Source of the DNA: Synechococcus sp. WH 8109
GTDB taxonomy: Bacteria; Cyanobacteriota; Cyanobacteriia; PCC-6307; Cyanobiaceae
DNA: 64,000 nt
Assembly (NCBI RefSeq): GCF_000161795.2
Contig: NZ_CP006882.1
Location: forward strand, 1,922,001-1,986,000
Reading direction: 5' to 3'
This document shows, one piece after another, positions 1 through 64,000 of this stretch. The notes under the pieces are model-generated. The model searched no databases, was not told the origin of the DNA, and saw only the letters and a program-made list of their open reading frames with translations. Position 1 is the stretch's first letter. Every line of letters starts with the position of its first letter. A program made the translations under genes and the position numbers.

Positions 1-152
1 CGACCATCGCCCCGCGCCGCCATGGCATCCCGAGCAGGCTCATCCCCATCCACGCTGTGTTCGGTGTAGCTCACCCCTTTGCGATCCAGGAGCCCCTTGG
101 CTCGGACGCAGAACGGGCAGGTCTGCCAGGTGTAGATCTCAACCTTGGCCAT
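1..152 (-). CDS. grxC: Glutaredoxin (GrxC type), C-terminus cut by window edge
   Basis: Small thiol-disulfide oxidoreductase that uses glutathione to reduce protein disulfides in the cytosol. The reading frame starts at an ATG (complement of 150-152) with residues [20 protein letters not shown]. The CPFC active site sits about 13 residues in, as in glutaredoxin 3. The frame stays open to the window edge, so only about the first 50 of the usual 80-90 residues are present. It is divergent from prfB, sharing about 80 bp of upstream DNA. Family assignment is clear; the grxC symbol is by similarity. Confidence 0.85.
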
Positions 153-229
153 TGCGTTGGTGATGCCAGTGGTCGGATCCTATGCAGCTACTGCGCTGAT
201 AGCGTCAGAGGCCGATCAGGACCGAGTCC

Positions 230-1358
230 TTGCTGGATCTCACCGACTTCAAACGCGATCTCTCTGAGCTCACCGACCGCCTGGGCAATGCTCAGGACTG
301 TCTTTGACGTTCCTGCACTGAACGCCAGGCAGCAGGATCTCGAACAACTCGCGGCCCAGCCCGATTTCTGGGACGACCAGCAGAACGCCCAGAAGCAGAT
401 GCGGCGTCTGGATGAGGTGAAGGCCCAGCTGTCTCAGCTGGCCGGATGGCGCGGTGCTGTCGACGACGCCCAGGCCACCCTTGAGCTTTACGAACTGGAC
501 CCCGATGAGGACCTGCTGCAGGAGGCTCAGAACGGGCTGAACCAACTGCGCCAGGGGCTGGACCGCTGGGAACTGGAGCGCCTGCTCAGCGGCGAATACG
601 ACAAGGAAGGAGCCGTTCTCAGCATCAATGCAGGCGCCGGTGGTACCGACGCCCAGGACTGGGCCCAGATGCTGCTGCGCATGTACACCCGCTGGGCCGA
701 AGACCACGGCATGAAGGTGACCGTGGACGAACTCTCCGAAGGTGAAGAAGCCGGGATCAAGAGCTGCACTATCGAGATCGAAGGGCGCTACGCCTACGGC
801 TATCTGCGCAACGAAAAGGGCACCCATCGCCTGGTGCGCATCTCGCCGTTCAACGCCAACGACAAGCGCCAGACCAGCTTTGCCGGTGTGGAGGTGATGC
901 CCAAGATCGAAGAGGACGTCAAGCTCGACATTCCCGAAAAGGACCTGGAGATCACCACCAGCCGCTCCGGCGGCGCCGGCGGCCAGAACGTGAACAAGGT
1001 GGAAACGGCTGTGCGCATCCTGCACATCCCCACCGGGCTGTTTGTGCGCTGCACCCAGGAGCGCTCCCAGCTCCAGAACAAGGAGAAGGCGATGGCGTTG
1101 CTGATGGCCAAATTGCTGGTGATCGCGCAGGAGCAACGGGCGGCCGAAATCGCCGACATCCGCGGCGACATCGTTGAGGCGGCCTGGGGCAACCAGATCC
1201 GCAACTACGTGTTTCAGCCATACCAAATGGTGAAAGACCTGCGCACCAACGAAGAAACCAACGATGTGCAAGCGGTGATGGATGGGGCCCTCGACCCGTT
1301 CATCGATGCCTGTTTGCGCCAGGGTGTCGACAGCCCCGGCGCCGATGCCGATTCCTGA
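230..1358 (+). CDS. prfB: Peptide chain release factor 2, with programmed +1 frameshift
   Basis: Class I release factor that recognises UGA and UAA and triggers peptidyl-tRNA hydrolysis on the ribosome. The short first frame (TTG at 230, reading [16 protein letters not shown]) runs 25 codons to CTT at 302-304 and meets an in-frame TGA at 305-307. Skipping one base (305) moves into the long frame at GAC 306, giving about 375 residues. The CTT-TGA-C site and an AGGA about four bases before CTT match the family's autoregulatory frameshift. The SPF codon-recognition motif (RISPFNAN) and the catalytic GGQ (978-986) are visible. An alternative unshifted start further upstream in the long frame has no family support. 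The TTG start is inferred, because no ATG lies in the short first frame. Confidence 0.93.
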
Positions 1359-1362
1359 TCCC

Positions 1363-1527
1363 ATGGCCAGCGAGAGCACCCCACCGCCGAGCTTCGTCAA
1401 ACAGGCCATGCGGAACATGGTGCGCAAGGGCAGCAAGAGCCTGTTCCACTTCGGCCTTACCGCCATGGGATTCCTCGGCTTCATCACCCTTGTGGCTTGG
1501 CTGGGGCGGCCGACCCTGCCGGGTTAG
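1363..1527 (+). CDS. Small membrane peptide, DUF3285-like
   Basis: A 54-residue protein with a basic N-terminal half (FVKQAMRNMVRKGSKSLFHF) followed by one hydrophobic helix (about residues 31-49, GLTAMGFLGFITLVAWLG). It begins 4 bp after the prfB stop and ends 2 bp before ybeY, so it is probably cotranscribed with both. Layout and size resemble the cyanobacterial DUF3285 family of small single-pass proteins, whose function is unknown. The start ATG at 1363 is preferred because longer versions would overlap the end of prfB. Confidence 0.75.
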   Translation: MASESTPPPSFVKQAMRNMVRKGSKSLFHFGLTAMGFLGFITLVAWLGRPTLPG

Positions 1528-1529
1528 GC

Positions 1530-2048
1530 ATGGAGCTCGACCTCGCACTGGATCGTGAGGGGGTGACGCTGCAACCCTCCGACAGCATCGATCTGCTCGA
1601 TGAAACGGTCTGGCTCCAGCAGTTTGATCGCTGGCTCAACGGCATCTGTGGGGATGCAAGCCTCGCCTGCCCACCCTTGGTGCGTTCGGCGGAGGAGCTC
1701 AGCCTGGGGCTGCGCTTCACCGATGACGCCGCCATCGCGGATTTGAACAGCGCCTGGCGCCAGAAAACAGGCCCCACGGATGTGTTGTCGTTTGCCGCCC
1801 TCGACGACGCTGGCGACTGGATGGAAGGCCCCAGCATCGAACTGGGAGACATCGTCGTCTCCCTGGAGACCGCCAGGCGTCAGGCCCAGGAGCAGGGGCA
1901 CAGCCTTAATCGGGAATTGCGCTGGCTGGTTAGCCATGGCCTGCTGCACCTGCTGGGCTGGGACCATCCCGATGAAGACAGCCTTGCCGCAATGCTGGCC
2001 CTGCAGGAGAGGCTTCTTGGGGATGGGTGGTCTGAACAAGCCGGGTAG
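1530..2048 (+). CDS. ybeY: Endoribonuclease YbeY (rRNA maturation factor)
   Basis: Zinc-dependent single-strand endoribonuclease involved in 16S rRNA 3' maturation and late 70S quality control. The product is 172 residues. The metal-binding signature HGLLHLLGWDHPD (three His) is near residue 140, and the PTDVLSFA segment typical of the family lies upstream of it. The ATG at 1530 follows the previous stop by 2 bp. An earlier in-frame start would overlap the DUF3285-like gene. It lies in a probable operon with prfB and dgkA. Confidence 0.95.
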   Translation: MELDLALDREGVTLQPSDSIDLLDETVWLQQFDRWLNGICGDASLACPPLVRSAEELSLGLRFTDDAAIADLNSAWRQKTGPTDVLSFAALDDAGDWMEGPSIELGDIVVSLETARRQAQEQGHSLNRELRWLVSHGLLHLLGWDHPDEDSLAAMLALQERLLGDGWSEQAG

Positions 2049-2095
2049 TCTTCGAGGAGCGGGCGTGTGCCCTGCGGAGTCCGAGTTCCGTTCCG

Positions 2096-2560
2096 ATGAC
2101 CACTGAATCGCCCCGGACACCCTTCGCAGACGCAGCTTCAGAGGAGGTGGCCATGGTGCCCAACGCAATGCGACGAGGGGGCAGCTGGCGCATCGCCGGT
2201 GATCTGCCCTCGAGTTTTCGCTACGCGGCCCAGGGCCTCGGCTACGCCTTCCTCACCCAGCGCAACTTCCGCATCCATGTGGTGACGGGGCTGGTGGTGT
2301 TTGGCCTAGCCACCTGGCTGCAACTGGATCTGATCCGCCTGGCCGTGCTGGTGCTTACGGTGGCTGCCGTTCTGGTGTTGGAGCTGCTGAACACAGCGGT
2401 GGAAGCGGTGGTGGATCTGGCCATTGGCCGGCGCTATCACCCCTTGGCCCGCATCGCCAAGGACTGTGCTGCCGCCGCCGTGCTGACAGCCGCCATCAGC
2501 TCCTTGCTGATCGCTCTGTTTCTCCTGCTTCCGCCGCTCCTGCTCCGCCTGGGGCTCTGA
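2096..2560 (+). CDS. dgkA: Diacylglycerol kinase (DgkA-type, prokaryotic membrane kinase)
   Basis: Small integral-membrane lipid kinase that phosphorylates diacylglycerol, or undecaprenol in some bacteria, with ATP. It has 154 residues. The core contains [12 protein letters not shown] and [10 protein letters not shown], which correspond to the family active-site motifs, and three hydrophobic helices (about residues 55-80, 80-105 and 125-152). The first about 40 residues are an N-terminal extension, so a later start is possible. It is followed 14 bp later by the amidotransferase gene. Confidence 0.88.
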
Positions 2561-2574
2561 CTCTCGATTCGCAG

Positions 2575-3168
2575 ATGCTGCTGGTCATCGACAACTACGA
2601 CAGCTTCACCTTCAATCTGGTGCAGTACTTCGGCGAACTCGCCGCCCAGCATCCGGTGGCAGCCGATCTGCAGGTGCATCGCAACGACGCCATAAGCCTC
2701 GAGCAGATCCGTGCCCTGAAACCCGACGCGATCCTGCTCTCTCCAGGCCCTGGCGACCCGGATCAATCGGGCGTCTGCCTCGACATCCTCAAAGAGCTTT
2801 CCGCAACGGTGCCCACCCTGGGGGTGTGCCTGGGCCATCAGGCCATCGCCCAGGTATACGGCGGCCGGGTGGTGCGCGCCCTGCAGCAGATGCACGGCAA
2901 GACCTCACCCGTCCTGCACAAGGGCGACGGCGTGTTCGCGGGACTGCCCCAACCGCTGACGGCCACCCGCTACCACTCCCTGATCGCCGAACGCGACACC
3001 CTGCCGGACTGCCTCGAGGTGACTGCGTGGCTCGAGGACGGCACGATCATGGGCCTGCGGCACCGGGAGCATCACCACCTGCAAGGGGTGCAGTTCCACC
3101 CCGAAAGCGTGCTCACCGATCAAGGCCACCAACTGCTGGCCAATTTTCTGCGGGAAGCTGAGGGATAA
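2575..3168 (+). CDS. trpG: Anthranilate/aminodeoxychorismate synthase, glutamine amidotransferase subunit
   Basis: Class I glutamine amidotransferase that supplies ammonia to the chorismate-using partner in tryptophan (TrpE) or folate (PabB) synthesis. The 197 residues begin [19 protein letters not shown]. The nucleophile elbow is [11 protein letters not shown] (Cys about residue 84), the oxyanion segment is [12 protein letters not shown], and the catalytic His/Glu are in QFHPESVLT. No trpE or pabB is in the window, and the two roles cannot be told apart from sequence alone. The subunit may serve both enzymes. Confidence 0.92.
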
Positions 3169-3203
3169 CGCTGTTAGCGTCCGAAACACGTTCAACCCCG
3201 CCC

Positions 3204-3926
3204 ATGTCCGTCCTGCGTTCCGCCGTGACCGCCGCTGCAGGCCTGGCACTCAGCCTCACGTCTCCGGCCTTGGCGGGCGGTGGAGTGTCGATCAGCAGCT
3301 ATGGGCAACGGGCCCTGCTGATCCAAGGCGGCGGCCAGTCGGTGCTGCTCAACCCCTACAAGGCCGTCGGGTGTGCAGCAGGCCTGCCCGAGCCTCGGCT
3401 GACGGCCGGCGTTGTTCTGGCCAACTCCGAACTCGCCGATGAAGGGGCCCGCGACGTGGCTGGCGGCCGTTTCCTAGCCCAACCGGGGTCGTACCGCATC
3501 GGTGGGCTGAGCCTGGAGGGCTTTGCCAATCCCCACGATCGCGTGGGCGGACGCCGCTTTGGCAACGCCACCCTGTGGCGCTGGCAGCAGGGTGGCCTCA
3601 GCTTTGCCCATCTCGGTGCCACCGCTGGTGAGCTCACGGCTGCCGACCGCGTGCTGCTCGGCAACCCCGATGTGCTGATCATCGGCGTGGGCGGCGGCAG
3701 CAAGATCTACACCGCCGAAGAAGCTGCGACGGTCGTGAATCAGTTGAATCCCAAGCGCGTCATTCCTGTGCAGTATGTCAACGGCGAGGCACCTGAAGGC
3801 TGCGACCAGGACGGTGTACAGCCCTTCCTCGAGGCCGTGGGCGGCACCGCTGTGCGCAGGGTGGGCCGGACCCAAACCCTGCCGGGCAAGCTCGACGACA
3901 CCACCGTGATCACGGTGATGCAGTAA
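3204..3926 (+). CDS. Exported metallo-beta-lactamase-fold protein, metal motif absent
   Basis: A 240-residue protein with a clear signal peptide (about residues 1-25, hydrophobic core ending SPALAGG). The body resembles UlaG-like hydrolases: a repeated strand pattern SYGQRALLIQGGGQSVLLNPY, a central DVLIIGVGGG, and KRVIPVQYVNG near the end. The usual HxHxDH zinc motif is not visible; the matching region reads VVLANSELADEG. It may be a non-catalytic or structurally altered member acting in the periplasm. Its 3' end overlaps the convergent asparaginase gene by 17 bp. Confidence 0.75.
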   Translation: MSVLRSAVTAAAGLALSLTSPALAGGGVSISSYGQRALLIQGGGQSVLLNPYKAVGCAAGLPEPRLTAGVVLANSELADEGARDVAGGRFLAQPGSYRIGGLSLEGFANPHDRVGGRRFGNATLWRWQQGGLSFAHLGATAGELTAADRVLLGNPDVLIIGVGGGSKIYTAEEAATVVNQLNPKRVIPVQYVNGEAPEGCDQDGVQPFLEAVGGTAVRRVGRTQTLPGKLDDTTVITVMQ

Positions 3927-4893
3927 CCAGCGCCTTCAGCTGATCTCTGTCCCAGCCCGCTAGCACAGCCAAGAACAAAACCACCCTTGCTTTCTGGGGA
4001 TTGAGGCTGCCTGCAGGCAGCAGCCCGAGCCGTTCGTCCTCGGGATGATGGTGCACAGGACCTGATCCGCAGCGGTTGGCCCGCAGCATCAACGGCTGCT
4101 TCCCTGGCCAAGCCTCAAGCACCGAACGCTCAGCCGCCGACAACTGGCCGGCGCCCGTCCCAGTGAACACCAGGCCCTCAACGCCGGCGTTGAGGCAAGC
4201 GGTGAGCAGGAGCGGCTCGGGCTCCACACACCCGTAGACGATCGGCACCTGGGGCCATTGCTCCGGCAAATCGAGCCCAGCAAAGGGCACCTGCCGAGAT
4301 CCACTCGCCATGGGCAGATGAACGCCAAAGTCGTCCACCCAGCCCAAGGGCCCGCGACCGGGACTGGCAAAAGCACCCACCCCCTGGGTGGCCAGCTTGG
4401 TGACCCGCTGGGCGGAATGGATCTGACCATCCATCACCACCAAAACGCCCTGACCGCGCGCTTCTGGCCTTGAGGCCACCTGCACCGCCCGCAACAAATT
4501 GAGGGGGCCATCGGCACTAAGGGCCGTGGCCGGCCGCATCGCCCCCACCAGCACTACCGGCCGTGGATCGTCGATCAACAGCTGCAGCAACCAGGCGGTT
4601 TCCTCAAGCGTGTTGGTGCCGTGGGTGATTACCACCCCAGCCAGCTCGGGGTCTGCCGCAAAGGCAGCACGAATGCGCACCACCAGCGCGCGCCAATGGG
4701 CAAACAACAGGTCGGCACTGTCGACATTGGTCACCTGCTCAACGCTGATCCTCGCCAGCTCCTGCAGCTGTGGCACCGCCGCCAGCAGGGCATCACCCCC
4801 GAGCACGCCCGCGGTGTAATCGTTCAGCGTTGCACTGTTCTCCGCATAACCGGCAATGGTGCCGCCTGTGGCCAGCAGCAGCAGGCGGTTCAT
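3910..4893 (-). CDS. L-asparaginase, type I-like
   Basis: Hydrolyses L-asparagine to aspartate and ammonia. The 327-residue product shows both catalytic threonine motifs: LLATGGTIAG at the N-terminus and VVITHGTNTLEETAWLL near residue 90. No signal peptide is visible, so it is likely cytoplasmic. Its start overlaps the stop of the upstream aminotransferase gene by 4 nt, which points to translational coupling in an operon with that gene and argS. The symbol is withheld because the ansA/ansB assignment is uncertain. Confidence 0.92.
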   Translation of the reverse strand: MNRLLLLATGGTIAGYAENSATLNDYTAGVLGGDALLAAVPQLQELARISVEQVTNVDSADLLFAHWRALVVRIRAAFAADPELAGVVITHGTNTLEETAWLLQLLIDDPRPVVLVGAMRPATALSADGPLNLLRAVQVASRPEARGQGVLVVMDGQIHSAQRVTKLATQGVGAFASPGRGPLGWVDDFGVHLPMASGSRQVPFAGLDLPEQWPQVPIVYGCVEPEPLLLTACLNAGVEGLVFTGTGAGQLSAAERSVLEAWPGKQPLMLRANRCGSGPVHHHPEDERLGLLPAGSLNPQKARVVLFLAVLAGWDRDQLKALVTASP

Positions 4894-6008
4894 CGCTCCA
4901 GGGGGAGGAACGCCTCCATGAAGCGCTGCATCTGGCTGGTGGTGCCGATGCTCACCCGGAAGCAGCCATCGATCAGGGGCTTGCCTGCCATCGAACGCAC
5001 CAGGATTCCCGCCTCGCGCAACAACCCATCCACGGCATCCACTGGTCGCTGGGGCCAGATCAGCAGATAGTTGCCGCCATCGCAGTGATGCCGAACCCCC
5101 GCGTCCCGCAACGCCTGCAGGGTCCAGTCGCGAGCCCGCAGCACCTCGGCTACGTAAGCATCCACATACGACTGATCCGCCAAGGCGGCAAAGGCCGCGG
5201 CCACGGCCACGCTGTTGACGTCGTAGGGCCCCGTGACGCGACTCACCCGATCGACCACATCGGCGTGACCAATGGCAAAGCCAATCCGCAACCCCGCCAA
5301 ACCAGCTGTTTTTGCCAGGGAGCGGAACACCAGCAGGTTCGGTGTGGCCGTGAAATCTGCGCTGGGCAGCACACTGTCTCCGGTGAAAGCCTCATAGAGC
5401 TCATCCACCACCACCAAGGTGCCCGGGGCTGAGGCCGCCAAGGCGATCACCTGATCTGCTGGCAAGCGTGTGCCGGTGGGGTTGTTGGGGTTGCAGATCA
5501 ACAGCAACCGCGGCGCGCAAGCTGCCAATGCCTCCTGAATGGCTGCCAACGGGAAGTCGAACGTCTCGCCCTCATAGGGGATCGCCTCGATCGTCATACC
5601 CTGCATCCCAGCGCAGGGGCTGTAGTACCCGAAGGTGGGCGCTGTGGTGAGCAACGTCTCACCAGCATCGCCATAGGCCTGAAATACCGCATGGATGGCG
5701 GCATCCACACCGTTGAACAGGCCCACCTGGTCAGGCTTCAATCCGGGCCGGGAGCCGGTTTCCTCCAGGTTCTGGAGCAACGCGTCCCGCAGGCCGTCGT
5801 ATTCCGGATAAACAGCAAATTCTTCAGTGCTGAAGTTGCGCAACGCCTGGGCCACCAAGGGGCTGGGGCCAATCGTGTTTTCGTTGAAATCCAGCCGCAG
5901 CATCTGGCGGCGGCCCTCTAACGGCGCGCTGTAGGCCTTGAGCTGCTCAACGGCGGCGCGGGCCGCGGGAGCACCACCAGGTGTGAACGGTTGAGTGTTG
6001 TCGCTCAC
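4890..6008 (-). CDS. hisC: Histidinol-phosphate aminotransferase-like PLP enzyme
   Basis: Fold-type I pyridoxal-phosphate aminotransferase of 372 residues, likely converting imidazole-acetol phosphate to histidinol phosphate or a related aromatic amino acid reaction. Motifs seen: [14 protein letters not shown] (Asn binding the cofactor ring), VVDELYEAF (Asp on the pyridine nitrogen) and the Schiff-base lysine in [18 protein letters not shown]. The start is GTG and overlaps the argS stop by 4 nt (GTGA). A second HisC-like enzyme at 20649-21722 looks more like CobD, so this one is the better HisC candidate. Confidence 0.82.
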
Positions 6009-7777
6009 ATGCGGTCCAGGGTGGCGATGCCCAGCAGTCCGAGCCCCAGTCTGAGGGTGTCGGCCGTCAAACGGCAGAGGGCGAGGCGGGATGCCAGCGC
6101 TTCAGGATCGGCCTTGAGCACCGGCACCTGGTCGTAGAAGCGGTTGAACACCTGGCTGAGCTCGAACGTATAGCTGCACAACCGGTTGGGCAGCAGCTCC
6201 TCCTCCACCTCAGCGATCACGGCATCAAACTTGAGCAGCTCCCGCACCAGGGCCCACTCCTGGGGCTCGCTGAACTGCAATTGGGCATTGGTGCCCGCAA
6301 GGTCACCCCCCTTGCGGGCGATGCCAGCAATGCGCACCAAGGCATAGAGCAGATAGGGCGCCGTGTTGCCCTGGAGCGCCAGCATCCGATCGAAGGAAAA
6401 CTGGTAATTGGTGATCCGGTTCTGGCTGAGGTCGGCGTATTTCACCGCCGCCAAACCCACGGTGCCCGCCACATGCTGGATGAACTCCTCCGACTCGCTG
6501 CGCTCCTCCTCCTTCAGGCGTGAACGCAAATCGGTTTCGGCGCGCTCGACGGCTTCATCGAGCAGATCCCGCAGACGTACGGTGTCTCCCGCACGGGTCT
6601 TGAGCTTCTTGCCGTCCTCTCCCTGCACCAGGCCAAAGGGCACGTGCTCGAGGCGCGCACCGTCCGGGATCCAGCCGGCCCGTTCGGCCACCTGGAACAC
6701 CCCGGCGAAATGGTTCGCCTGGCCGGCATCAGTGACATACACAACGCGGCGGGCACCATCCCCTTCCGGAGCCACTCCAAAGCGATAGCGGATCGCCGCC
6801 AGGTCAGTGGTGGCGTAGTTAAAGCCGCCGTCGCTCTTCTGCACAATCACCGGCAGGGGCTTGCTGTCCTTTCCCTGCATACCCTCAAGGAACACACACT
6901 GGGCACCGTCATCGGTGACCAGCAGCTCAGCGGCCTTCAAGCCATCAATCACTGCTGGCAGGAAGGGGTTGTAGAACGATTCCCCGCGTTCGCTGAGGCG
7001 GATATCGAGCCGATCGTAGATCTTCTGAAACTCGCGCCGCGACTGAGCGCAGAGCAGGCCCCAGGCCTTGAGCGACACCGGATCGCCCCCCTGCAGCTTC
7101 ACCACCTCATCGCGGGAGGTGGACTGGAAAGCTTCATCGTCATCGAAGCGCTTCTTGGCCTCGCGGTAGAAAGCCACCAGGTCTCCCAGATCCACCGCAT
7201 CGGCGGTGTCCAGGGCTTCCGGCGCCACCTGCTTGAGGTGAGTGATGAGCATGCCGAACTGGGTGCCCCAGTCGCCCACGTGATTGAGTCGCAGCACCGG
7301 ATGGCCGCGAAACTCGAGCACCCGCGCCAGCGAATCGCCAATGATCGTGGAGCGCAGGTGCCCCACATGCATCTCCTTGGCGATGTTGGGGCTGGAAAAA
7401 TCCACCACCACCGGCGCCGCGTTGCTGACCGCAGGCACGCCGAGACGCTCGTCCCCCAACCGTGCCGACACCTCCGCCGCCAGCCGCTCCGGGCGGATCG
7501 TGAGGTTGATGAAGCCAGGCCCGGCGATCTGCGGCTCCAGGCAGAGGTCGGTGAAGGCGGGATCGGCCTGCAGCTGCTCCACAATCGCCGAGGCGATCTG
7601 CCGAGGAGCCTGCTTCAAGGGCTTGGCCAGGGGCAACGCGCCATTGGCCTGGAAGTCGCCGAATTCCGGCTTGCTGGCAGGGGCCAGTTGGGGGTCAAGC
7701 CCCGCATCGGCTTCCGGGAAGGCCCGTTGCATCGCCGCCCGCAGCTGGGCATCCAGGGACTGGGACAGGCTGAGCAT
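6005..7777 (-). CDS. argS: Arginyl-tRNA synthetase
   Basis: Class I aminoacyl-tRNA synthetase charging tRNA-Arg. It has 590 residues. The HIGH-type motif appears as [16 protein letters not shown] near residue 138, preceded by [17 protein letters not shown], a hallmark of ArgRS. The KMSKS region is replaced by [12 protein letters not shown], also usual for many ArgRS. The C-terminal DALR anticodon-binding domain ([16 protein letters not shown] to the end) is complete. It is the first gene of the minus-strand argS-hisC-asparaginase run. Confidence 0.97.
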
Positions 7778-7820
7778 GGGCAGTGCGTGGCCGGGGGAAT
7801 CCGGCTCTGATCATCCCTCC

Positions 7821-8660
7821 TCAGGTGAAACGCATGCTCAAGTCGAGCCAGCGGCTGCGGGTGACCGGCGCGCTGGTGGAGATCAGATCAATGCCGGTGG
7901 CGGCGTAGGCATGCAATTGCTCGGGCTGAATGCCAGAGGCCTCCAGCACCACCACACCGGTGCTGCAGTCCCGAAGGCGCGGCACCAGCTGCGTGAGCTG
8001 CTCAGGGCTGAATTCATCAAGCAGCACCCCATTGGCGCCCGCCTGCACCGCCTCCAGCGCCTGAGCCTCCCTCTCCGCTTCCACAATCACGGCCGTGGGC
8101 CAAGGGGCCTGCTCACGCACAGCCGTAATGGCGGCTGTGATGCCCCCCGCCCAGGCGATGTGGTTCTCCTTGAGCATGGCCGCGTCATCCAGCCCCATGC
8201 GGTGGTTGATGCCGCCACCGCAACGCACCGCGTATTTCTCCAGCAGACGAAGTCCAGGGGTGGTCTTGCGGGTGTCGGCCAGACGCACACCAGTGCCCTC
8301 AAGCTGGGCCACCAATGCAGCGGTGGCGGTGGCAATGCCCGAGAGGCGCATGGCCAGGTTCAAGGCGGTGCGTTCCCCAGCCACCAAAGCCGTGGCCGCC
8401 CCCCGCAGCTCCAGCAGGCAGTCCCCGGCCTCAACGGCGTCACCGTCCTGCAGCAGCAGACGAAAGCTCACCCCGGGATCCAGACGCTGGAACAGGCGCT
8501 GCACCAACGGCCCACCACAGAAGCGGCCAGGCTGTTTGGCGACCCAATGGGCCTGCCCCTGCTGGCCCTGCAAGGCAGCCGCCGTCAGATCACCGCGGCC
8601 GATGTCTTCCGCCAGCCAGGCCTCCAAGGCAGCGGTGAGTGTCGGGGATTGCCAGTCCAA
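7821..8660 (-). CDS. nadC: Nicotinate-nucleotide pyrophosphorylase (quinolinate phosphoribosyltransferase)
   Basis: Converts quinolinate and PRPP to nicotinate mononucleotide in de novo NAD synthesis. The 279-residue sequence shows EDIGRGDLT near the N-terminus, ERTALNLAMRLSGIAT, the substrate-binding ADTRKTTPGLRLLEKYAVRCGGGINHR segment and KENHI. The start appears to be TTG at 8660: a stop lies three codons upstream and no ATG fits. It sits 23 bp downstream of mnmE on the same strand. Confidence 0.94.
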   Translation of the reverse strand: MDWQSPTLTAALEAWLAEDIGRGDLTAAALQGQQGQAHWVAKQPGRFCGGPLVQRLFQRLDPGVSFRLLLQDGDAVEAGDCLLELRGAATALVAGERTALNLAMRLSGIATATAALVAQLEGTGVRLADTRKTTPGLRLLEKYAVRCGGGINHRMGLDDAAMLKENHIAWAGGITAAITAVREQAPWPTAVIVEAEREAQALEAVQAGANGVLLDEFSPEQLTQLVPRLRDCSTGVVVLEASGIQPEQLHAYAATGIDLISTSAPVTRSRWLDLSMRFT

Positions 8661-8683
8661 ACCGTTTCAGACGTCCGCTGAAT

Positions 8684-10036
8684 CTATTTTCCGATGCAGA
8701 AGCGCGAAAACACCCGATCCAGCACCGCTTCGGTGATCTCTTCTCCGGTGATCTCCCCTAGCGCGCGGATCGCCTCCCGCAGATCGATGGTCCAGAAGTC
8801 CCACGGGAGCTGCTGGGCCGCCACCTCCTGGCTGCAGGCCAGGGCTTCGGCGGCTTGAGCGGCCAGATCGCGTTGGCGTTGATTCAAAGCCAGCAGCACC
8901 CCTTCGGTTCCTGCAGCACCACAACGCTCCAGCAGGACCTGCACCAGGTCTGCCTCTCCCGTGCCCTCCAAGGCCGACAACTGAACATCCACCGGCTGGG
9001 GGAAGGTCCCCGCAGGGAGATCCGCCTTGTTAGCAACAAGGATCCTGGGAATCTGCTCGGGGATGCGCGCCAGCAAGGCGGCGTCTTCAGAGGTCCAGCC
9101 CGCATGGCCGTCGAGCACCAACAACACCACATCCGCCGTGGCCAAAGCTTCCTCGCTGCGGGCAATCCCCAGGCGCTCCACCGCGTCATCGGTGCTGCGG
9201 ATGCCGGCGGTGTCGAGCAGGGTGATCGGCACCCCTTCCAGCGCGATCTCGCTCTCCAGCAGATCTCTAGTGGTGCCCGGCAGATCGGTAACGATCGCCC
9301 GCTCGCGGCGGCTGAGCCGATTGAGCAGGGAACTTTTTCCCACGTTGGGGCGACCTACCAAGGCGACCCGCAGGCCCTTGCGCAGGGCATCGCCCCGCTC
9401 GCCATCGCGCACCAACTGCTGAAGCTCCAAACGCACGGCTTGCAGCTGCTGCTGCAGGGCCTCGCCATCGAGGGGCGGCAGGTCCTCCTCGAAATCCACC
9501 CGCGCCTCCAGTTCGGTGAGCTGATCGAGCAGACGTTCCCGCAGCGCAGTGATCTGGGCCTGAATGCCGCCATCGAGGCCCGCAATGGCCAATTCGGCCG
9601 CCCGGCGGCTGCGGGCCGCCACCAGCTCACTCACCGCCTCGGCACGGGTGAGATCGAGCCGGCCGTTGAGTACGGCCCGCTGGCTGAACTCGCCCGGTAG
9701 GGCCCGGCGCACTCCCGGCTGCCGCAGCACCTGTTCGAGCACCCGCTGCACGGCGATCACCCCGCCATGGCAGTGGATCTCCACCACGTCCTCACCGGTG
9801 AAGCTGCGGGGCCCGCGCATCAGCAGCAGCAGCACCTCATCGAGACGGCGGCCCTCGCCATCCATCACATGGCCGTACACCACCCGGTGCGATCCCCACT
9901 CCTGTCGGCCCGGGCAGTGCACCACGCTGCGCCCCGTCGCTTCCGCAGCCGGCCCGGAGAGACGAATCACGGCGATGCCGCCCTGACCTGGGGCCACGGC
10001 GGTGGCCACGGCAGCAATCGTGTCGGTGCTGGGCAC
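8684..10036 (-). CDS. mnmE: tRNA modification GTPase MnmE (TrmE)
   Basis: With MnmG, installs the carboxymethylaminomethyl group on wobble uridine 34 of certain tRNAs. The 450 residues contain an N-terminal tetrahydrofolate-binding domain (TIAAVATAVAPGQGGIAVIRLSGP), a helical region, a G domain inserted in it (GRPNVGKSSLLN, DLPGTTRD, DTAGIR, NKAD) and the terminal CIGK cysteine motif. The GTG at 10036 is chosen because conserved sequence begins right there. A longer frame upstream would run antisense through the DUF2062 gene. It is divergent from that gene by 54 bp. Confidence 0.95.
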   Translation of the reverse strand: MPSTDTIAAVATAVAPGQGGIAVIRLSGPAAEATGRSVVHCPGRQEWGSHRVVYGHVMDGEGRRLDEVLLLLMRGPRSFTGEDVVEIHCHGGVIAVQRVLEQVLRQPGVRRALPGEFSQRAVLNGRLDLTRAEAVSELVAARSRRAAELAIAGLDGGIQAQITALRERLLDQLTELEARVDFEEDLPPLDGEALQQQLQAVRLELQQLVRDGERGDALRKGLRVALVGRPNVGKSSLLNRLSRRERAIVTDLPGTTRDLLESEIALEGVPITLLDTAGIRSTDDAVERLGIARSEEALATADVVLLVLDGHAGWTSEDAALLARIPEQIPRILVANKADLPAGTFPQPVDVQLSALEGTGEADLVQVLLERCGAAGTEGVLLALNQRQRDLAAQAAEALACSQEVAAQQLPWDFWTIDLREAIRALGEITGEEITEAVLDRVFSRFCIGK

Positions 10037-10090
10037 AGCAGTCGTCGCTGGTGATCCATACCTAGGATCCAGCCGTTTTCTGCTGGGTTC

Positions 10091-10564
10091 ATGCGCCGGT
10101 TGCTGCGCCTCAGTTGCATCCGGATGCGCCGCGGGGTCCTCTGGTTGTGGAGACAGGAAGGCACCCCAGGCCAACGGGCCCGTGGCCTGGCCGCTGGCGT
10201 GTTCTGCGGCTGCTACCCCTTCTTCGGGCTGCAGATCTTCCTCAGCGTGGGTGTGGCCAGCGTGATGCGTGGCAACCACCTGCTCGCCGCCGCAGGAACC
10301 CTGGTGAGCAATCCCCTCACCTATCTGCCCCTCTACTGGTTTAACTATCTGGTGGGCTGTCGGCTGCTCGGCCCAGGCCAAGGCGGGATCAACCTTTCGG
10401 AGCTGAATCGCAGCAGCCTGTGGGCCCATGGGTGGGAGTTCAGCCAGCGCATCCTGCTCGGCTCCACCGTTGTGGGAATGCTGTTGGCGCTGGTGAGCGG
10501 CTGGATGGCCTACCGCCTGTTTCTGCGGCGTGAAGCCCGTGCGGTCGTGAGCCGAGGCAGCTAG
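10091..10564 (+). CDS. DUF2062 membrane protein
   Basis: A 157-residue protein with an Arg-rich N-terminus and about three hydrophobic segments (roughly residues 33-62, 68-92 and 122-145). The GLAAGVFCGCYPFFGLQIFLSV and NPLTYLPLYWFNYLVGC stretches match the DUF2062 family, small membrane proteins of unknown function. Its stop overlaps the convergent (p)ppGpp synthetase gene by 4 nt. The function cannot be inferred from context. Confidence 0.8.
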   Translation: MRRLLRLSCIRMRRGVLWLWRQEGTPGQRARGLAAGVFCGCYPFFGLQIFLSVGVASVMRGNHLLAAAGTLVSNPLTYLPLYWFNYLVGCRLLGPGQGGINLSELNRSSLWAHGWEFSQRILLGSTVVGMLLALVSGWMAYRLFLRREARAVVSRGS

Positions 10565-12894
10565 CTCGTGCCCAACCGGGCAATCCCGATAACGTCCGCC
10601 ATCGAGCGGATCTGATCCATGGTGCGGCTGAGCTGTTCGGCACCCTCCAGCTCAACCCGGAGATCAATGCGGGCCGGCTTGCCAGAGGCAGTGGTCACCC
10701 GGGCATCACTGACGTTGATGGCCCCATCGGAAAGACGCAGCAGAATGTCTTTGAGGATGCCGACGCGATCGATCACTTCGATCCGCAACTGCACCGGGAA
10801 GCGCTGTTTCTCCTGTTCGGCATGGGCGGTGTTCCAGCGCACGGGAAGCCGCCGTTCCCGTGGAATTGTCTCCACATTGGAGCAGTCCTGCCGGTGAATG
10901 GTGATGCCGTGGTTGCCGAGGGCCACCGTGCCCACGATCAACTCACCCGGCAGCGGACTGCAGCAGCCACCGAGGCGGTAGTCCAAGCCCTCCAGCCCAA
11001 GGATCGCCCCTTCGCCTACGGAACGGTCCGGCGCCATATCCCGCGATGGCAGCAGCGCCGCGGCCACATCTTCGTTGCTGGGTGGGGCCTGCTGCTGTTC
11101 CGCCAGCAGACGCATCTCCTCCCGCAAACGGTTGAGCGCCTGCTGCAGCGTGACGTCTCCGAATCCCAGTGACGCCAGCAGATCTTCGGTGGTAGGCACA
11201 TTGCAGCGCTGCGCCACCCGCTGCATCGCCTCGCTGCTGAGCAGGGCATCGAAGCCATCACGCCCCAGCTCCCGCTCCAGCAGATCCTTGCCCCGTTCAA
11301 TCGTTTCGTCACGGTGGCTGCGCTTGTACCACTGGCGAATGCGGTTGCGTGCCGTCGGCGTGGCAACGAAGTTCAGCCAATCAAGGCTGGGATGGGCCGT
11401 CTTGCTGGTGAGCACCTGAACGAAATCACCGTTCTGCAGCGGTGTTGCCAACGGACACAGCCGATCGTTGATGCGAACGCCATGGCAGTGGTTGCCCACC
11501 TCGGAGTGGATGCGATAGGCGAAGTCGACGGCGGTTGCCCCTTTACGCAAACCGAGCACATCACCTTTTGGGGTGAACACAAACACCTCTTCGTCGAAGA
11601 GGTCTTCCTTGATCGAGGAGAGGTAGTCGTTGTGGTCGTCGTTGCCGCCTTCTTGCTGCCAATCCACCAGCTGACGCAGCCAGTTGAAGCGCTCCGCATC
11701 ACTGCCGCTGCTGGCCGGTGAGCCGCCTTCCTTGTATTTCCAGTGGGCCGCAATCCCGAATTCGGCCACATGGTGCATCTCAAGCGTGCGGATCTGCACT
11801 TCGATCGGGCGATGCCGACCGATCACAGCCGTGTGCAGGGATTGGTAGCCGTTGGGTTTCGGCAACCCGATGTAGTCCTTGAAGCGACCGGGAATCGGGC
11901 GGAAGGTGTCGTGAACCACCGCTAGGGCGCGGTAGCAGCTCTCGACATTGGGGGTGAGGATCCGCAACGCCGCCACGTCGTAGATCTCGTGGAACTCCTT
12001 CTGCTGGCGCTGCATCTTGCTCCAGATGCCGAACAGATGCTTAGGGCGACCACTCACCTCGCAGTGCTCTAGGCCGGCCCGTTCCAGCCGCTCGTTCAGC
12101 AGCCCCACCGTGACGCCTAGCCGTTGCTCCCGTTCGCTGCGTTTGGTGGCGACCTCCTCCTGAATCTCCCGGAAGGCCTCCGGTTCCAGCAATTTGAAGG
12201 CCAGATCCTCCAGCTCCCACTTGAAGCGGCCGATGCCAAGACGGTTGGCGAGGGGGGCATAGATCTCACGGGTCTCGCGGGCGATCCGCTGACGCTTCTC
12301 CTCCTTCAACGCACCCAGGGTGCGCATGTTGTGCAAGCGATCCGCCAGCTTCACCAACACAACACGAATATTGCTGGCCATCGCCAGGAACATCCTGCGC
12401 AGATTCTCCGCCTGAGCTTCCGTGCGGTCGTTGAAGTGGATGCCGCCGAGCTTGGTGACCCCCTCCACCAGTTCACGCACCTCGGAACCGAAGTGCAGCT
12501 CGATCTGATCGGGGGTGACGTCGGTGTCTTCGACGACGTCGTGGAGGAACCCTGCGGCGATCACCGGGGCGCTGGCGCCGATATCCCGCAACAGATCAGC
12601 CACCGCCACCGGATGGACGATGTACGGGTCTCCACTGGCCCTGAACTGGCCTTCGTGGAGCTGAAAGCCGAAATCAAAGGCCGATACCAGCAGAGCCTCG
12701 GCATCGGTGGGGCAGCTCTGGCCGATGCCAGGCGGCACATTGGCGATGCACTCCCTCAACCAGTCCGGCAGAGCGATGCCGTAATCGTCCGGATGGCGGA
12801 CGGGATGGCGCCTTACTTCAGGCAACGCGCAGGCCACCTTGGCCGAACCCATGCTGGTTCGGGGCTCTTTGGGTGTGGAGGCAGCGTTGAGCAT
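10561..12894 (-). CDS. spoT: Bifunctional (p)ppGpp synthetase/hydrolase (RelA/SpoT homologue)
   Basis: Makes and degrades the stringent-response alarmone (p)ppGpp. Domains in order: HD hydrolase (HEGQFRASGDPYIVHP, HDVVEDTDVT, DRLHNMRTL all intact, so hydrolase is probably active); synthetase (KDYIGLPKPNGYQSLHTAV); TGS (FVFTPKGDVLGLRKGATAVDFAY); a Zn/CC region; and a C-terminal ACT domain. The length of about 777 residues fits the long Rsh family. An ATG nine bases further upstream (12903) is equally possible. It is divergent from the peptide ABC transporter gene. Many cyanobacterial annotations name it relA or rsh. Confidence 0.94.
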   Translation of the reverse strand: MLNAASTPKEPRTSMGSAKVACALPEVRRHPVRHPDDYGIALPDWLRECIANVPPGIGQSCPTDAEALLVSAFDFGFQLHEGQFRASGDPYIVHPVAVADLLRDIGASAPVIAAGFLHDVVEDTDVTPDQIELHFGSEVRELVEGVTKLGGIHFNDRTEAQAENLRRMFLAMASNIRVVLVKLADRLHNMRTLGALKEEKRQRIARETREIYAPLANRLGIGRFKWELEDLAFKLLEPEAFREIQEEVATKRSEREQRLGVTVGLLNERLERAGLEHCEVSGRPKHLFGIWSKMQRQQKEFHEIYDVAALRILTPNVESCYRALAVVHDTFRPIPGRFKDYIGLPKPNGYQSLHTAVIGRHRPIEVQIRTLEMHHVAEFGIAAHWKYKEGGSPASSGSDAERFNWLRQLVDWQQEGGNDDHNDYLSSIKEDLFDEEVFVFTPKGDVLGLRKGATAVDFAYRIHSEVGNHCHGVRINDRLCPLATPLQNGDFVQVLTSKTAHPSLDWLNFVATPTARNRIRQWYKRSHRDETIERGKDLLERELGRDGFDALLSSEAMQRVAQRCNVPTTEDLLASLGFGDVTLQQALNRLREEMRLLAEQQQAPPSNEDVAAALLPSRDMAPDRSVGEGAILGLEGLDYRLGGCCSPLPGELIVGTVALGNHGITIHRQDCSNVETIPRERRLPVRWNTAHAEQEKQRFPVQLRIEVIDRVGILKDILLRLSDGAINVSDARVTTASGKPARIDLRVELEGAEQLSRTMDQIRSMADVIGIARLGTS

Positions 12895-12959
12895 CCGACC
12901 CATCGGGTCAATCCATGGTATTCAGTGCAGGACCCCCTGTCGCTCCCGCAGCACTGTTC

Positions 12960-14555
12960 ATGGGCCGGCCTGTTCTGGAACTCGAACAGCTGCGATTGCG
13001 CTATCCCGGCAGCAACTCCTGGACGCTGGATGGGCTGAATCTGAGCCTCGAGCCGGGAGAGACCCTGGCCTTGGTGGGATCTTCGGGCTGCGGCAAAAGC
13101 ACGGTGGCGCGGGCTGTGATGCAGCTGCTGCCCCAGGGAACGATCTGTGAAGGACGGCTGGCCTTGACCGGCCAGGATCCACGCCAACTCAGGCGACCGC
13201 AGCTGCGGCAGCTGCGGGGTGAAGCCGTGGGCCTGGTATTCCAGGACCCGATGACGCGGATGAATCCGCTGATGAGCGTGGGAGGCCATCTGCTTGACAC
13301 CCTCAGGGCCCACCGACCTCAAACCAGTGCCGCGGCCCACCAGGAACGGGCCCGAGAACTGCTGGAGCGGGTGGGCATTGGCGCCAACCGCTTCCGCGCC
13401 TACCCCCATGAGCTCAGTGGTGGGATGCGACAGCGCCTGGCCATTGCCTTAGCGATTGCCCTAGAACCAGCGCTGCTGATCGCCGATGAACCCACCACCA
13501 GCCTGGATGTGGCGGTGGCCGGGCAGGTGATGGCGGAACTCAGCGGCCTCTCCCAGGAACTGGGCAGTGCCCTGCTACTGATAAGCCACGACCTGGCCAT
13601 GGCCGCCCGCTGGTGCGACCGCATGGCCATGCTCGACGGCGGACGCAAGGTGGAGGACGGCCCCAGCCATCAGTTGCTCACCCGGCCGCAGTCGCCGGTG
13701 GGGCAACGGCTGGTGGCCTCCGCCCAGGCCAGGGAAGGGGGACGCTCACCGGCACGTCCCGACAACGGCAGCGTGCTGCGGGTGGAGGAGATGCGCTGCT
13801 GGCATGCCATGGGTGGCGCACCTTGGGCACCCCTCTGGCTGAAGGCGGTGGATGGAGTGAGTTTCGAGCTCAGGGCCGGGGAAAGCCTGGGAGTGGTGGG
13901 GGCCTCCGGCTGCGGGAAAAGCACCCTCTGCCGTGCCTTAATGGGGCTCAATCCCATCCGCGGCGGCCGCGTGGATCTGCTGGGCCAGGACCTGCTGAGC
14001 CTGCGTGGAGAGGCGCTGCGGACAGCCCGCCGGTCCCTCCAGATGGTGTTTCAGGACCCTCTGGCCTGTCTCAATCCCGCCCTGCAGGTGGCCGATGCCA
14101 TCGCCGATCCCTTGCTGATCCATGGCCTCTGCTCGAAAGCGACAGCCCGTGAGGAAGCCCGCGGCCTGCTGGAACGGGTCGGCCTCAGCCCGGCTGAGCA
14201 GTTTCAAGATCGCCTGCCGAAGCAGCTCTCCGGCGGCCAGCAGCAGCGGGTGGCGATCGCCCGCGCCCTGGCCTTGAAGCCCAAGGTGCTGATCTGCGAT
14301 GAGAGCGTCAGCATGCTCGATGCGGAAGTGCAGGCGGATGTGCTGGCACTGCTGCGGGAGCTGCAGCAGGAGCTGGGCCTGGCGATCGTGTTCATCACCC
14401 ACGACCTCTCGGTGGCCAGTGGTTTTTGCCACCGGGTGATGGTGCTGGACAAGGGGAAAGTAGTGGAAGAGGGGCCAGGGGATCGGATCTTCAGCGCACC
14501 TCAGGCGCCGATCAGCCGGACCCTCGTGGAGACCTGCCCAAGGCTGCCCCGTTAA
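12960..14555 (+). CDS. Peptide/nickel-type ABC transporter, two fused ATPase domains
   Basis: Cytoplasmic energy-coupling subunit with two complete nucleotide-binding domains in one chain (about 531 residues), equivalent to DppD fused to DppF. First domain: Walker A GSSGCGKST, signature LSGGMRQRLA, Walker B LLIADEPTTSLD. Second: Walker A GASGCGKST, signature LSGGQQQRVA, Walker B VLICDESVSMLD. Each has the conserved MNPLMSVGG/LNPALQVADAI post-Walker segment of oligopeptide importers. No permease or binding protein is nearby, so the substrate is unknown. A start at 12915 would add 15 residues. Confidence 0.88.
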   Translation: MGRPVLELEQLRLRYPGSNSWTLDGLNLSLEPGETLALVGSSGCGKSTVARAVMQLLPQGTICEGRLALTGQDPRQLRRPQLRQLRGEAVGLVFQDPMTRMNPLMSVGGHLLDTLRAHRPQTSAAAHQERARELLERVGIGANRFRAYPHELSGGMRQRLAIALAIALEPALLIADEPTTSLDVAVAGQVMAELSGLSQELGSALLLISHDLAMAARWCDRMAMLDGGRKVEDGPSHQLLTRPQSPVGQRLVASAQAREGGRSPARPDNGSVLRVEEMRCWHAMGGAPWAPLWLKAVDGVSFELRAGESLGVVGASGCGKSTLCRALMGLNPIRGGRVDLLGQDLLSLRGEALRTARRSLQMVFQDPLACLNPALQVADAIADPLLIHGLCSKATAREEARGLLERVGLSPAEQFQDRLPKQLSGGQQQRVAIARALALKPKVLICDESVSMLDAEVQADVLALLRELQQELGLAIVFITHDLSVASGFCHRVMVLDKGKVVEEGPGDRIFSAPQAPISRTLVETCPRLPR

Positions 14556-14559
14556 GTCC

Positions 14560-15561
14560 TCAGCCCGACGCGGCGCGTCGCCTCAGCACCCCCAGTAACT
14601 TCTCCATCACCGGAGGAAGGGGAGCTTCGAACACCATCCGCTCGCGGGTGATCGGATGGTCCAGCCCTAGCTGCACGGCATGCAGGGCCTGACCGGGCAG
14701 CTCGATCGGCAACTTGCGGCAGCGGCTGTAAGTGGGATCCCCCACCACGGGGTGATTCATGTGGGCGCAGTGGACGCGGATCTGATGGGTCCGCCCGGTG
14801 TCGAGCTTGAAGCGCAGCAAAGAGTAATCGCCGAGACGCTCCACCAAGGTCCAGTGGGTGCAGGCATACCGACCGTTTTCGCTGCTAACCACGGCGTACT
14901 TCTTGCGATCCGCCGGATGACGGCCAATCGGCCCGACGATCGTGCCCGAGTCGCCTGCAGGCACGCCATGGACGACGGCGAAATATTCGCGGGACGCGAT
15001 CCGTTTCTGGATCTGAACCTGCAGCCGCACCAGGGCCTCTTGGCTCTTAGCAATTACGATGCAGCCGGTGGTGTCCTTATCAAGGCGGTGCACGATCCCC
15101 GGCCGCAGCTTGCCGCTAATGCCGGGCAAGTCCGGGCAGTGATGCAGCAGGCCGTTCACCAGGGTGCCGTCCTTGTTGCCCGGCGCGGGATGCACAGTCA
15201 GTCCGGCCGGCTTGTTGAGCACGATCAGATGGTCGTCCTCAAACAACACATCCAGATCCATCGGCTCCGGCTTGAGGTAGGACAGCGGTTCCGGTGGCGG
15301 CATCCAAAGCTGCACCTCATCGCCCTGGCGCAGGGGTGTTTTGGCCTTGCCGGTCTTGCCGTTAACGCGCACATAGCCTGCGTCGATGAACTTCTGAATC
15401 CGGGCGCGGCTCTGCTCCGTTCGCTGGCTCACCAACCAACGGTCCAGCCGCATCGGCAACGGCTTGGGATAGGCCAGCGTCAGCAGCTCGCCCTCACCTT
15501 CGCCAAAGCGATCCGTGAAGGTCTCCTCCGGTAGCGGAGGACGTTTCCACTGCGGGCTCAT
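14560..15561 (-). CDS. rluD: 23S rRNA pseudouridine synthase, RluD family
   Basis: Isomerises uridine to pseudouridine in rRNA (or tRNA for RluC/TruC relatives). The 333 residues include an N-terminal S4 RNA-binding domain (RLDRWLVSQRTEQSRARIQKFIDAGYVRVNG) and the catalytic HRLDKDTTGCIVIAKS motif with the essential Asp, then GRTHQIRVHCAHMNHPVVGDPTY. Its ATG overlaps the stop of the downstream ylqF-type GTPase gene by 4 nt, so rbgA follows in the other order (rbgA is upstream). The exact target uridines cannot be read from sequence. Confidence 0.9.
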   Translation of the reverse strand: MSPQWKRPPLPEETFTDRFGEGEGELLTLAYPKPLPMRLDRWLVSQRTEQSRARIQKFIDAGYVRVNGKTGKAKTPLRQGDEVQLWMPPPEPLSYLKPEPMDLDVLFEDDHLIVLNKPAGLTVHPAPGNKDGTLVNGLLHHCPDLPGISGKLRPGIVHRLDKDTTGCIVIAKSQEALVRLQVQIQKRIASREYFAVVHGVPAGDSGTIVGPIGRHPADRKKYAVVSSENGRYACTHWTLVERLGDYSLLRFKLDTGRTHQIRVHCAHMNHPVVGDPTYSRCRKLPIELPGQALHAVQLGLDHPITRERMVFEAPLPPVMEKLLGVLRRRAASG

Positions 15562-16424
15562 GCCGGCAGCTCCAGAGCGATGCTGCCAAGGGCTGACTTG
15601 CGGAAATCATCAAGAAGCCGCTGGGCCATGCGCGCCGTCTCACCGGAGGTGTGGCGGGCCGCTGCGGCATCCAGCCAGAGAGCCGGGTCGGCCGTTTCAC
15701 CGCTCAGGGGAATGCCGTAACGCTCCTGCAGAAGCGGAATCGTCACCCCGGCCGCAGCCTGCGATTCCACATCCAGCAGCAACTGCAGGAAGGCCTGAGC
15801 CACCAGCTCACCGTCGTAGGCGGCCTGGCCGATGTCGTCGCAAAGGGCCAGCCGCAGGGCGGCCTGCTGGTCATCAAGACGGGGGGGGAGCACGCCAGGG
15901 GCATCCAAGAGGTCGAGGTCTTGCCCAAGACGCACCCAACGCAGGGTTCGCGTCACTCCGGCCCGCCGGGCACTGGCCACTACCTTCTGGCGCACCAGGC
16001 GATTGATCAATGCCGACTTGCCCACGTTGGGAAAGCCCAGGGTGAGCGCCCGCACCGGCCTGGGACGCATGCCCCGGTTGCGGCGGCGTTCGTTGAGGTG
16101 GTCCCCGGCACGGATCGCGGCCTGCTGCACCTGCTTCACGCCGGTGCCGGCCTTGGCATCACACCAAACCGTCCGCTGCCCCTGGGCCTTGAACCAGGCC
16201 TCCCAGGCCTCCTTCGCCGCCGCGGTGACCATGTCGCGCCTGTTGATCACCATCAGATGCTGCTTGCCCTTTAACCAGCGGTTGAGGTGGGGGTGGCCCG
16301 TGGCCAGAGGAATGCGGGCATCACGCACCTCAATCACCAGATCCACCTTGTCGAGATGGCGTTTGAGCTGCTGCTCCGCCTTGGCGATGTGGCCGGGGTA
16401 CCACTGGATCGTTGGGGTGCTCAC
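15558..16424 (-). CDS. rbgA: Ribosome biogenesis GTPase YlqF/RbgA
   Basis: Circularly permuted GTPase that assists 50S subunit maturation. The 288 residues show the permuted order: G4 VINRRDMV first, then G1 GFPNVGKSALINRLV and G3 LLDAPGVLPP. The N-terminal IQWYPGHIAKAEQQLK is the family signature. The start is GTG at 16424. It is translationally coupled (4-nt overlap) to the pseudouridine synthase gene downstream, a logical pairing since both act on the large subunit. Confidence 0.93.
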   Translation of the reverse strand: MSTPTIQWYPGHIAKAEQQLKRHLDKVDLVIEVRDARIPLATGHPHLNRWLKGKQHLMVINRRDMVTAAAKEAWEAWFKAQGQRTVWCDAKAGTGVKQVQQAAIRAGDHLNERRRNRGMRPRPVRALTLGFPNVGKSALINRLVRQKVVASARRAGVTRTLRWVRLGQDLDLLDAPGVLPPRLDDQQAALRLALCDDIGQAAYDGELVAQAFLQLLLDVESQAAAGVTIPLLQERYGIPLSGETADPALWLDAAAARHTSGETARMAQRLLDDFRKSALGSIALELPA

Positions 16425-16542
16425 AAAGGCAAACGCACAGAACAGACGGCCAGCCGGAACGAATTCACTTTGAACTCGCTGGCGCCAACGTCATTCACAC
16501 GGGTTAATCTCACCCCGTTTTCTTACCGCACGACACAACCCT

Positions 16543-17748
16543 ATGGCGAAGCGTTCCCTGGCCAGCCTCAACGCCGGCGACCTGAGCGGCAAACGCGTTC
16601 TCGTGCGGGTTGACTTCAACGTGCCCCTGAACGATGCCGGTGCGATCACCGACGACACCCGCATCCGTGCCGCCCTGCCCACAATCAACGACCTGATCGT
16701 CAAGGGAGCCAAGGTGATCCTGTCCGCTCACTTCGGACGTCCCAAGGGCCAGGTGAACGACGCCATGCGTCTCACCCCCGTGGCTGCTCGCCTGAGCGAA
16801 CTGCTGGGCAAGCCCGTGGCCAAGACCGACAGCTGCATCGGCCCCGACGCCGAAGCCAAGGTGGGCGCCATGGCCAACGGCGATGTGGTGCTGCTGGAGA
16901 ACGTGCGTTTCTTCGCCGAGGAAGAGAAGAACGAAGCCGGTTTCGCTGAGAAGCTCGCAGGCCTGGCTGAGGTGTATGTGAACGACGCCTTCGGCGCCGC
17001 CCACCGCGCCCACGCCTCCACCGAGGGCGTGACCAAGTTTCTCAAGCCCTCCGTCGCCGGCTTCCTGATGGAGAAGGAACTTCAGTACCTGCAGGGTGCT
17101 GTGGATGAGCCCAAGCGTCCCCTGGCCGCCATCGTCGGGGGCTCCAAGGTGAGCTCCAAGATCGGCGTGCTCGAAGCCCTGATCGACAAGTGCGACAAGG
17201 TACTGATCGGTGGCGGCATGATCTTCACCTTCTACAAGGCCCGCGGCCTCTCGGTGGGCAAGAGCCTGGTGGAAGAGGACAAGCTGGAACTGGCCAAGGA
17301 GCTCGAAGCCAAGGCCAAGGCCAAGGGCGTGCAGCTACTGCTGCCCGCCGACGTGGTGCTGGCTGACAACTTCGCTCCCGATGCCAATAGCCAGACCGCT
17401 GACATCAACGCCATCCCCGACGGCTGGATGGGTCTCGACATCGGTCCCGATTCGATCAAGGTGTTCCAGGACGCCCTTGCCGACTGTCAGACCGTGATCT
17501 GGAACGGCCCCATGGGCGTGTTCGAATTCGACAAGTTCGCTGCTGGCACCAACGCCATCGCCACCACCCTGGCCGACCTGAGCGGCAAGGGCTGCTGCAC
17601 GATCATCGGCGGCGGTGACTCCGTGGCTGCTGTCGAGAAGGCTGGCCTGGCCGAGAAGATGTCGCACATCTCCACCGGCGGCGGCGCCAGCCTCGAACTG
17701 CTGGAAGGCAAGGTGCTACCCGGCGTGGCTGCCCTCGACGCCGCCTGA
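16543..17748 (+). CDS. pgk: Phosphoglycerate kinase
   Basis: Interconverts 1,3-bisphosphoglycerate and 3-phosphoglycerate; in a cyanobacterium it serves both the Calvin cycle and glycolysis. The 401-residue product has [13 protein letters not shown] at the N-terminus, [15 protein letters not shown], the hinge region [15 protein letters not shown] and the C-terminal nucleotide site [13 protein letters not shown]. It is monocistronic by layout: a strong terminator follows at about 17791-17827. Confidence 0.98.
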
Positions 17749-17790
17749 TCATCGGCTGGACCTGGCACTGCAGGCCTTCATCGATCTCGT

Positions 17791-17828
17791 CCCGGTCGTC
17801 CCTCAGAAGGGACTTCCGGGATTTTTTA
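17791..17828 (+). terminator. Rho-independent terminator of pgk
   Basis: An interrupted hairpin, with outer arms CCCGG/CCGGG and inner arms GTCCC/GGGAC around a TCAGAA loop, is followed directly by ATTTTTT. It lies about 45 bp after the pgk stop and before the next gene on the same strand, so it separates the two transcription units. Confidence 0.9.
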
Positions 17829-17890
17829 TGTCCTGAAGGCAGGGCTGCAGCGCATCCGTCGATCAGGATCCAAATGCTTCGCCATGCGTC

Positions 17891-18778
17891 ATGACCAAGG
17901 GTGACCTGAGCCTCGGCTTCATTGGACTGGGGGCACTCGGTTTGCCCATGGCGATCAACCTGTACCGCGCTGGTTTTCCACTGCGGGTGCACACCCGCAG
18001 CCGCAAACCCGAAACCAATCCGGAGCTCGAGGGTGCAACCCCATGTTCCAGCCCAGCAGAAGCGAGCACCGGCGTGGATGTGCTGCTGCTTTGCGTCAGC
18101 GACGATGCAGCCGTTGAGGAGGTGCTGTTCGGAGCCAACGGGGCCGCATCACAGCTGGGCACCGGCAGCGTGGTGCTGGATTGCTCCACCATTGCTCCCG
18201 CCACAGCCCAACACTGTGCGGAGCGCCTGGCACGCCAGAACGTCCACTACCTGGATGCCCCGGTCACCGGCGGCACGGAAGGGGCCCAACGCGGCTGCCT
18301 CACGGTGCTGGTGGGAGGAGCCAGCGAAACTTTAGAGCGGGTACGGCCCATCCTGGAGGTAATTGGAGGCACCATTCATCACTTCGGAAGCGTGGGGCGG
18401 GGGCAGCAGGTGAAAGCGGTGAACCAGGTGCTGGTGGCTGGCAGCTATGCCGCCGTAGCTGAGGCGGTGTCCCTAGGCCAGCGTTTGGAGCTGCCCATGC
18501 CCCAGGTGATCGATGCCCTCAAAAACGGTGCAGCCGGCTCCTGGGCCCTCGAACATCGCAGCACCGCCATGGTGGAGGGCAGCTATCCCCTCGGCTTCCG
18601 GCTGAGCCTGCATCGCAAGGATCTCGGCATCGCCCTCGATGCAGCCAAGGCCGTCCAGCTGGATCTCCCAGTCACGACGCTGGTGGAACAGCTGGAACTG
18701 GATCTGATCCAGAACGGCCACGGCGATGAGGACGTGTCCGCCCTGCACCGCTGGAACCAAACAAGACAGCGGAGCTAG
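17891..18778 (+). CDS. Beta-hydroxyacid dehydrogenase (3-hydroxyisobutyrate dehydrogenase family)
   Basis: NAD(P)-dependent oxidoreductase of 295 residues. The N-terminal Rossmann motif is GFIGLGALGLPMAINLYRAG; the substrate-binding signature is YLDAPVTGGTEGAQRGCLTVLVGG; the catalytic lysine region is GRGQQVKAVNQVLVAGSYAAVAEA. This family includes 3-hydroxyisobutyrate, tartronate semialdehyde and glyoxylate/succinic semialdehyde reductases. The substrate cannot be settled from sequence. The stop overlaps the convergent gene by 4 nt. Confidence 0.88.
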   Translation: MTKGDLSLGFIGLGALGLPMAINLYRAGFPLRVHTRSRKPETNPELEGATPCSSPAEASTGVDVLLLCVSDDAAVEEVLFGANGAASQLGTGSVVLDCSTIAPATAQHCAERLARQNVHYLDAPVTGGTEGAQRGCLTVLVGGASETLERVRPILEVIGGTIHHFGSVGRGQQVKAVNQVLVAGSYAAVAEAVSLGQRLELPMPQVIDALKNGAAGSWALEHRSTAMVEGSYPLGFRLSLHRKDLGIALDAAKAVQLDLPVTTLVEQLELDLIQNGHGDEDVSALHRWNQTRQRS

Positions 18779-19524
18779 TAGCTGCTGACCACGCGCACCC
18801 GTTTGGTGGCCGTCACAACGCCATCGGGATGCACCAGCATCACGGCCCAGGTCTGCGAACCGGGTTGCTGGGGTGCCTGGACGCTTTTAAACAATCCACC
18901 CCCAGCCTGAGGCGACAACGGCAGGTTGGGGCGCTTCTGAGCCGACAGCTGCTCATCGGTGAGGTCGATCAAACCGCCCGCCACCAGGGCCTGGCCTAGC
19001 GGTTTTTCAACGATCAAGTCGACGTCATAACGACTGCCGGTGAGCACCACGTCGGGAATGGCGACGTCGACCGCCAAGAGGCGCTCACCACTGCGCAGCA
19101 ACGATTGCTGCGCCAGCAGTTCCTGGCCTACGAGCTGGCCATTGTCCAGACGTATCGCGATCTGTTCGCTGGCCTCAAGGAAATAGATGAGCCCCTGGGA
19201 TTCGGCGGCACCCCGCACCTGAAGGCTGAGGGTTGGACGGCCATCTGGTGTGGGTGCTGCGGGCGCCACCTGCCAGGTGACCTCGGGAAAATCCTGCCGG
19301 AAACGCTCCAGGCGCTGGGCTAAAACAGGCTGCAGCTCAAGGCTGGCCAGCGTGTCGAACGCCGAAGAGCTGCCGCTGTTCAACGCCGTTTGCAGGCGAT
19401 CGCCAAAACGTGCCACGGCACTGCCCTCGCGTCCGGACTGACCAAGGGCTTGAACCGGTGACAGAACCAATGCCATGGCCGAGACGAGCGTGACTCCCAG
19501 GAAACGACGCACGGGCCAGACCAC
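18775..19524 (-). CDS. Exported hypothetical protein
   Basis: 249 residues starting at GTG, with a signal peptide (about residues 1-28, FLGVTLVSAMALVLSPVQALGQ). The remainder is mixed alpha/beta with no motif that I recognise. It includes a segment with paired hydrophobic strands (TLSLQVRGAAESQGLIYFL, IPDVVLTGSRYDVDLIVEKPLG) and ends in a beta-rich stretch (WAVMLVHPDGVVTATKRVRVV). It is probably periplasmic or membrane-associated. It is divergent from murG by 46 bp, and no function is assigned. Confidence 0.75.
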   Translation of the reverse strand: MVWPVRRFLGVTLVSAMALVLSPVQALGQSGREGSAVARFGDRLQTALNSGSSSAFDTLASLELQPVLAQRLERFRQDFPEVTWQVAPAAPTPDGRPTLSLQVRGAAESQGLIYFLEASEQIAIRLDNGQLVGQELLAQQSLLRSGERLLAVDVAIPDVVLTGSRYDVDLIVEKPLGQALVAGGLIDLTDEQLSAQKRPNLPLSPQAGGGLFKSVQAPQQPGSQTWAVMLVHPDGVVTATKRVRVVSSY

Positions 19525-19570
19525 AACAACCCAATTAAATTAGGCCTAGTGTGCGGTGACGACCGACGCG

Positions 19571-20647
19571 ATGACCCGGCTTCTGATCGCCGCCAGCGGC
19601 ACCGGCGGCCATCTCTTTCCCGCCCTGGCAGTTGCGGAAGCCGTTGAAAGTCATTGGCCCGTACGCTGGCTTGGGGTGCCCGATCGGCTCGAAACGCAGC
19701 TGGTGCCGAAGCGTTTTGGTTTGGTGTGCGTGAACGCCGGCGGGCTGCAGGGACGCGGACTCACCAAGCTGCTGCAGCTGCTGCGGCTGTTGCTGGCGAG
19801 CGTCAGCGTGCGGCGGGTGATCCGCCGAAACGCAATCGATGTAGTGTTCACCACTGGTGGGTACATCGCCGCCCCCGCGATCCTCGCGGCGCGTTGGTGC
19901 GGCATTCCCGTGGTGCTGCATGAATCCAATGCCATCCCGGGGCGGGTCACTCGCTTGCTGGGTCGCTTCTGCAGTGCGGTGGCCATTGGCCTCCCCGCGG
20001 CTGCGAACCGCATCCCTCGCAGCCAGCCGGTGCTGACTGGCACACCGGTGCGTTCCAGCTTTCTGGCCCCACAACCCCTCCCGGGCTGGGTCCCTTCCGG
20101 GGAGGGGCCGCTACTGGTGGTAATGGGCGGCAGTCAAGGCGCCGTCGGCCTCAACCGGATGGTGCGCGCCGCGGTGCCGGCATTGTTGGAGCAGGGCTGC
20201 CACGTGGTTCACCTCACCGGCGACAACGATCCCAACTTTGGGCAGCTGCAGCACCCACAACTGGTGGAGCGACGCTTCAGCGATGAGATTCCCGGGTTGC
20301 TGCAACATGCCGACCTGGCCATCAGCCGCGCGGGGGCCGGCAGCCTCAGTGAACTTGCGGTCTGCGGTACCCCAGCCGTACTGGTGCCATTCCCGCAGGC
20401 GGCGGACAAACACCAGGAGGCCAATGCCGCCTGCGCCGCATCGCTTGGTGCGGCCGTGATCGTGCATCAACACGAGCCGGAGCAGCCGGTGTTGTTCAAC
20501 ACCGTGCAGCGGCTCCTGGCAGCGCAGCTCGGACACGCCAGCACTACAGATGATCCACTCGCCCAGATGCGTGAAGGAATGGCTGCCTTGGCGGAACGGG
20601 ATGCCGAAAGGCAACTGGCCGGCTTGCTTCACAGCCTGGTGGCCTAA
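19571..20647 (+). CDS. murG: UDP-GlcNAc:lipid I N-acetylglucosaminyltransferase MurG
   Basis: Peripheral membrane GT-B glycosyltransferase that makes lipid II for peptidoglycan. It has 358 residues from the ATG at 19571. The N-terminal G-loop is [16 protein letters not shown], the second is [16 protein letters not shown], the third is [15 protein letters not shown], and the donor-binding segment is [39 protein letters not shown] start at 19556 adds five residues. The neighbouring genes are not cell-wall genes. Confidence 0.95.
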
Positions 20648-20648
20648 G

Positions 20649-21722
20649 TCAAGCCAGAGGGCTGCGCTTCAACTCCTTACGCATTGCCCTCACGATACGG
20701 CGGTTGTTGCACCGCGATTGCAATCCGATCCGCAGCCAGGTCTCTCCCAAACCCTCAAAGGAACGGCAATCACGCACAAGAATGCGATGCCTTTGCTCCA
20801 ATGCCTCCCGCAATGGCACGAGGGATCGGTTCGCCCGAATCAGCAAGTAGTTAACCGCCGACGGCGTCGGGGTAATGCCCGGCAACGCAGCCAATTGCCG
20901 CTGCATCCACGCCCCCTCCGTTGCCGTCCAACGCTGCACGCGCGCGCACCAAGAGCGGTAACGCCGCGGCGATGACAACAACCGTTCGCCAACAGCCAGA
21001 GCGATGCCATTCACGGGCCAGGGATCCCGCCACTCGGCCCAACGCTGCAGACGCTGGGGCTGCGCAACGGCATAGCCCAAACGCAAGCCAGCAATGCCAT
21101 AGAGCTTGGTGAGGCTGCGGATCACCACCAGGTTCGAATGCTCAGCCACCAAGGGAATCAACGACTGCTGCTCTCCATTGGGCACCAACGGCAGAAAAGC
21201 CTCATCGCAAATCACCAGCGCATGGGTTGCCACCAGCTGCTCCAATGACGCACGACTCCAAAGCTGTCCTGTGGGGTTGTGAGGGTTGCAGATCCAGGCC
21301 ACCGGCGCCTCCAACCGCGGATGCGCCATAGGGCCGGTGTGTCTCCAACTCAAAAGAGAGGGGGTATCAATCCAGGAGGCACCCCAGCACTGCAAAGCCC
21401 GCCGATAGTCGGAGAACCCAGGCGCCAGCAGAGCACTGACCCCCGCCGCCGCCGCATCTCGGGCCGCCCAAGTGAACAACTCTGCCGCCCCGTTTCCGGG
21501 GAGCAAAGCGTCAGGATCGAGCCCATGCAGACGTGCAATCACCTGGCACAAGGTCGTCTGACCCCGATCTGGATAGTCGCGGATAGCGTCCCGGGGAATA
21601 CGGACGGAACGCAGGCTCCAGGGGGCTAAAGAGGCACTGGCATCCAGCAGCTGCGAAGGCCGGCAATTCAATCTTGCAGCGACAGCTTCGCGATTGCCGC
21701 CATGGCGCATGTCGACGCCCAT
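20649..21722 (-). CDS. cobD: L-threonine-O-3-phosphate decarboxylase-like PLP enzyme (CobD type)
   Basis: Fold-type I PLP enzyme of about 357 residues, related to HisC. CobD makes aminopropanol phosphate for the cobalamin nucleotide loop. It has MRHGGNREAVA at the N-terminus (HGGN is typical of CobD), GNGAAELFTWAA, NPHNPTGQLWSR, VICDEAFLPLVP and the Schiff-base lysine in SLTKLYGIAGLRLGYA. Marine Synechococcus make pseudocobalamin, so the aminopropanol role is an inference. An ATG at 21710 is a possible shorter start. The stop lies 1 bp from the murG stop. Confidence 0.75.
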   Translation of the reverse strand: MGVDMRHGGNREAVAARLNCRPSQLLDASASLAPWSLRSVRIPRDAIRDYPDRGQTTLCQVIARLHGLDPDALLPGNGAAELFTWAARDAAAAGVSALLAPGFSDYRRALQCWGASWIDTPSLLSWRHTGPMAHPRLEAPVAWICNPHNPTGQLWSRASLEQLVATHALVICDEAFLPLVPNGEQQSLIPLVAEHSNLVVIRSLTKLYGIAGLRLGYAVAQPQRLQRWAEWRDPWPVNGIALAVGERLLSSPRRYRSWCARVQRWTATEGAWMQRQLAALPGITPTPSAVNYLLIRANRSLVPLREALEQRHRILVRDCRSFEGLGETWLRIGLQSRCNNRRIVRAMRKELKRSPLA

Positions 21723-21944
21723 CCCGACTCCCGACAAAACGCATAGACATCACCAGCGTCGCTCACAGCCGAGTTCAAGCCAAGCTGACCGCTATGAATT
21801 GAGTCAGCCCACCAAAAGCAAGCAGTGGCAAGCGGCTTTGCCCATTGATCCAACGCTTCCGACGATCACCCCTTGAATCACTCCGCAGAAGAGCCATGCA
21901 AGAGCGAAATATCGAGCAGATGAAGTGCCTCTCAAGCAACAGGT

Positions 21945-23126
21945 TCACTCTTGCCAGGGCAAACCGCTGCCGGATGCTTCTGCAATGGTGCGCAGACCGT
22001 GGCGGTCCAACTGCAGCAGAAGACCGTCAAGAATCCGCGGCACAAGATCCGGCCCCTGAAATATCCAGCCGGTGTAGAGCTGCACCAATGAAGCCCCTGC
22101 GGTGATGCGCTCCCAAGCCACTTGTGCCGAGTCAATCCCACCCACACCGATCAACGGCAACGCCGGACCAGCACTGGCCCGCAAGCGGCGGATCACCTCC
22201 TGGGCCCGCTGACGCAGAGGGGCACCGCTGAGACCACCGGCCTCCTCCGCCAGAGTGCGCCCGGTCTGCGTCAGCCGCCGTTGCTCCAGGCCCAGCCGAT
22301 TGAGACTGGTGTTGACCGCGATCACCCCAGCCAGACCCTCCTCAAAGGCCAATCGGGCTACTGCATCAATCGATTCATCGTCCAAATCCGGCGCGATCTT
22401 CACCAACAGAGGCGGGCAGGCCGGCAGCCGGCGTAGCCGTTCCACCAGACGCCGCAACTGGGCTGTGTCCTGCAGATCCCGCAATCCGGGGGTGTTGGGA
22501 GAGCTGACGTTGATCACCGCATAGTCCGCCAAGGAGGACAACAACTCCAGGGACGCCGCGTAGTCGTCCGGTGCCTGCTCCAGGGCCGTGATCTTGGATT
22601 TACCCACATTGATCCCCAGCACCGCCGGCCGCCGGCCGGGCGGGTCCAAGCGTTGACGCTCCAGCGTTTTCACCAGCGCCTTGGCGCCATCGTTGTTGAA
22701 TCCCATTCGGTTCAACGCGGCCTGCTCCTTCGCCAGACGGAACAGGCGTGGTTTGGGGTTGCCCGGCTGGCCATGCCAGGTGACCGTGCCCACCTCGGCG
22801 AAGCCAAAGCCGAAGCGATCCCAGATACCAGCCGCCACACCGTTCTTGTCGAACCCCGCTGCCAAACCCACCGGGTTGGGGAAGCGGCAGCCAAACAGCA
22901 CCTGTTCCAGGCGCAGATCACGCCGTTGCAGATCCGCCGCAAGGCCATCCAGCACCGTGGACACCCCTGGCCAGCGGCGCCGCAGGCTTGCCTGACCCAG
23001 CGCCGTGAGGGCAGTGCGCGACAGCTGTTCAGCGTCTAGGCCGTCATCCCGTGCCAACACCGGGCCAAGCCAACGCTGATAAAAGGCACCGCTGCTGAGC
23101 GGTCCGGCCGAAGAGGACGGCGACAT
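21945..23126 (-). CDS. pyrD: Dihydroorotate dehydrogenase, class 2 (quinone-dependent)
   Basis: Oxidises dihydroorotate to orotate in pyrimidine synthesis, passing electrons to membrane quinone. The 393 residues show the N-terminal membrane-associating helices of class 2, then [56 protein letters not shown] (catalytic Ser region), [11 protein letters not shown] and the FMN phosphate motif [30 protein letters not shown]. The ATG at 23126 is chosen because upstream residues are not family-like and overlap rnhA. Confidence 0.95.
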
Positions 23127-23134
23127 GCTCTGGC

Positions 23135-23893
23135 TCAGGACTCTTCTGATCCTGCCTCGCGACGTTGCAGGGTCCAACGACCTTCCGCCTGGGGCTCGAC
23201 AATCCAATCCCTCCAGATCCAGCTCTCAGCCTTGGTTTCCAGCTGCTTGAGCGGCTTTTCCACCAGCTGCTCCAGCTCCAGCAGCGACAAGCTGTAGCCA
23301 CCCTGCGCCAGACGATCAGCCAGCTCCAACCGGGACAACAGCTGCAGCAAAGGCTTGGGGGCAACCTCAGATGGGGCTTCTGGCGCGACCTCGGCGGCAG
23401 ACAGCTCCGAAGATCCCTGCTTCAGAGCCAAGCCGGGCTGGGCGTTATGGGAGAACGCCACGGCGATGCGATCCACCCGTTCGTTGTCTGGATCACCGCT
23501 GTGGCCCTTGACGTAGCGCAGGGGAACATCATCCAGACGAGCCGCATCCAAGGCCTTCCAGAGGTCCTGGTTGAGCACGGGCTTACCCGCAGCCGTTTTC
23601 CAGCCTTTGCGCTTCCAGCCTTTGATCCAGGAGCCCAGGCCATCAATCAGATATTTGCTGTCGGTGCGCAGGGTGAGATCCGGATGACGGGGCAGCTGCT
23701 CAAGCCGTTGCAACACCTCCAACGCCGCCTGCAGTTCCATGCGGTTGTTGGTGGTATCGGGCGCATGGCCACCGAATTCCTCGACACTGCCGTCTTCAAA
23801 ACGCAACAACGCGCCCCAACCTCCCGGACCTGGGTTGCCGCTGCAGGCACCATCCGTTGCTGCAGCCACCACCCGTCCCCGTCCTTCCGCCAT
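23135..23893 (-). CDS. rnhA: Ribonuclease HI with C-terminal extension
   Basis: Degrades the RNA strand of RNA-DNA hybrids. The N-terminal about 150 residues are a complete RNase [20 protein letters not shown] (first Asp), [12 protein letters not shown] (Glu), [10 protein letters not shown] (Asp) and [16 protein letters not shown] (last Asp). A further about 100 residues (to 252) form a helical extension, [34 protein letters not shown], of unknown role. It starts 8 bp after pyrD's start on the upstream side and is likely cotranscribed with pyrD. Confidence 0.92.
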
Positions 23894-23944
23894 TGATCGG
23901 TCCCAACACTGTTCGGTACAACACGGTTTCTGGCGTCACCGTGG

Positions 23945-24673
23945 ATGAGCCGAACCTACCTGCGGGCGGCTGGTCTGACTGCCGTGGGGCTCGTAGCGGC
24001 CGGTCTGTCGCAGGAGAGCACCGCAAGGGCCTTGTTTGACAGCGCTGCGGTGCCGGAGGAGCACTTCGCTGTGCTGGCACAACCCATTGGCAGAGCCCAG
24101 TGGAAACTGCTGGTGCTGGAACAGATCAAAGCCCAACCGCGCTGCTGGAGGGCACGCCAGGACGGACTGGTGGAGCCCAGCCTGAATCGCTTTAACTTCA
24201 GCGGTATCTGCAAGCGCTACCTGGACAGCAATGGCTACTCGCTGCGCAGCGGTGGCCAAGACCTTGGAACCCGCTTTCGCTTCCGGCTCAAGCCATCCGG
24301 CGCATCGCTGAGGCTCGAGGCCCTCGACCCCCAGCAACGGGCACCACTGCTGGTGGGTCAGGCTTCAATACCAGCTCGCCGCGATCCCAACGGGTTCGTG
24401 ACCTTGAAGCTGGAACCGGGCTGGGCCTTGGAACGTCGGATTTACCAGGGTCGCCAGCTGAACCACCTGTACTTCGCGCATCACGACCCGGTGAACCGGC
24501 TGCTCGCGCTGGCCAGCAGCCGCGGCCAACGTTCAGGCTTTCAGCGGTTGGGAGCGCCGATAGCGCCGATCGCACCACCGCCGTTGCCCACTGCAAGAGC
24601 AACACACCGACGTAACACACGCCTGGCCAGCAATGCCCCGATCCGACTGCAGGTGATCCCTTATCGCCGCTGA
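23945..24673 (+). CDS. Exported DUF3747-like protein
   Basis: A 242-residue protein with a signal sequence (about residues 1-28). The body begins FDSAAVPEEHFAVLAQPIG, contains two conserved-looking cysteines (PRCWR, SGICKRYLDSNGYSLR) and ends in a basic, low-complexity tail rich in Pro, Arg and Ala. The N-terminal module matches the cyanobacterial DUF3747 pattern of secreted proteins. The function is unknown. It faces the rplL operon convergently, with terminators between. Confidence 0.7.
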   Translation: MSRTYLRAAGLTAVGLVAAGLSQESTARALFDSAAVPEEHFAVLAQPIGRAQWKLLVLEQIKAQPRCWRARQDGLVEPSLNRFNFSGICKRYLDSNGYSLRSGGQDLGTRFRFRLKPSGASLRLEALDPQQRAPLLVGQASIPARRDPNGFVTLKLEPGWALERRIYQGRQLNHLYFAHHDPVNRLLALASSRGQRSGFQRLGAPIAPIAPPPLPTARATHRRNTRLASNAPIRLQVIPYRR

Positions 24674-24821
24674 GGACCAACCGTCACAGTGCCAGTTGAG
24701 AGGGCGACCAGACAAGGGATGACAACGGATTTCCCGCACTTATTTTGTGCATGTGTGAGGAGTGCTTAGCGCCTCTTCAGGGTCGAAACAAGGACAGACT
24801 CCTGAACGTGTTCCTCTCTAA

Positions 24822-24850
24822 AAAACCCCGCCTTTGGCGGGGTTTTTCAT
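24822..24850. terminator. Bidirectional rho-independent terminator
   Basis: A perfect GC hairpin (ACCCCGCC / GGCGGGGT, loop TTT) is flanked by a run of A on the left and a run of T on the right, so it can act on both strands. It lies between the DUF3747 gene and the ribosomal-protein operon. Confidence 0.9.
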
Positions 24851-24866
24851 TAGCCAGAGAAAACCA

Positions 24867-24896
24867 CAAAAAAACCGGTCCTCGAAAGGACCGGTG
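24867..24896 (-). terminator. Rho-independent terminator of rplL operon
   Basis: On the minus strand, ACCGGTCCT and AGGACCGGT form a 9-bp stem with a TTCG-type loop, followed by TTTTTTTG. It lies about 50 bp after the rplL stop. With the hairpin at 24822-24850 it makes a tandem terminator for the rpl operon. Confidence 0.92.
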
Positions 24897-24942
24897 ACTG
24901 AACACAAACAGGGTGAGAGGGGCAAGCCCTCTCCGAAGGAAA

Positions 24943-25332
24943 TCACTTGAGAGTGACCTTGCCGCCTGCTTCTTCGATGGCTTTCTTCGCAGCCTCGGCG
25001 TCTTCCTTGGAGACACCTTCCTTGACGGCCTTGGGAGCAGCCTCGACCAGAGCCTTGGCGTCGCCCAGACCCAGACCGGTGGCCTCACGGACGGCCTTGA
25101 GGACCTTGATCTTGGCGGAGGCGTCGAAGCCTTCCAGGATCACGTCGAATTCGGTCTTCTCTTCAACGGCATCGCCACCGCCACCAGCAGCGCCAGGGGC
25201 AGCCATCACAACACCAGCAGATGCTGCGGCGGAAACACCGAAGGCCTCTTCGATCTGCTTAACCAGCTCGGAAGCTTCAAGCAGGGAGAGGGATTTCAGC
25301 GATTCGAGAATTTCGTCGGTTTTTGCAGACAT
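24943..25332 (-). CDS. rplL: 50S ribosomal protein L7/L12
   Basis: Stalk protein that recruits translation factors to the ribosome. The 129 residues follow the family layout: an N-terminal dimerisation helix ([22 protein letters not shown]), an Ala/Gly-rich hinge (residues 33-55), and a C-terminal domain beginning [32 protein letters not shown] and ending GGKVTLK. It is the last gene of rplK-rplA-rplJ-rplL. Confidence 0.98.
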
Positions 25333-25386
25333 GGTTTTGAAAGGGGAAGCAACAGATCAATGAACAGTGGTTTCGGCAGGGCCGAA

Positions 25387-25914
25387 TCAGCCTTCGCCGC
25401 CTTCGGCGTGCTGCTTGAGTGCCCTGGCCATACCAGAGGGAACCTCGTTGATGCCCACAGCGACCTTCGTGGCCACGGCGTTGATGGCACCGGCGATCTG
25501 AGCCATGAGCTGCTCCTTGGAGGGGAGATCTGCAATGGCTTTGATCTCGTCCTGAGACAAGAGCTTGCCTTCGAAAAGGCCGCCCTTGGTCTCGGACTTC
25601 TTGAGTTCCTTCTGGAAGGTCTGAACGGCCTTCACACCGGCACCAACATCGCCCTTCACCAGGACGAAGGCGTTGGTTCCGGTCAGCAGGGAATCGAGGC
25701 TGGCCCAGTTGCTGTCACCATCAATGGCACGGCGCATCAAGGTGTTTTTGGTCACCTTGCAAACGCTGTCGCTGGCCCGCAGACGATCCCGCAGGTCAGA
25801 CATTTCCTTGATGGACAGGCCCTTGAAATCAAGGACAAGTGCCAGTTCGGCGTCGGCGAGGAGCTCTTTGAGCTCTCCGACGATCTGCTGCTTGTTCTCC
25901 AGCGTGCGGCCCAT
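25387..25914 (-). CDS. rplJ: 50S ribosomal protein L10
   Basis: Base of the L7/L12 stalk, and autogenous regulator of rplJL translation in many bacteria. 175 residues begin [38 protein letters not shown] and include [12 protein letters not shown]. The gene is separated from rplA by a 238-bp leader carrying a recognisable L10-binding structure (see 26030-26100). Confidence 0.97.
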
Positions 25915-26029
25915 AGGGATTGGATCGGATCAAAGGAACAAGCTGGGCACACGGCCGATCGAGTCTTCTAAAGGAAGACGAGGCCGCGTGCCGATCAAAT
26001 CCGGAATGGGACAAAACCGTGTCGCGTCT

Positions 26030-26100
26030 GCCTCGGCAGGGATTACGTTCCTGGGAATAACTGACGTCATACCCAGGTACATCCTGCTGTCTCTGGCCGG
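26030..26100 (-). promoter_or_regulatory. L10 leader (autoregulatory mRNA element)
   Basis: On the minus strand, GACAGCAGG (near 26094-26086) and CCTGCCGAGG (26040-26031) pair as the base of a kinked stem, with an internal arm (CCTGGGTAT...TTATTCCCAGG). This arrangement of AGACAGCAGG and CCTGCCGAGG matches the ribosomal protein L10 leader family that precedes rplJ in many bacteria. It lies in the 238-bp gap just upstream of rplJ, so L10 (or the L10-L12 complex) probably controls rplJL here. Confidence 0.85.
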
Positions 26101-26152
26101 GCGCGTGCCCGATTTGGCTTTCGCCAATCTTCAATTGTAAAGGAGAGCTTGA

Positions 26153-26860
26153 TCAGCTCCCCTGCTCGATGTCCTGCAGAGCAGAGAAATCGACTTCAAC
26201 GGAAGGACCCATGGTGGAGGTCACATACAGGGACTTCCAGTAGCGGCCTTTGGACCCGCTGGGCTTGTTACGGTCGATGGTTTCCTGCAGGGTCTTGAGG
26301 TTCTGCAGCAGGGCATCGGCACTGAAGCTGGCCTTGCCGAAGCGGACGTGGACGATGCCGGTGCGGTCGGCACGGAATTCCAGTTTGCCGGCCTTGGATT
26401 CCTTGATCGCGGACTCGAGGTCCGTGGTGACGGTGCCAGCTTTGGGGTTGGGCATCAAGCCACGTGGGCCGAGAACCCGACCCAACTTGGCCACCTTGGG
26501 CATCATGTCGGGGGTGGCAATCAACAGGTCGAAATCCATTTCGCCCTTGCTGATGCTTTCAACCAGGTCTTCTTCACCGGCGAGTTCGGCGCCGGCGGCT
26601 TTGGCTTCAGCCACCTTCTCACCGCGGGTCACCACGGCGATGCGCACGGACTGACCGGTGCCGTTGGGCAGAGCCACGGTGGTGCGCAGCTGCTGGTCGG
26701 TGTACTTCGGATCGATGCCGAGGCGCACATGGGCCTCCATCGTCTCGTCGAATTTCGCATTGGCGTTGTCCTTGACCAGGGCAATCGCCTCGAGGGGTGC
26801 GTAGGCACGGTCCTCAATCTTGCCGGCCAGGCTGGCCAGGCGCTTGGAGATTTTGGGCAT
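26153..26860 (-). CDS. rplA: 50S ribosomal protein L1
   Basis: Large-subunit L1-stalk protein that helps release deacylated tRNA; a translational repressor of its own operon in model bacteria. The 235-residue product has [56 protein letters not shown] and [21 protein letters not shown], all characteristic of the family. It is 71 bp downstream of rplK. Confidence 0.98.
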
Positions 26861-26931
26861 GTTCAGAGTTGGGGTTCAGGCGACATCAGGGATGCCTCCC
26901 CCGTATGGGTTGGAGAAGCGATGCAGCGACG

Positions 26932-27357
26932 TCAGTCGCTGATGGAAACGCCCATGTTGCGGGCGGTGCCTTCGATGATCCGCATGGCGGACTCAACGCT
27001 GGTGCAGTTGAGGTCGGGGAGCTTGGTCTTGGCGATCTCCTCGAGCTGAGCCCGACTGATCGATCCAACACTGCCCTTGGCGGACTCACCGGATCCCTTT
27101 TGGATCTTTGCGGCCTTGGTGATCAGCACCGACGCCGGAGGCGTCTTGGTGATGAAGGTGAAGCTGCGGTCTTCGAAGACCGAAATCTCCACCGGAATCA
27201 CATAACCGGCTTTGTCCTGCGTCCGAGCGTTGTACTCCTTGCAGAACATCATGATGTTCACACCGTGCTGACCGAGGGCAGGGCCCACCGGCGGCGCGGG
27301 GTTGGCTTTGCCGGCATCTAGGGCCAGCTTGATCACAGCTACGACTTTCTTGGCCAT
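26932..27357 (-). CDS. rplK: 50S ribosomal protein L11
   Basis: Part of the GTPase-associated centre; also needed for stringent-response sensing. It has 141 residues with the proline-rich N-terminus [27 protein letters not shown] and the C-terminal rRNA-binding domain ending [12 protein letters not shown]. It follows nusG by about 110 bp on the same strand. Relevant partners in this window are L10, L7/L12 and the (p)ppGpp synthetase. Confidence 0.98.
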
Positions 27358-27466
27358 CGGCTGGGGGGTTTGGACAGCTGCGGATCACCAGACCCTCGGG
27401 TCGGGTGCGGCGGAATGGTTACCCACTCCTAAGGCCGCCCTCCGCAGGGAGACGGCCGCCGCCAGG

Positions 27467-28135
27467 TCAGTTCTGTTTGCTGATCTGAGAAAACTCCAGC
27501 TCCACCGGGGTCTCGCGACCGAAGATGGAGAGCAGGGCCTTGAGCTTGTTGCGCTCGCCGGACACCTCGATCACCTCGCCTTGGAAGTCCTTGAACGGAC
27601 CAGCGGTCACCAGGATCTGATCCCCTTCGGTGAGATCCACCTTGACGACGGTCTTCTTCTCGGCAGCGCGCTTGAAGATGCGATCCACCTCAGAGCGGCT
27701 GAGGGGACGAGGCTTGATGTGACCACGGGCCTTACCGGTGGCGCGCCGGTCTTCAGCACCGACGAAATTGATCACGTTCGGGGTGCTCCGCACCGCCATC
27801 ATCGTGTCCTCATCCAGCACCATCCGGACCAGGACATAACCGGGGAAGACCTTCTCCTCGGTGGACTGACGGGTGCCGTCCTTCTTCAGCTTGACGGCAG
27901 GGGTCTGGGGAATCTCGATTTCGAGAATTCGGTTGCTCACCCCGAGGGTGACGGCCCGTTGCTCGAGCGTGGCCTTGACCTTCTTCTCGCAGCTGGAAGC
28001 CACCTGAACGGCGTACCAACGGGCGATGGCCGTGTTGGCGACAGCCGCCGCAGGCAAGGTGCCTTCTTCCCCCTCATTCGGGGCCGGCAGATCAAGCACC
28101 TCAGGGGCGTCCGGTGTGGTCAGGTCGTCGGGCAC
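27467..28135 (-). CDS. nusG: Transcription termination/antitermination factor NusG
   Basis: Binds RNA polymerase and links it to Rho or ribosomes. The 222 residues include an N-terminal NGN domain (RWYAVQVASSCEKKVKATLEQRA, VFPGYVLVRMVLDEDTM) and a C-terminal KOW motif (EGDQILVTAGPFKDFQGEVIEV). A Pro/Glu/Ala-rich extension of about 35 residues precedes the NGN domain. The start is GTG at 28135. It lies directly after secE, the usual order. Confidence 0.96.
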   Translation of the reverse strand: MPDDLTTPDAPEVLDLPAPNEGEEGTLPAAAVANTAIARWYAVQVASSCEKKVKATLEQRAVTLGVSNRILEIEIPQTPAVKLKKDGTRQSTEEKVFPGYVLVRMVLDEDTMMAVRSTPNVINFVGAEDRRATGKARGHIKPRPLSRSEVDRIFKRAAEKKTVVKVDLTEGDQILVTAGPFKDFQGEVIEVSGERNKLKALLSIFGRETPVELEFSQISKQN

Positions 28136-28156
28136 GGCGAGAAAGGTGATATCGAG

Positions 28157-28399
28157 TCAGCGGAACACCTGGGACGAAGCCCACCCAAAGAAGCGACTGA
28201 CAGCCGCGATGGTGGCGGCCGAAAGGCTGACCATCAGGATCACAGCGATGGATTCGCTGAACAGTTGCTGGCGGCTGGGCCAGACCACGAGTTTCAGCTC
28301 ATCAACCGTGTCTGCCAAAAAACCACCGGATTTGGTGGAATCGGCAGCGGCTTTTGAGCCGTCGGAAGTGGTGGTGTCCTCAGAGATGGGGCTGGTCAC
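28157..28399 (-). CDS. secE: Preprotein translocase subunit SecE
   Basis: Small membrane subunit of the SecYEG channel (about 80 residues). After a polar, Ser/Thr-rich N-terminus comes the conserved DTVDELKLVVWPSRQQLFSE motif and a single C-terminal transmembrane helix (AVILMVSLSAATIAAVSRFFGWA). The GTG at 28399 is preferred. The frame is open further upstream to a TTG at 28447, but those residues look like translated intergenic DNA. Confidence 0.93.
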   Translation of the reverse strand: MTSPISEDTTTSDGSKAAADSTKSGGFLADTVDELKLVVWPSRQQLFSESIAVILMVSLSAATIAAVSRFFGWASSQVFR

Positions 28400-28469
28400 G
28401 GGGATGGGACCGGAAGTTGACAACGGTGCCTGAAGGCACTTCGCCAAACAGACACCCTACCGGATGCCC

Positions 28470-31253
28470 TCAAACCCCCACCGGATCGAACACCAGGGCA
28501 TCCGTGCCGGCCTCCCCCAGCCGCACCGTCACGCCACTAGCTCCGGCAAAGCGCTCCTCAAGCAGCAGGGTGGAGAGCGGATTTTCCAATTGGCGCCGCA
28601 AGACCCGACGCAGCGGCCGCGCCCCGTACTCCGGTTCATAGCCCTGACGGGCCATGGCCTCAGCGACAGCGTCATCCACGAGCAGGGCCAAGCCCTGCTC
28701 GGCCAATAGAGCCGCGAGGTCCTTCAGCTGCAACTGAACAATCCGCACCAGATCGGAGACTTCCAACGGACGGAAACGAATCACCTCATCAATCCGGTTG
28801 AGGAATTCAGGCCGGAACTGGCTGGAGAGCGCTGCATCCACCTGCTGTTGCAGGGCTGACTCATCCATTGATCCCGAGCGGGCATGCTCAAGGATCGCCG
28901 GGCTCGCCAGATTGCTGGTCATCACGACCACGGTGTGGCGGAAATCAACAGTGCGGCCCTGGGAATCGGTGAGCCGGCCGTCATCCAGCACCTGCAGCAG
29001 CAGGTTGAAAACATCGGGATGGGCCTTCTCCACTTCATCGAGAAGCAGCACCGCATAGGGCCGGCGGCGCACGGCCTCCGTGAGTTGCCCCCCTTCCTCG
29101 TAGCCGACATAACCGGGAGGAGCACCGATCAGCCGAGCCACAGCGTTTCGCTCCATGAACTCGCTCATGTCGAGGCGAACCAGCGCCTCCTCTTCATCAA
29201 ACAACGACCCCGCCAGCGCCTTCGCTAGCTCGGTCTTGCCGACGCCGGTCGGCCCCAGGAACAGGAAGGAACCCACCGGTCGACGGGAATCCTTCATGCC
29301 GGCCCTGGCCCGGCGGATGGCAGCAGCAACGGCCGACACCGCCTCGCCCTGACCAATGACCCGTTCAGCGAGATGGGCGTCGAGATCCAGGAGTTTGCGC
29401 CGCTCGCCCGCCAACAGCCGCTGCACGGGGATTCCGGTCCAACGGGCCACCAGATCAGCGATGTCACCGGCCTCAACCTGCTCGCGCAACAGGGCCGTTC
29501 CAGCGGACTGGGCCTCCGCCTTGGACGCCTCCAATTCATCGCGGCGCTGCTGCACCCGATGCAGCTGGTCGTACTGGAGGCGAGCCGCTTCTTCAAGGTC
29601 ACCATCCCGCTCGGCCTCAGCGATGGCATGGCGCAGGTCTTCGTCCTGCTGGAGCAACTGGCCGAGCTCCTCGAGCTGACCGCGCTCCTCCTGCCAGCGC
29701 CGCCGCAGATCATCCAGTCGCGTGGACACTTCAAGCCGGTTGCGCTGGAGCTGAATCCGCTCCGCTTCAGGCGCCTGCTCGGCAGCGAGCAAGGCCAGTT
29801 CAACGCGGCGTAGATCCGCTTCGGCCTCCTCCACCACCTGCGGCTTGGAGGTGACCTCCATCTTCAGTTGTGCCGCCGCCTCATCGATCAGATCAATGGC
29901 TTTGTCCGGCAGGCAGCGATCGCTGATGTAGCGGTCGGCGAGACGGTTGGCGGTCTGAATGGCCTCATCGGTGATGCTGACACCGTGGTGCAGCTCGTAG
30001 CGCTCCTTCAAGCCACGCAGAATTTCGAGGCTCAACTCCAGATCCGGCTCCCGGATCACCACCTGCTGAAAACGGCGGTTAAGGGCCGGATCCTTTTCCA
30101 CCGTGAGCCGGTAATCCTCCGGCGTAGTGGCACCGATGCAGCGCAGATCGCCTCGGGCCAGGGCTGGTTTCAGCAGGCTGCCGGCATCTGTGCTGCTGCG
30201 ATCACTGCCAACAACTGTGTGCAGCTCATCGATGAACAACACCACCCCGGAATCGGAACCACTCACCTCCTCGAGCACCGAGCGCAGGCGTTCCTCAAAC
30301 TGACCCCGGAACTTGGCACCGGCGATCAAAGCACCGAGATCCAGCGCCACCAGCCGCAGACCCTGTAGCGACTCCGGCACTTCACCCGCCACGATCCGCT
30401 GCGCCAGCAGCTCCGCAATCGCTGTTTTGCCTACACCGGGTTCACCGATGAGCACCGGATTGTTCTTGCTCCGGCGCGAGAGCACCTTGATCAGGTTGCG
30501 AATTTCAGAATCACGACCGATCACCGGATCGAGGCTGCCTGCTTCCGCCTCTTCGGTGAGATCCCGCCCATAGGCCTCCAAGGCCGCGGGAGGCTCCTGT
30601 GAGGGGGCCTCAGGGGCGAACGACTGGGGGGTGACAGGGGCGACAGGGGCGACAGGCTCTGACTCGCGCTGCGCACGGGAGGAGGAGGGAACGCGCGCCA
30701 CCCGTTCACGACGGGGCGCTTCCTGCTGCACCTCCTGCTGAGACCGCGGCACCGACCGCTCCTGGGGTGGAACGGAAGCCCCAGCAACCCGTGGGTCCAT
30801 GCCGCGTTGGATCAGCTGCTCTAGGGCATCTGCCGACAAACCAAAGCCGGCAAACAAATCAGCGCCGATCCGCGGATCGGCGCCAATGGCCATCAACACT
30901 TCCGGCAGATCGATGACGTCGCCATTCCAGCGCCGGCGGATGGCATCAGCCGAATCGAGCAGCTGTTCCAGATCATCACCGATGAAGAGCTCATCACCTC
31001 GCCCAGAGGGCTGATCAGCCAGCACATCCTCCAAGCGATCCAAGAGCGCATCGATGGGGAGGGGCAAGCGCTCCACCAGGTGGCGGCAGGCGGGATCGGT
31101 GAACAGCACCTGAATTAGGTGCTCCACGTCCAACTGCTCATGGCGCCAGCGACGGGCAACGTCCTGACCACTGAGCAGCAGATCCCAGGCCGCGTCGCTG
31201 AAGCGATCCGGCTCATGGGTGAGGCTGCCGTTCAACGCTGGCGATGAAGTCAT
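28470..31253 (-). CDS. clpB2: ClpB-type disaggregase chaperone (ClpB2-like)
   Basis: Hsp100 AAA+ chaperone of 927 residues. Order: Clp N-terminal repeat region (about 1-155); a long Pro/Gln/Glu/Arg-rich linker (about 156-225); first AAA+ module ([25 protein letters not shown]); the coiled-coil middle domain ([21 protein letters not shown] to [10 protein letters not shown]); second AAA+ module ([29 protein letters not shown]); and the C-terminal domain. The unusual linker and the location beside secE fit the second cyanobacterial ClpB paralogue rather than heat-inducible ClpB1. The symbol is by that inference. Confidence 0.88.
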
Positions 31254-31261
31254 CCGGTTTT

Positions 31262-31660
31262 TCAGGCGTGGGCTTTGGAGGACATCTCGATCAATTCCAC
31301 CTTGTAGCCATCCGGATCCTCAACAAAGGCGATGACGGTAGTGCCGTGCTTCATCGGACCAGGTTCCCGCACCACACGACCACCCTTGTCGGCAATGCCG
31401 GCGCAGGTGCTGTGGATGTCCTCCACCCCCAGCGCGATGTGGCCGTAGCCATCACCCAGGGTGTAGCTGTCGGTGTCCCAGTTGTGGGTGAGTTCCAGGA
31501 CCGTGTGGTCGCTCTCCGAGCCGTAGCCAACAAACGCCAAGGTGAAGCGGCCGCTGGGGTAATCCTTTCGACGCAGAAGCTGCATGCCCAGGACCTCGGT
31601 GTAGAAGCCCAGAGACCGCTCCAGATCAGCGACCCGGAGCATGGTGTGAAGCATCCGCAT
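31262..31660 (-). CDS. gloA: Lactoylglutathione lyase (glyoxalase I)
   Basis: Metalloenzyme that detoxifies methylglyoxal by isomerising its hemithioacetal with glutathione. 132 residues, with ligand-bearing segments [23 protein letters not shown] (His), [14 protein letters not shown] (Glu), [12 protein letters not shown] (His) and [10 protein letters not shown] (Glu). It lies 8 bp upstream of clpB2 and is divergent from eno. Confidence 0.94.
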
Positions 31661-31709
31661 GGGTGAGCGTCGTGGAGCGTGAACCTGCCGTCATTCTGGC
31701 CAGGTATGA

Positions 31710-33065
<1,356 letters not shown>

Positions 33066-33086
33066 TCACAGGCCCCCGACGAACGT

Positions 33087-34739
33087 TCAACGGTTGGAAC
33101 CGGGCAACTGCTCCAACCGTTGATCACGACGGATCTTGACCTGCATTCGGAACCAGCCCAAGCCAACCGGCAAGGCAGCGGCAGCCGGAAGAAGTGACCA
33201 GAGCGGGCGGGCACTGGCACCCACAATCGCGATGGCTAAAGCCAGGCATCCGAGCAACACCGATTGTCCGATCGATTGCTGGGCCAGGGCCATCCGGCGG
33301 AACTGACGATCAGATTCGCCCAGCCGCACCTGAAGCTGAAGATCTCCCTGCTCCAGGCGTTCCAGACTTTCATCCAACCGCCGCGGGAAGGCAGCAGCTC
33401 GGCTGCTAAGGGCCCCGACCTGACGGCCGAGTTCGTTGAACAGATCGTTGCTGCCGGAGCCGCTGGAGGTCATGAGTGGAAGGAGATAAGGCTTGGCAAT
33501 CGCTACCAAGCTAAAAGCTGGATCAAGGCTGCGGCCAACACCCTCGAAGGTGGACAAGGCCCGCATCACGAAGATCAGCTCAACCGGAAGCCGAAAGGGC
33601 TGGCCATACACCAGGTCGTAGAGATCGCCGGAGAGTTTGTCGATCACGTTGGCCGTGAAGGGTGGGGTGAGGGCCTCCTGAAGCATCAACCGCACGAGAC
33701 GGCGAACCGGACCAATATCAATGCCACCGGAGATCACCCCGGCCGCCTGCATCTCCTCCACCAACGCCGCTGAATCCCTTGCAGCAGCAGCGCGCACCAT
33801 GGCTCCCAGACGTCGACGCAAGCCGTCTGACAACAACCCCATCATCCCGAAGTCGTAGTAGATGAGCGCTCCATCACTCGCCACGGCGAGGTTGCCGGGA
33901 TGGGGGTCGGCGTGGAAGAAACCAAACCGCACCAACTGCTTGAGATAACTGGCTGCACCCACTTCAGCCACCGCGGCCGGATCAACGCCGGCTTCGATCA
34001 ACGCCTCACGGTCGTTGACCTTGATGCCTGGCAGGTAGTCGAGGCACAGCACACGGCGCGTGCTCAACTCCCAGATCACACCAGGGATCCTGATGCGTTC
34101 GTCATCCAGAAATTGCTGACGAAAACGAGCGGCGTATTGCGCCTCAACGCGGAAATCGAGCTCACGTAGAAGCACACGTCGACATTCCCGTGCCATCGCC
34201 GGCCAATCACGACCACGCCCCCAACTGGGATTGCGTTGCAGCACAGCTGCCACCTGCTGCATCACCTCCAGATCAAGGCGAAACAGACGATCGAGCCCAG
34301 GGCGCTGCACCTTGAGCACCACCTGCCGGCCACTGCGCAGGCTGGCGCGATGCACCTGGGCCAGCGAGGCTGCACCCAGGGGCTCGGGATCCAGGTCGAT
34401 CACCTCGGCACAGCGCGGCCCCAGCTCTCGCTCGAGCACGGTCTGCACCTGATCAAAACTGAAGGCCGGAACGCTGTCCTGAAGCGCGGCCAGTTCGGCC
34501 ACCCAGCCCGCAGGGAGGATATCGGGGCGGGCGGAGAGAAGTTGCCCCAGCTTGATGAAGGCGGAGCCCAGAGACAGCAGCTCAGCCGTCAGCCAACGGG
34601 CTCGCTGTTGCTGACGGCGCGCACGACGTTCGGCGGTGACACCACCGCGGTAGGTCCAGGACTGGCCATCACACCAAAGCAGCAGCAGCAGCGTCAGGAC
34701 AGCGCGCCAGATGCGGAGCGCTCGCAGCAGGCCGAGCAT
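33087..34739 (-). CDS. ABC1/UbiB-family atypical kinase
   Basis: Membrane-associated protein-kinase-like ATPase linked to quinone lipid metabolism; the cyanobacterial members are poorly defined. 550 residues: family motif AFIKLGQLLSARPDILP (KxGQ) near residue 60, Ala-rich nucleotide loop PLGAASLAQVHRA, VVLKVQRPGL (lysine), HADPHPGNLAV catalytic loop and YYDFGMMG metal site. C-terminal hydrophobic segments (about residues 500-535) probably anchor it. It is coupled to the upstream small gene by a TGATG overlap. Confidence 0.9.
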   Translation of the reverse strand: MLGLLRALRIWRAVLTLLLLLWCDGQSWTYRGGVTAERRARRQQQRARWLTAELLSLGSAFIKLGQLLSARPDILPAGWVAELAALQDSVPAFSFDQVQTVLERELGPRCAEVIDLDPEPLGAASLAQVHRASLRSGRQVVLKVQRPGLDRLFRLDLEVMQQVAAVLQRNPSWGRGRDWPAMARECRRVLLRELDFRVEAQYAARFRQQFLDDERIRIPGVIWELSTRRVLCLDYLPGIKVNDREALIEAGVDPAAVAEVGAASYLKQLVRFGFFHADPHPGNLAVASDGALIYYDFGMMGLLSDGLRRRLGAMVRAAAARDSAALVEEMQAAGVISGGIDIGPVRRLVRLMLQEALTPPFTANVIDKLSGDLYDLVYGQPFRLPVELIFVMRALSTFEGVGRSLDPAFSLVAIAKPYLLPLMTSSGSGSNDLFNELGRQVGALSSRAAAFPRRLDESLERLEQGDLQLQVRLGESDRQFRRMALAQQSIGQSVLLGCLALAIAIVGASARPLWSLLPAAAALPVGLGWFRMQVKIRRDQRLEQLPGSNR

Positions 34740-35050
34740 CAGGGGCGTGCCTCGATCGCTTGGCTCAGATCAGCCACCGTGGCCCGAAGACGATCGATGA
34801 CCTCTTGCGGGTTGTCCGACGGTTCCGATGCCGACGCCCCATCTGGGTTCACCGAGGCCTGATCACCCCGTTCAAGTCGTTCCGCTTCGGCATGCACCTC
34901 ATCCTGAAACAGATCCCATTCCTGGCGCAGCCGTTGCGGTGCGTCTTGCGCCAGGACCGCCAACTCCGCTGCCGCGTCCGCAAAGCCGTGACCAAGGCGC
35001 GCACTAATGCGGTTCACCGTGGCGCGAATCAAGGCCTCCGACGAGCCCAT
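34739..35050 (-). CDS. Hypothetical protein, 103 residues, mostly helical
   Basis: A small soluble protein rich in Ala, Glu and Arg, mostly predicted helix (VNRISARLGHGFADAAAELAVLAQDAPQRLRQEW), with an acidic linker and a final helix (EVIDRLRATVADLSQAIEA). Its stop shares one base with the start of the ABC1/UbiB gene (TGATG), so the two are translationally coupled and may act together. I do not recognise the family. Confidence 0.7.
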   Translation of the reverse strand: MGSSEALIRATVNRISARLGHGFADAAAELAVLAQDAPQRLRQEWDLFQDEVHAEAERLERGDQASVNPDGASASEPSDNPQEVIDRLRATVADLSQAIEARP

Positions 35051-35095
35051 GGACCGATTGCAGACAGCTTCAACTGTGGCAGATCCAACCGGAGA

Positions 35096-35695
35096 TCAGG
35101 GCTGAGGCGGGGTCACGGGCTCAATGACTTCGAAAAAGGCTTCCGCGCCATGAGGCAGCACAACAGGTTCCGGCTCAGCCACCAACACCGGTGAATCACC
35201 GTTTGGAACAACCACAGCAGGCATCACCTCGATGGACTCCTCAAGCAGCGCTTGGGAATGGACGTTGCTGTCATCGAGCTCGAGTTCAGGCTCCTGGGCC
35301 GATGAGGGGGCGGGTCCGTTGTCTTCCTCAAGCTCGGGGGCAATGGTTTGAGGGTCCGACCAGGCGGGGGCTGTCCAGACCGAGGGCTTGGGCGTCTCCT
35401 TGACCGGTGGCTTGGCCGGTCGGCTCTCAGCCTCGGCGGCTTCTAGGGCTGTGACATCCACTTGCAGAGATGAATCGTCGTCACTGAACCGGGCCCGAAT
35501 CTCCCGCAGGGAATCCCCTGGAAACGCGAGCGGTGTGAAGGCCTCAGGGACAGGGTTCTCAGCATTGGGCTGCAGCGTCAGCACCCGCTCGGTGATGCCG
35601 TAACCCAGGGCGAAACAACAACCAGCCACCAGGGGCCCCACCCAGAAACTTGCCTTGGCCTCGACGGGAGCTTCAGGGGAGCTGGGATTGTCCAC
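35096..35695 (-). CDS. Hypothetical single-pass membrane protein
   Basis: 199 residues: a short cytoplasmic start, one hydrophobic helix (about 15-35, FWVGPLVAGCCFALGYGITE) and a long acidic, Pro/Glu-rich tail with little predicted fold. The GTG start at 35695 is tentative. It lies 45 bp upstream of the 103-residue gene. It is the last gene with normal GC before the AT-rich island. No family is recognised. Confidence 0.6.
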   Translation of the reverse strand: MDNPSSPEAPVEAKASFWVGPLVAGCCFALGYGITERVLTLQPNAENPVPEAFTPLAFPGDSLREIRARFSDDDSSLQVDVTALEAAEAESRPAKPPVKETPKPSVWTAPAWSDPQTIAPELEEDNGPAPSSAQEPELELDDSNVHSQALLEESIEVMPAVVVPNGDSPVLVAEPEPVVLPHGAEAFFEVIEPVTPPQP

Positions 35696-35746
35696 TGATG
35701 GGTCTGACGGTGACTCGGATTGTGACAGGGATTCAGAACAGAAGCT

Positions 35747-35793
35747 TCAGGTGGTGTAGTAGGCGTTGATGCATTGCCTCAGGCATCGCCAGA
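35747..35793 (-). pseudogene. Decayed copy of the argJ 3' end (left boundary of AT-rich island)
   Basis: On the minus strand this reads TCTGG-n2-ATGCCTG-n-GG, then, after a gap of about 18 bases relative to argJ, GCATCAACGCC-TAC-TACACC-ACC-TGA. The real argJ end (38802-38870) reads the same elements: TCTGG-n2-ATGCCTG-n-GG, then GCATCAACGCC-GAT-TACACT-ACG-TAA. Eighteen of the 21 bases around GCATCAACGCC match, the INAxYTT-stop end is preserved, and the tryptophan codon of argJ has become TGA. Both copies point the same way and bracket the AT-rich segment. The match was found by eye. Confidence 0.6.
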
Positions 35794-35803
35794 ATCGTCT
35801 GTA

Positions 35804-36040
35804 ATGCCTTTGAATCCTCTTGATGATGACGATGTACCAATCGAGGATTCAACACCGTTAGGAGCGATTGTGGAAGGAGTAGAAGAGTCACATTCACCAT
35901 CTCCAGAAGATGATGAGCGCAATCGTGAATATCTAATTCGTCGTACTGCTCTTGGCGACAATCCAACTCAAAAGGAGATGGATGCAGTTGTGGCGTATGG
36001 GTTAGAGCAGCACAGGTATAACTTCCCGCATCTTTATTGA
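35804..36040 (+). CDS. Small acidic hypothetical protein
   Basis: A 78-residue ORF from the ATG at 35804 (10 more residues if a TTG at 35774 is used, but that overlaps the argJ remnant). The N-terminus is very acidic (PLNPLDDDDVPIEDSTPL), followed by a charged helix (PEDDERNREYLIRRTALG) and QKEMDAVVAYGLEQHRYNF. Base composition is lower in GC than the flanking core genes. It could be a real island gene or chance; no family is recognised. Confidence 0.45.
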   Translation: MPLNPLDDDDVPIEDSTPLGAIVEGVEESHSPSPEDDERNREYLIRRTALGDNPTQKEMDAVVAYGLEQHRYNFPHLY

Positions 36041-36110
36041 CTTCAATTAAACAAATGATTATATAACTTGCAGGATTTTGGAAATTATCTCAGGGTTGAT
36101 TAAAATAATT

Positions 36111-38216
36111 TCACGTCATTGGATTGCCATACCATGCAATACCTTCATTTAGCCAATTTGCATCCTGATCCAAAAGGCTTTGTTCGTAAGTACTGGTTGA
36201 ATAAAGATGGCTGCCAGTTCCTTTATTGAGATATCGAACAACAGCAACCGCATTGTCGATGTATTCAATTGTATTGAAAGCAGTAAAAGCCTTTCCCTCG
36301 TATTGCCAGCCTGCATCAGCTAGTGTCTGATTGTTAATAATAAGATCTCTTTCGCTCGTAAGAGCCGTGTAAAAGTGTCGATTTTCCGAAGATACATAAA
36401 AACGGAAGATATCAGCTGTTGCTACCCCAGGTTCATAGTAGACAGTACCTTCGTTCTCCCATCCACTGCCTGTCAATATGTCTATTTCATTCTGATTGGA
36501 TGAAAATAAATGCTTGCCTTCAGAGGTGTTATGAAGCCTGCAAATAGAACTAGTACCTCTTTTCACAACCTCAACGCCAGATGGAAGTACAGAAAGGTCA
36601 AAAGATGGCTCAGCCGAAACACTAATAGATTGCAAGTTGTTGTTATAGTTGAACGCAGTCACTGAAACTGCAGTCACACTATCTGGGATGTCTACTTTAA
36701 GTAAATTGGAGTCCCAAAAAGCAGCAGAATCTATAGTAGTCACGCTATTTGGTATTTCCACGCTTAATAGTGGATTATAGGTAAGTGTCTGTTCTCCAAT
36801 AGTGCTAATTCCATGAGGAATCTTAACATGTAAGAGATTATTATTAGAAAATGCATGACCACTCAGAGATTTCACTCCATACGGAATTTCTAAGGTATGC
36901 AAGTTATTTCTACCAAAAGCAAGTCTTCCGATTGTTGTTATGCAATTCGGAATTTCAACGCTCAACAAGCCTTTATTGTAAAAAGCCTCATCGGCAATTG
37001 AAGTATAAATTTCAGGTATTACGATATGCAGTCCTTGTTCATCAATTAACGCTTGTGCCAACTCCTTAGTTAATACATTTTCATCTATTCCAGGAGAAGA
37101 GGGTATGACTGGGAGAGTGCGATCATCAGATAAAGAAACTGAGGTGTCTTGTGAGGTTCTATACGTAACTTGAGTACCCTCTATGCCTTCCAAGAGTACC
37201 TCAAGACTAAATAATGGATTCTGGGGAACGATAAAAGTTTCTGGGCGACTAAATGCATATGTGCCCAACGCAAATACACTATCTGGAATGCTTACACTTT
37301 CAAAATTATTGCCATAAAAGGCGAATTGACCGATATATGTTACTGATTTTGGTATGCTGATTTCTTTCAGAGAATTAGTATCAAAAGCCATTCTCCCAAT
37401 GCTAATAAGCCCAGTCGGCAGCTCTATACTTGCAAGACTATTTTTGTAAAAAGCATTCTGACATATATGCTTGACGCTTTTCGGCACAGACAGGCTTGTA
37501 AGCGAGTTTTCCGAAAAAGCGTATTCTCCTATGACTGTTATGCCTTCAGGGATAACAACACTTTTGATTCCTTTTCCCTTGAAAGCATTGTTATCAATAA
37601 TTGTATAAGTATCAGGTATAATGACGTCTAATCCTTGCTCATTGATTAGTAATTGAGCAAGAGACTTTGTGAGAATTGTTCCTTGGTTTCTTTTTTTGAT
37701 ATCAACGCCGGATGGAAGCTTAGACAGTTGAAAGGCTGGCTCACTGGGGACACTAATGAATTCAAAACTATTTCCATAGAATGATGAATTTCCGATAGTA
37801 GTTACACTGTCCGGTATCTTCAGGTATGTCGAGGAATTCCCTAGAAATGCATAATCACCTATTGAGCTAACACCTTCTGGTATCAGTATCCTATTGATAT
37901 TATTTTTTTCAAATGCGTTTTCACCAATAGTCGTAAGAGTATGGTTGCTGCCGAACGAAAGACTAGTGATTTTATTATCATAAAAAGCGCCTACGCCAAT
38001 TGATGTGACGCCAATAGGAATTTCTACACTCGTCAAAGAATTTCTCGCAAATGCGTATGCTCCAATTGAAGCAATGCTGTCGGGGATAAATACTGTTTGC
38101 AGGCCTACATTCTGAAATGCTCCGCCTTCGATAGATGTATAATTTTCTGGTATATGTATATTCAAGCCTTGCTCAGCAATCAAGGAGTTGGCAATGGCTT
38201 TAGTTAGCGTTGTCAC
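36111..38216 (-). CDS. BspA-type leucine-rich-repeat protein with C-terminal DUF5648-like domain
   Basis: 701 residues in clearly AT-rich DNA. Three long modules begin at about residues 4, 182 and 382 with the same header (LTKxxAxxLIxEQGLxxxIPxxYTxI). Each carries a run of about 22-residue BspA/LRR_5 repeats (pattern xIPxSVTxIGxxAFxxNxL). Modules 1 and 3 end in EPxFxLSxLPSGVxxxKR. Residues about 557-701 hold three copies of a HLYSTS/HFYTALT-type unit followed by WxxEGxA, as in the DUF5648 domain. No signal peptide or membrane segment is visible. Such proteins often mediate binding to surfaces or other proteins. The start is GTG, with a stop six codons upstream. Confidence 0.88.
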   Translation of the reverse strand: MTTLTKAIANSLIAEQGLNIHIPENYTSIEGGAFQNVGLQTVFIPDSIASIGAYAFARNSLTSVEIPIGVTSIGVGAFYDNKITSLSFGSNHTLTTIGENAFEKNNINRILIPEGVSSIGDYAFLGNSSTYLKIPDSVTTIGNSSFYGNSFEFISVPSEPAFQLSKLPSGVDIKKRNQGTILTKSLAQLLINEQGLDVIIPDTYTIIDNNAFKGKGIKSVVIPEGITVIGEYAFSENSLTSLSVPKSVKHICQNAFYKNSLASIELPTGLISIGRMAFDTNSLKEISIPKSVTYIGQFAFYGNNFESVSIPDSVFALGTYAFSRPETFIVPQNPLFSLEVLLEGIEGTQVTYRTSQDTSVSLSDDRTLPVIPSSPGIDENVLTKELAQALIDEQGLHIVIPEIYTSIADEAFYNKGLLSVEIPNCITTIGRLAFGRNNLHTLEIPYGVKSLSGHAFSNNNLLHVKIPHGISTIGEQTLTYNPLLSVEIPNSVTTIDSAAFWDSNLLKVDIPDSVTAVSVTAFNYNNNLQSISVSAEPSFDLSVLPSGVEVVKRGTSSICRLHNTSEGKHLFSSNQNEIDILTGSGWENEGTVYYEPGVATADIFRFYVSSENRHFYTALTSERDLIINNQTLADAGWQYEGKAFTAFNTIEYIDNAVAVVRYLNKGTGSHLYSTSTYEQSLLDQDANWLNEGIAWYGNPMT

Positions 38217-38546
38217 TATCTTTTGCAGATTTCACTCATAATAATTTCTAGTCGTGATCTCGGAAAGAATTTTTGTATTTTTTTATCTCCATGCTTAATG
38301 GCGATAGATGCAGAAGCAATAGAGATGTCGAGAAGTCTTTTCATGTGCTGAAGCCGCTTAGCGCAGCAACCACATCAACTCCATTTTGCTAAAAAGTTAT
38401 GTGGATGCACAAGGAAATAAAGGGCACCTAGAAAAACGGCAGAAATTTCTGAAGTGCATTAAATACATCCTTGTACATACTATTGCCCCCATACCAACAC
38501 ATCCAAGCACTTAATTGGGAAGAATTATGTTAACTAGAAGTAGATA

Positions 38547-38678
38547 ATGCCTGGCAAGTATTACTTTGCCGTACTTATTGCCAGCACAGAAGCGCTATCT
38601 CGAGAACCTTTGTATCCCAATGAACATCTCACGGGAATCATTGGTTCTCTATCTGTAAGCGTTGTTCCGCGATATTGA
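38547..38678 (+). CDS. Possible 43-residue ORF
   Basis: ATG at 38547, TGA at 38676. The product begins MPGKYYFAVLIASTEALSRE and ends SLSVSVVPRY. It has no strong ribosome-binding site (a weak AGAAG is about 10 bases upstream) and no recognised family. Open frames of this length arise by chance in AT-rich DNA, so this is listed only because nothing else occupies the gap. Confidence 0.2.
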   Translation: MPGKYYFAVLIASTEALSREPLYPNEHLTGIIGSLSVSVVPRY

Positions 38679-38734
38679 CTGCAGTTCTTGTTGCTTTCGG
38701 TAGACTGGAGTAGGCAACAGTTACGTTGCTGAAG

Positions 38735-38755
38735 GGTGTTACCGGGGTGTTACCC
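38735..38755 (+). repeat. Short tandem direct repeat
   Basis: GGTGTTACC occurs at 38735-38743 and again at 38746-38754, an 11-bp period. It lies about 50 bp outside the argJ stop, inside the right edge of the AT-rich island. It could be a protein-binding site or chance. Confidence 0.5.
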
Positions 38756-38801
38756 GAAGAACTCAATCCCTAAGAAAGGCCACGGCCACAGGGTTCTTGG
38801 C

Positions 38802-40004
38802 TTACGTAGTGTAATCGGCGTTGATGCGCACGTACTGATCCGACAGGTCACATCCCCAGGCATGACCAGAGCCGGAACCATGCCCTAGGCCGAGGCGAAT
38901 CGGAACATGCTCCTGCCGCAGAACGTTGCTGGCTGCAGCGCGATCAAAGGCCACGGGTTGACCAGCCGCCATCAATTGATGGGGACCAATCCAAAGAGCA
39001 ACCGCATCCGGATCGAAGGACACACCAGAGCGACCCGCAGCCGCCACGATCCGCCCCCAGTTCGGATCCCGGCCATGGACTGCGGTCTTGACCAGGGACG
39101 AACCACAGACCGTGCGAGCCACCCTCAACGCCGCGGCCTCGTCAACCGCACCCTCCACTTGCACCTCGATCAGACAGGTCGCCCCTTCGCCATCCCGGGC
39201 AATGGCCTGGGCCAGCTGTTGCATGGCCTGGGTGAGGCCCTGTTCCAGAACGGCATGGTGTTGTTGGCCCAGCGGTGGGCCTGCCGCAAAGGCCAGCACG
39301 GTGTCGTTGGTGCTGGTGTCTCCATCAACGGTGATGGCGTTGAAGGAACGCTGCACCGCACGCAGCACCATCCCCTGCCAAACGCCGGCATCGACGCCGG
39401 CATCGCAACTGAAAAAGCCGAGCATCGTGGCCATGTCGGGATGAATCATTCCCGAGCCTTTGGCCATCCCTCCAATTCTCACTCGGCGCCCCTCCAGCTC
39501 CAGTTCAAGCGCCACCTGCTTGTCCACCAAATCGGTAGTGAGGATGGCGTTGGCTGCAGCATCGCCACCCGCGTCATCCAAGGCCTCCACCAAGGGAGCC
39601 AACCCAGCCAGAAGGGTGGGCATCGGAATCGGCACACCGATCACGCCGGTGGAGCAGATCAACACCGACTCCGCATCGACGCCGATCTGATCGGCAAGCA
39701 CCTGGGTGGCGCGCTGGCTGTCGACCAAGCCGCGATCCCCGGTGCAGGCATTGGCCTGACCGGAGTTGATCAACACGGCACGGGCCTGGCCGCCTTGGCT
39801 GAAGAGGCGATCACGGCAGAGATCAACACAGGCCGCCCGCACCAAGGAGGTGGTGAAGGTGCCCGCACAAACCGCCGTCTCTGGGGCCAAAACCAGCGCC
39901 AGATCAGGTTTGCCCGAGGGCTTCAGGCCGGCCACGATGCCTGCCGCCTGGAACCCATTCGGTGCCGTCACACCACCCGGAATCGGTTGCCAAGAGGAAG
40001 CCAT
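38802..40004 (-). CDS. argJ: Bifunctional ornithine acetyltransferase / N-acetylglutamate synthase
   Basis: Recycles the acetyl group from N-acetylornithine to glutamate in arginine synthesis; bifunctional members also use acetyl-CoA. About 400 residues. The self-cleavage site region is KGSGMIHPDMATMLGFF (nucleophilic Thr in MATML). VLINSGQANACTGDRG and FNAITVDGDTSTNDT are also typical. The end is INADYTT. The ATG at 40004 is chosen over 40040 because SSWQPIPGGVTAPNGFQAAG matches the family start. It is divergent from coaE by 50 bp. A decayed copy of its 3' end lies at 35747-35793. Confidence 0.95.
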   Translation of the reverse strand: MASSWQPIPGGVTAPNGFQAAGIVAGLKPSGKPDLALVLAPETAVCAGTFTTSLVRAACVDLCRDRLFSQGGQARAVLINSGQANACTGDRGLVDSQRATQVLADQIGVDAESVLICSTGVIGVPIPMPTLLAGLAPLVEALDDAGGDAAANAILTTDLVDKQVALELELEGRRVRIGGMAKGSGMIHPDMATMLGFFSCDAGVDAGVWQGMVLRAVQRSFNAITVDGDTSTNDTVLAFAAGPPLGQQHHAVLEQGLTQAMQQLAQAIARDGEGATCLIEVQVEGAVDEAAALRVARTVCGSSLVKTAVHGRDPNWGRIVAAAGRSGVSFDPDAVALWIGPHQLMAAGQPVAFDRAAASNVLRQEHVPIRLGLGHGSGSGHAWGCDLSDQYVRINADYTT

Positions 40005-40054
40005 CACCACCGCTGATCCGCCGCGACACACTGGGTGCATCCTGCTCCGACACC

Positions 40055-40681
40055 ATGGCGCCTGGCGAGCCGTTCTCGCAACGACGCATAGGGCTCACGG
40101 GCGGGATTGCCAGCGGCAAGAGCAGCCTGGGCCATTGGTTGGCGCAGCAAGGTCTGCCGGTGTTGGATGCGGATCAATTCGCCCGAGAGGCCCTCGCACC
40201 CGGTCGCCCGGCCACGACCAGCGTGATGCAGCGGTATGGCGCTGGAGTCCAGGCTGAAGGGGGCGCAGCCGTCGACCGAGCTGCCCTGGGTCGGATCGTG
40301 TTCCAGGACCCCGCGGAGCGGCGGTGGCTCGAGCAACTGATTCACCCGATCGTGCGGGAGCGCTTCGACCAAGCACTCAGCCTCCATGCCAAGACACCAG
40401 CCGTTGTGCTGATGATTCCGCTGTTGTTCGAAGCGGGGCTGGAGTCGCTCTGCAGCGAAATCTGGCTGGTCGACTGCGATGCATCCCAGCAGCTAGAGCG
40501 CTTGATCGCGCGGGACGGGCTGAGCCCTGACGCTGCTCAAGCCCGCATTGCCGCCCAATGGCCTCTAAGCCGGAAACGTGTCTTAGCAGATCACGTCCTT
40601 GCCAATCGAGGTCAACCCGGCGCTTGGCAAGCACAGGCCATGGGTTTACTCAACGCAACAGGAGAAGTAATGCCCGGTTAG
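40055..40681 (+). CDS. coaE: Dephospho-CoA kinase
   Basis: Last step of coenzyme A synthesis: phosphorylates the 3'-hydroxyl of dephospho-CoA. 208 residues from the ATG at 40055: P-loop GLTGGIASGKSSLGHWL at the N-terminus, DADQFAREAL, and PLLFEAGLESLCSEIWLVDCD. Upstream in-frame codons overlap argJ on the other strand and are not family-like. The stop overlaps the convergent dioxygenase gene by 4 nt. Confidence 0.95.
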   Translation: MAPGEPFSQRRIGLTGGIASGKSSLGHWLAQQGLPVLDADQFAREALAPGRPATTSVMQRYGAGVQAEGGAAVDRAALGRIVFQDPAERRWLEQLIHPIVRERFDQALSLHAKTPAVVLMIPLLFEAGLESLCSEIWLVDCDASQQLERLIARDGLSPDAAQARIAAQWPLSRKRVLADHVLANRGQPGAWQAQAMGLLNATGEVMPG

Positions 40682-41499
40682 CCGTTCCGTCCAAAGTCGG
40701 CACGGAACCACTTGGTGATCACCCATTTGTGGCCCGCCTCAACCGGCAAGGCCTCATGCAGCGTGAAGGGATTGGGGGTGCCATCGGCCTGAAGGTTGTT
40801 CCAGGCCAACGCCATGCCTGGCACCGGCGTAAACGAGCGCCCAAGGCGGCGGAACAACGTCTCTCCACCCCGCTCAACAGCGTTGAGGTAAACCATCACC
40901 GTCCAGGTGCGTTGCCCGCCGCTGTCGGTGTGGGTGGCGTATTCCTCCGTCCCCGGCGAAAACCAGTCCGTGTGTTCCTTGAAGTATTCGCCGGGGTCGT
41001 AGCGCTGCCCCTGAATCGGTTCCGAGAGACGCGGATCCACGCCGAACAAGACCGCAAAGCGCTGATCGAGGCTTGCCGCCAGCTTGGGATGGTTCTGACG
41101 CAAATGGCAGGTGCGGCTGGTGCGGTAATCGCTGCTGCCGCGGGTCACTGTTGACGGCTGCAATGACCCGTTGATGGCGTCGATCACCTGCTCGCATTCC
41201 TCGTGGCTGAGCAGCCCTGGCAGCTCATAGACCTGGGCCAATGAAGTATCCAACCTCCAGGCGCGAGGACGGTGCTCTTGCCGGGTGAGGGGGGCCTCGA
41301 ACCAGGCGAGCCAATCGGGCGATGGTGAATCCATGGCTGTGAGCCCAAGGGACGATGAATCGAGAACTGCCGTAATCGCCTCTCGCGCAAACCCCTGGTC
41401 GAGGGCCCGCTGCATCAACCCTTCAGGATTACAGCCGCGATCCCGGTTCTGCAGCAGCCATTCCTTCCAGGCATCGGGAATGGCTGCCGCTCCGCTCAT
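40678..41499 (-). CDS. 2-oxoglutarate/Fe(II) dioxygenase, prolyl 4-hydroxylase type
   Basis: 273 residues. The C-terminal half is a double-stranded beta-helix dioxygenase: the iron ligands are HTD (in EYATHTDSGGQ) and the distal His in TLHEALPVEAGHKWVITKWFR, whose lysine binds 2-oxoglutarate. RTWTVMVYLNAVERGGETLF and ERGGETLFRRLG are typical of P4H-like proteins. The N-terminal about 70 residues are helical and unassigned. The start shares one base with the gatB stop (TGATG), so it is probably translated after gatB. The substrate is unknown. Confidence 0.88.
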   Translation of the reverse strand: MSGAAAIPDAWKEWLLQNRDRGCNPEGLMQRALDQGFAREAITAVLDSSSLGLTAMDSPSPDWLAWFEAPLTRQEHRPRAWRLDTSLAQVYELPGLLSHEECEQVIDAINGSLQPSTVTRGSSDYRTSRTCHLRQNHPKLAASLDQRFAVLFGVDPRLSEPIQGQRYDPGEYFKEHTDWFSPGTEEYATHTDSGGQRTWTVMVYLNAVERGGETLFRRLGRSFTPVPGMALAWNNLQADGTPNPFTLHEALPVEAGHKWVITKWFRADFGRNG

Positions 41500-42980
41500 C
41501 AACCCTTGAGCTTCTTGCTGAGAATCTGGTTGGCGAGCTTGGGATCCGCCTTACCACCGGTCTTCTTCATCAACTGTCCAACGAAGAAGCCCTGCAGCTT
41601 GGTCTTGCCGCCGCGGAAGGCCTCCACCTCATCGGGGTGGCCCCCCAACAACTCATCAACGATGGCTTCGATCGCCGCCGGATCGCTGATCATGCCGAGG
41701 CCACGCTCGTCGACGATTGCCTTGGGTGAACCGCCTTCCTCGAGCAGCTCCGGAAGGATCTCCTTAGCGATCTTGCCACTGATCTTGCCGCCACCAATTA
41801 GTTGCACCATTTCGGCCAACTGCTCAGGCCGGAAGGGCAGTTCGGCATAGCTGAGCCGATTGCTGTTCACATGGGCGGCGATATCGCCGGTGATCCAGTT
41901 CGCCGCAAGCTTGGCGTCAGCGCCAGCACCCACTACGGCCTCGAAATAGTCGGCCATCGGCCGCTCATCGGTGAGAACCCGTGCGTCGTACTGGGAGAGA
42001 CCCAGCTCATCGGCGTACCGATGCCGCTTGACCGCCGGCAGCTCAGGCAATTCAGCGCGCCAGGACTCCCGCTGATCCGCGCTCACCTCGATCGGGCCGA
42101 GGTCGGGATCCGGGAAGTAGCGGTAATCACTGGCACCTTCCTTGCTGCGCATGCTCTTGGTGAGCTGCTTGCCCTCATCCCACAACCGGGTTTCCTGCAC
42201 GATCGGCTCACCGGTCTCATACGCCTTGATCTGGCGTTTGATCTCGTACTCACAGGCCTTCTGAATGGCCGAAAACGAGTTCATGTTCTTGATCTCCACC
42301 TTGGTGCCGAAGGGCGCATCCGGCCCACGGCGCACGGAGATGTTGACGTCGCAACGCAGGGATCCCTCCTGCATGTTGCCGTCACTCACCCCCAGATACC
42401 GCATGATCCGGCGGATCTCCGAGGCGTATTCGGCCGCTTCACGGCCGGTGCGCAGGTCCGGCTTGCTGACGATTTCCGCCAAGGCCACACCAGCCCGGTT
42501 GTAGTCCACGAGCGAATGGGTGGAACCCGCCAGGCGGTCGCTACCGGCATGCACCAACTTGCCGGCGTCCTCTTCCATGTGCAGACGCTCGATGCCAATG
42601 GTCTTTAGATAAGTGTCCTTGCCTTTTTCCGCGACCTCCACCTCGATCCAGCCCTCTTCAGCGATCGGCTGGTCGTACTGGGAGATCTGATAGTTCTTCG
42701 GGAGATCGGGATAGAAGTACTGCTTGCGGTCGAACTTGCTGTGTTCAGCAATGTTGAGGTTCAGCGCCATCGCGGCCTTCACGGCGTACTCGAGCACCTT
42801 CTGGTTCAGCACCGGCAGGGTGCCGGGCAGACCGCAAACCACCGGGTCGATATGGGTGTTGGGGTCATCACCAAAGGTGGTGGACGCTGCTGTGAAAATT
42901 TTGCTGTCCGTTCCCAGCTGCACGTGGGTCTCGAGACCAATCACGGCCTCCCAGGCCGGTTGGGTTGCTGCGTCGGCCAT
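41499..42980 (-). CDS. gatB: Aspartyl/glutamyl-tRNA amidotransferase subunit B
   Basis: Kinase-like subunit of GatCAB, which converts misacylated Glu-tRNA-Gln (or Asp-tRNA-Asn) to the correct amide in organisms lacking GlnRS. 493 residues: AVIGLETHVQL, FDRKQYFYPDLPKNYQISQYDQPIAE, RLHMEEDAGKLVH, DYNRAGVALAEIVSKPD, GSLRCDVNIS, and a C-terminal YqeY-like tail (FFVGQLMKKTGGKADP) that binds tRNA. gatA and gatC are not in the window. Confidence 0.97.
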   Translation of the reverse strand: MADAATQPAWEAVIGLETHVQLGTDSKIFTAASTTFGDDPNTHIDPVVCGLPGTLPVLNQKVLEYAVKAAMALNLNIAEHSKFDRKQYFYPDLPKNYQISQYDQPIAEEGWIEVEVAEKGKDTYLKTIGIERLHMEEDAGKLVHAGSDRLAGSTHSLVDYNRAGVALAEIVSKPDLRTGREAAEYASEIRRIMRYLGVSDGNMQEGSLRCDVNISVRRGPDAPFGTKVEIKNMNSFSAIQKACEYEIKRQIKAYETGEPIVQETRLWDEGKQLTKSMRSKEGASDYRYFPDPDLGPIEVSADQRESWRAELPELPAVKRHRYADELGLSQYDARVLTDERPMADYFEAVVGAGADAKLAANWITGDIAAHVNSNRLSYAELPFRPEQLAEMVQLIGGGKISGKIAKEILPELLEEGGSPKAIVDERGLGMISDPAAIEAIVDELLGGHPDEVEAFRGGKTKLQGFFVGQLMKKTGGKADPKLANQILSKKLKG

Positions 42981-43071
42981 GCGCCCGTGATGTGAAGCAG
43001 ATTCCGGGATCCTATGGAATCAGGATGAAGCCCTCTCCTGACAGCATGACTAGCAAGGGCCTTTCTTGCGC

Positions 43072-44184
43072 ATGACTGCCGCCTCTGCCTCAGCCGTCTG
43101 TGTTTTGGGCGGGGGACTGATGGGCTTAGCCGTTGCTCATCAGCTTGCCCGTCGCGAGCAGAGCGTGACCGTGATCAGCCGCCGCCGCAGCGAAGCGGCA
43201 GGCTTTGTGGCTGCAGGGATGCTGGCGCCCCATGCCGAAGGCTTGAGCGGCAACCTGTTGGAACTGGGTCAAGCGAGCCTCGCGCTGATCCCCCGCTGGG
43301 TGGCGCAGATCGAAGCTGACAGCGGCCTGAGCTGCGGTTTGCGCACAAGCGGCATCGTGGTGCCGTTCCGAACAGCGACCGAGCGTGACGCTTACCCCAC
43401 CGCCAACCTTGGGCAAACCTTGGACCGCACCGGCCTTGAGCGGGAAATCCCAGGCTTGGGGCCGGAGTGGAGCACCGGGCTGCTGTTCGAGCAGGACGGC
43501 CAGATCGACAACCGCAGGCAGTTGATGCGGGCTCTGGAGCGGGCCTGCGTGTCCCTGGGCGTGCAGTTCATGGAAGGGGCCGAAGTGCTTGATCTGGAGC
43601 GGGATACCGCCGGACAGCTCTGCGGAATCCATCTGCGCAGCGCCGAAGGGGAACAGCAGCAACTGCGCTGCCAGCAAGCGGTGCTCTGCAGTGGCGCCTG
43701 GAGCCAACAACTGGTGCAGCAACTGCCCGTGTTCCCGGTGAAAGGACAAATGCTGTCTCTGCAGGGTCCGCGGGAGGCACTCAAGCGGGTGATCTTCGGC
43801 CCTGGCATCTATCTGGTTCCACGCGAAGACGGATTGATCGTGGTGGGCGCCACCAGCGAACGGGACGCCGGATTTGCCGAAGGGCTCACGCCCGATGGCC
43901 AGAAACAACTGCAAGCAGGCATCGCCAGCCTGCTGCCGACAGCGGCCACATGGCCCCCGATGGAGCGTTGGTGGGGGTTCCGGCCCTGCACACCCGATGA
44001 AGGCCCCTTGCTCGGACCTGGTCCGCTACCTGGCCTGTGGCTGGCCTGTGGACATCACCGCAATGGCGTTCTACTTGCCGCCATCACGGCTGAGCTCACG
44101 GCGAGCGGCGTCATGAAAAAAGCCCCCAACGCCGCCGAAGGGGCGTTGTTGGGGGCATTCCGCTGGAACCGGTTCGGAAACTGA
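43072..44184 (+). CDS. thiO: FAD-dependent amine oxidase, glycine oxidase (ThiO)-like
   Basis: Flavoprotein of the DAO family, 370 residues. The N-terminal Rossmann motif is VCVLGGGLMGLAVAHQLA; FVAAGMLAPHAEGLSGNLLELGQAS is typical of ThiO; FPVKGQMLSLQGP and VPREDGLIVVGATSERDAGFAEG follow; the C-terminal flavin site is WWGFRPCTPDEGPLLGP and LACGHHRNGVLLA. It probably supplies the glycine imine for thiamine thiazole synthesis. The last about 20 codons (after 44110) double as the terminator of the convergent ndk gene. Confidence 0.85.
   Translation: MTAASASAVCVLGGGLMGLAVAHQLARREQSVTVISRRRSEAAGFVAAGMLAPHAEGLSGNLLELGQASLALIPRWVAQIEADSGLSCGLRTSGIVVPFRTATERDAYPTANLGQTLDRTGLEREIPGLGPEWSTGLLFEQDGQIDNRRQLMRALERACVSLGVQFMEGAEVLDLERDTAGQLCGIHLRSAEGEQQQLRCQQAVLCSGAWSQQLVQQLPVFPVKGQMLSLQGPREALKRVIFGPGIYLVPREDGLIVVGATSERDAGFAEGLTPDGQKQLQAGIASLLPTAATWPPMERWWGFRPCTPDEGPLLGPGPLPGLWLACGHHRNGVLLAAITAELTASGVMKKAPNAAEGALLGAFRWNRFGN
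44116..44157 (-). terminator. Terminator of ndk embedded in the thiO coding sequence
   Basis: On the minus strand GCCCCCAAC and GTTGGGGGC (44122-44130 and 44148-44156 on the plus strand) form a 9-bp stem, followed by TTTTTT. It starts about 32 bp beyond the ndk stop. The DNA is also codons of thiO, giving its C-terminal KKAPNAAEGALLGAF. Confidence 0.88.
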
Positions 44185-44188
44185 GCGA

Positions 44189-44644
44189 TCAGCCTTCGAC
44201 GCGCCACTCCTGATCAGAAGGAGACCAGTCGTTCAGCTCAGAGGCTTCAAACCAGAGGCCGATCTCGAAGGCAGCGGTTTCCGCAGCATCGGAACCATGG
44301 ATGACGTTGCGGCCGATGTTGACGGCCAGATCGCCACGAATGGTGCCGGGCTCGGCCTCTAGGGGCTTGGTGGCACCGATCAGCTTGCGGGCACTGGCGA
44401 TCACGCCATCGCCTTCCCAGACCATGGCCACCACAGGGCCGGAAGTGATGAAGTCGACCAGACCAGCAAAGAAGGGACGCTCCTTGTGGACGCCGTAGTG
44501 CTGCTCGGCCAGGGCGCGGCTGGGGGTGATCTGCTTCAGACCCACCAGCTTGAAGCCCTTGCGCTCAAAGCGGCCGAGGATCTCGCCCACCAGGCCGCGC
44601 TGGACGCCGTCGGGCTTGATGGCGATGAACGTGCGTTCGGCCAT
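44189..44644 (-). CDS. ndk: Nucleoside diphosphate kinase
   Basis: Exchanges gamma phosphates among nucleoside triphosphates through a phosphohistidine. 151 residues beginning [22 protein letters not shown], with the active-site [20 protein letters not shown] (His). The ATG at 44644 follows the family. An upstream frame to 44701 is not conserved. It is convergent with thiO. Confidence 0.97.
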
Positions 44645-44754
44645 GGATTGGTGTGAATAAAAAGCGCAGCCATCGTCAGTGCTGGCCACCCCGCTTGGCA
44701 AGCAAAGGCCTTGGGCAGCGCAAGGAATGTCCCTAGATTCCAGCCATTCACTTC

Positions 44755-46695
44755 ATGCAGACGCAGGTGCCAGACAGCGAACACTGGTCGATTCAAGACA
44801 GTGCTGCGCTATACGGCCTTGAGCGCTGGGGCGACCCGTACTTTTCCATCAATGGACGCGGGCACATCAGCGTTCAACCCCAGGGAGATCGTGGCGGCAG
44901 CCTGGATCTGGTGGAGCTGGTGTCGGAACTGAAAAGCCGCAACCTGGCACTGCCGTTGCTGATTCGCTTCGACGACATCCTCGAAGACCGCTTGGAACAG
45001 CTCCACGCCGCCTTTGAGCGCGCCATCGCGCAGTACAGCTACCCCGGCCGGTATCAAGGTGTTTTTCCGGTGAAGTGCAACCAACAACGCCACGTGGTGG
45101 AGGAGTTGGTGAGCTGCGGCAAACGCTGGAACTTTGGACTGGAAGCAGGCAGCAAGGCGGAACTGCTAATCGCTCTCTCGCTGCTAGACGACCCCGAGGC
45201 GTTGTTGATCTGCAACGGTTACAAGGACCGGCTCTACATCGAGACGGCAATCCTGGCGCGACGCCTAGGACGCCAACCAGTTGTGGTGATTGAACAGCCG
45301 GACGAAGTTGACCGAATCATTGATGCGAGCAAGAGCCTGGGAGCGGCGCCCTACATCGGCATAAGAGCCAAGCTCTCCAGCCGCAGCACGGGACGTTGGG
45401 GCAGTTCCGTTGGCGACAAAGCCAAATTCGGCCTCTCCATTCCCGAGTTGCTGGCAACGGTGGAACGACTGCGGGAGAACAACCTGCTCCCCGATCTGCG
45501 CCTGCTGCACTTCCACATCGGCAGCCAGATCAACGACATCGCCGTTCTCAAAGACGCACTCCAGGAGGCGGGGCAGATCTATGTGGAGCTCACCCGACTT
45601 GGGGCTCCGATGGGGTTCCTGGATGTAGGTGGTGGACTTGGCATCGACTACGACGGCAGCCGCACCGCCTCGGCGGCCTCCACGAACTACTCGCTGCAGA
45701 ACTACGCCAACGACGTTGTGGCCACGGTGCGCGAATGCTGCGAACCCAATGATGTTGCTGTGCCCACGCTGGTGAGCGAAAGCGGCCGCGCCATTGCCAG
45801 CCATTTCTCCCTTCTGGTGTTCGACGTGCTGGGAAGTAGCGCACTGCCCGCATCGATCCCCGACGCCAGCGGAGATGAACCACTCACCGTTCGCAACCTC
45901 AGGGACACCCTCAACACCATTCAAGAGTTATCAGCAACGGCGGATGCGCAGTTGGTGCGTCTGCAGGAAGCCTGGAACGATGCCTTGAAGTTCAAACAGG
46001 ATGCGCTCGCCGCATTCCGGCTCGGGTATATGGGGCTGCCTGACCGCGCCACCGCTGAACAACTGACGTGGGCCTGTGCCGATGCGATTGCGCAGCGACT
46101 GCCCAAGGACCAAGCCATCCCGGAAGAGCTTGCAGCCCTCAACAAGGCTCTAGCGGGAACGTATTACGCCAACCTGTCGATCTTCCGCTCAGCACCCGAC
46201 ACCTGGGCCATCGACCAGCTGTTTCCAGTGGTGCCCATCCAGCAGCTGGATCAACGGCCGACCCGACTGGCCAACCTCGCCGATCTCACCTGTGATTCCG
46301 ATGGTCGTCTGGATCGCTTCATCGGAGAAGGACAACCGAAACAGCTGCTGGAGCTGCACGAACTCGACGACGACAACCCCTATCTGATCGGCCTGTTCCT
46401 CAGCGGGGCCTACCAAGAGGTGATGGGCAATCTGCATAACCTGTTCGGCACAACCAACGCCGTGCACATTCGCCTCAGCCCCGGCGGTAGCTATCGCATT
46501 GACCACGTCGTACGTGGTGACACCAATGCCGATGTGCTGGAGGCCATGGAGCACGACCCCCTTGCCTTGCTAGAGCGGTTGCGGGTGGCGGCGGAAGTGG
46601 CCATCAACAACGGCCAGCTCCGCATCGACGAGTCACGCCGGCTGCTGGATCACATCGAAAGCAGCCTGCGACAGACCACGTACCTTCAGGACTGA
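44755..46695 (+). CDS. speA: Biosynthetic arginine decarboxylase
   Basis: PLP enzyme (fold type III) that decarboxylates arginine to agmatine, the first step of polyamine synthesis. 646 residues: the Schiff-base lysine is in [20 protein letters not shown] (about residue 104), the His stacking segment is [28 protein letters not shown] binds phosphate, and the C-terminal [29 protein letters not shown] completes the barrel/beta domain. The stop overlaps the convergent alaS stop by 10 bp. Confidence 0.96.
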
Positions 46696-49355
46696 GCCAA
46701 CGCTGCCGCCAGCTCGGAGCGAGCGAACTCAAGAGCAGCAGGGAGGGCAGCACCATCGCGTCCCCCTGCCTGGGCCAGGTTGGGGCGCCCACCGCCGCCA
46801 CCGCCGCACTGTTTGGCAATGCCGCCGATGAACTTGCCGGCCTGAAGCTTGGCGGCGATCACCTGCTTGCCGAAGGCCGCCACCAGGATCACCTTGCCCA
46901 TTTCGCCAGGATCCGGCAGACCGCCGATCACCACGGCCGCACCATCCCCCAGCTGATCCGCCAGGCTCTGGGCTGCGCCCTGCAAACCGGCGCCATCCAC
47001 GCCGTCGAGGCGTTCCACCAGCAATTGGAAGTCGCCCAAAGCCTCGGCCTTAGCGGCCAGAGCGCCTGCTTTCGCCACCGCAAGTTCCGCCTGAGCTGCG
47101 GCCAGCGCCCTGCCGGTGGCCTTGAGCTCTTCCTGAAGGGCCGCCACACGATCCACGATCTCGGCCGGCTGGGCCTTGAAGCGATCCCCCAGCTGCTTCA
47201 CCACTGAATCGCGCTCGTTCAGATACGCGAGCACAGCGGGACCAGCGACGGCTTCAATCCGGCGGATACCGGCGGCGACACCACTTTCCGCCACGATCTT
47301 GAACAGGCCGATCTCAGCGGTGTTGGCCACGTGGGTGCCACCGCAGAGCTCCATCGACACACCGGGCACGTCGACCACCCGCACCAGATCGGCGTATTTC
47401 TCGCCGAACATCGCCACGGCACCGGCCGCCTTGGCCTGATCGATCGCCATCTCCTGCACCTGCAGCGCATGAGCCTCGTTGATCCAACCGTTGATCAGGG
47501 TTTCAACCTGCTGCAACTGATCCGCCGTCACCGCCGTGGGGCAGTGGAAGTCGAAGCGCAGGCGATCGAAATCCACCAGTGATCCGGCCTGGCCGATGCC
47601 TGGATCCACCACCTGCTTGAGCGCTGCCTGCAGAAGGTGGGTGGCCGTGTGATTTGCCTGGGCCCGACGCCGGCAGGCACGGTCCACCTGAGCCTTCACG
47701 GTGTCGCCCAAGGCGAGCTCACCGCGTTCCACCCGCCCGGCATGGACGAAGACATCACGGCTGCGGCTCACCGACTCAATCCGAACAATCAGATCGCTGC
47801 CCGAAAGCACGCCGCGATCGCCCACCTGACCGCCGCCTTCTCCATAAAAAGGCGTGGTGTCGAGCACCACCTGAACCGCATCGCCCGCCTTGGCGGTGCT
47901 GGCTGGTTCACCGTTCACCACCAACGCCTGCACGCAGGAGTCGTGATCAAGAGCTTCATATCCGTCGAAACAGGTGGCCGCCTGATCCGCCACCACCTGG
48001 TCGATCGCATCCTGCAGGGTGAGATCGATGCTCACCGCGGCCGCCTTGGCCCGCTGGCGCTGTTCCTCCATCGCCGCCTCGAACCCATCGAGGTCAACGG
48101 CCAGGCCCTGCTCCTCCGCGATTTCCTGGGTGAGCTCAAGCGGGAAGCCATAGGTGTCGTACAGCTCAAAGGCCTGGGCACCGCTGATCTGGGTGGGCTT
48201 GGAGGCCAGCACCTCCGCCAGCAACTTTTCACCGCGCTCAAGGGTCTCGAGGAAGCGGGCTTCCTCCCGCTGGAGCTCGGCCAGGATCACCTCCTGCCGC
48301 TCAATCACGCTGGGGTGGGCCCCCTTCAGCAGGGCAATCGCCGCCTCGCCCATGGTGACGAGGAAGGGTTTGTCGATGCCCAACAGGCGGCCATGGCGAA
48401 CCACCCGGCGCAGCAGGCGCCGCAGGATGTAACCGCGGCCCAGGTTGCTGGCGGTGACGCCATCGCAGATCAGCTGCGTCACCGCGCGGCTGTGGTCGCC
48501 GATCACCTTCAACGACGTCTTGCCCTTGTCGTTGAGGTGGTGGTAATCGACCCCCGCCAGATCCGCGGCCGCTTGAATCAGCGGAAAGATCAGATCGGTT
48601 TCGTAGTTGTTGGGAACCTTCTGCAGGATCTGGGCCATCCGTTCAAGGCCCATGCCGGTGTCGATGTTGCGGTTGGCCAGCGGCGTGAGGATGCCCTCCG
48701 CGTCGCGGTTGTACTGCATGAACACCAAGTTGTAGAACTCGATGAAACGGTCGTCGTCCTCGAGATCAATGCCCTCATTCCCGAGCTCGGGTTTGAAGTC
48801 GTAATAGATCTCCGAGCAAGGGCCACAGGGGCCTGTGGGGCCGGAGGCCCAGAAGTTGTCGGCCTCATCCATGCGGATGATCCGCTTGGGGTTCACCCCC
48901 ACCACATCGCGCCAGATCTGCTCGGCTTCATCGTCTTCACGGAAGACGCTCACTACCAGGTTCTTGGGGTCGATGCCATAAACGCCGGTGCTGAGCTCCC
49001 AGGCCCACTCAATCGCCTGCTGCTTGAAGTAATCCCCAAAGGAGAAGTTGCCGAGCATCTCGAAAAAGGTGTGATGCCGGGCCGTGCGCCCCACGTTCTC
49101 GATGTCGTTGGTGCGGATGCACTTCTGCGAACTGGTGGCCCGGGGCGCGGGTCGCTCCTGCTGGCCCAAAAAAACCGGCTTGAACGGCAGCATTCCCGCA
49201 ATGGTGAGCAGCACCGTTGGGTCTTCGGGAATCAATGAGGCGCTGGCCATCCGCTTGTGGCCGCGCTCGGCATAGAAGTTGAGAAAGGCCTCACGGATCT
49301 CCTCCCCACTGCGCGGTGCAGACGCTGCAGAAGACGACGATGCGGCGGCAACCAT
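46686..49355 (-). CDS. alaS: Alanyl-tRNA synthetase
   Basis: Class II synthetase with editing. About 889 residues: the aminoacylation core starts [37 protein letters not shown]; the anticodon-independent middle domain follows; the editing domain has [14 protein letters not shown] and the CGGTHVANT zinc/editing motif; and the C-Ala domain is Ala/Gly-rich with [17 protein letters not shown]. The ATG at 49355 is tentative; the frame is open to 49382, but that would overlap the start of the divergent small membrane gene. Confidence 0.96.
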
Positions 49356-49380
49356 GACAGGAAAGGGGGATCCTGCCGTC

Positions 49381-49797
49381 ATGATCGCCTTTGAACCGCC
49401 GGCGCCCGTGGCCGTTCCACCCAGTGATCCCGAGATTCGCCAGCGACTGCGGCTGCAGTCGATCGGTTGGGCGCTGGCTGCCGGGATAAGCGCAGGGCTG
49501 CTGAGCTTGCCCTGTGGTCTGGAAGCTGCGGTGCGTTCCGGCGGTTGTGGCCTCTTTTACGGCCTGCTGGCCTTCCACCTGCAACGGGTGGACCCTGATG
49601 ACGGGCATTTGCAGGCGGGTCTGGTGGGGGCGGTCTGCGGGTTGCGCAGCCTCGGTATGCCCCTACCCCTTGACAACTGGCAGGTCGATGGCCTGACATC
49701 ATTACTACTGGAGCTACTTCAGGCCTGGCTGCCGTTGATCGGTAGTGCTCTCCTGCTCCACGGCACCCTCCGCTTCCTGCCCGCGTCGCGGCCATGA
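49381..49797 (+). CDS. Hypothetical membrane protein
   Basis: 138 residues with about three hydrophobic helices (around 30-50, 55-75 and 105-130: [56 protein letters not shown]). The last two bases overlap the SNF2 start (ATGA), so it is coupled to that operon. No family is recognised. It is divergent from alaS by about 26 bp. Confidence 0.65.
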
Positions 49798-52700
49798 GCC
49801 TGCTGCACGCCACCTGGCTTCCCGCCATCCGCACCTCCAGCAGTTCCGGTCAACCGGCACTGCTCGTTTGGGCTGACACCTGGCGGGTGGCCACACCGGA
49901 AGGCCCCGGCCTCACCCCCGCGCTGCACCCATTCACCCTCAGCCATGACGACCTCAGGGCCTGGCTGAGCGAACGCGACCTTTTGCCGGGCGGCAGCATT
50001 GATGCCACAGCCTGTCTCACTCTGCCGAGCCGCACGGTGAAGCCGCGCAAAAGCCGGAGCAAAAAAGAGGAGCCAACGCCGGAACCATCGGGCTGGACCG
50101 GGCTACCGATGCAGGCCGGCGAACCGATCCCCAAGCAAACCGAATGGTGGCCCTGGCAGGTGCAGGGGCTCGCGGTGGAACCATCGGCTGCCACGGAGTG
50201 GCTGTCCAGATTGCCCCTCTCGGGCACCAATCCAGACCTGGCTGACGAACTGCGCTGGTGGAGCCATCTGCAGCGCTGGGCCCTGAGCCTGGTGGCCCGG
50301 GGCCGCTGGATTCCCCAGATGGAGCTCAGCAAAGGGGAGGGCTATCCCCATCGAGCCCGTTGGGTGCCGCTGCTCAACCGGGAAGAAGACCGGCGACGAC
50401 TGGAGGATCTGGCAGCCAGCCTGCCGCTGGTGGCCACCTGTGCCTTGCCCTGGCGGGAACCCCTGGGGCGCCGCAGCAACCGCACCACCCGGTTGCGACC
50501 GGAGGCCATGCGGGCCGCCAACCCGGTGGCCAGCTGCCGGCCCCGCAGCGGACGCCTGCGGGTGGCGACGCTGCTGGAAGACCTGGTGGACGCGCAGCTG
50601 CGCAAGGACTTTGAACCATCCACGGATGGACTCGATCCCCTGCTGACCCTCTGGCAGGAGGCCCTGGGGTCGGAGACCGGAGTGATCGAGATCGGCGATG
50701 AAGAAGCCGAACGCCTGGCCACCGCCAGCCATCACTGGAGGGAGGGCATCGCCGGCGGATTTGCCGCGGCCCGCACCTGCCTTGAACTGCACACCCCAAC
50801 GGATGGGGAGGATCTCTGGGAGCTGCGCTTCGGCTTGCAGGCGGAAGCCGACCCCAGCCTGAAACTCCCGGCCGCCGCAGCCTGGGCCTCCGGCGCCGAG
50901 ATGCTGCAACTGGGGGAGATCCAAGTGGATCAACCGGGCGAAGTGCTGCTGGAGGGCCTGGGACGGGCCCTGACGGTGTTCCCACCGATCGAACGGGGGC
51001 TGGAGAGCGCGACGCCGGACACGATGCAGCTGACCCCGGCCGAAGCCTTCGTGCTGGTGCGCACGGCTGCCCGTCAGCTGCGGGATGCCGGCGTTGGGGT
51101 GGAGCTGCCGCCCAGCCTCTCCGGCGGCCTGGCCAGCCGGCTGGGCCTGGCTATCAAGGCCGAACTTCCAGAACGCTCTCGCGGCTTCACCCTGGGCGAA
51201 TGTCTTGACTGGGAGTGGGATCTGATGATCGGCGGGGTGACGCTCACCCTGCGGGAACTGGAGCGCCTGAGCGGCAAGCGCAGCCCCCTGGTGAGACACA
51301 AGGGGGCCTGGATCGAACTGCGGCCGAACGACCTCAAGAACGCCGAACGCTTCTGTGGAGCGAAACCGGAACTGAGCCTCGACGACGCGCTGCGGCTGAC
51401 GGGAACGGAAGGGGAACTGCTGATGCGGATGCCGGTGCACCGCTTCGAGGCCGGCCCGCGGCTGCAATCGGTGCTGGAGCAATACCACCAGCAGAAGGCC
51501 CCCGACCCCCTGCCGGCTCCCGAGGGATTTAGCGGTCAGCTGCGGCCCTATCAGGAGCGTGGCCTCGGCTGGCTCGCCTTCCTGCACCGCTTCGACCAGG
51601 GGGCCTGCCTGGCTGACGACATGGGCCTGGGCAAAACTATCCAGCTGCTGGCGTTTCTGCAGCACCTCAAAGCGGAGCAGGAACTGAAGCGCCCTGTGCT
51701 GCTGGTGGCTCCCACCTCGGTGCTCACCAACTGGCGACGGGAGGCGGAATCGTTCACCCCGGAGTTGAAGGTCACCGAGCATTACGGCCCCCGCCGCCCC
51801 TCCACACCCGCCGAACTCAAAAAAACGTTGAAGGAGGTGGATCTGGTTCTCACCAGCTACGGACTGCTGCAGCGGGACAGCGAACTGCTGGAAACCCAGG
51901 ACTGGCAGGGGGTGGTGATTGACGAAGCCCAGGCGATCAAGAATCCCGGCGCCAAACAGAGCCAGGCCGCCAGGGATTTGGCCCGCGCCGGCCGCAGCAA
52001 GAGCAACCGCTTCCGCATCGCCCTCACCGGCACCCCCGTGGAGAACCGGGTGAGCGAACTGTGGGCCTTGATGGACTTCCTCAACCCCAAGGTGCTGGGG
52101 GAAGAGGACTTCTTCCGCCAGCGCTACCGGATGCCAATCGAACGGTATGGCGACATGTCGTCCCTGCGGGACCTCAAAGGCCGCGTGGGTCCGTTCATCC
52201 TGCGCCGGCTGAAAACCGACAAAACGATCATTTCCGACCTGCCGGAGAAGGTAGAGCTGAGCGAATGGGTGGGGTTGAGCAAAGAGCAGAAATCCCTGTA
52301 CAGCAAGACCGTGGAAGACACCCTCGATGCCATTGCGCGGGCACCGCGCGGGCAGCGCCACGGGCAGGTGCTGGCCCTGCTCACCCGGCTGAAACAGATC
52401 TGCAACCATCCCGCCCTGGCCATGAGCGAAGGGGCCGTGGACGATGGCTTCCTAGGCCGTTCGGCCAAGCTGCAGCGGCTTGAGGAAATCCTCGATGAGG
52501 TGATCGAAGCGGGGGATCGGGCCCTGCTGTTCACCCAGTTCGCCGAATGGGGGCATCTGCTGCAGGCCTGGATGCAGCAGCGCTGGAAATCAGAGGTGCC
52601 CTTCCTGCACGGCGGCACCCGCAAGAGCGAGCGCCAGGCGATGGTGGATCGCTTCCAGGAGGATCCCCGAGGTCCGCAGTTGTTCCTGCTCTCGTTGAAA

Positions 52701-52991
52701 GCTGGTGGTGTGGGCCTCAACCTCACCCGGGCCAGCCACGTGTTCCACATCGACCGCTGGTGGAACCCGGCTGTGGAGAACCAGGCCACCGACCGGGCCT
52801 ATCGGATCGGCCAGACCAACCGGGTGATGGTGCACAAATTCATCACCAGCGGCTCGGTGGAGGAAAAAATCGATCGCATGATCCGCGAGAAATCACGCCT
52901 GGCTGAGGATGTGATCGGCTCCGGCGAGGATTGGCTGGGAAGCCTCGGTGGCGATCAATTGCGCGATCTCGTCGCCTTGGAGGACACCTGA
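49794..52991 (+). CDS. SNF2-family DNA-dependent ATPase/helicase-like protein
   Basis: 1065 residues. The N-terminal half (about 1-560) carries an SNF2-associated region with a basic acidic-flanked linker (KPRKSRSKKEEPTPEPSG). The ATPase follows: Walker A LADDMGLGKTIQLLAFL, LVAPTSVLTNWRREAE, DEAQ box VIDEAQAIKNPGAKQ, LTGTPVENRVSELWALMDFLNPKVLG; then helicase C with LLFTQFAEWGHLLQ, LSLKAGGVGLNLTRASHVFHIDRWWNPAVENQATDRAYRIGQTN. It resembles the large bacterial Snf2 proteins. The gene is followed after 2 bp by a SWIM zinc-finger gene. Confidence 0.93.
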   Translation: MSLLHATWLPAIRTSSSSGQPALLVWADTWRVATPEGPGLTPALHPFTLSHDDLRAWLSERDLLPGGSIDATACLTLPSRTVKPRKSRSKKEEPTPEPSGWTGLPMQAGEPIPKQTEWWPWQVQGLAVEPSAATEWLSRLPLSGTNPDLADELRWWSHLQRWALSLVARGRWIPQMELSKGEGYPHRARWVPLLNREEDRRRLEDLAASLPLVATCALPWREPLGRRSNRTTRLRPEAMRAANPVASCRPRSGRLRVATLLEDLVDAQLRKDFEPSTDGLDPLLTLWQEALGSETGVIEIGDEEAERLATASHHWREGIAGGFAAARTCLELHTPTDGEDLWELRFGLQAEADPSLKLPAAAAWASGAEMLQLGEIQVDQPGEVLLEGLGRALTVFPPIERGLESATPDTMQLTPAEAFVLVRTAARQLRDAGVGVELPPSLSGGLASRLGLAIKAELPERSRGFTLGECLDWEWDLMIGGVTLTLRELERLSGKRSPLVRHKGAWIELRPNDLKNAERFCGAKPELSLDDALRLTGTEGELLMRMPVHRFEAGPRLQSVLEQYHQQKAPDPLPAPEGFSGQLRPYQERGLGWLAFLHRFDQGACLADDMGLGKTIQLLAFLQHLKAEQELKRPVLLVAPTSVLTNWRREAESFTPELKVTEHYGPRRPSTPAELKKTLKEVDLVLTSYGLLQRDSELLETQDWQGVVIDEAQAIKNPGAKQSQAARDLARAGRSKSNRFRIALTGTPVENRVSELWALMDFLNPKVLGEEDFFRQRYRMPIERYGDMSSLRDLKGRVGPFILRRLKTDKTIISDLPEKVELSEWVGLSKEQKSLYSKTVEDTLDAIARAPRGQRHGQVLALLTRLKQICNHPALAMSEGAVDDGFLGRSAKLQRLEEILDEVIEAGDRALLFTQFAEWGHLLQAWMQQRWKSEVPFLHGGTRKSERQAMVDRFQEDPRGPQLFLLSLKAGGVGLNLTRASHVFHIDRWWNPAVENQATDRAYRIGQTNRVMVHKFITSGSVEEKIDRMIREKSRLAEDVIGSGEDWLGSLGGDQLRDLVALEDT

Positions 52992-52993
52992 CC

Positions 52994-53881
52994 ATGACCC
53001 TCAGCAACGGCAACAGCAACGGCATCACCGCCATCGGTGACGACGGCCTGGGCCAACAGCCCTGGTGGGTGGAGCAGTGGATGGAGCTGATCAACGGCTA
53101 CCGCTTCAAGAAACGATTGGAACGGGCCTGGGGCTACGCCCGAGAAGGCCATGTGACCTCGATCCGCTTCGAAGGCCGCCGCGTGCATGCCCGCGTCCAG
53201 GGCACCGACGAAGCGCCCTACAAGGTGAAGCTCTGGCTGGACGTGCTCAACGATGAGGACTGGGACTATGTGCTGGAAGCGCTGACCCAGAAAGCCCGCT
53301 GGTCGGCCCAGCTGCTGGCGGGGATCATGCCCTCCGACATCGAACGGGCCTTCGCCGCCAGCGGCAAACGCCTGTTCCCGTTCAAATTGCAGGAGGTGCG
53401 CAGCGAGTGCAGCTGCCCGGACAAAGCCAACCCCTGCAAACACATCAGCGCGGTGTATTTCCTGATGGGGGATCGCTTCAGCGAAGACCCCTTCGTGCTG
53501 TTCCAACTGCGGGGCCGCAACCGGGCTCGGCTGCTGGAAGATCTGGCGGAACACCGCCGCAAGGCCCTGGCGGAGCGGGCGGCGGCAGCCAAGGAGGAGA
53601 GCAAAGCCAGCACAGCTGAAGAGGCAACACCGCTGCCGCCCCATGCGGCGGTGCAGGACCCGGCCCTGTGGTGGCGCTACAACCGCAGCCTCGATGGCGA
53701 CCTGGTGGTGATCACTCCAGCGATGGAGGGCGACACGGGCCTCGATGCCGCCGGTGAGCTTCCGCTGGCGGAAGACCCACGCTTCGCCGATGCGCGCAGC
53801 ACCTTCCTGAACAACCTCAAGGCCCATGGTCAGGCCAGTGCCCAGAAGGCGATGCTGCAGGCCATGGCAGCCGGCAGCTGA
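52994..53881 (+). CDS. SWIM zinc-finger protein
   Basis: 295 residues. A basic N-terminal part (RFKKRLERAWGYAREGHVTSIRFEGRRVHARVQGTDEAPYKVKLWLDVL) leads to the SWIM zinc site ECSCPDKANPCKHISAVYFLMGDRFSEDPF (CxC...CxH). The C-terminal half is acidic/Ala-rich, with a second part ending QASAQKAMLQAMAAG. SWIM proteins often bind DNA or proteins next to a Snf2 ATPase. The ATG at 52994 is 2 bp after the SNF2 stop, so the two likely form one complex. Confidence 0.9.
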   Translation: MTLSNGNSNGITAIGDDGLGQQPWWVEQWMELINGYRFKKRLERAWGYAREGHVTSIRFEGRRVHARVQGTDEAPYKVKLWLDVLNDEDWDYVLEALTQKARWSAQLLAGIMPSDIERAFAASGKRLFPFKLQEVRSECSCPDKANPCKHISAVYFLMGDRFSEDPFVLFQLRGRNRARLLEDLAEHRRKALAERAAAAKEESKASTAEEATPLPPHAAVQDPALWWRYNRSLDGDLVVITPAMEGDTGLDAAGELPLAEDPRFADARSTFLNNLKAHGQASAQKAMLQAMAAGS

Positions 53882-53895
53882 CGCCGAGCGGAGCC

Positions 53896-54375
53896 ATGGC
53901 CCATGAAGCCGCCTGGCTCACCGCCGAAAAACAAGGTCTCGCCGCGGTGCTGCTTCAATCGCATAAACAGGCCTTCAGCAGGCCGCTGATCGCTTCCGCC
54001 CAACCGGGCCAGCCAAAGCAGCTGCTTTGCCAGAACCTGTTCGCCTGCGGCTTTCCAGTGCTGGCCCACGGCACGGAGCAGGATCCCAAGCTCAGTTACG
54101 CCAACGCTGCGGCCCTGCAGCTGTGGGAAACACGCTGGAATGAACTGATCGGCATGCACTCACGGCTGACTGCACCAAACAGCGAACGGGGGCAACGCAG
54201 CAAAGCCTTGGGGCAGGCCAAACGCCTCGAAGCCGTTCAGAACTATCGCGGCATTCGCATCAGCCGCAAAGGGCGGCGATTCATGATCAACAAGGCCCGG
54301 ATCTGGACCCTTCGGAATGCAGAAGAGCGGGTCTGCGGCCAGGCGGCCTGCTTCAGCGACTGGTGGTGGCTTTAA
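53896..54375 (+). CDS. MEKHLA domain protein
   Basis: A 159-residue single-domain protein with the PAS-related MEKHLA pattern: NLFACGFPVLAHGTEQDPKLSYANAAALQLWETRW, then SRLTAPNSERGQRSKAL, YRGIRISRKGRRFMINKARIWTL and GQAACFSDWWWL. Stand-alone bacterial MEKHLA proteins are thought to bind small ligands or act as sensors. It follows the SWIM gene by 14 bp and may be cotranscribed with it. Confidence 0.85.
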   Translation: MAHEAAWLTAEKQGLAAVLLQSHKQAFSRPLIASAQPGQPKQLLCQNLFACGFPVLAHGTEQDPKLSYANAAALQLWETRWNELIGMHSRLTAPNSERGQRSKALGQAKRLEAVQNYRGIRISRKGRRFMINKARIWTLRNAEERVCGQAACFSDWWWL

Positions 54376-54541
54376 GGAGATTCGGTTTCAACGCCATCCC
54401 TGTGGTGCCAGCCGAACCTGGTGGTAGAGACCGAATCAAAACGGACGGTTCTCACGCTTCTGGTTCTCATCCAAGCGGCCCAGATTGTGATGGCGGGCGA
54501 TCAACCCAGTCCGCAGATGTTCATTCTTCGGAGCCACCATC

Positions 54542-54934
54542 ATGCTGACCCTTCGCCAATCCCCCTTCGATCTGTTCGAGCGTCTCGAGCAGCAACTGGC
54601 CACCGCTGAGCGCGTTCCCAACGCCGAAATCCGCGAAACCGAAACCAGTTACACCGTGCAGCTGGAACTGCCCGGGGTGGACCGGGATTCGATCGACGTC
54701 AAGGCCACCGATCGCAACCTGGTGATCAGCGCCGAACGCCCAGCCACAGGCAGCGACGACAGCAACGCACCGCTGCTGAGCGAATTCCGCAGCGGCACCT
54801 GGAGCCGCAGCTTCCGTTTCCCCCAGAGCCTCGATCGCGACCAGCTGAAGGCCAGCTATCGGGACGGCATTCTTGAAATCAACGCCGGCAAAGCGGTGGA
54901 ACACACCAGCGTTTCGGTGAAGGTGGAGAGCTGA
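54542..54934 (+). CDS. hspA: Small heat-shock protein, Hsp20 family
   Basis: 130-residue alpha-crystallin-type holdase that keeps unfolding proteins soluble. The alpha-crystallin domain runs about residues 32-125 (ETSYTVQLELPGVDRDSIDVKATDRNLVISAER, FRSGTWSRSFRFPQSLDRDQLKASYRDGILEI). The short N-terminal arm is LTLRQSPFDLFERLEQQLATAERV. The C-terminal I-x-I anchoring motif is not obvious (ends SVSVKVES). It is preceded by 166 bp in which I see no clear heat-shock operator. Confidence 0.93.
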   Translation: MLTLRQSPFDLFERLEQQLATAERVPNAEIRETETSYTVQLELPGVDRDSIDVKATDRNLVISAERPATGSDDSNAPLLSEFRSGTWSRSFRFPQSLDRDQLKASYRDGILEINAGKAVEHTSVSVKVES

Positions 54935-54958
54935 TCAGGACCCGAGCACTCAAGAGGC

Positions 54959-55033
54959 TTGGGCTGGACAAGCCCAACACACGAAGACGAGAAGAACGGA
55001 AGCCCAACCCTTGCCCATGGCAGGGGTTTTTTG
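54959..55033 (+). terminator. Hairpin cluster ending in a rho-independent terminator after hspA
   Basis: A first hairpin TTGGGCT/AGCCCAA (54959-54977) has no T-run. About 30 bp later a second hairpin (AACCCTTGCC, then GGCAGGGGTT) is followed by TTTTTTG (to about 55033). The second is the likely hspA terminator. Confidence 0.75.
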
Positions 55034-55050
55034 TTGAAGCCAGGGCGGAA

Positions 55051-56187
55051 TCAGCCGCCGAGGCCAAGGAAGAAGCGACCGATGAACAGCAGGCTGAAGC
55101 CACTGAAAAACACTAGGCCAAACCAGCAGAAGGCCTGGGTGAACCGACCATAACGGTGATCCACAGGAACCAAGGGGCTGTTGATCGTGTCCATCGCCAT
55201 CCAGGCGAACAGAGGAGCGGTGAGGAAACTGCCGGTCATCGCCCCAAAGACGAAATCCTTCACGCCGATCCCGCCGCTCTTGGCCACCACCAGCGCGAGC
55301 ACAGCGGCCAGGAAATGCACGATCACCCAGATGTCGAAGCGACGCTGCATGGGCCCAGGTGCTGAATCCCCACTGTCGTGATGACGCAGCAAGCCCTGGA
55401 TCGCCGCAATGCTGCGGGGATAGGCATCCAGGCAGGTGAGGGTGGTGCTGAACATGGCCGTTACGACGGTGACGCCATAGCCGAGGTTGAAATCGAACTC
55501 GGCCTCCTTCGGCGTTGCGGTGTGCTCGGTGTCGCGCGCACGGGAGAACATCCACAACGATGGCCAGACGCACATCTCCACTGGTCCGGGCATCCAGCCC
55601 ATCAGGGGAATCAAGAAGGCCAGGTTGGCCAGGGTCCAGGGGCTGGGATCAGTGCTGACCCAACTGGCCGCCACATCGCCGACGGGGCCGCGGATCAGCA
55701 GTGATGCAGCCGCAACCCCCGTGAGCAGGGTGAGCAGCACCACCAAGAGCTTGGAGAGACGGTCGAGCGCCCGGTAATGCCCCAGCAGCAGCACCAGGCC
55801 ACTCACCGCCAGCACGGCGATGGATAGTCCGTAGGGGTCCAGCCCCGCCAGCAGAGGAATATTGGTGAGCAGCAGCCCCGCCACAAAACTCACCGCCGCG
55901 ATGGTGAAGGTGCCGGTGACCAGACTCACCACCAGGTACAGCGGCAGGTAGAGGGGATTGCGTTTCTGGAAACCCTCCAGCAGCGACAACCCGGTGGCCG
56001 CTGTGAAGCGGGTGCCCACGCGCAGGAACGGGTACTTGATCAGATTGGTGAGCAGGATCAGGCCCACCAGCGCAAAGCCGAATCGGGCGCCCGCCGTGGT
56101 GGACGACATCAAGTGGGATCCACCGATGCAGGCACCGGCCAAGAGGATCCCGGGTCCAATGCTGCGTCGCAGCGTCGATGACGCCAT
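55051..56187 (-). CDS. Nramp-fold transporter, divergent
   Basis: 378 residues with about 10-11 hydrophobic helices, in the same order as the Nramp/LeuT-fold metal transporters. The usual metal-binding motifs are not canonical: the first-helix region reads GPGILLAGACIGGSHLMSST instead of DPGN-type, and the sixth-helix region reads LMGWMPGPVEMCVWPS instead of the MPH-type. The ion carried cannot be inferred. The start is the second methionine; a GTG is one codon upstream. It is convergent with hspA and divergent from flv3 by about 80 bp. Confidence 0.85.
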   Translation of the reverse strand: MASSTLRRSIGPGILLAGACIGGSHLMSSTTAGARFGFALVGLILLTNLIKYPFLRVGTRFTAATGLSLLEGFQKRNPLYLPLYLVVSLVTGTFTIAAVSFVAGLLLTNIPLLAGLDPYGLSIAVLAVSGLVLLLGHYRALDRLSKLLVVLLTLLTGVAAASLLIRGPVGDVAASWVSTDPSPWTLANLAFLIPLMGWMPGPVEMCVWPSLWMFSRARDTEHTATPKEAEFDFNLGYGVTVVTAMFSTTLTCLDAYPRSIAAIQGLLRHHDSGDSAPGPMQRRFDIWVIVHFLAAVLALVVAKSGGIGVKDFVFGAMTGSFLTAPLFAWMAMDTINSPLVPVDHRYGRFTQAFCWFGLVFFSGFSLLFIGRFFLGLGG

Positions 56188-56269
56188 CACAAGGTTGCGG
56201 TTGAAACCAGTCTCCGCCGCCTTGCCCCGCTAAATCTCCGTAGAGTCGACTTCCGTCACGGTCGGTTTC

Positions 56270-58018
56270 ATGGTCGTTGCTCCCGCTGCTACGAAGCTGT
56301 CGCTGCAGTGCGAGGCCATCGCCGCCGACACCTCCACGATTCGCTCCCTCGACTGGGATCGCAGCCGCTTCGACATTGAATTCGGCCTGCGCAACGGCAC
56401 CACCTACAACGCCTTCCTGGTGCGGGGAGAACGCACCGCCCTGATCGACACCAGCCACGCCAAGTTCCGCGACACCTGGATCCCGCTGCTCAAGGAGCAG
56501 ATCGATCCAACCACGATCGATGTGTTGATCGTGAGCCACACCGAACCCGACCACTCCGGATTGATCGGTGACCTGATCGATCTCAATCCCGAGATCGAAA
56601 TCGTGGGATCGAAGGTGGCGCTGCAGTTCCTCAAGGACCAGGTGCACAGGCCGTTCAAATCTCGTGCGGTGAAGTCAGGCGAGGAATTGGATCTCGGCAC
56701 CAACCCCGACAGCGGCATCCAGCACCGCTTCGAATTCCTCAGTGCTCCAAACCTGCACTGGCCGGACACGATCTTTTCCTTCGATCACGGCACAGGCATC
56801 CTCTACACCTGCGATGCCTTCGGCCTCCACTACTGCTCCGAGGACGTCTTCGACGCCGACCCCGGCGCCATCGCCCCTGATTTCCGCTTCTATTACGACT
56901 GCCTGATGGGCCCGAATGCCCGCAGCGTGCTGCAGGCCCTCAAGCGCATGGATGGCCTACCAGAGATCAACACCATCGCCGTTGGACACGGGCCGCTGTT
57001 GCGGCATCACCTCAGCCACTGGATCAGCGACTACCGCGAGTGGAGCGGCCAGCGCAGTAAAGGCGAGAGCTATGCCGCCGTCTGTTACCTGAGCCAGTAT
57101 GGCTTCTCCGATCGGATCAGCCAGGCCATTGCCCACGGCATCGGCAAAGCTGATTCCCAGGTGCAGCTGGTGGATCTGCGGGCCACCGACCCCCAGGAAC
57201 TCACCGCCCTGGTGGGCGATGCCAAAGCTGTTGTGGTGCCGACCTGGCCCGCGGAACCGGAACCGGATCTCCAGGCCTCAATCGGAACCCTGCTGGCGGC
57301 CCTGCATCCCAAACAACTGGTGGGGGTTTACGACGCCTTCGGGGGCAACGACGAACCGATCGACGCCGTCGCAGATCAATTGCGCAGCCAGGGCCAGAAG
57401 CAAGCCTTCAGCCCATTGCGAATCAAACAGCTGCCCCAGGGCAGCGACTACCAACGCTGTGAGGAGTCGGGCACCGACCTCGGCCAGCTGTTGACCAAAG
57501 AGAAGACGATCGCGGCGATGAAAAGTCTCGATGGCGACCTCGACAAGGCCCTGGGTCGCATTAGCGGTGGCCTTTATGTGGTGACCGCCAGCCAGGGAGA
57601 GGGCGAATCGCAACGCCGTAGCGCCATGGTGGCCAGCTGGGTGAGCCAGGCCAGCTTCACCCCCCCGGGCCTCACCATCGCCGTCGCCAAAGACCGTGCG
57701 ATCGAAGCCCTGATGCAGGTTGGCGACCGGTTCGTGCTGAATGTTCTACGGCAGGACAACCACCAACAGCTGATGCGCCATTTCCTCAAGCGCTTCCCCC
57801 CTGGTGCCGATCGTTTCGCGGGGGTGAACGTGCTGGAGGGAACCGCCGATGGCGGCCCGGTTCTCGCCGATTCTCTGGCGTTTCTTGGCTGCCGGGTGGA
57901 GCAACGGATGGAAGGCCCCGATCACTGGATCATCTATGCCGTGGTGGAGCAGGGCAACGTGGCCGATGCCGAGGCCAGCACGGCGGTGCACCACCGCAAA
58001 GTGGGGAACCACTACTGA
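56270..58018 (+). CDS. flv3: Flavodiiron protein, Flv3-type (canonical diiron ligands)
   Basis: Cyanobacterial O2-reducing flavodiiron protein, accepting electrons downstream of photosystem I without making superoxide. 582 residues, three domains: diiron beta-lactamase-like (HTEPDH at residues 90-95; NLHWPDT; TCDAFGLHY; VGHGPLL), flavodoxin (SQYGFSDRISQAIAHGIGKADS) and a C-terminal flavin reductase (AMVASWVSQASFTPPGLTIAVAKDRAIE). The intact ligands identify it as Flv3. It overlaps flv1 by one base (TGATG) and is coupled to it. Confidence 0.93.
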   Translation: MVVAPAATKLSLQCEAIAADTSTIRSLDWDRSRFDIEFGLRNGTTYNAFLVRGERTALIDTSHAKFRDTWIPLLKEQIDPTTIDVLIVSHTEPDHSGLIGDLIDLNPEIEIVGSKVALQFLKDQVHRPFKSRAVKSGEELDLGTNPDSGIQHRFEFLSAPNLHWPDTIFSFDHGTGILYTCDAFGLHYCSEDVFDADPGAIAPDFRFYYDCLMGPNARSVLQALKRMDGLPEINTIAVGHGPLLRHHLSHWISDYREWSGQRSKGESYAAVCYLSQYGFSDRISQAIAHGIGKADSQVQLVDLRATDPQELTALVGDAKAVVVPTWPAEPEPDLQASIGTLLAALHPKQLVGVYDAFGGNDEPIDAVADQLRSQGQKQAFSPLRIKQLPQGSDYQRCEESGTDLGQLLTKEKTIAAMKSLDGDLDKALGRISGGLYVVTASQGEGESQRRSAMVASWVSQASFTPPGLTIAVAKDRAIEALMQVGDRFVLNVLRQDNHQQLMRHFLKRFPPGADRFAGVNVLEGTADGGPVLADSLAFLGCRVEQRMEGPDHWIIYAVVEQGNVADAEASTAVHHRKVGNHY

Positions 58019-59820
58019 TGAGCGTGACCAGCACCGCAACCTCGCGTCGCACGATCCAGCTGCCGATCGACGATGGGGTCGTTGGTCTGCGCGGTCTGAG
58101 CCCTCAACGGCACCGCTTCGAACTGGAATACGCCCTGGAGCGGGGTAGCACCGCCAACAGTGTGTTGTTTCAGGCTGGTGATGGCGCCCCTGCCGTGCTG
58201 GTCCACCCCCCGGGGGTGGCCTACAGCGCGGCCTTTCTGCCGGTGCTTGCCGAAGCCCTGCCCAGCAGCGACGCACCGCTGCTGGTGGTGGTGGGCCACG
58301 TCAACCCCAACCGCGTTGCCCTTCTGCGGGATCTGGCAGAGGCCTACGCCCGCCTGCAACTGATCGTCTCCAACCCCGGCGCCAAGCTGATCGAAGAACT
58401 GTGGAGCCAACGCAAGCCGACCCCTCCCGGTGAGACGAGCGAGCAACCACCACTGCCCGATCTGCCGCCACTACGAGTGATCCGCCAGGAGCAAACACTT
58501 CCGCTCAGCCATCAGCGCAGCTTGATGCTGCTGCCGGCCCCAACCCCCCGCTGGCCCGGCGGATTGCTGGCCTTCGAGGAAAGCCTGGGCCTGCTGATGA
58601 GCGACAAATTCTTCAGTGCCCACCTCTGCACGGACAGCTGGGCCGAAAGCAACCGCAGCAGCACCGAAGAAGAACGCCGTCACTTCTATGACTGCCTGAT
58701 GGCCCCCATGGCCCGTCAGGTGGATGCCCTGGTGGAACGGCTCGAAGAACTCGACATCCGCACCATTGCGCCGGGCCATGGCCCGGCCATCGAAGCCAGT
58801 TGGCGCAGCCTGCTGAATGACTACCGCCGCTGGGGAGAAGGCCAGCAGAACGCCAGCCTGACGGTGGCTTTGCTGTTTGCCAGCGCCTACGGCAACACCG
58901 CAGCCATTGCCGATGCCCTGGCCCGCGGGGTCAGCCGCACCGGCATCCGGGTGAACAGCTTGAACTGCGAATTCACCCCCGCCGATGAACTGGTGAGCAC
59001 GATCCAGCAGGCCGACGCCGTGTTGATCGGCTCACCCACCCTGGGGGGCCATGCCCCCACACCGATCGTCTCGGCCCTGGGAACCCTGTTGGCGGAGGGG
59101 GATCGCAGCAAGCCCGTGGGGGTGTTCGGCAGCTTCGGCTGGAGCGGCGAGGCGGTGGACCTTCTGGAAACGAAGCTGCGGGATGGCGGCTTCAGCTTTG
59201 GTTTCGAGCCGATCCGGGTGAAGTTCAGTCCGGATGCCGCCCGGGTGAAGGAGCTGGAAGAAACCGGCACCCGGTTCGCCCGCCAGCTGCTGCAGAGCCA
59301 GAAACGGGCGCAACGGCGCAGTGCGGGGGGCTTGAGCGAAAGCCGCAGCGATCCAGCGGTGCTGGCCCTGGGCCGTGTGATCGGCTCCCTCTGCGTGCTC
59401 ACCACCCGCAAAGCGGATCTGAGCGGCGCCATGGTGGCCAGCTGGGTGAGCCAAGCCAGCTTCAATCCCCCCGGCATCACCGTGGCAGTGGCCAAGGACC
59501 GTGCCGTGGAAGCGCTACTGCACAAAGGCGATCGCTTCGCCTTGAACGTGCTGGCCGAAGGCCGCGAAACCGCCCTGATGAAGCAGTTCCTGCAACCTTT
59601 CGAACCCGGTGCCGATCGCTTTGCAGGCCTCGAGCTGGACACCAGCCCCGCCGAACAGCCCTTGCTGCCGGATGCTCTGGCCTGGCTGGACGGCAAGGTG
59701 AGCCAGCGGATGGAATGCGGCGACCACTGGCTGATCTATGCCGAAGTGGATCGCGGCGGGGTGCTGGATGCAGAGGGCAGCACCGCGGTGCACCAGCGCC
59801 GCAGCGGCGCCAACTACTGA
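58018..59820 (+). CDS. flv1: Flavodiiron protein, Flv1-type (substituted diiron ligands)
   Basis: Partner of Flv3 in the Mehler-like O2 reduction at photosystem I. 600 residues with the same three domains as Flv3. The diiron site is altered: the HxExDH motif is GHVNPNR (H94, N96, N98, R99), and the second-His region is replaced by PRWPGG. The flavodoxin motif (FASAYGNTAAIADALARGVSRTG) and flavin-reductase segment (AMVASWVSQASFNPPGITVAVAKDRAVE) are intact. These substitutions are the known Flv1 signature; the heterodimer uses them for stability or redox tuning. Confidence 0.92.
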   Translation: MSVTSTATSRRTIQLPIDDGVVGLRGLSPQRHRFELEYALERGSTANSVLFQAGDGAPAVLVHPPGVAYSAAFLPVLAEALPSSDAPLLVVVGHVNPNRVALLRDLAEAYARLQLIVSNPGAKLIEELWSQRKPTPPGETSEQPPLPDLPPLRVIRQEQTLPLSHQRSLMLLPAPTPRWPGGLLAFEESLGLLMSDKFFSAHLCTDSWAESNRSSTEEERRHFYDCLMAPMARQVDALVERLEELDIRTIAPGHGPAIEASWRSLLNDYRRWGEGQQNASLTVALLFASAYGNTAAIADALARGVSRTGIRVNSLNCEFTPADELVSTIQQADAVLIGSPTLGGHAPTPIVSALGTLLAEGDRSKPVGVFGSFGWSGEAVDLLETKLRDGGFSFGFEPIRVKFSPDAARVKELEETGTRFARQLLQSQKRAQRRSAGGLSESRSDPAVLALGRVIGSLCVLTTRKADLSGAMVASWVSQASFNPPGITVAVAKDRAVEALLHKGDRFALNVLAEGRETALMKQFLQPFEPGADRFAGLELDTSPAEQPLLPDALAWLDGKVSQRMECGDHWLIYAEVDRGGVLDAEGSTAVHQRRSGANY

Positions 59821-59854
59821 GCTGACGGCCTGAGCCGGCCAACCGAACCCTCCC

Positions 59855-59879
59855 CTAACTCATACTCACTATGAGTTAG
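59855..59879. promoter_or_regulatory. Perfect inverted repeat upstream of rubrerythrin
   Basis: Arms CTAACTCATA (59855-59864) and TATGAGTTAG (59870-59879) are exact complements, separated by CTCAC. A possible -10 hexamer (TAGGCT, near 59882) follows at once. It lies 34 bp before the preferred rubrerythrin start and 35 bp after flv1. No T-run follows, so a terminator is unlikely. It resembles a repressor operator, perhaps a Fur/PerR or other redox regulator; the regulator is not identified. Confidence 0.75.
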
Positions 59880-59913
59880 GGCTAGGCTGATGGAACGATC
59901 CCTGGCGCCATCG

Positions 59914-60626
59914 ATGGACCTTTCCAAGCCTTCCACCCACGCCAACCTCGAGGCCGCTTTCGGTGGCGAGAGCATGGCCAACCGCAAATACCTGTTCTTT
60001 TCAGAGGTGGCCAAACAGTTGGGCCACAAGGACCTGGCCAAGCTGTTTCGGGACACCGCAGCACAGGAAACGGAACACGCCTTCGCCCACTTCCGCCTGC
60101 TGCATCCTGAGTTGGTGGTGAACGATCCCGAACAGCTCAGCAACGAGGAGAAGCATGAGATTCTGAGCCGCTGCTGGACCTGGCGATTGAAGGCGAAACC
60201 TACGAGTACACAACGATGTATCCGGAGTTCGCCGCCCAGGCCCGGCAGGACCGGGACAGGGGAGCCGCAGCGGAATTCGCCGAGCAGAGCAGCGAATCCA
60301 AGGAGCATGCGGGCCTGTTCCGCACCGCCGCCAAGAACTTCGGCCTGCTGACCCCGATCGAGCAGCATCACGCCGAAACCTATGGCGTTGCCCTCGAGGC
60401 CTTGCAAGGCAAGGGCAGCGCAGGCCAGGCTGACCAACCGATCCCGGGCAAGTGGATCTGCAAGGTGTGCTCGATGATCTACGACCCCGCCGAGGGGGAT
60501 CCCGATTCCGGCATCGCCCCAGGCACCCCGTTCGAGGCGATTCCCGACGATTGGCACTGCCCGATCTGCGGCGCCCGCAAAGCCAGCTTTGCTCCCTACC
60601 GCGAAGCTGAATTGAAAACGGCCTGA
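59914..60626 (+). pseudogene. Rubrerythrin, interrupted by a one-base frameshift
   Basis: Non-haem diiron peroxidase with a C-terminal rubredoxin domain. The N-terminal half reads HANLEAAFGGESMANRKYLFFSEVAKQLG and continues through RDTAAQETEHAFAHF (diiron Glu/His ligands) to SRC at about 60174. The next expected residues [19 protein letters not shown] are present only one base out of phase. One C appears lost after TGC at 60172-60174. The second frame then runs through EHHAETYG-type ligands to rubredoxin ([21 protein letters not shown]). Either a recent null mutation or a sequence error. Starts at 59890 or 59914. Confidence 0.85.
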
Positions 60627-60662
60627 CGCCCTTGCACGATTCCATCAAGAGCCTTCGTCTCC

Positions 60663-61178
60663 ATGCCCTCTGATCTCATCGTTCTGACGGCGAGCAATGG
60701 CGAGAACCGCAAGTTGGCGAAACGCTTCGTGCAGGCCGCCGCAGCTCAGAACGCCAGCGCCGAACTGATCGATCTCACCCAGCTCGACCTACCCCTGTTC
60801 ACGCCACGGGTCCAGGCCGCAGGGGCGGGCCCTGACCTGGCGACCCTGCACGGCCAGCTGCACGCAACCCCACGCTGGGTGATCTGCGCCCCGGAATACA
60901 ACGGCTCGATTCCGCCGTCGCTCACCAATGCCATTGCCTGGCTCTCAGTGACCGACGACGACTTCCGATCCCTGTTCAACGGGCGGCCGATCGCCATGGC
61001 CACCTTCTCCGGCGGTGGCGGCATGGAACTGCTCGTGTCGCTGCGCATCCAGCTCACCCACCTCGGGGCTCAGGTGGTGGGGCGTCAGCTGCTGAGCAAC
61101 CACGCCAAACCAGCCCAGGACGACAGCATCAACGACCTGGTGCAGCGGCTGCTGCAGATGCAACCGCTCCAACTCTGA
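60663..61178 (+). CDS. NADPH-dependent FMN reductase family protein
   Basis: A 171-residue flavodoxin-fold protein. Visible: MPSDLIVLTASNGENRKLAKRF (phosphate-binding loop), APEYNGSIPPSLTNAIAWLS (the PEYNGS/PP signature of the family) and a final Gly-rich loop FSGGGGMELLVSLRIQL. It likely reduces FMN or quinone-like substrates with NAD(P)H. It follows the rubrerythrin gene by 36 bp, suggesting a small redox cluster. Confidence 0.9.
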   Translation: MPSDLIVLTASNGENRKLAKRFVQAAAAQNASAELIDLTQLDLPLFTPRVQAAGAGPDLATLHGQLHATPRWVICAPEYNGSIPPSLTNAIAWLSVTDDDFRSLFNGRPIAMATFSGGGGMELLVSLRIQLTHLGAQVVGRQLLSNHAKPAQDDSINDLVQRLLQMQPLQL

Positions 61179-61186
61179 GCACCTCG

Positions 61187-61942
61187 ATGTGCCGGACGGC
61201 CCCGCAAACACATCAACACGCCACCACGTCAACCGTGATCCTGCGCCCCGCAGACCAGCGCTTTCACAGCCAGCTGGACTGGCTCGATTCCTGGCACAGC
61301 TTCAGCTTCGGCAGCCATCAGGATCCGAACTGGATGGGCTTCGGCCCCTTGCGGGTGATCAACGACGACACCATCGCTGCAGGCCATGGGTTCGGCATGC
61401 ACCCCCACCGGGACATGGAAATCATCACGGTGATGGTGGAGGGGGCCCTGACCCATGCCGACTCAATGGGCAACAGCGCGGTGCTGCACGCCGGCGAGGT
61501 GCAACGGATGAGTGCCGGCAGCGGCATCGTTCACAGCGAAATCAACCAGACCGGCACGCCCTGCAGGCTGCTGCAGATCTGGATTGAGCCAGCACAGCTG
61601 GGCATCCAGCCCGCCTACGAGCAGAAACCCTTCACCATCGGCGAGGGCTGGACGCCCCTGATTGAGCCCGACGCCACCGGCGAAGCGATGGCCATCGAAC
61701 GTCCCGTACGCCTCTGGCGTGCCCAACCGCTACGCCAACAGCAGTTGCCATTGCCCGACACCAAGGAGAGATGGCTCTGGCTTCAGGTGATTGACGGGGA
61801 GCTGGCGCTCAACAGTGAGGGCTCCCCCAAGCAGTCGCTGCGGCGGGGCGATGGGATGGGCCTGATCCAGGACGCAGCAGCACAAAGCGAGCTGATCGGC
61901 CTCAGTGAACGCGCCGACGTGCTGCTGTTTGCCCTGGCGTGA
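61187..61942 (+). CDS. Pirin family protein (cupin)
   Basis: 251-residue protein with two cupin domains. The metal/quercetinase signature is GMHPHRDMEIITVMVEGALTHADSMGN, with HSEINQTG (second His) further on. The N-terminus carries HSFSFGSHQDPNWMGFGPLRVINDD. Bacterial pirins may act as quercetin dioxygenases or as redox sensors. It starts 8 bp after the FMN reductase stop, so it is probably cotranscribed. An inverted repeat (61955-61987) follows the stop. Confidence 0.92.
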   Translation: MCRTAPQTHQHATTSTVILRPADQRFHSQLDWLDSWHSFSFGSHQDPNWMGFGPLRVINDDTIAAGHGFGMHPHRDMEIITVMVEGALTHADSMGNSAVLHAGEVQRMSAGSGIVHSEINQTGTPCRLLQIWIEPAQLGIQPAYEQKPFTIGEGWTPLIEPDATGEAMAIERPVRLWRAQPLRQQQLPLPDTKERWLWLQVIDGELALNSEGSPKQSLRRGDGMGLIQDAAAQSELIGLSERADVLLFALA

Positions 61943-61954
61943 AGCAATCCGGAA

Positions 61955-61987
61955 AAGATCTGGTGCAAGTGCGCGACACCAGATCTT
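61955..61987. repeat. Perfect 11-bp inverted repeat after the pirin gene
   Basis: AAGATCTGGTG (61955-61965) and CACCAGATCTT (61977-61987) are exact complements, with an 11-base spacer. On the plus strand it is not followed by a T-run; on the minus strand a TTTT follows. It may be a transcript-end hairpin, a regulator site for the following small gene or both. Confidence 0.7.
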
Positions 61988-62031
61988 GTGCCCTGAAATG
62001 ACGAGGTCACTTCCAAACAATCCCTAGAGCG

Positions 62032-62238
62032 ATGGGATTCATGAACGGCCAGGAGGCCTCGGTTCGGTACCGCGGCTTTCTCTTGATGCCTCAAACCAAC
62101 CGGAGCTGGCTGGTGAGGCCGGAACGCAGCCCGATGCGATTGCTGCCCTTCCGCACACCAACCTGCTCATTGGCCGACGTCAAAGCCCTGCTGGACTGGC
62201 GTCTGGCCCAGGAACAATCAGAGATCGGCGTGGCCTGA
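62032..62238 (+). CDS. Small hypothetical protein, 68 residues
   Basis: Basic protein: VRYRGFLLMPQTNRSWLVRPERSPMRLLPFRTPTCSLADVKALLDWRLAQ. It starts as a beta-rich stretch and ends as a helix. A second methionine (62041) could be the true start. It is downstream of the pirin gene and its inverted repeat. The layout looks like a short conserved cyanobacterial protein, but I do not recognise a family. Confidence 0.55.
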   Translation: MGFMNGQEASVRYRGFLLMPQTNRSWLVRPERSPMRLLPFRTPTCSLADVKALLDWRLAQEQSEIGVA

Positions 62239-62240
62239 AG

Positions 62241-62495
62241 TCAGGCCGCTGCCGGCGGTGGAGTGGGATCGCCCACCGGTTGAAAAGGGATCACCAGGGT
62301 GGCCCAGTGATCGGGCCGCTCGGGGCGGCTGCGACGGGAACGGCGCGTGCCAAAGGGAACCCGAATCACATTGGTTCCTTCAATTGACAAGGTATGGCCG
62401 CGATTGAAGGCCGATTCCAGACCCTCAGGAATTTGAGGAAGGGCAGGCCCTTCAACGCTGCTGAGCGCAGATTTCTTGTTGTTGTCCCGATCCAT
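62241..62495 (-). CDS. Small hypothetical protein, 84 residues
   Basis: A basic, proline-rich protein with an Arg/Ser block (RVPFGTRRSRRSRPERPDH), a short beta stretch (WATLVIPFQPV) and a Pro/Ala tail. It has no signal peptide, no helix-turn-helix and no recognised family. The stop is 3 bp from the convergent 68-residue gene. Its upstream region faces the gcvP end, with a terminator-like repeat between. Confidence 0.5.
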   Translation of the reverse strand: MDRDNNKKSALSSVEGPALPQIPEGLESAFNRGHTLSIEGTNVIRVPFGTRRSRRSRPERPDHWATLVIPFQPVGDPTPPPAAA

Positions 62496-62570
62496 GGTGT
62501 CCCCCGACAGACGAATCAGTTGTCGAACAGTTTGACCGAACTCGCAAGGGCGATGAACAGAATCAAACCA

Positions 62571-62595
62571 ATTTTTCCACTTTCAGTGAAAATTT
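62571..62595 (-). terminator. Weak terminator-like inverted repeat downstream of gcvP
   Basis: On the minus strand AATTTTCACT and AGTGGAAAAATT form an imperfect stem around GAA, rich in A and T. It lies about 30 bp after the gcvP stop. The T-rich right arm may serve as a weak intrinsic terminator. Confidence 0.5.
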
Positions 62596-62624
62596 ACACG
62601 CTCTGAACCCATTGCACCAGGGCT

Positions 62625-64000
62625 TCAAGCCGCCACAGCCACCGCTTCCACCGACGGACAGGTGCACACCAAGTTGCGATCACCAAAGGCGTTATCAATC
62701 CGTGCCACGGCGGGCCAAATCTTGCTCTCCTGCTGCCCCTCCATCGGGAAGGCGGCTTGCTGACGGCTGTAGGGACGATCCCAGTCATCCGCTGTGACGG
62801 CCGCCAGGGTGTGGGGAGCACGCTTGAGCGGGTTGTTCTGAGGGTCGCTGGTGCCGGTTTCAATGGCGCGAATCTCCTCGCGGATCGCCACCAGGGCATC
62901 GGCGAAACGATCCAACTCAGCCAGGCTTTCGCTTTCGGTGGGCTCCACCATCACCGTGCCGGCCACCGGCCAACTGACGGTGGGCGCATGGAAGCCGTAG
63001 TCCATCAAACGCTTGGCGATGTCATCCACATCGATCCCCGCATCCCGCTTGAGCGGGCGCAGGTCAAGGATGCATTCGTGGGCCACCCGGCCGGTGCTGC
63101 CGCGAAACAGCACGGGGTACGAGGCATCAAGCCGATGGGCGAGGTAGTTGGCCGACAACAGCGCCACGGCACTGGCCTGCCGCAGGGCCTCCGCCCCCAT
63201 CATCCGCAGGTACATCCAGCTGATCGGCAGGATGCTGGCGCTACCGAGCGCAGATGCGGACACTGGACCGATGGCCGATGCGGCGCCGGCCTGCAAGGGG
63301 TGCCCCGGAAGGAAGGGGGCCAGATGCGCCGCCACACCAATGGGCCCCACACCAGGGCCACCGCCCCCATGGGGGATGCAGAAGGTCTTGTGCAAGTTGA
63401 GGTGGCAGACATCGGCACCGAAGACACCGGGACGGCACAGCCCCACCTGGGCATTGAGGTTGGCCCCATCGAGGTACACCTGGCCCCCGTGCCGATGCAC
63501 CACCGAGCAGATCTCACGGATGCCGGTTTCAAACACGCCGTGGGTGGAGGGGTATGTGACCATCAGCGCCGCCAGCCGGTCGGCGTGCTCGGCCGCCTTC
63601 GCCGCCAGATCCTGCTGATCGATGTTGCCCTCGTTATCACAGGCGACAGCCACCACCTTCAGGCCGGCCATCACGGCACTAGCGGGATTGGTGCCGTGGG
63701 CGCTGGTGGGGATCAGACAGATGTCGCGATGGGCTTCACCGCGGGAGCGGTGCCAGGCGCGAATCACCAGCAGCCCGGCATATTCCCCCTGGGAACCGGC
63801 ATTGGGCTGCAACGACACGGCGGCAAAGCCCGTAAGGGCGGCCAGCCATTGCTCGAGATCGTCGGCCAGACGGCGATAGCCCTGGGCCTGATCGGCTGGG
63901 GCAAAGGGATGCAAGGCCGCAAACGCAGGCCAGCTCACCGGCTGCAGTTCAGCGGCGGCGTTGAGCTTCATGGTGCAGCTGCCCAACGGAATCATCCCGT
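62625..64000 (-). CDS. gcvP: Glycine dehydrogenase (P-protein), C-terminal part
   Basis: P-protein of the glycine cleavage system: PLP-dependent decarboxylation of glycine, central to photorespiration. Only the last about 458 residues are in the window and the frame runs off the right edge. The Schiff-base lysine lies in [25 protein letters not shown], and the C-terminal domain has [15 protein letters not shown] and [16 protein letters not shown]. The visible [15 protein letters not shown] at the right end is an internal motif, not the start. Confidence 0.96.

Follow-up and report, generated by a model that had tools for sequence, protein, structure and literature searches.

The window, a 64,000-nucleotide stretch of DNA from Synechococcus sp. 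WH 8109, contains an AT-rich island of ∼3.1 kb that lies between argJ and a 199-aa ORF, with a GC content of 0.37–0.42 as compared with about 0.6–0.67 in its surroundings (Table 1). Beyond the island, reading in the direction of argJ, the 199-aa ORF (35096–35695) is followed by an ORF of 103 aa and then by one of 550 aa, which we take to be of the ABC1 type. The cargo gene is open across all 701 codons, and its product is matched in Pfam by LRR_5 (E = 1.4e-91) and DUF5648 (E = 6.5e-28). A paralogue with 66% identity is present elsewhere in the same genome (L177; G000:C1:356903–358477), beside a remnant of the element gene that is represented in the window by the 88-aa ORF, and no argJ-type site was found in the 14 kb around it. 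The DUF5648 region of the cargo product has further matches in the same genome at G000:C1:1299181, 1318366, 1726752, 1835379 and 491642, two of which fall in very long ORFs (1794 and 2329 aa). The 88-aa ORF shares 83% DNA identity with a gene at locus L110, and its protein aligns with those of L110, L181 and L185. A full-length relative of this cut gene is also found at L175 (G007:C1:2282000–2298000), beside a distant integrase and with no argJ-type site, indicating that parts of the element occur at other sites. No tRNA was found in the 64-kb window, or in the argJ islands that were scanned (L108, L110, L113, L179 and L180). Examination of the ORFs, Pfam matches and locus comparison revealed no integrase in the window island; relatives have one at the argJ site. 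Because the integrase is absent, the island is referred to here as a relic and not as a complete member.

Table 1. Features of the argJ island and its flanks; positions are those of the window.
Feature	Position	Strand	Remarks
argJ, target gene	38802..40040	-	ArgJ above curated cut-offs; last codons and stop now element-derived
argJ-side crossover core ATCAACGCCGA (on minus strand)	38815..38825	-	agreement of near and far copies, 18 loci
Arm-type direct repeats GGTAACACCC, two units, period 11	38734..38754	-	47 and 58 bases past the argJ stop
Element right end	38424..38801	-	homologous to right ends of L185 and L181 (about 72–73% identity), L110 and L112
Cargo gene; BspA-type leucine-rich-repeat protein of 701 aa, DUF5648 at its C-terminus	36111..38216	-	Pfam
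88-aa ORF, 3' part of a 262–307-aa element gene, cut at the far core	35774..36040	+	alignment with L110, L181 and L185
Far attachment site, displaced native argJ 3' end	35747..35773	-	34.9 bits; runs on into native flank
Native downstream flank and 199-aa ORF	35096..35746	-	directly after argJ in empty sites

The ends of the island carry a direct repeat of about 27 bp, comprising the 3' end of argJ and a displaced copy of it 3.05 kb away. The best local alignment between the argJ end and 35747–35773 extends over 22 columns, 19 of them identical, with a score of 29, a value that the repeat attains and shuffled sequence does not (0/100 dinucleotide shuffles of the island, maximum score 24). When both strands of the window were scanned with a position model of the argJ tail, only two sites scored above 10 bits, namely 38802 (42.0 bits) and 35747 (34.9 bits). 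Read in frame, the left copy encodes INAYYTT-stop and argJ INADYTT-stop. With a gene end on one side and its displaced copy on the other, the arrangement is that of a site-specific element, and the repeat is a pair of attachment sites. Together with the contrast in GC content, these data uphold the original prediction of an AT-rich island bracketed by the argJ 3' end and a same-direction copy. The repeat as first reported also took in 35774–35793, with an outer block TCTGG-n2-ATGCCTG, a tryptophan codon said to have become TGA, and some 18 bases thought to be missing between the two blocks. These three details had to be abandoned, since the bases concerned are coding sequence of the element gene, homologous to the L110 gene, which is not situated at an argJ site; 35774–35793 was rejected as part of the repeat.

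The state of the argJ site in relatives was examined in 27 genomes of the genus that have argJ, including that of the window. In 11 of these the 199-aa ORF lies 47–69 bp after the argJ stop, constituting an empty, single and intact site with no space for a second copy, which is the arrangement anticipated for island-free strains. The corresponding distance is 198–279 bp in another three, inserts of 1.2–10.6 kb are present at argJ in 11 (that of the window among them), and two (G016 and G019) were not judged. Past the core, five close empty sites share 51–61 of 65 bases with the left piece of the window and 20–25 of 65 with the piece on the argJ side. This identifies the left copy as the native end of argJ, and indicates that the gene's present end and its flank arrived with the element. 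The initial interpretation of the left copy as a remnant is thereby reversed. The argJ-side flank of the window island is common to islands L110 and L112. A further argJ-end copy was detected in seven of the 11 occupied loci of the genus (the window, L108, L109, L111, L112, L113 and L115), situated inside the insert and not at its edge in L108 and L113; no far copy was found in L110, L114, L116 and L117, the last three of which were scanned solely with a longer, stricter model. Multiple copies or two integrases are present at loci L193, L195 and L189, which suggests that elements stack at argJ. The argJ 3' end is a recurrent insertion site, and its proposal as an integration site agrees with the islands that relatives have there, in which integrases and displaced ends of argJ are present.

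Comparison of the near and far copies at 18 loci revealed agreement in 17–18 of 18 at nine of the eleven positions of ATCAACGCCGA, and in 12 and 14 of 18 at the other two, which are third-codon positions. The copies are less alike upstream (2–15 of 18) and diverge at the next synonymous positions (9, 13, 5 and 6 of 18). The crossover was placed in ATCAACGCCGA. The 11 bp of this core code for Ile-Asn-Ala-Asp, a portion of the C-terminus of ArgJ, which is conserved. Direct repeats with a period of 11 and a length of at least 6 bp, located 40–52 bp past the argJ stop, were present in 17/27 occupied sites, a set that includes the window as well as L179–L193, which had been chosen for integrase matches, and in 0/18 empty sites. 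Repeats of this period arose at that place in 14/5400 shuffles, and direct repeats with periods of 7–10 or 12–15 were not found there. The GGTAACACCC pair of the window occupies the standard place. The arm-type repeats would presumably be bound by the integrase.

At 17 integrase-side far ends, an exact-match rule identified two period-11 pairs in six, one pair in five and none in the remaining six. For ten elements, selected by eye among the 18 loci and including the near relatives L181 and L185 with relatedness uncorrected, motif agreement was 15.9/18 between the two ends of the same element versus 12.1/18 between elements, which was equalled in 0/20,000 permutations; L113, L111, L186, L187, L108, L109, L112 and the window fall outside this comparison. 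L113 and L111 were set aside since the repeat motifs at their two ends are different, and these may be composite islands, a reading that was made afterwards. No arm repeats were found at the far end of the window island, where the element-gene fragment abuts the core.

Integrases are present at argJ in relatives. That of L113 (genome G007) is 543 aa in length and starts 125 bp from a copy of the argJ end. A search with this sequence gave 40 positives among 300 genomes of the family, and matches of this type occur in 13 of the 59 genera sampled. Matches spanning 100 aa or more at an identity of 45% or higher were present in 21 family genomes, 14 of which, including G056 (L040), have argJ on the same contig; the match lies downstream of argJ on the opposite strand in all 14, within 10 kb in 13 and at 27 kb in one (G077). 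Among the other seven, six have the match on other contigs of draft assemblies and one genome gave no argJ match. An integrase of a second type, found at L108, L187 and L189, is encoded on the argJ strand and starts about 120–130 bp beyond the argJ stop. The L040-type integrase was detected in 4/291 genomes drawn from the class, all four belonging to the window's family. At the limits used, no integrase of the L113, L040 or L108 type was found in the window's own genome, which has four Phage_integrase matches elsewhere.

A copy of the argJ end lies near the start of 22 of 29 related integrase ORFs, the count being of ORFs of at least 300 aa in chosen stretches, outside which fall fragments and some of the 40 positives (e.g. 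G195, G287, G289 and G307). In L108, L187 and one L189 ORF this copy is argJ's own end, and the distances (13–166 bp, one of 436 bp) are rough, being measured from the first possible start. The 22 argJ-associated ORFs form one side of a single branch of the integrase tree (support 93/92), and association with argJ changes once on the tree, as compared with a mean of 6.4 changes when shuffled (0/500 shuffles as low). Of 30 short loci from the L113-type search, 24 contain an argJ-type end, which is argJ itself in L151, L154 and L155; none was found in L142, L143, L146, L149, L150 and L153, all of which are fragments or stop-bearing. Judging by these sequences, related ocean and freshwater cyanobacteria appear to use the argJ landing site repeatedly, with an insertion-enzyme family of their own.

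The Phage_integrase family of Pfam is above cut-off for the L113 and L040 proteins and below it for L108. An AlphaFold2 model of the L113 integrase, built with 18 sequences (mean pLDDT 75, pTM 0.56), has an N-terminal part of four strands and a helix, which would suit arm binding. The best fold matches of the model are tyrosine recombinases, namely XerA, XerH, the Tn1549 integrase and Cre, with E values down to 2e-6 and TM-scores over the query of just 0.21–0.35. R323, K360, R447 and H448 are invariant in the 18 integrase sequences, and Y444 and Y479 nearly so. Relatives of the L113-type integrase were not found in phage records or plasmids, nor, in a comparison sensitive to close relatives only, in viral contigs, and the argJ-end pattern was likewise not found in viral contigs. 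A PHROGs scan of seven island proteins returned matches to integrase, to entries of unknown function, to a metallo-protease (E = 0.009) and, for the cargo protein, to a virion structural protein (E = 0.008). A small serine recombinase-like family is present in 6/20 argJ islands compared (L108, L113, L179, L180, L186 and L188), and the two members that were scanned (L108 and L113) are both matched by Resolvase in Pfam.

The window island is collinear with those at L181 and L185 in its right end (38843–38424, about 73%), in the shared 3' part of the element gene (36038–35889, about 75%) and in the far site (35772–35749). Between the element-gene part and the far site the window lacks about 4.4 kb that is present in L185, comprising the remainder of the element gene, a further two genes, and the integrase with its adjoining end; at the joint, the element gene runs at GCATC into the far core. 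Neither L181 nor L185 has a match to the cargo-bearing middle of the island, and the ∼4.4-kb deletion is therefore a reading and not an observation. The most likely interpretation of the sequence is that the window island is a decayed derivative of the integrase-bearing elements, carrying the leucine-rich-repeat protein gene.

The pair of sites in the window, the empty sites of relatives, the native far copy, the arm-type repeats and the integrase-bearing relatives at argJ make it very probable that the island is what remains of a foreign integrative element, inserted long ago at the argJ 3' end by site-specific recombination catalysed by a tyrosine integrase. The central idea of the original prediction, site-specific integration at this position, is strongly supported by the empty sites, the shuffle test and the relatives' islands with integrases. 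Recombination of the following kind would account for the present arrangement. Bridging repeats and core, as in lambda-like systems, the integrase would recombine the argJ end of the element with that of the chromosome within the 11-bp core, so that argJ stays whole. Since the element would supply the final ArgJ codons in a version of its own, argJ would be rebuilt on entry and its native 3' end displaced to the far side. With the core held constant by the ArgJ C-terminus, the site would exist in every host. A later deletion ending at the far core would then have removed the integrase and the far arms, leaving the leucine-rich-repeat gene as cargo; this loss is the least certain step of the scheme, albeit one that we consider reasonably probable.

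The island could alternatively be still mobile, as an integrase-less, satellite-like element that is moved in trans by the integrase of a related element. Such a scheme would fit with the window, L110 and L112 sharing one right end while differing in cargo and having no argJ-type integrase in the island, with the intact argJ-side core and arm repeats, and with the open reading frame of the cargo. However, the far end is devoid of arm repeats and cuts through a gene, the genome has no integrase of the L113, L040 or L108 type at the limits used, and L110 is without a far copy of the site, and we regard mobility in trans as rather unlikely. The suggestion that the element was either decayed or mobilised in trans is thus narrowed, in that collinearity fits better with decay, whereas the common right end of the window, L110 and L112 leaves some room for movement in trans. 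It is very improbable that the argJ 3' end was partly duplicated, or that the insertion took some other route, such as transposition, homologous recombination or illegitimate joining, with no site-specific enzyme involved. The short-homology joint (GCATC) at the far core means that at least one non-site-specific event may have occurred there, but many unrelated islands have their junction at this 3' end, beside a dedicated integrase group, the fixed-distance repeats are confined to occupied sites, and the two argJ ends differ at synonymous sites, as would be expected of element-borne ends. Simple duplication of the argJ end was rejected in view of the junction shared by the relatives' islands, the association with integrases and the native far copy. 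Chance similarity of the two ends can practically be dismissed, for although 35774–35793 in the first-reported repeat was a coincidence, the left copy is one of just two high-scoring sites in the window, is not equalled in score by any shuffle, and continues into native flank.

Integration into a protein gene may not be confined to argJ. Weaker related integrases at L205–L208 (genomes G191, G162, G228 and G280), which are not at argJ, start about 150–270 bp past the 3' end of a ∼580–600-aa flavodiiron-like gene, a designation for which the L205 gene was the one scanned, with a score under the curated cut-off. The last 20 bases but two of the L205 gene recur exactly, as a 20-bp copy, 4.75 kb away. 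The best match to the gene end in L208 is 7.6 kb away and may belong to a neighbouring paralogue, and no displaced end was found in L206 and L207, where the best match is without the gene's last bases. It is likely, then, that the flavodiiron-like gene is a second protein-gene integration site. A broader and more tentative proposal, to which we give somewhat less than even credence, is that these are widespread, undescribed picocyanobacterial elements with tyrosine integrases at the 3' ends of conserved metabolic genes and not at tRNAs, an argJ clade and a flavodiiron-like sister clade, in which the arm motif diverges together with the element, allowing different elements to stack at a single gene free of cross-talk, and members that lack an integrase, the window island among them, are carried along in trans. 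An integration site in a protein gene, served by a dedicated group of integrases, provides a second route for island gene gain besides tRNA sites, to which tycheposons (Hackl, 2023) are reportedly also tied. PMC10187409 likewise links the gain and swapping of picocyanobacterial island genes mainly to tRNA sites. The sites allow the exact limits of the argJ islands to be drawn, and the changing repeat motif provides a natural data set on the co-evolution of integrases and their binding sites, and allows mobilisation in trans of islands lacking an integrase to be tested directly.

Insertion at the 3' ends of genes is already known, and argJ appears as the site in no paper found in a literature search of partial coverage. 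Tycheposons are reported to be small integrative elements that diversify picocyanobacterial islands at tRNA sites; they resemble the argJ elements in being small integrative elements within picocyanobacterial islands and differ in that the site here is a protein gene. Tyrosine-integrase islands have lambda-like core and arm sites. The general kind that rebuilds the gene it enters is described in PMC12884075, and argJ is absent from the main texts of PMC10187409, PMC7522525 and PMC12884075. The argJ islands resemble that kind in lying at a gene 3' end, in the rebuilding of the gene with its displaced end on the far side, and in having an integrase near one end, direct arm-type repeats and matches to the tyrosine-recombinase fold. 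They differ in that the target is argJ, in that the repeat motifs vary between elements, and in that the argJ integrases form a group, with proteins outside argJ sites showing no more than 29% identity to the L040 query. The picocyanobacterial integrase element of Flamholz et al. adjoins tRNA-Phe or tRNA-Cys, according to PMC10187409, and is similar to the argJ elements in having a divergent tyrosine integrase within marine picocyanobacterial islands and a small serine recombinase nearby, as in the six argJ islands above. The two are set apart by site, argJ as opposed to a tRNA.
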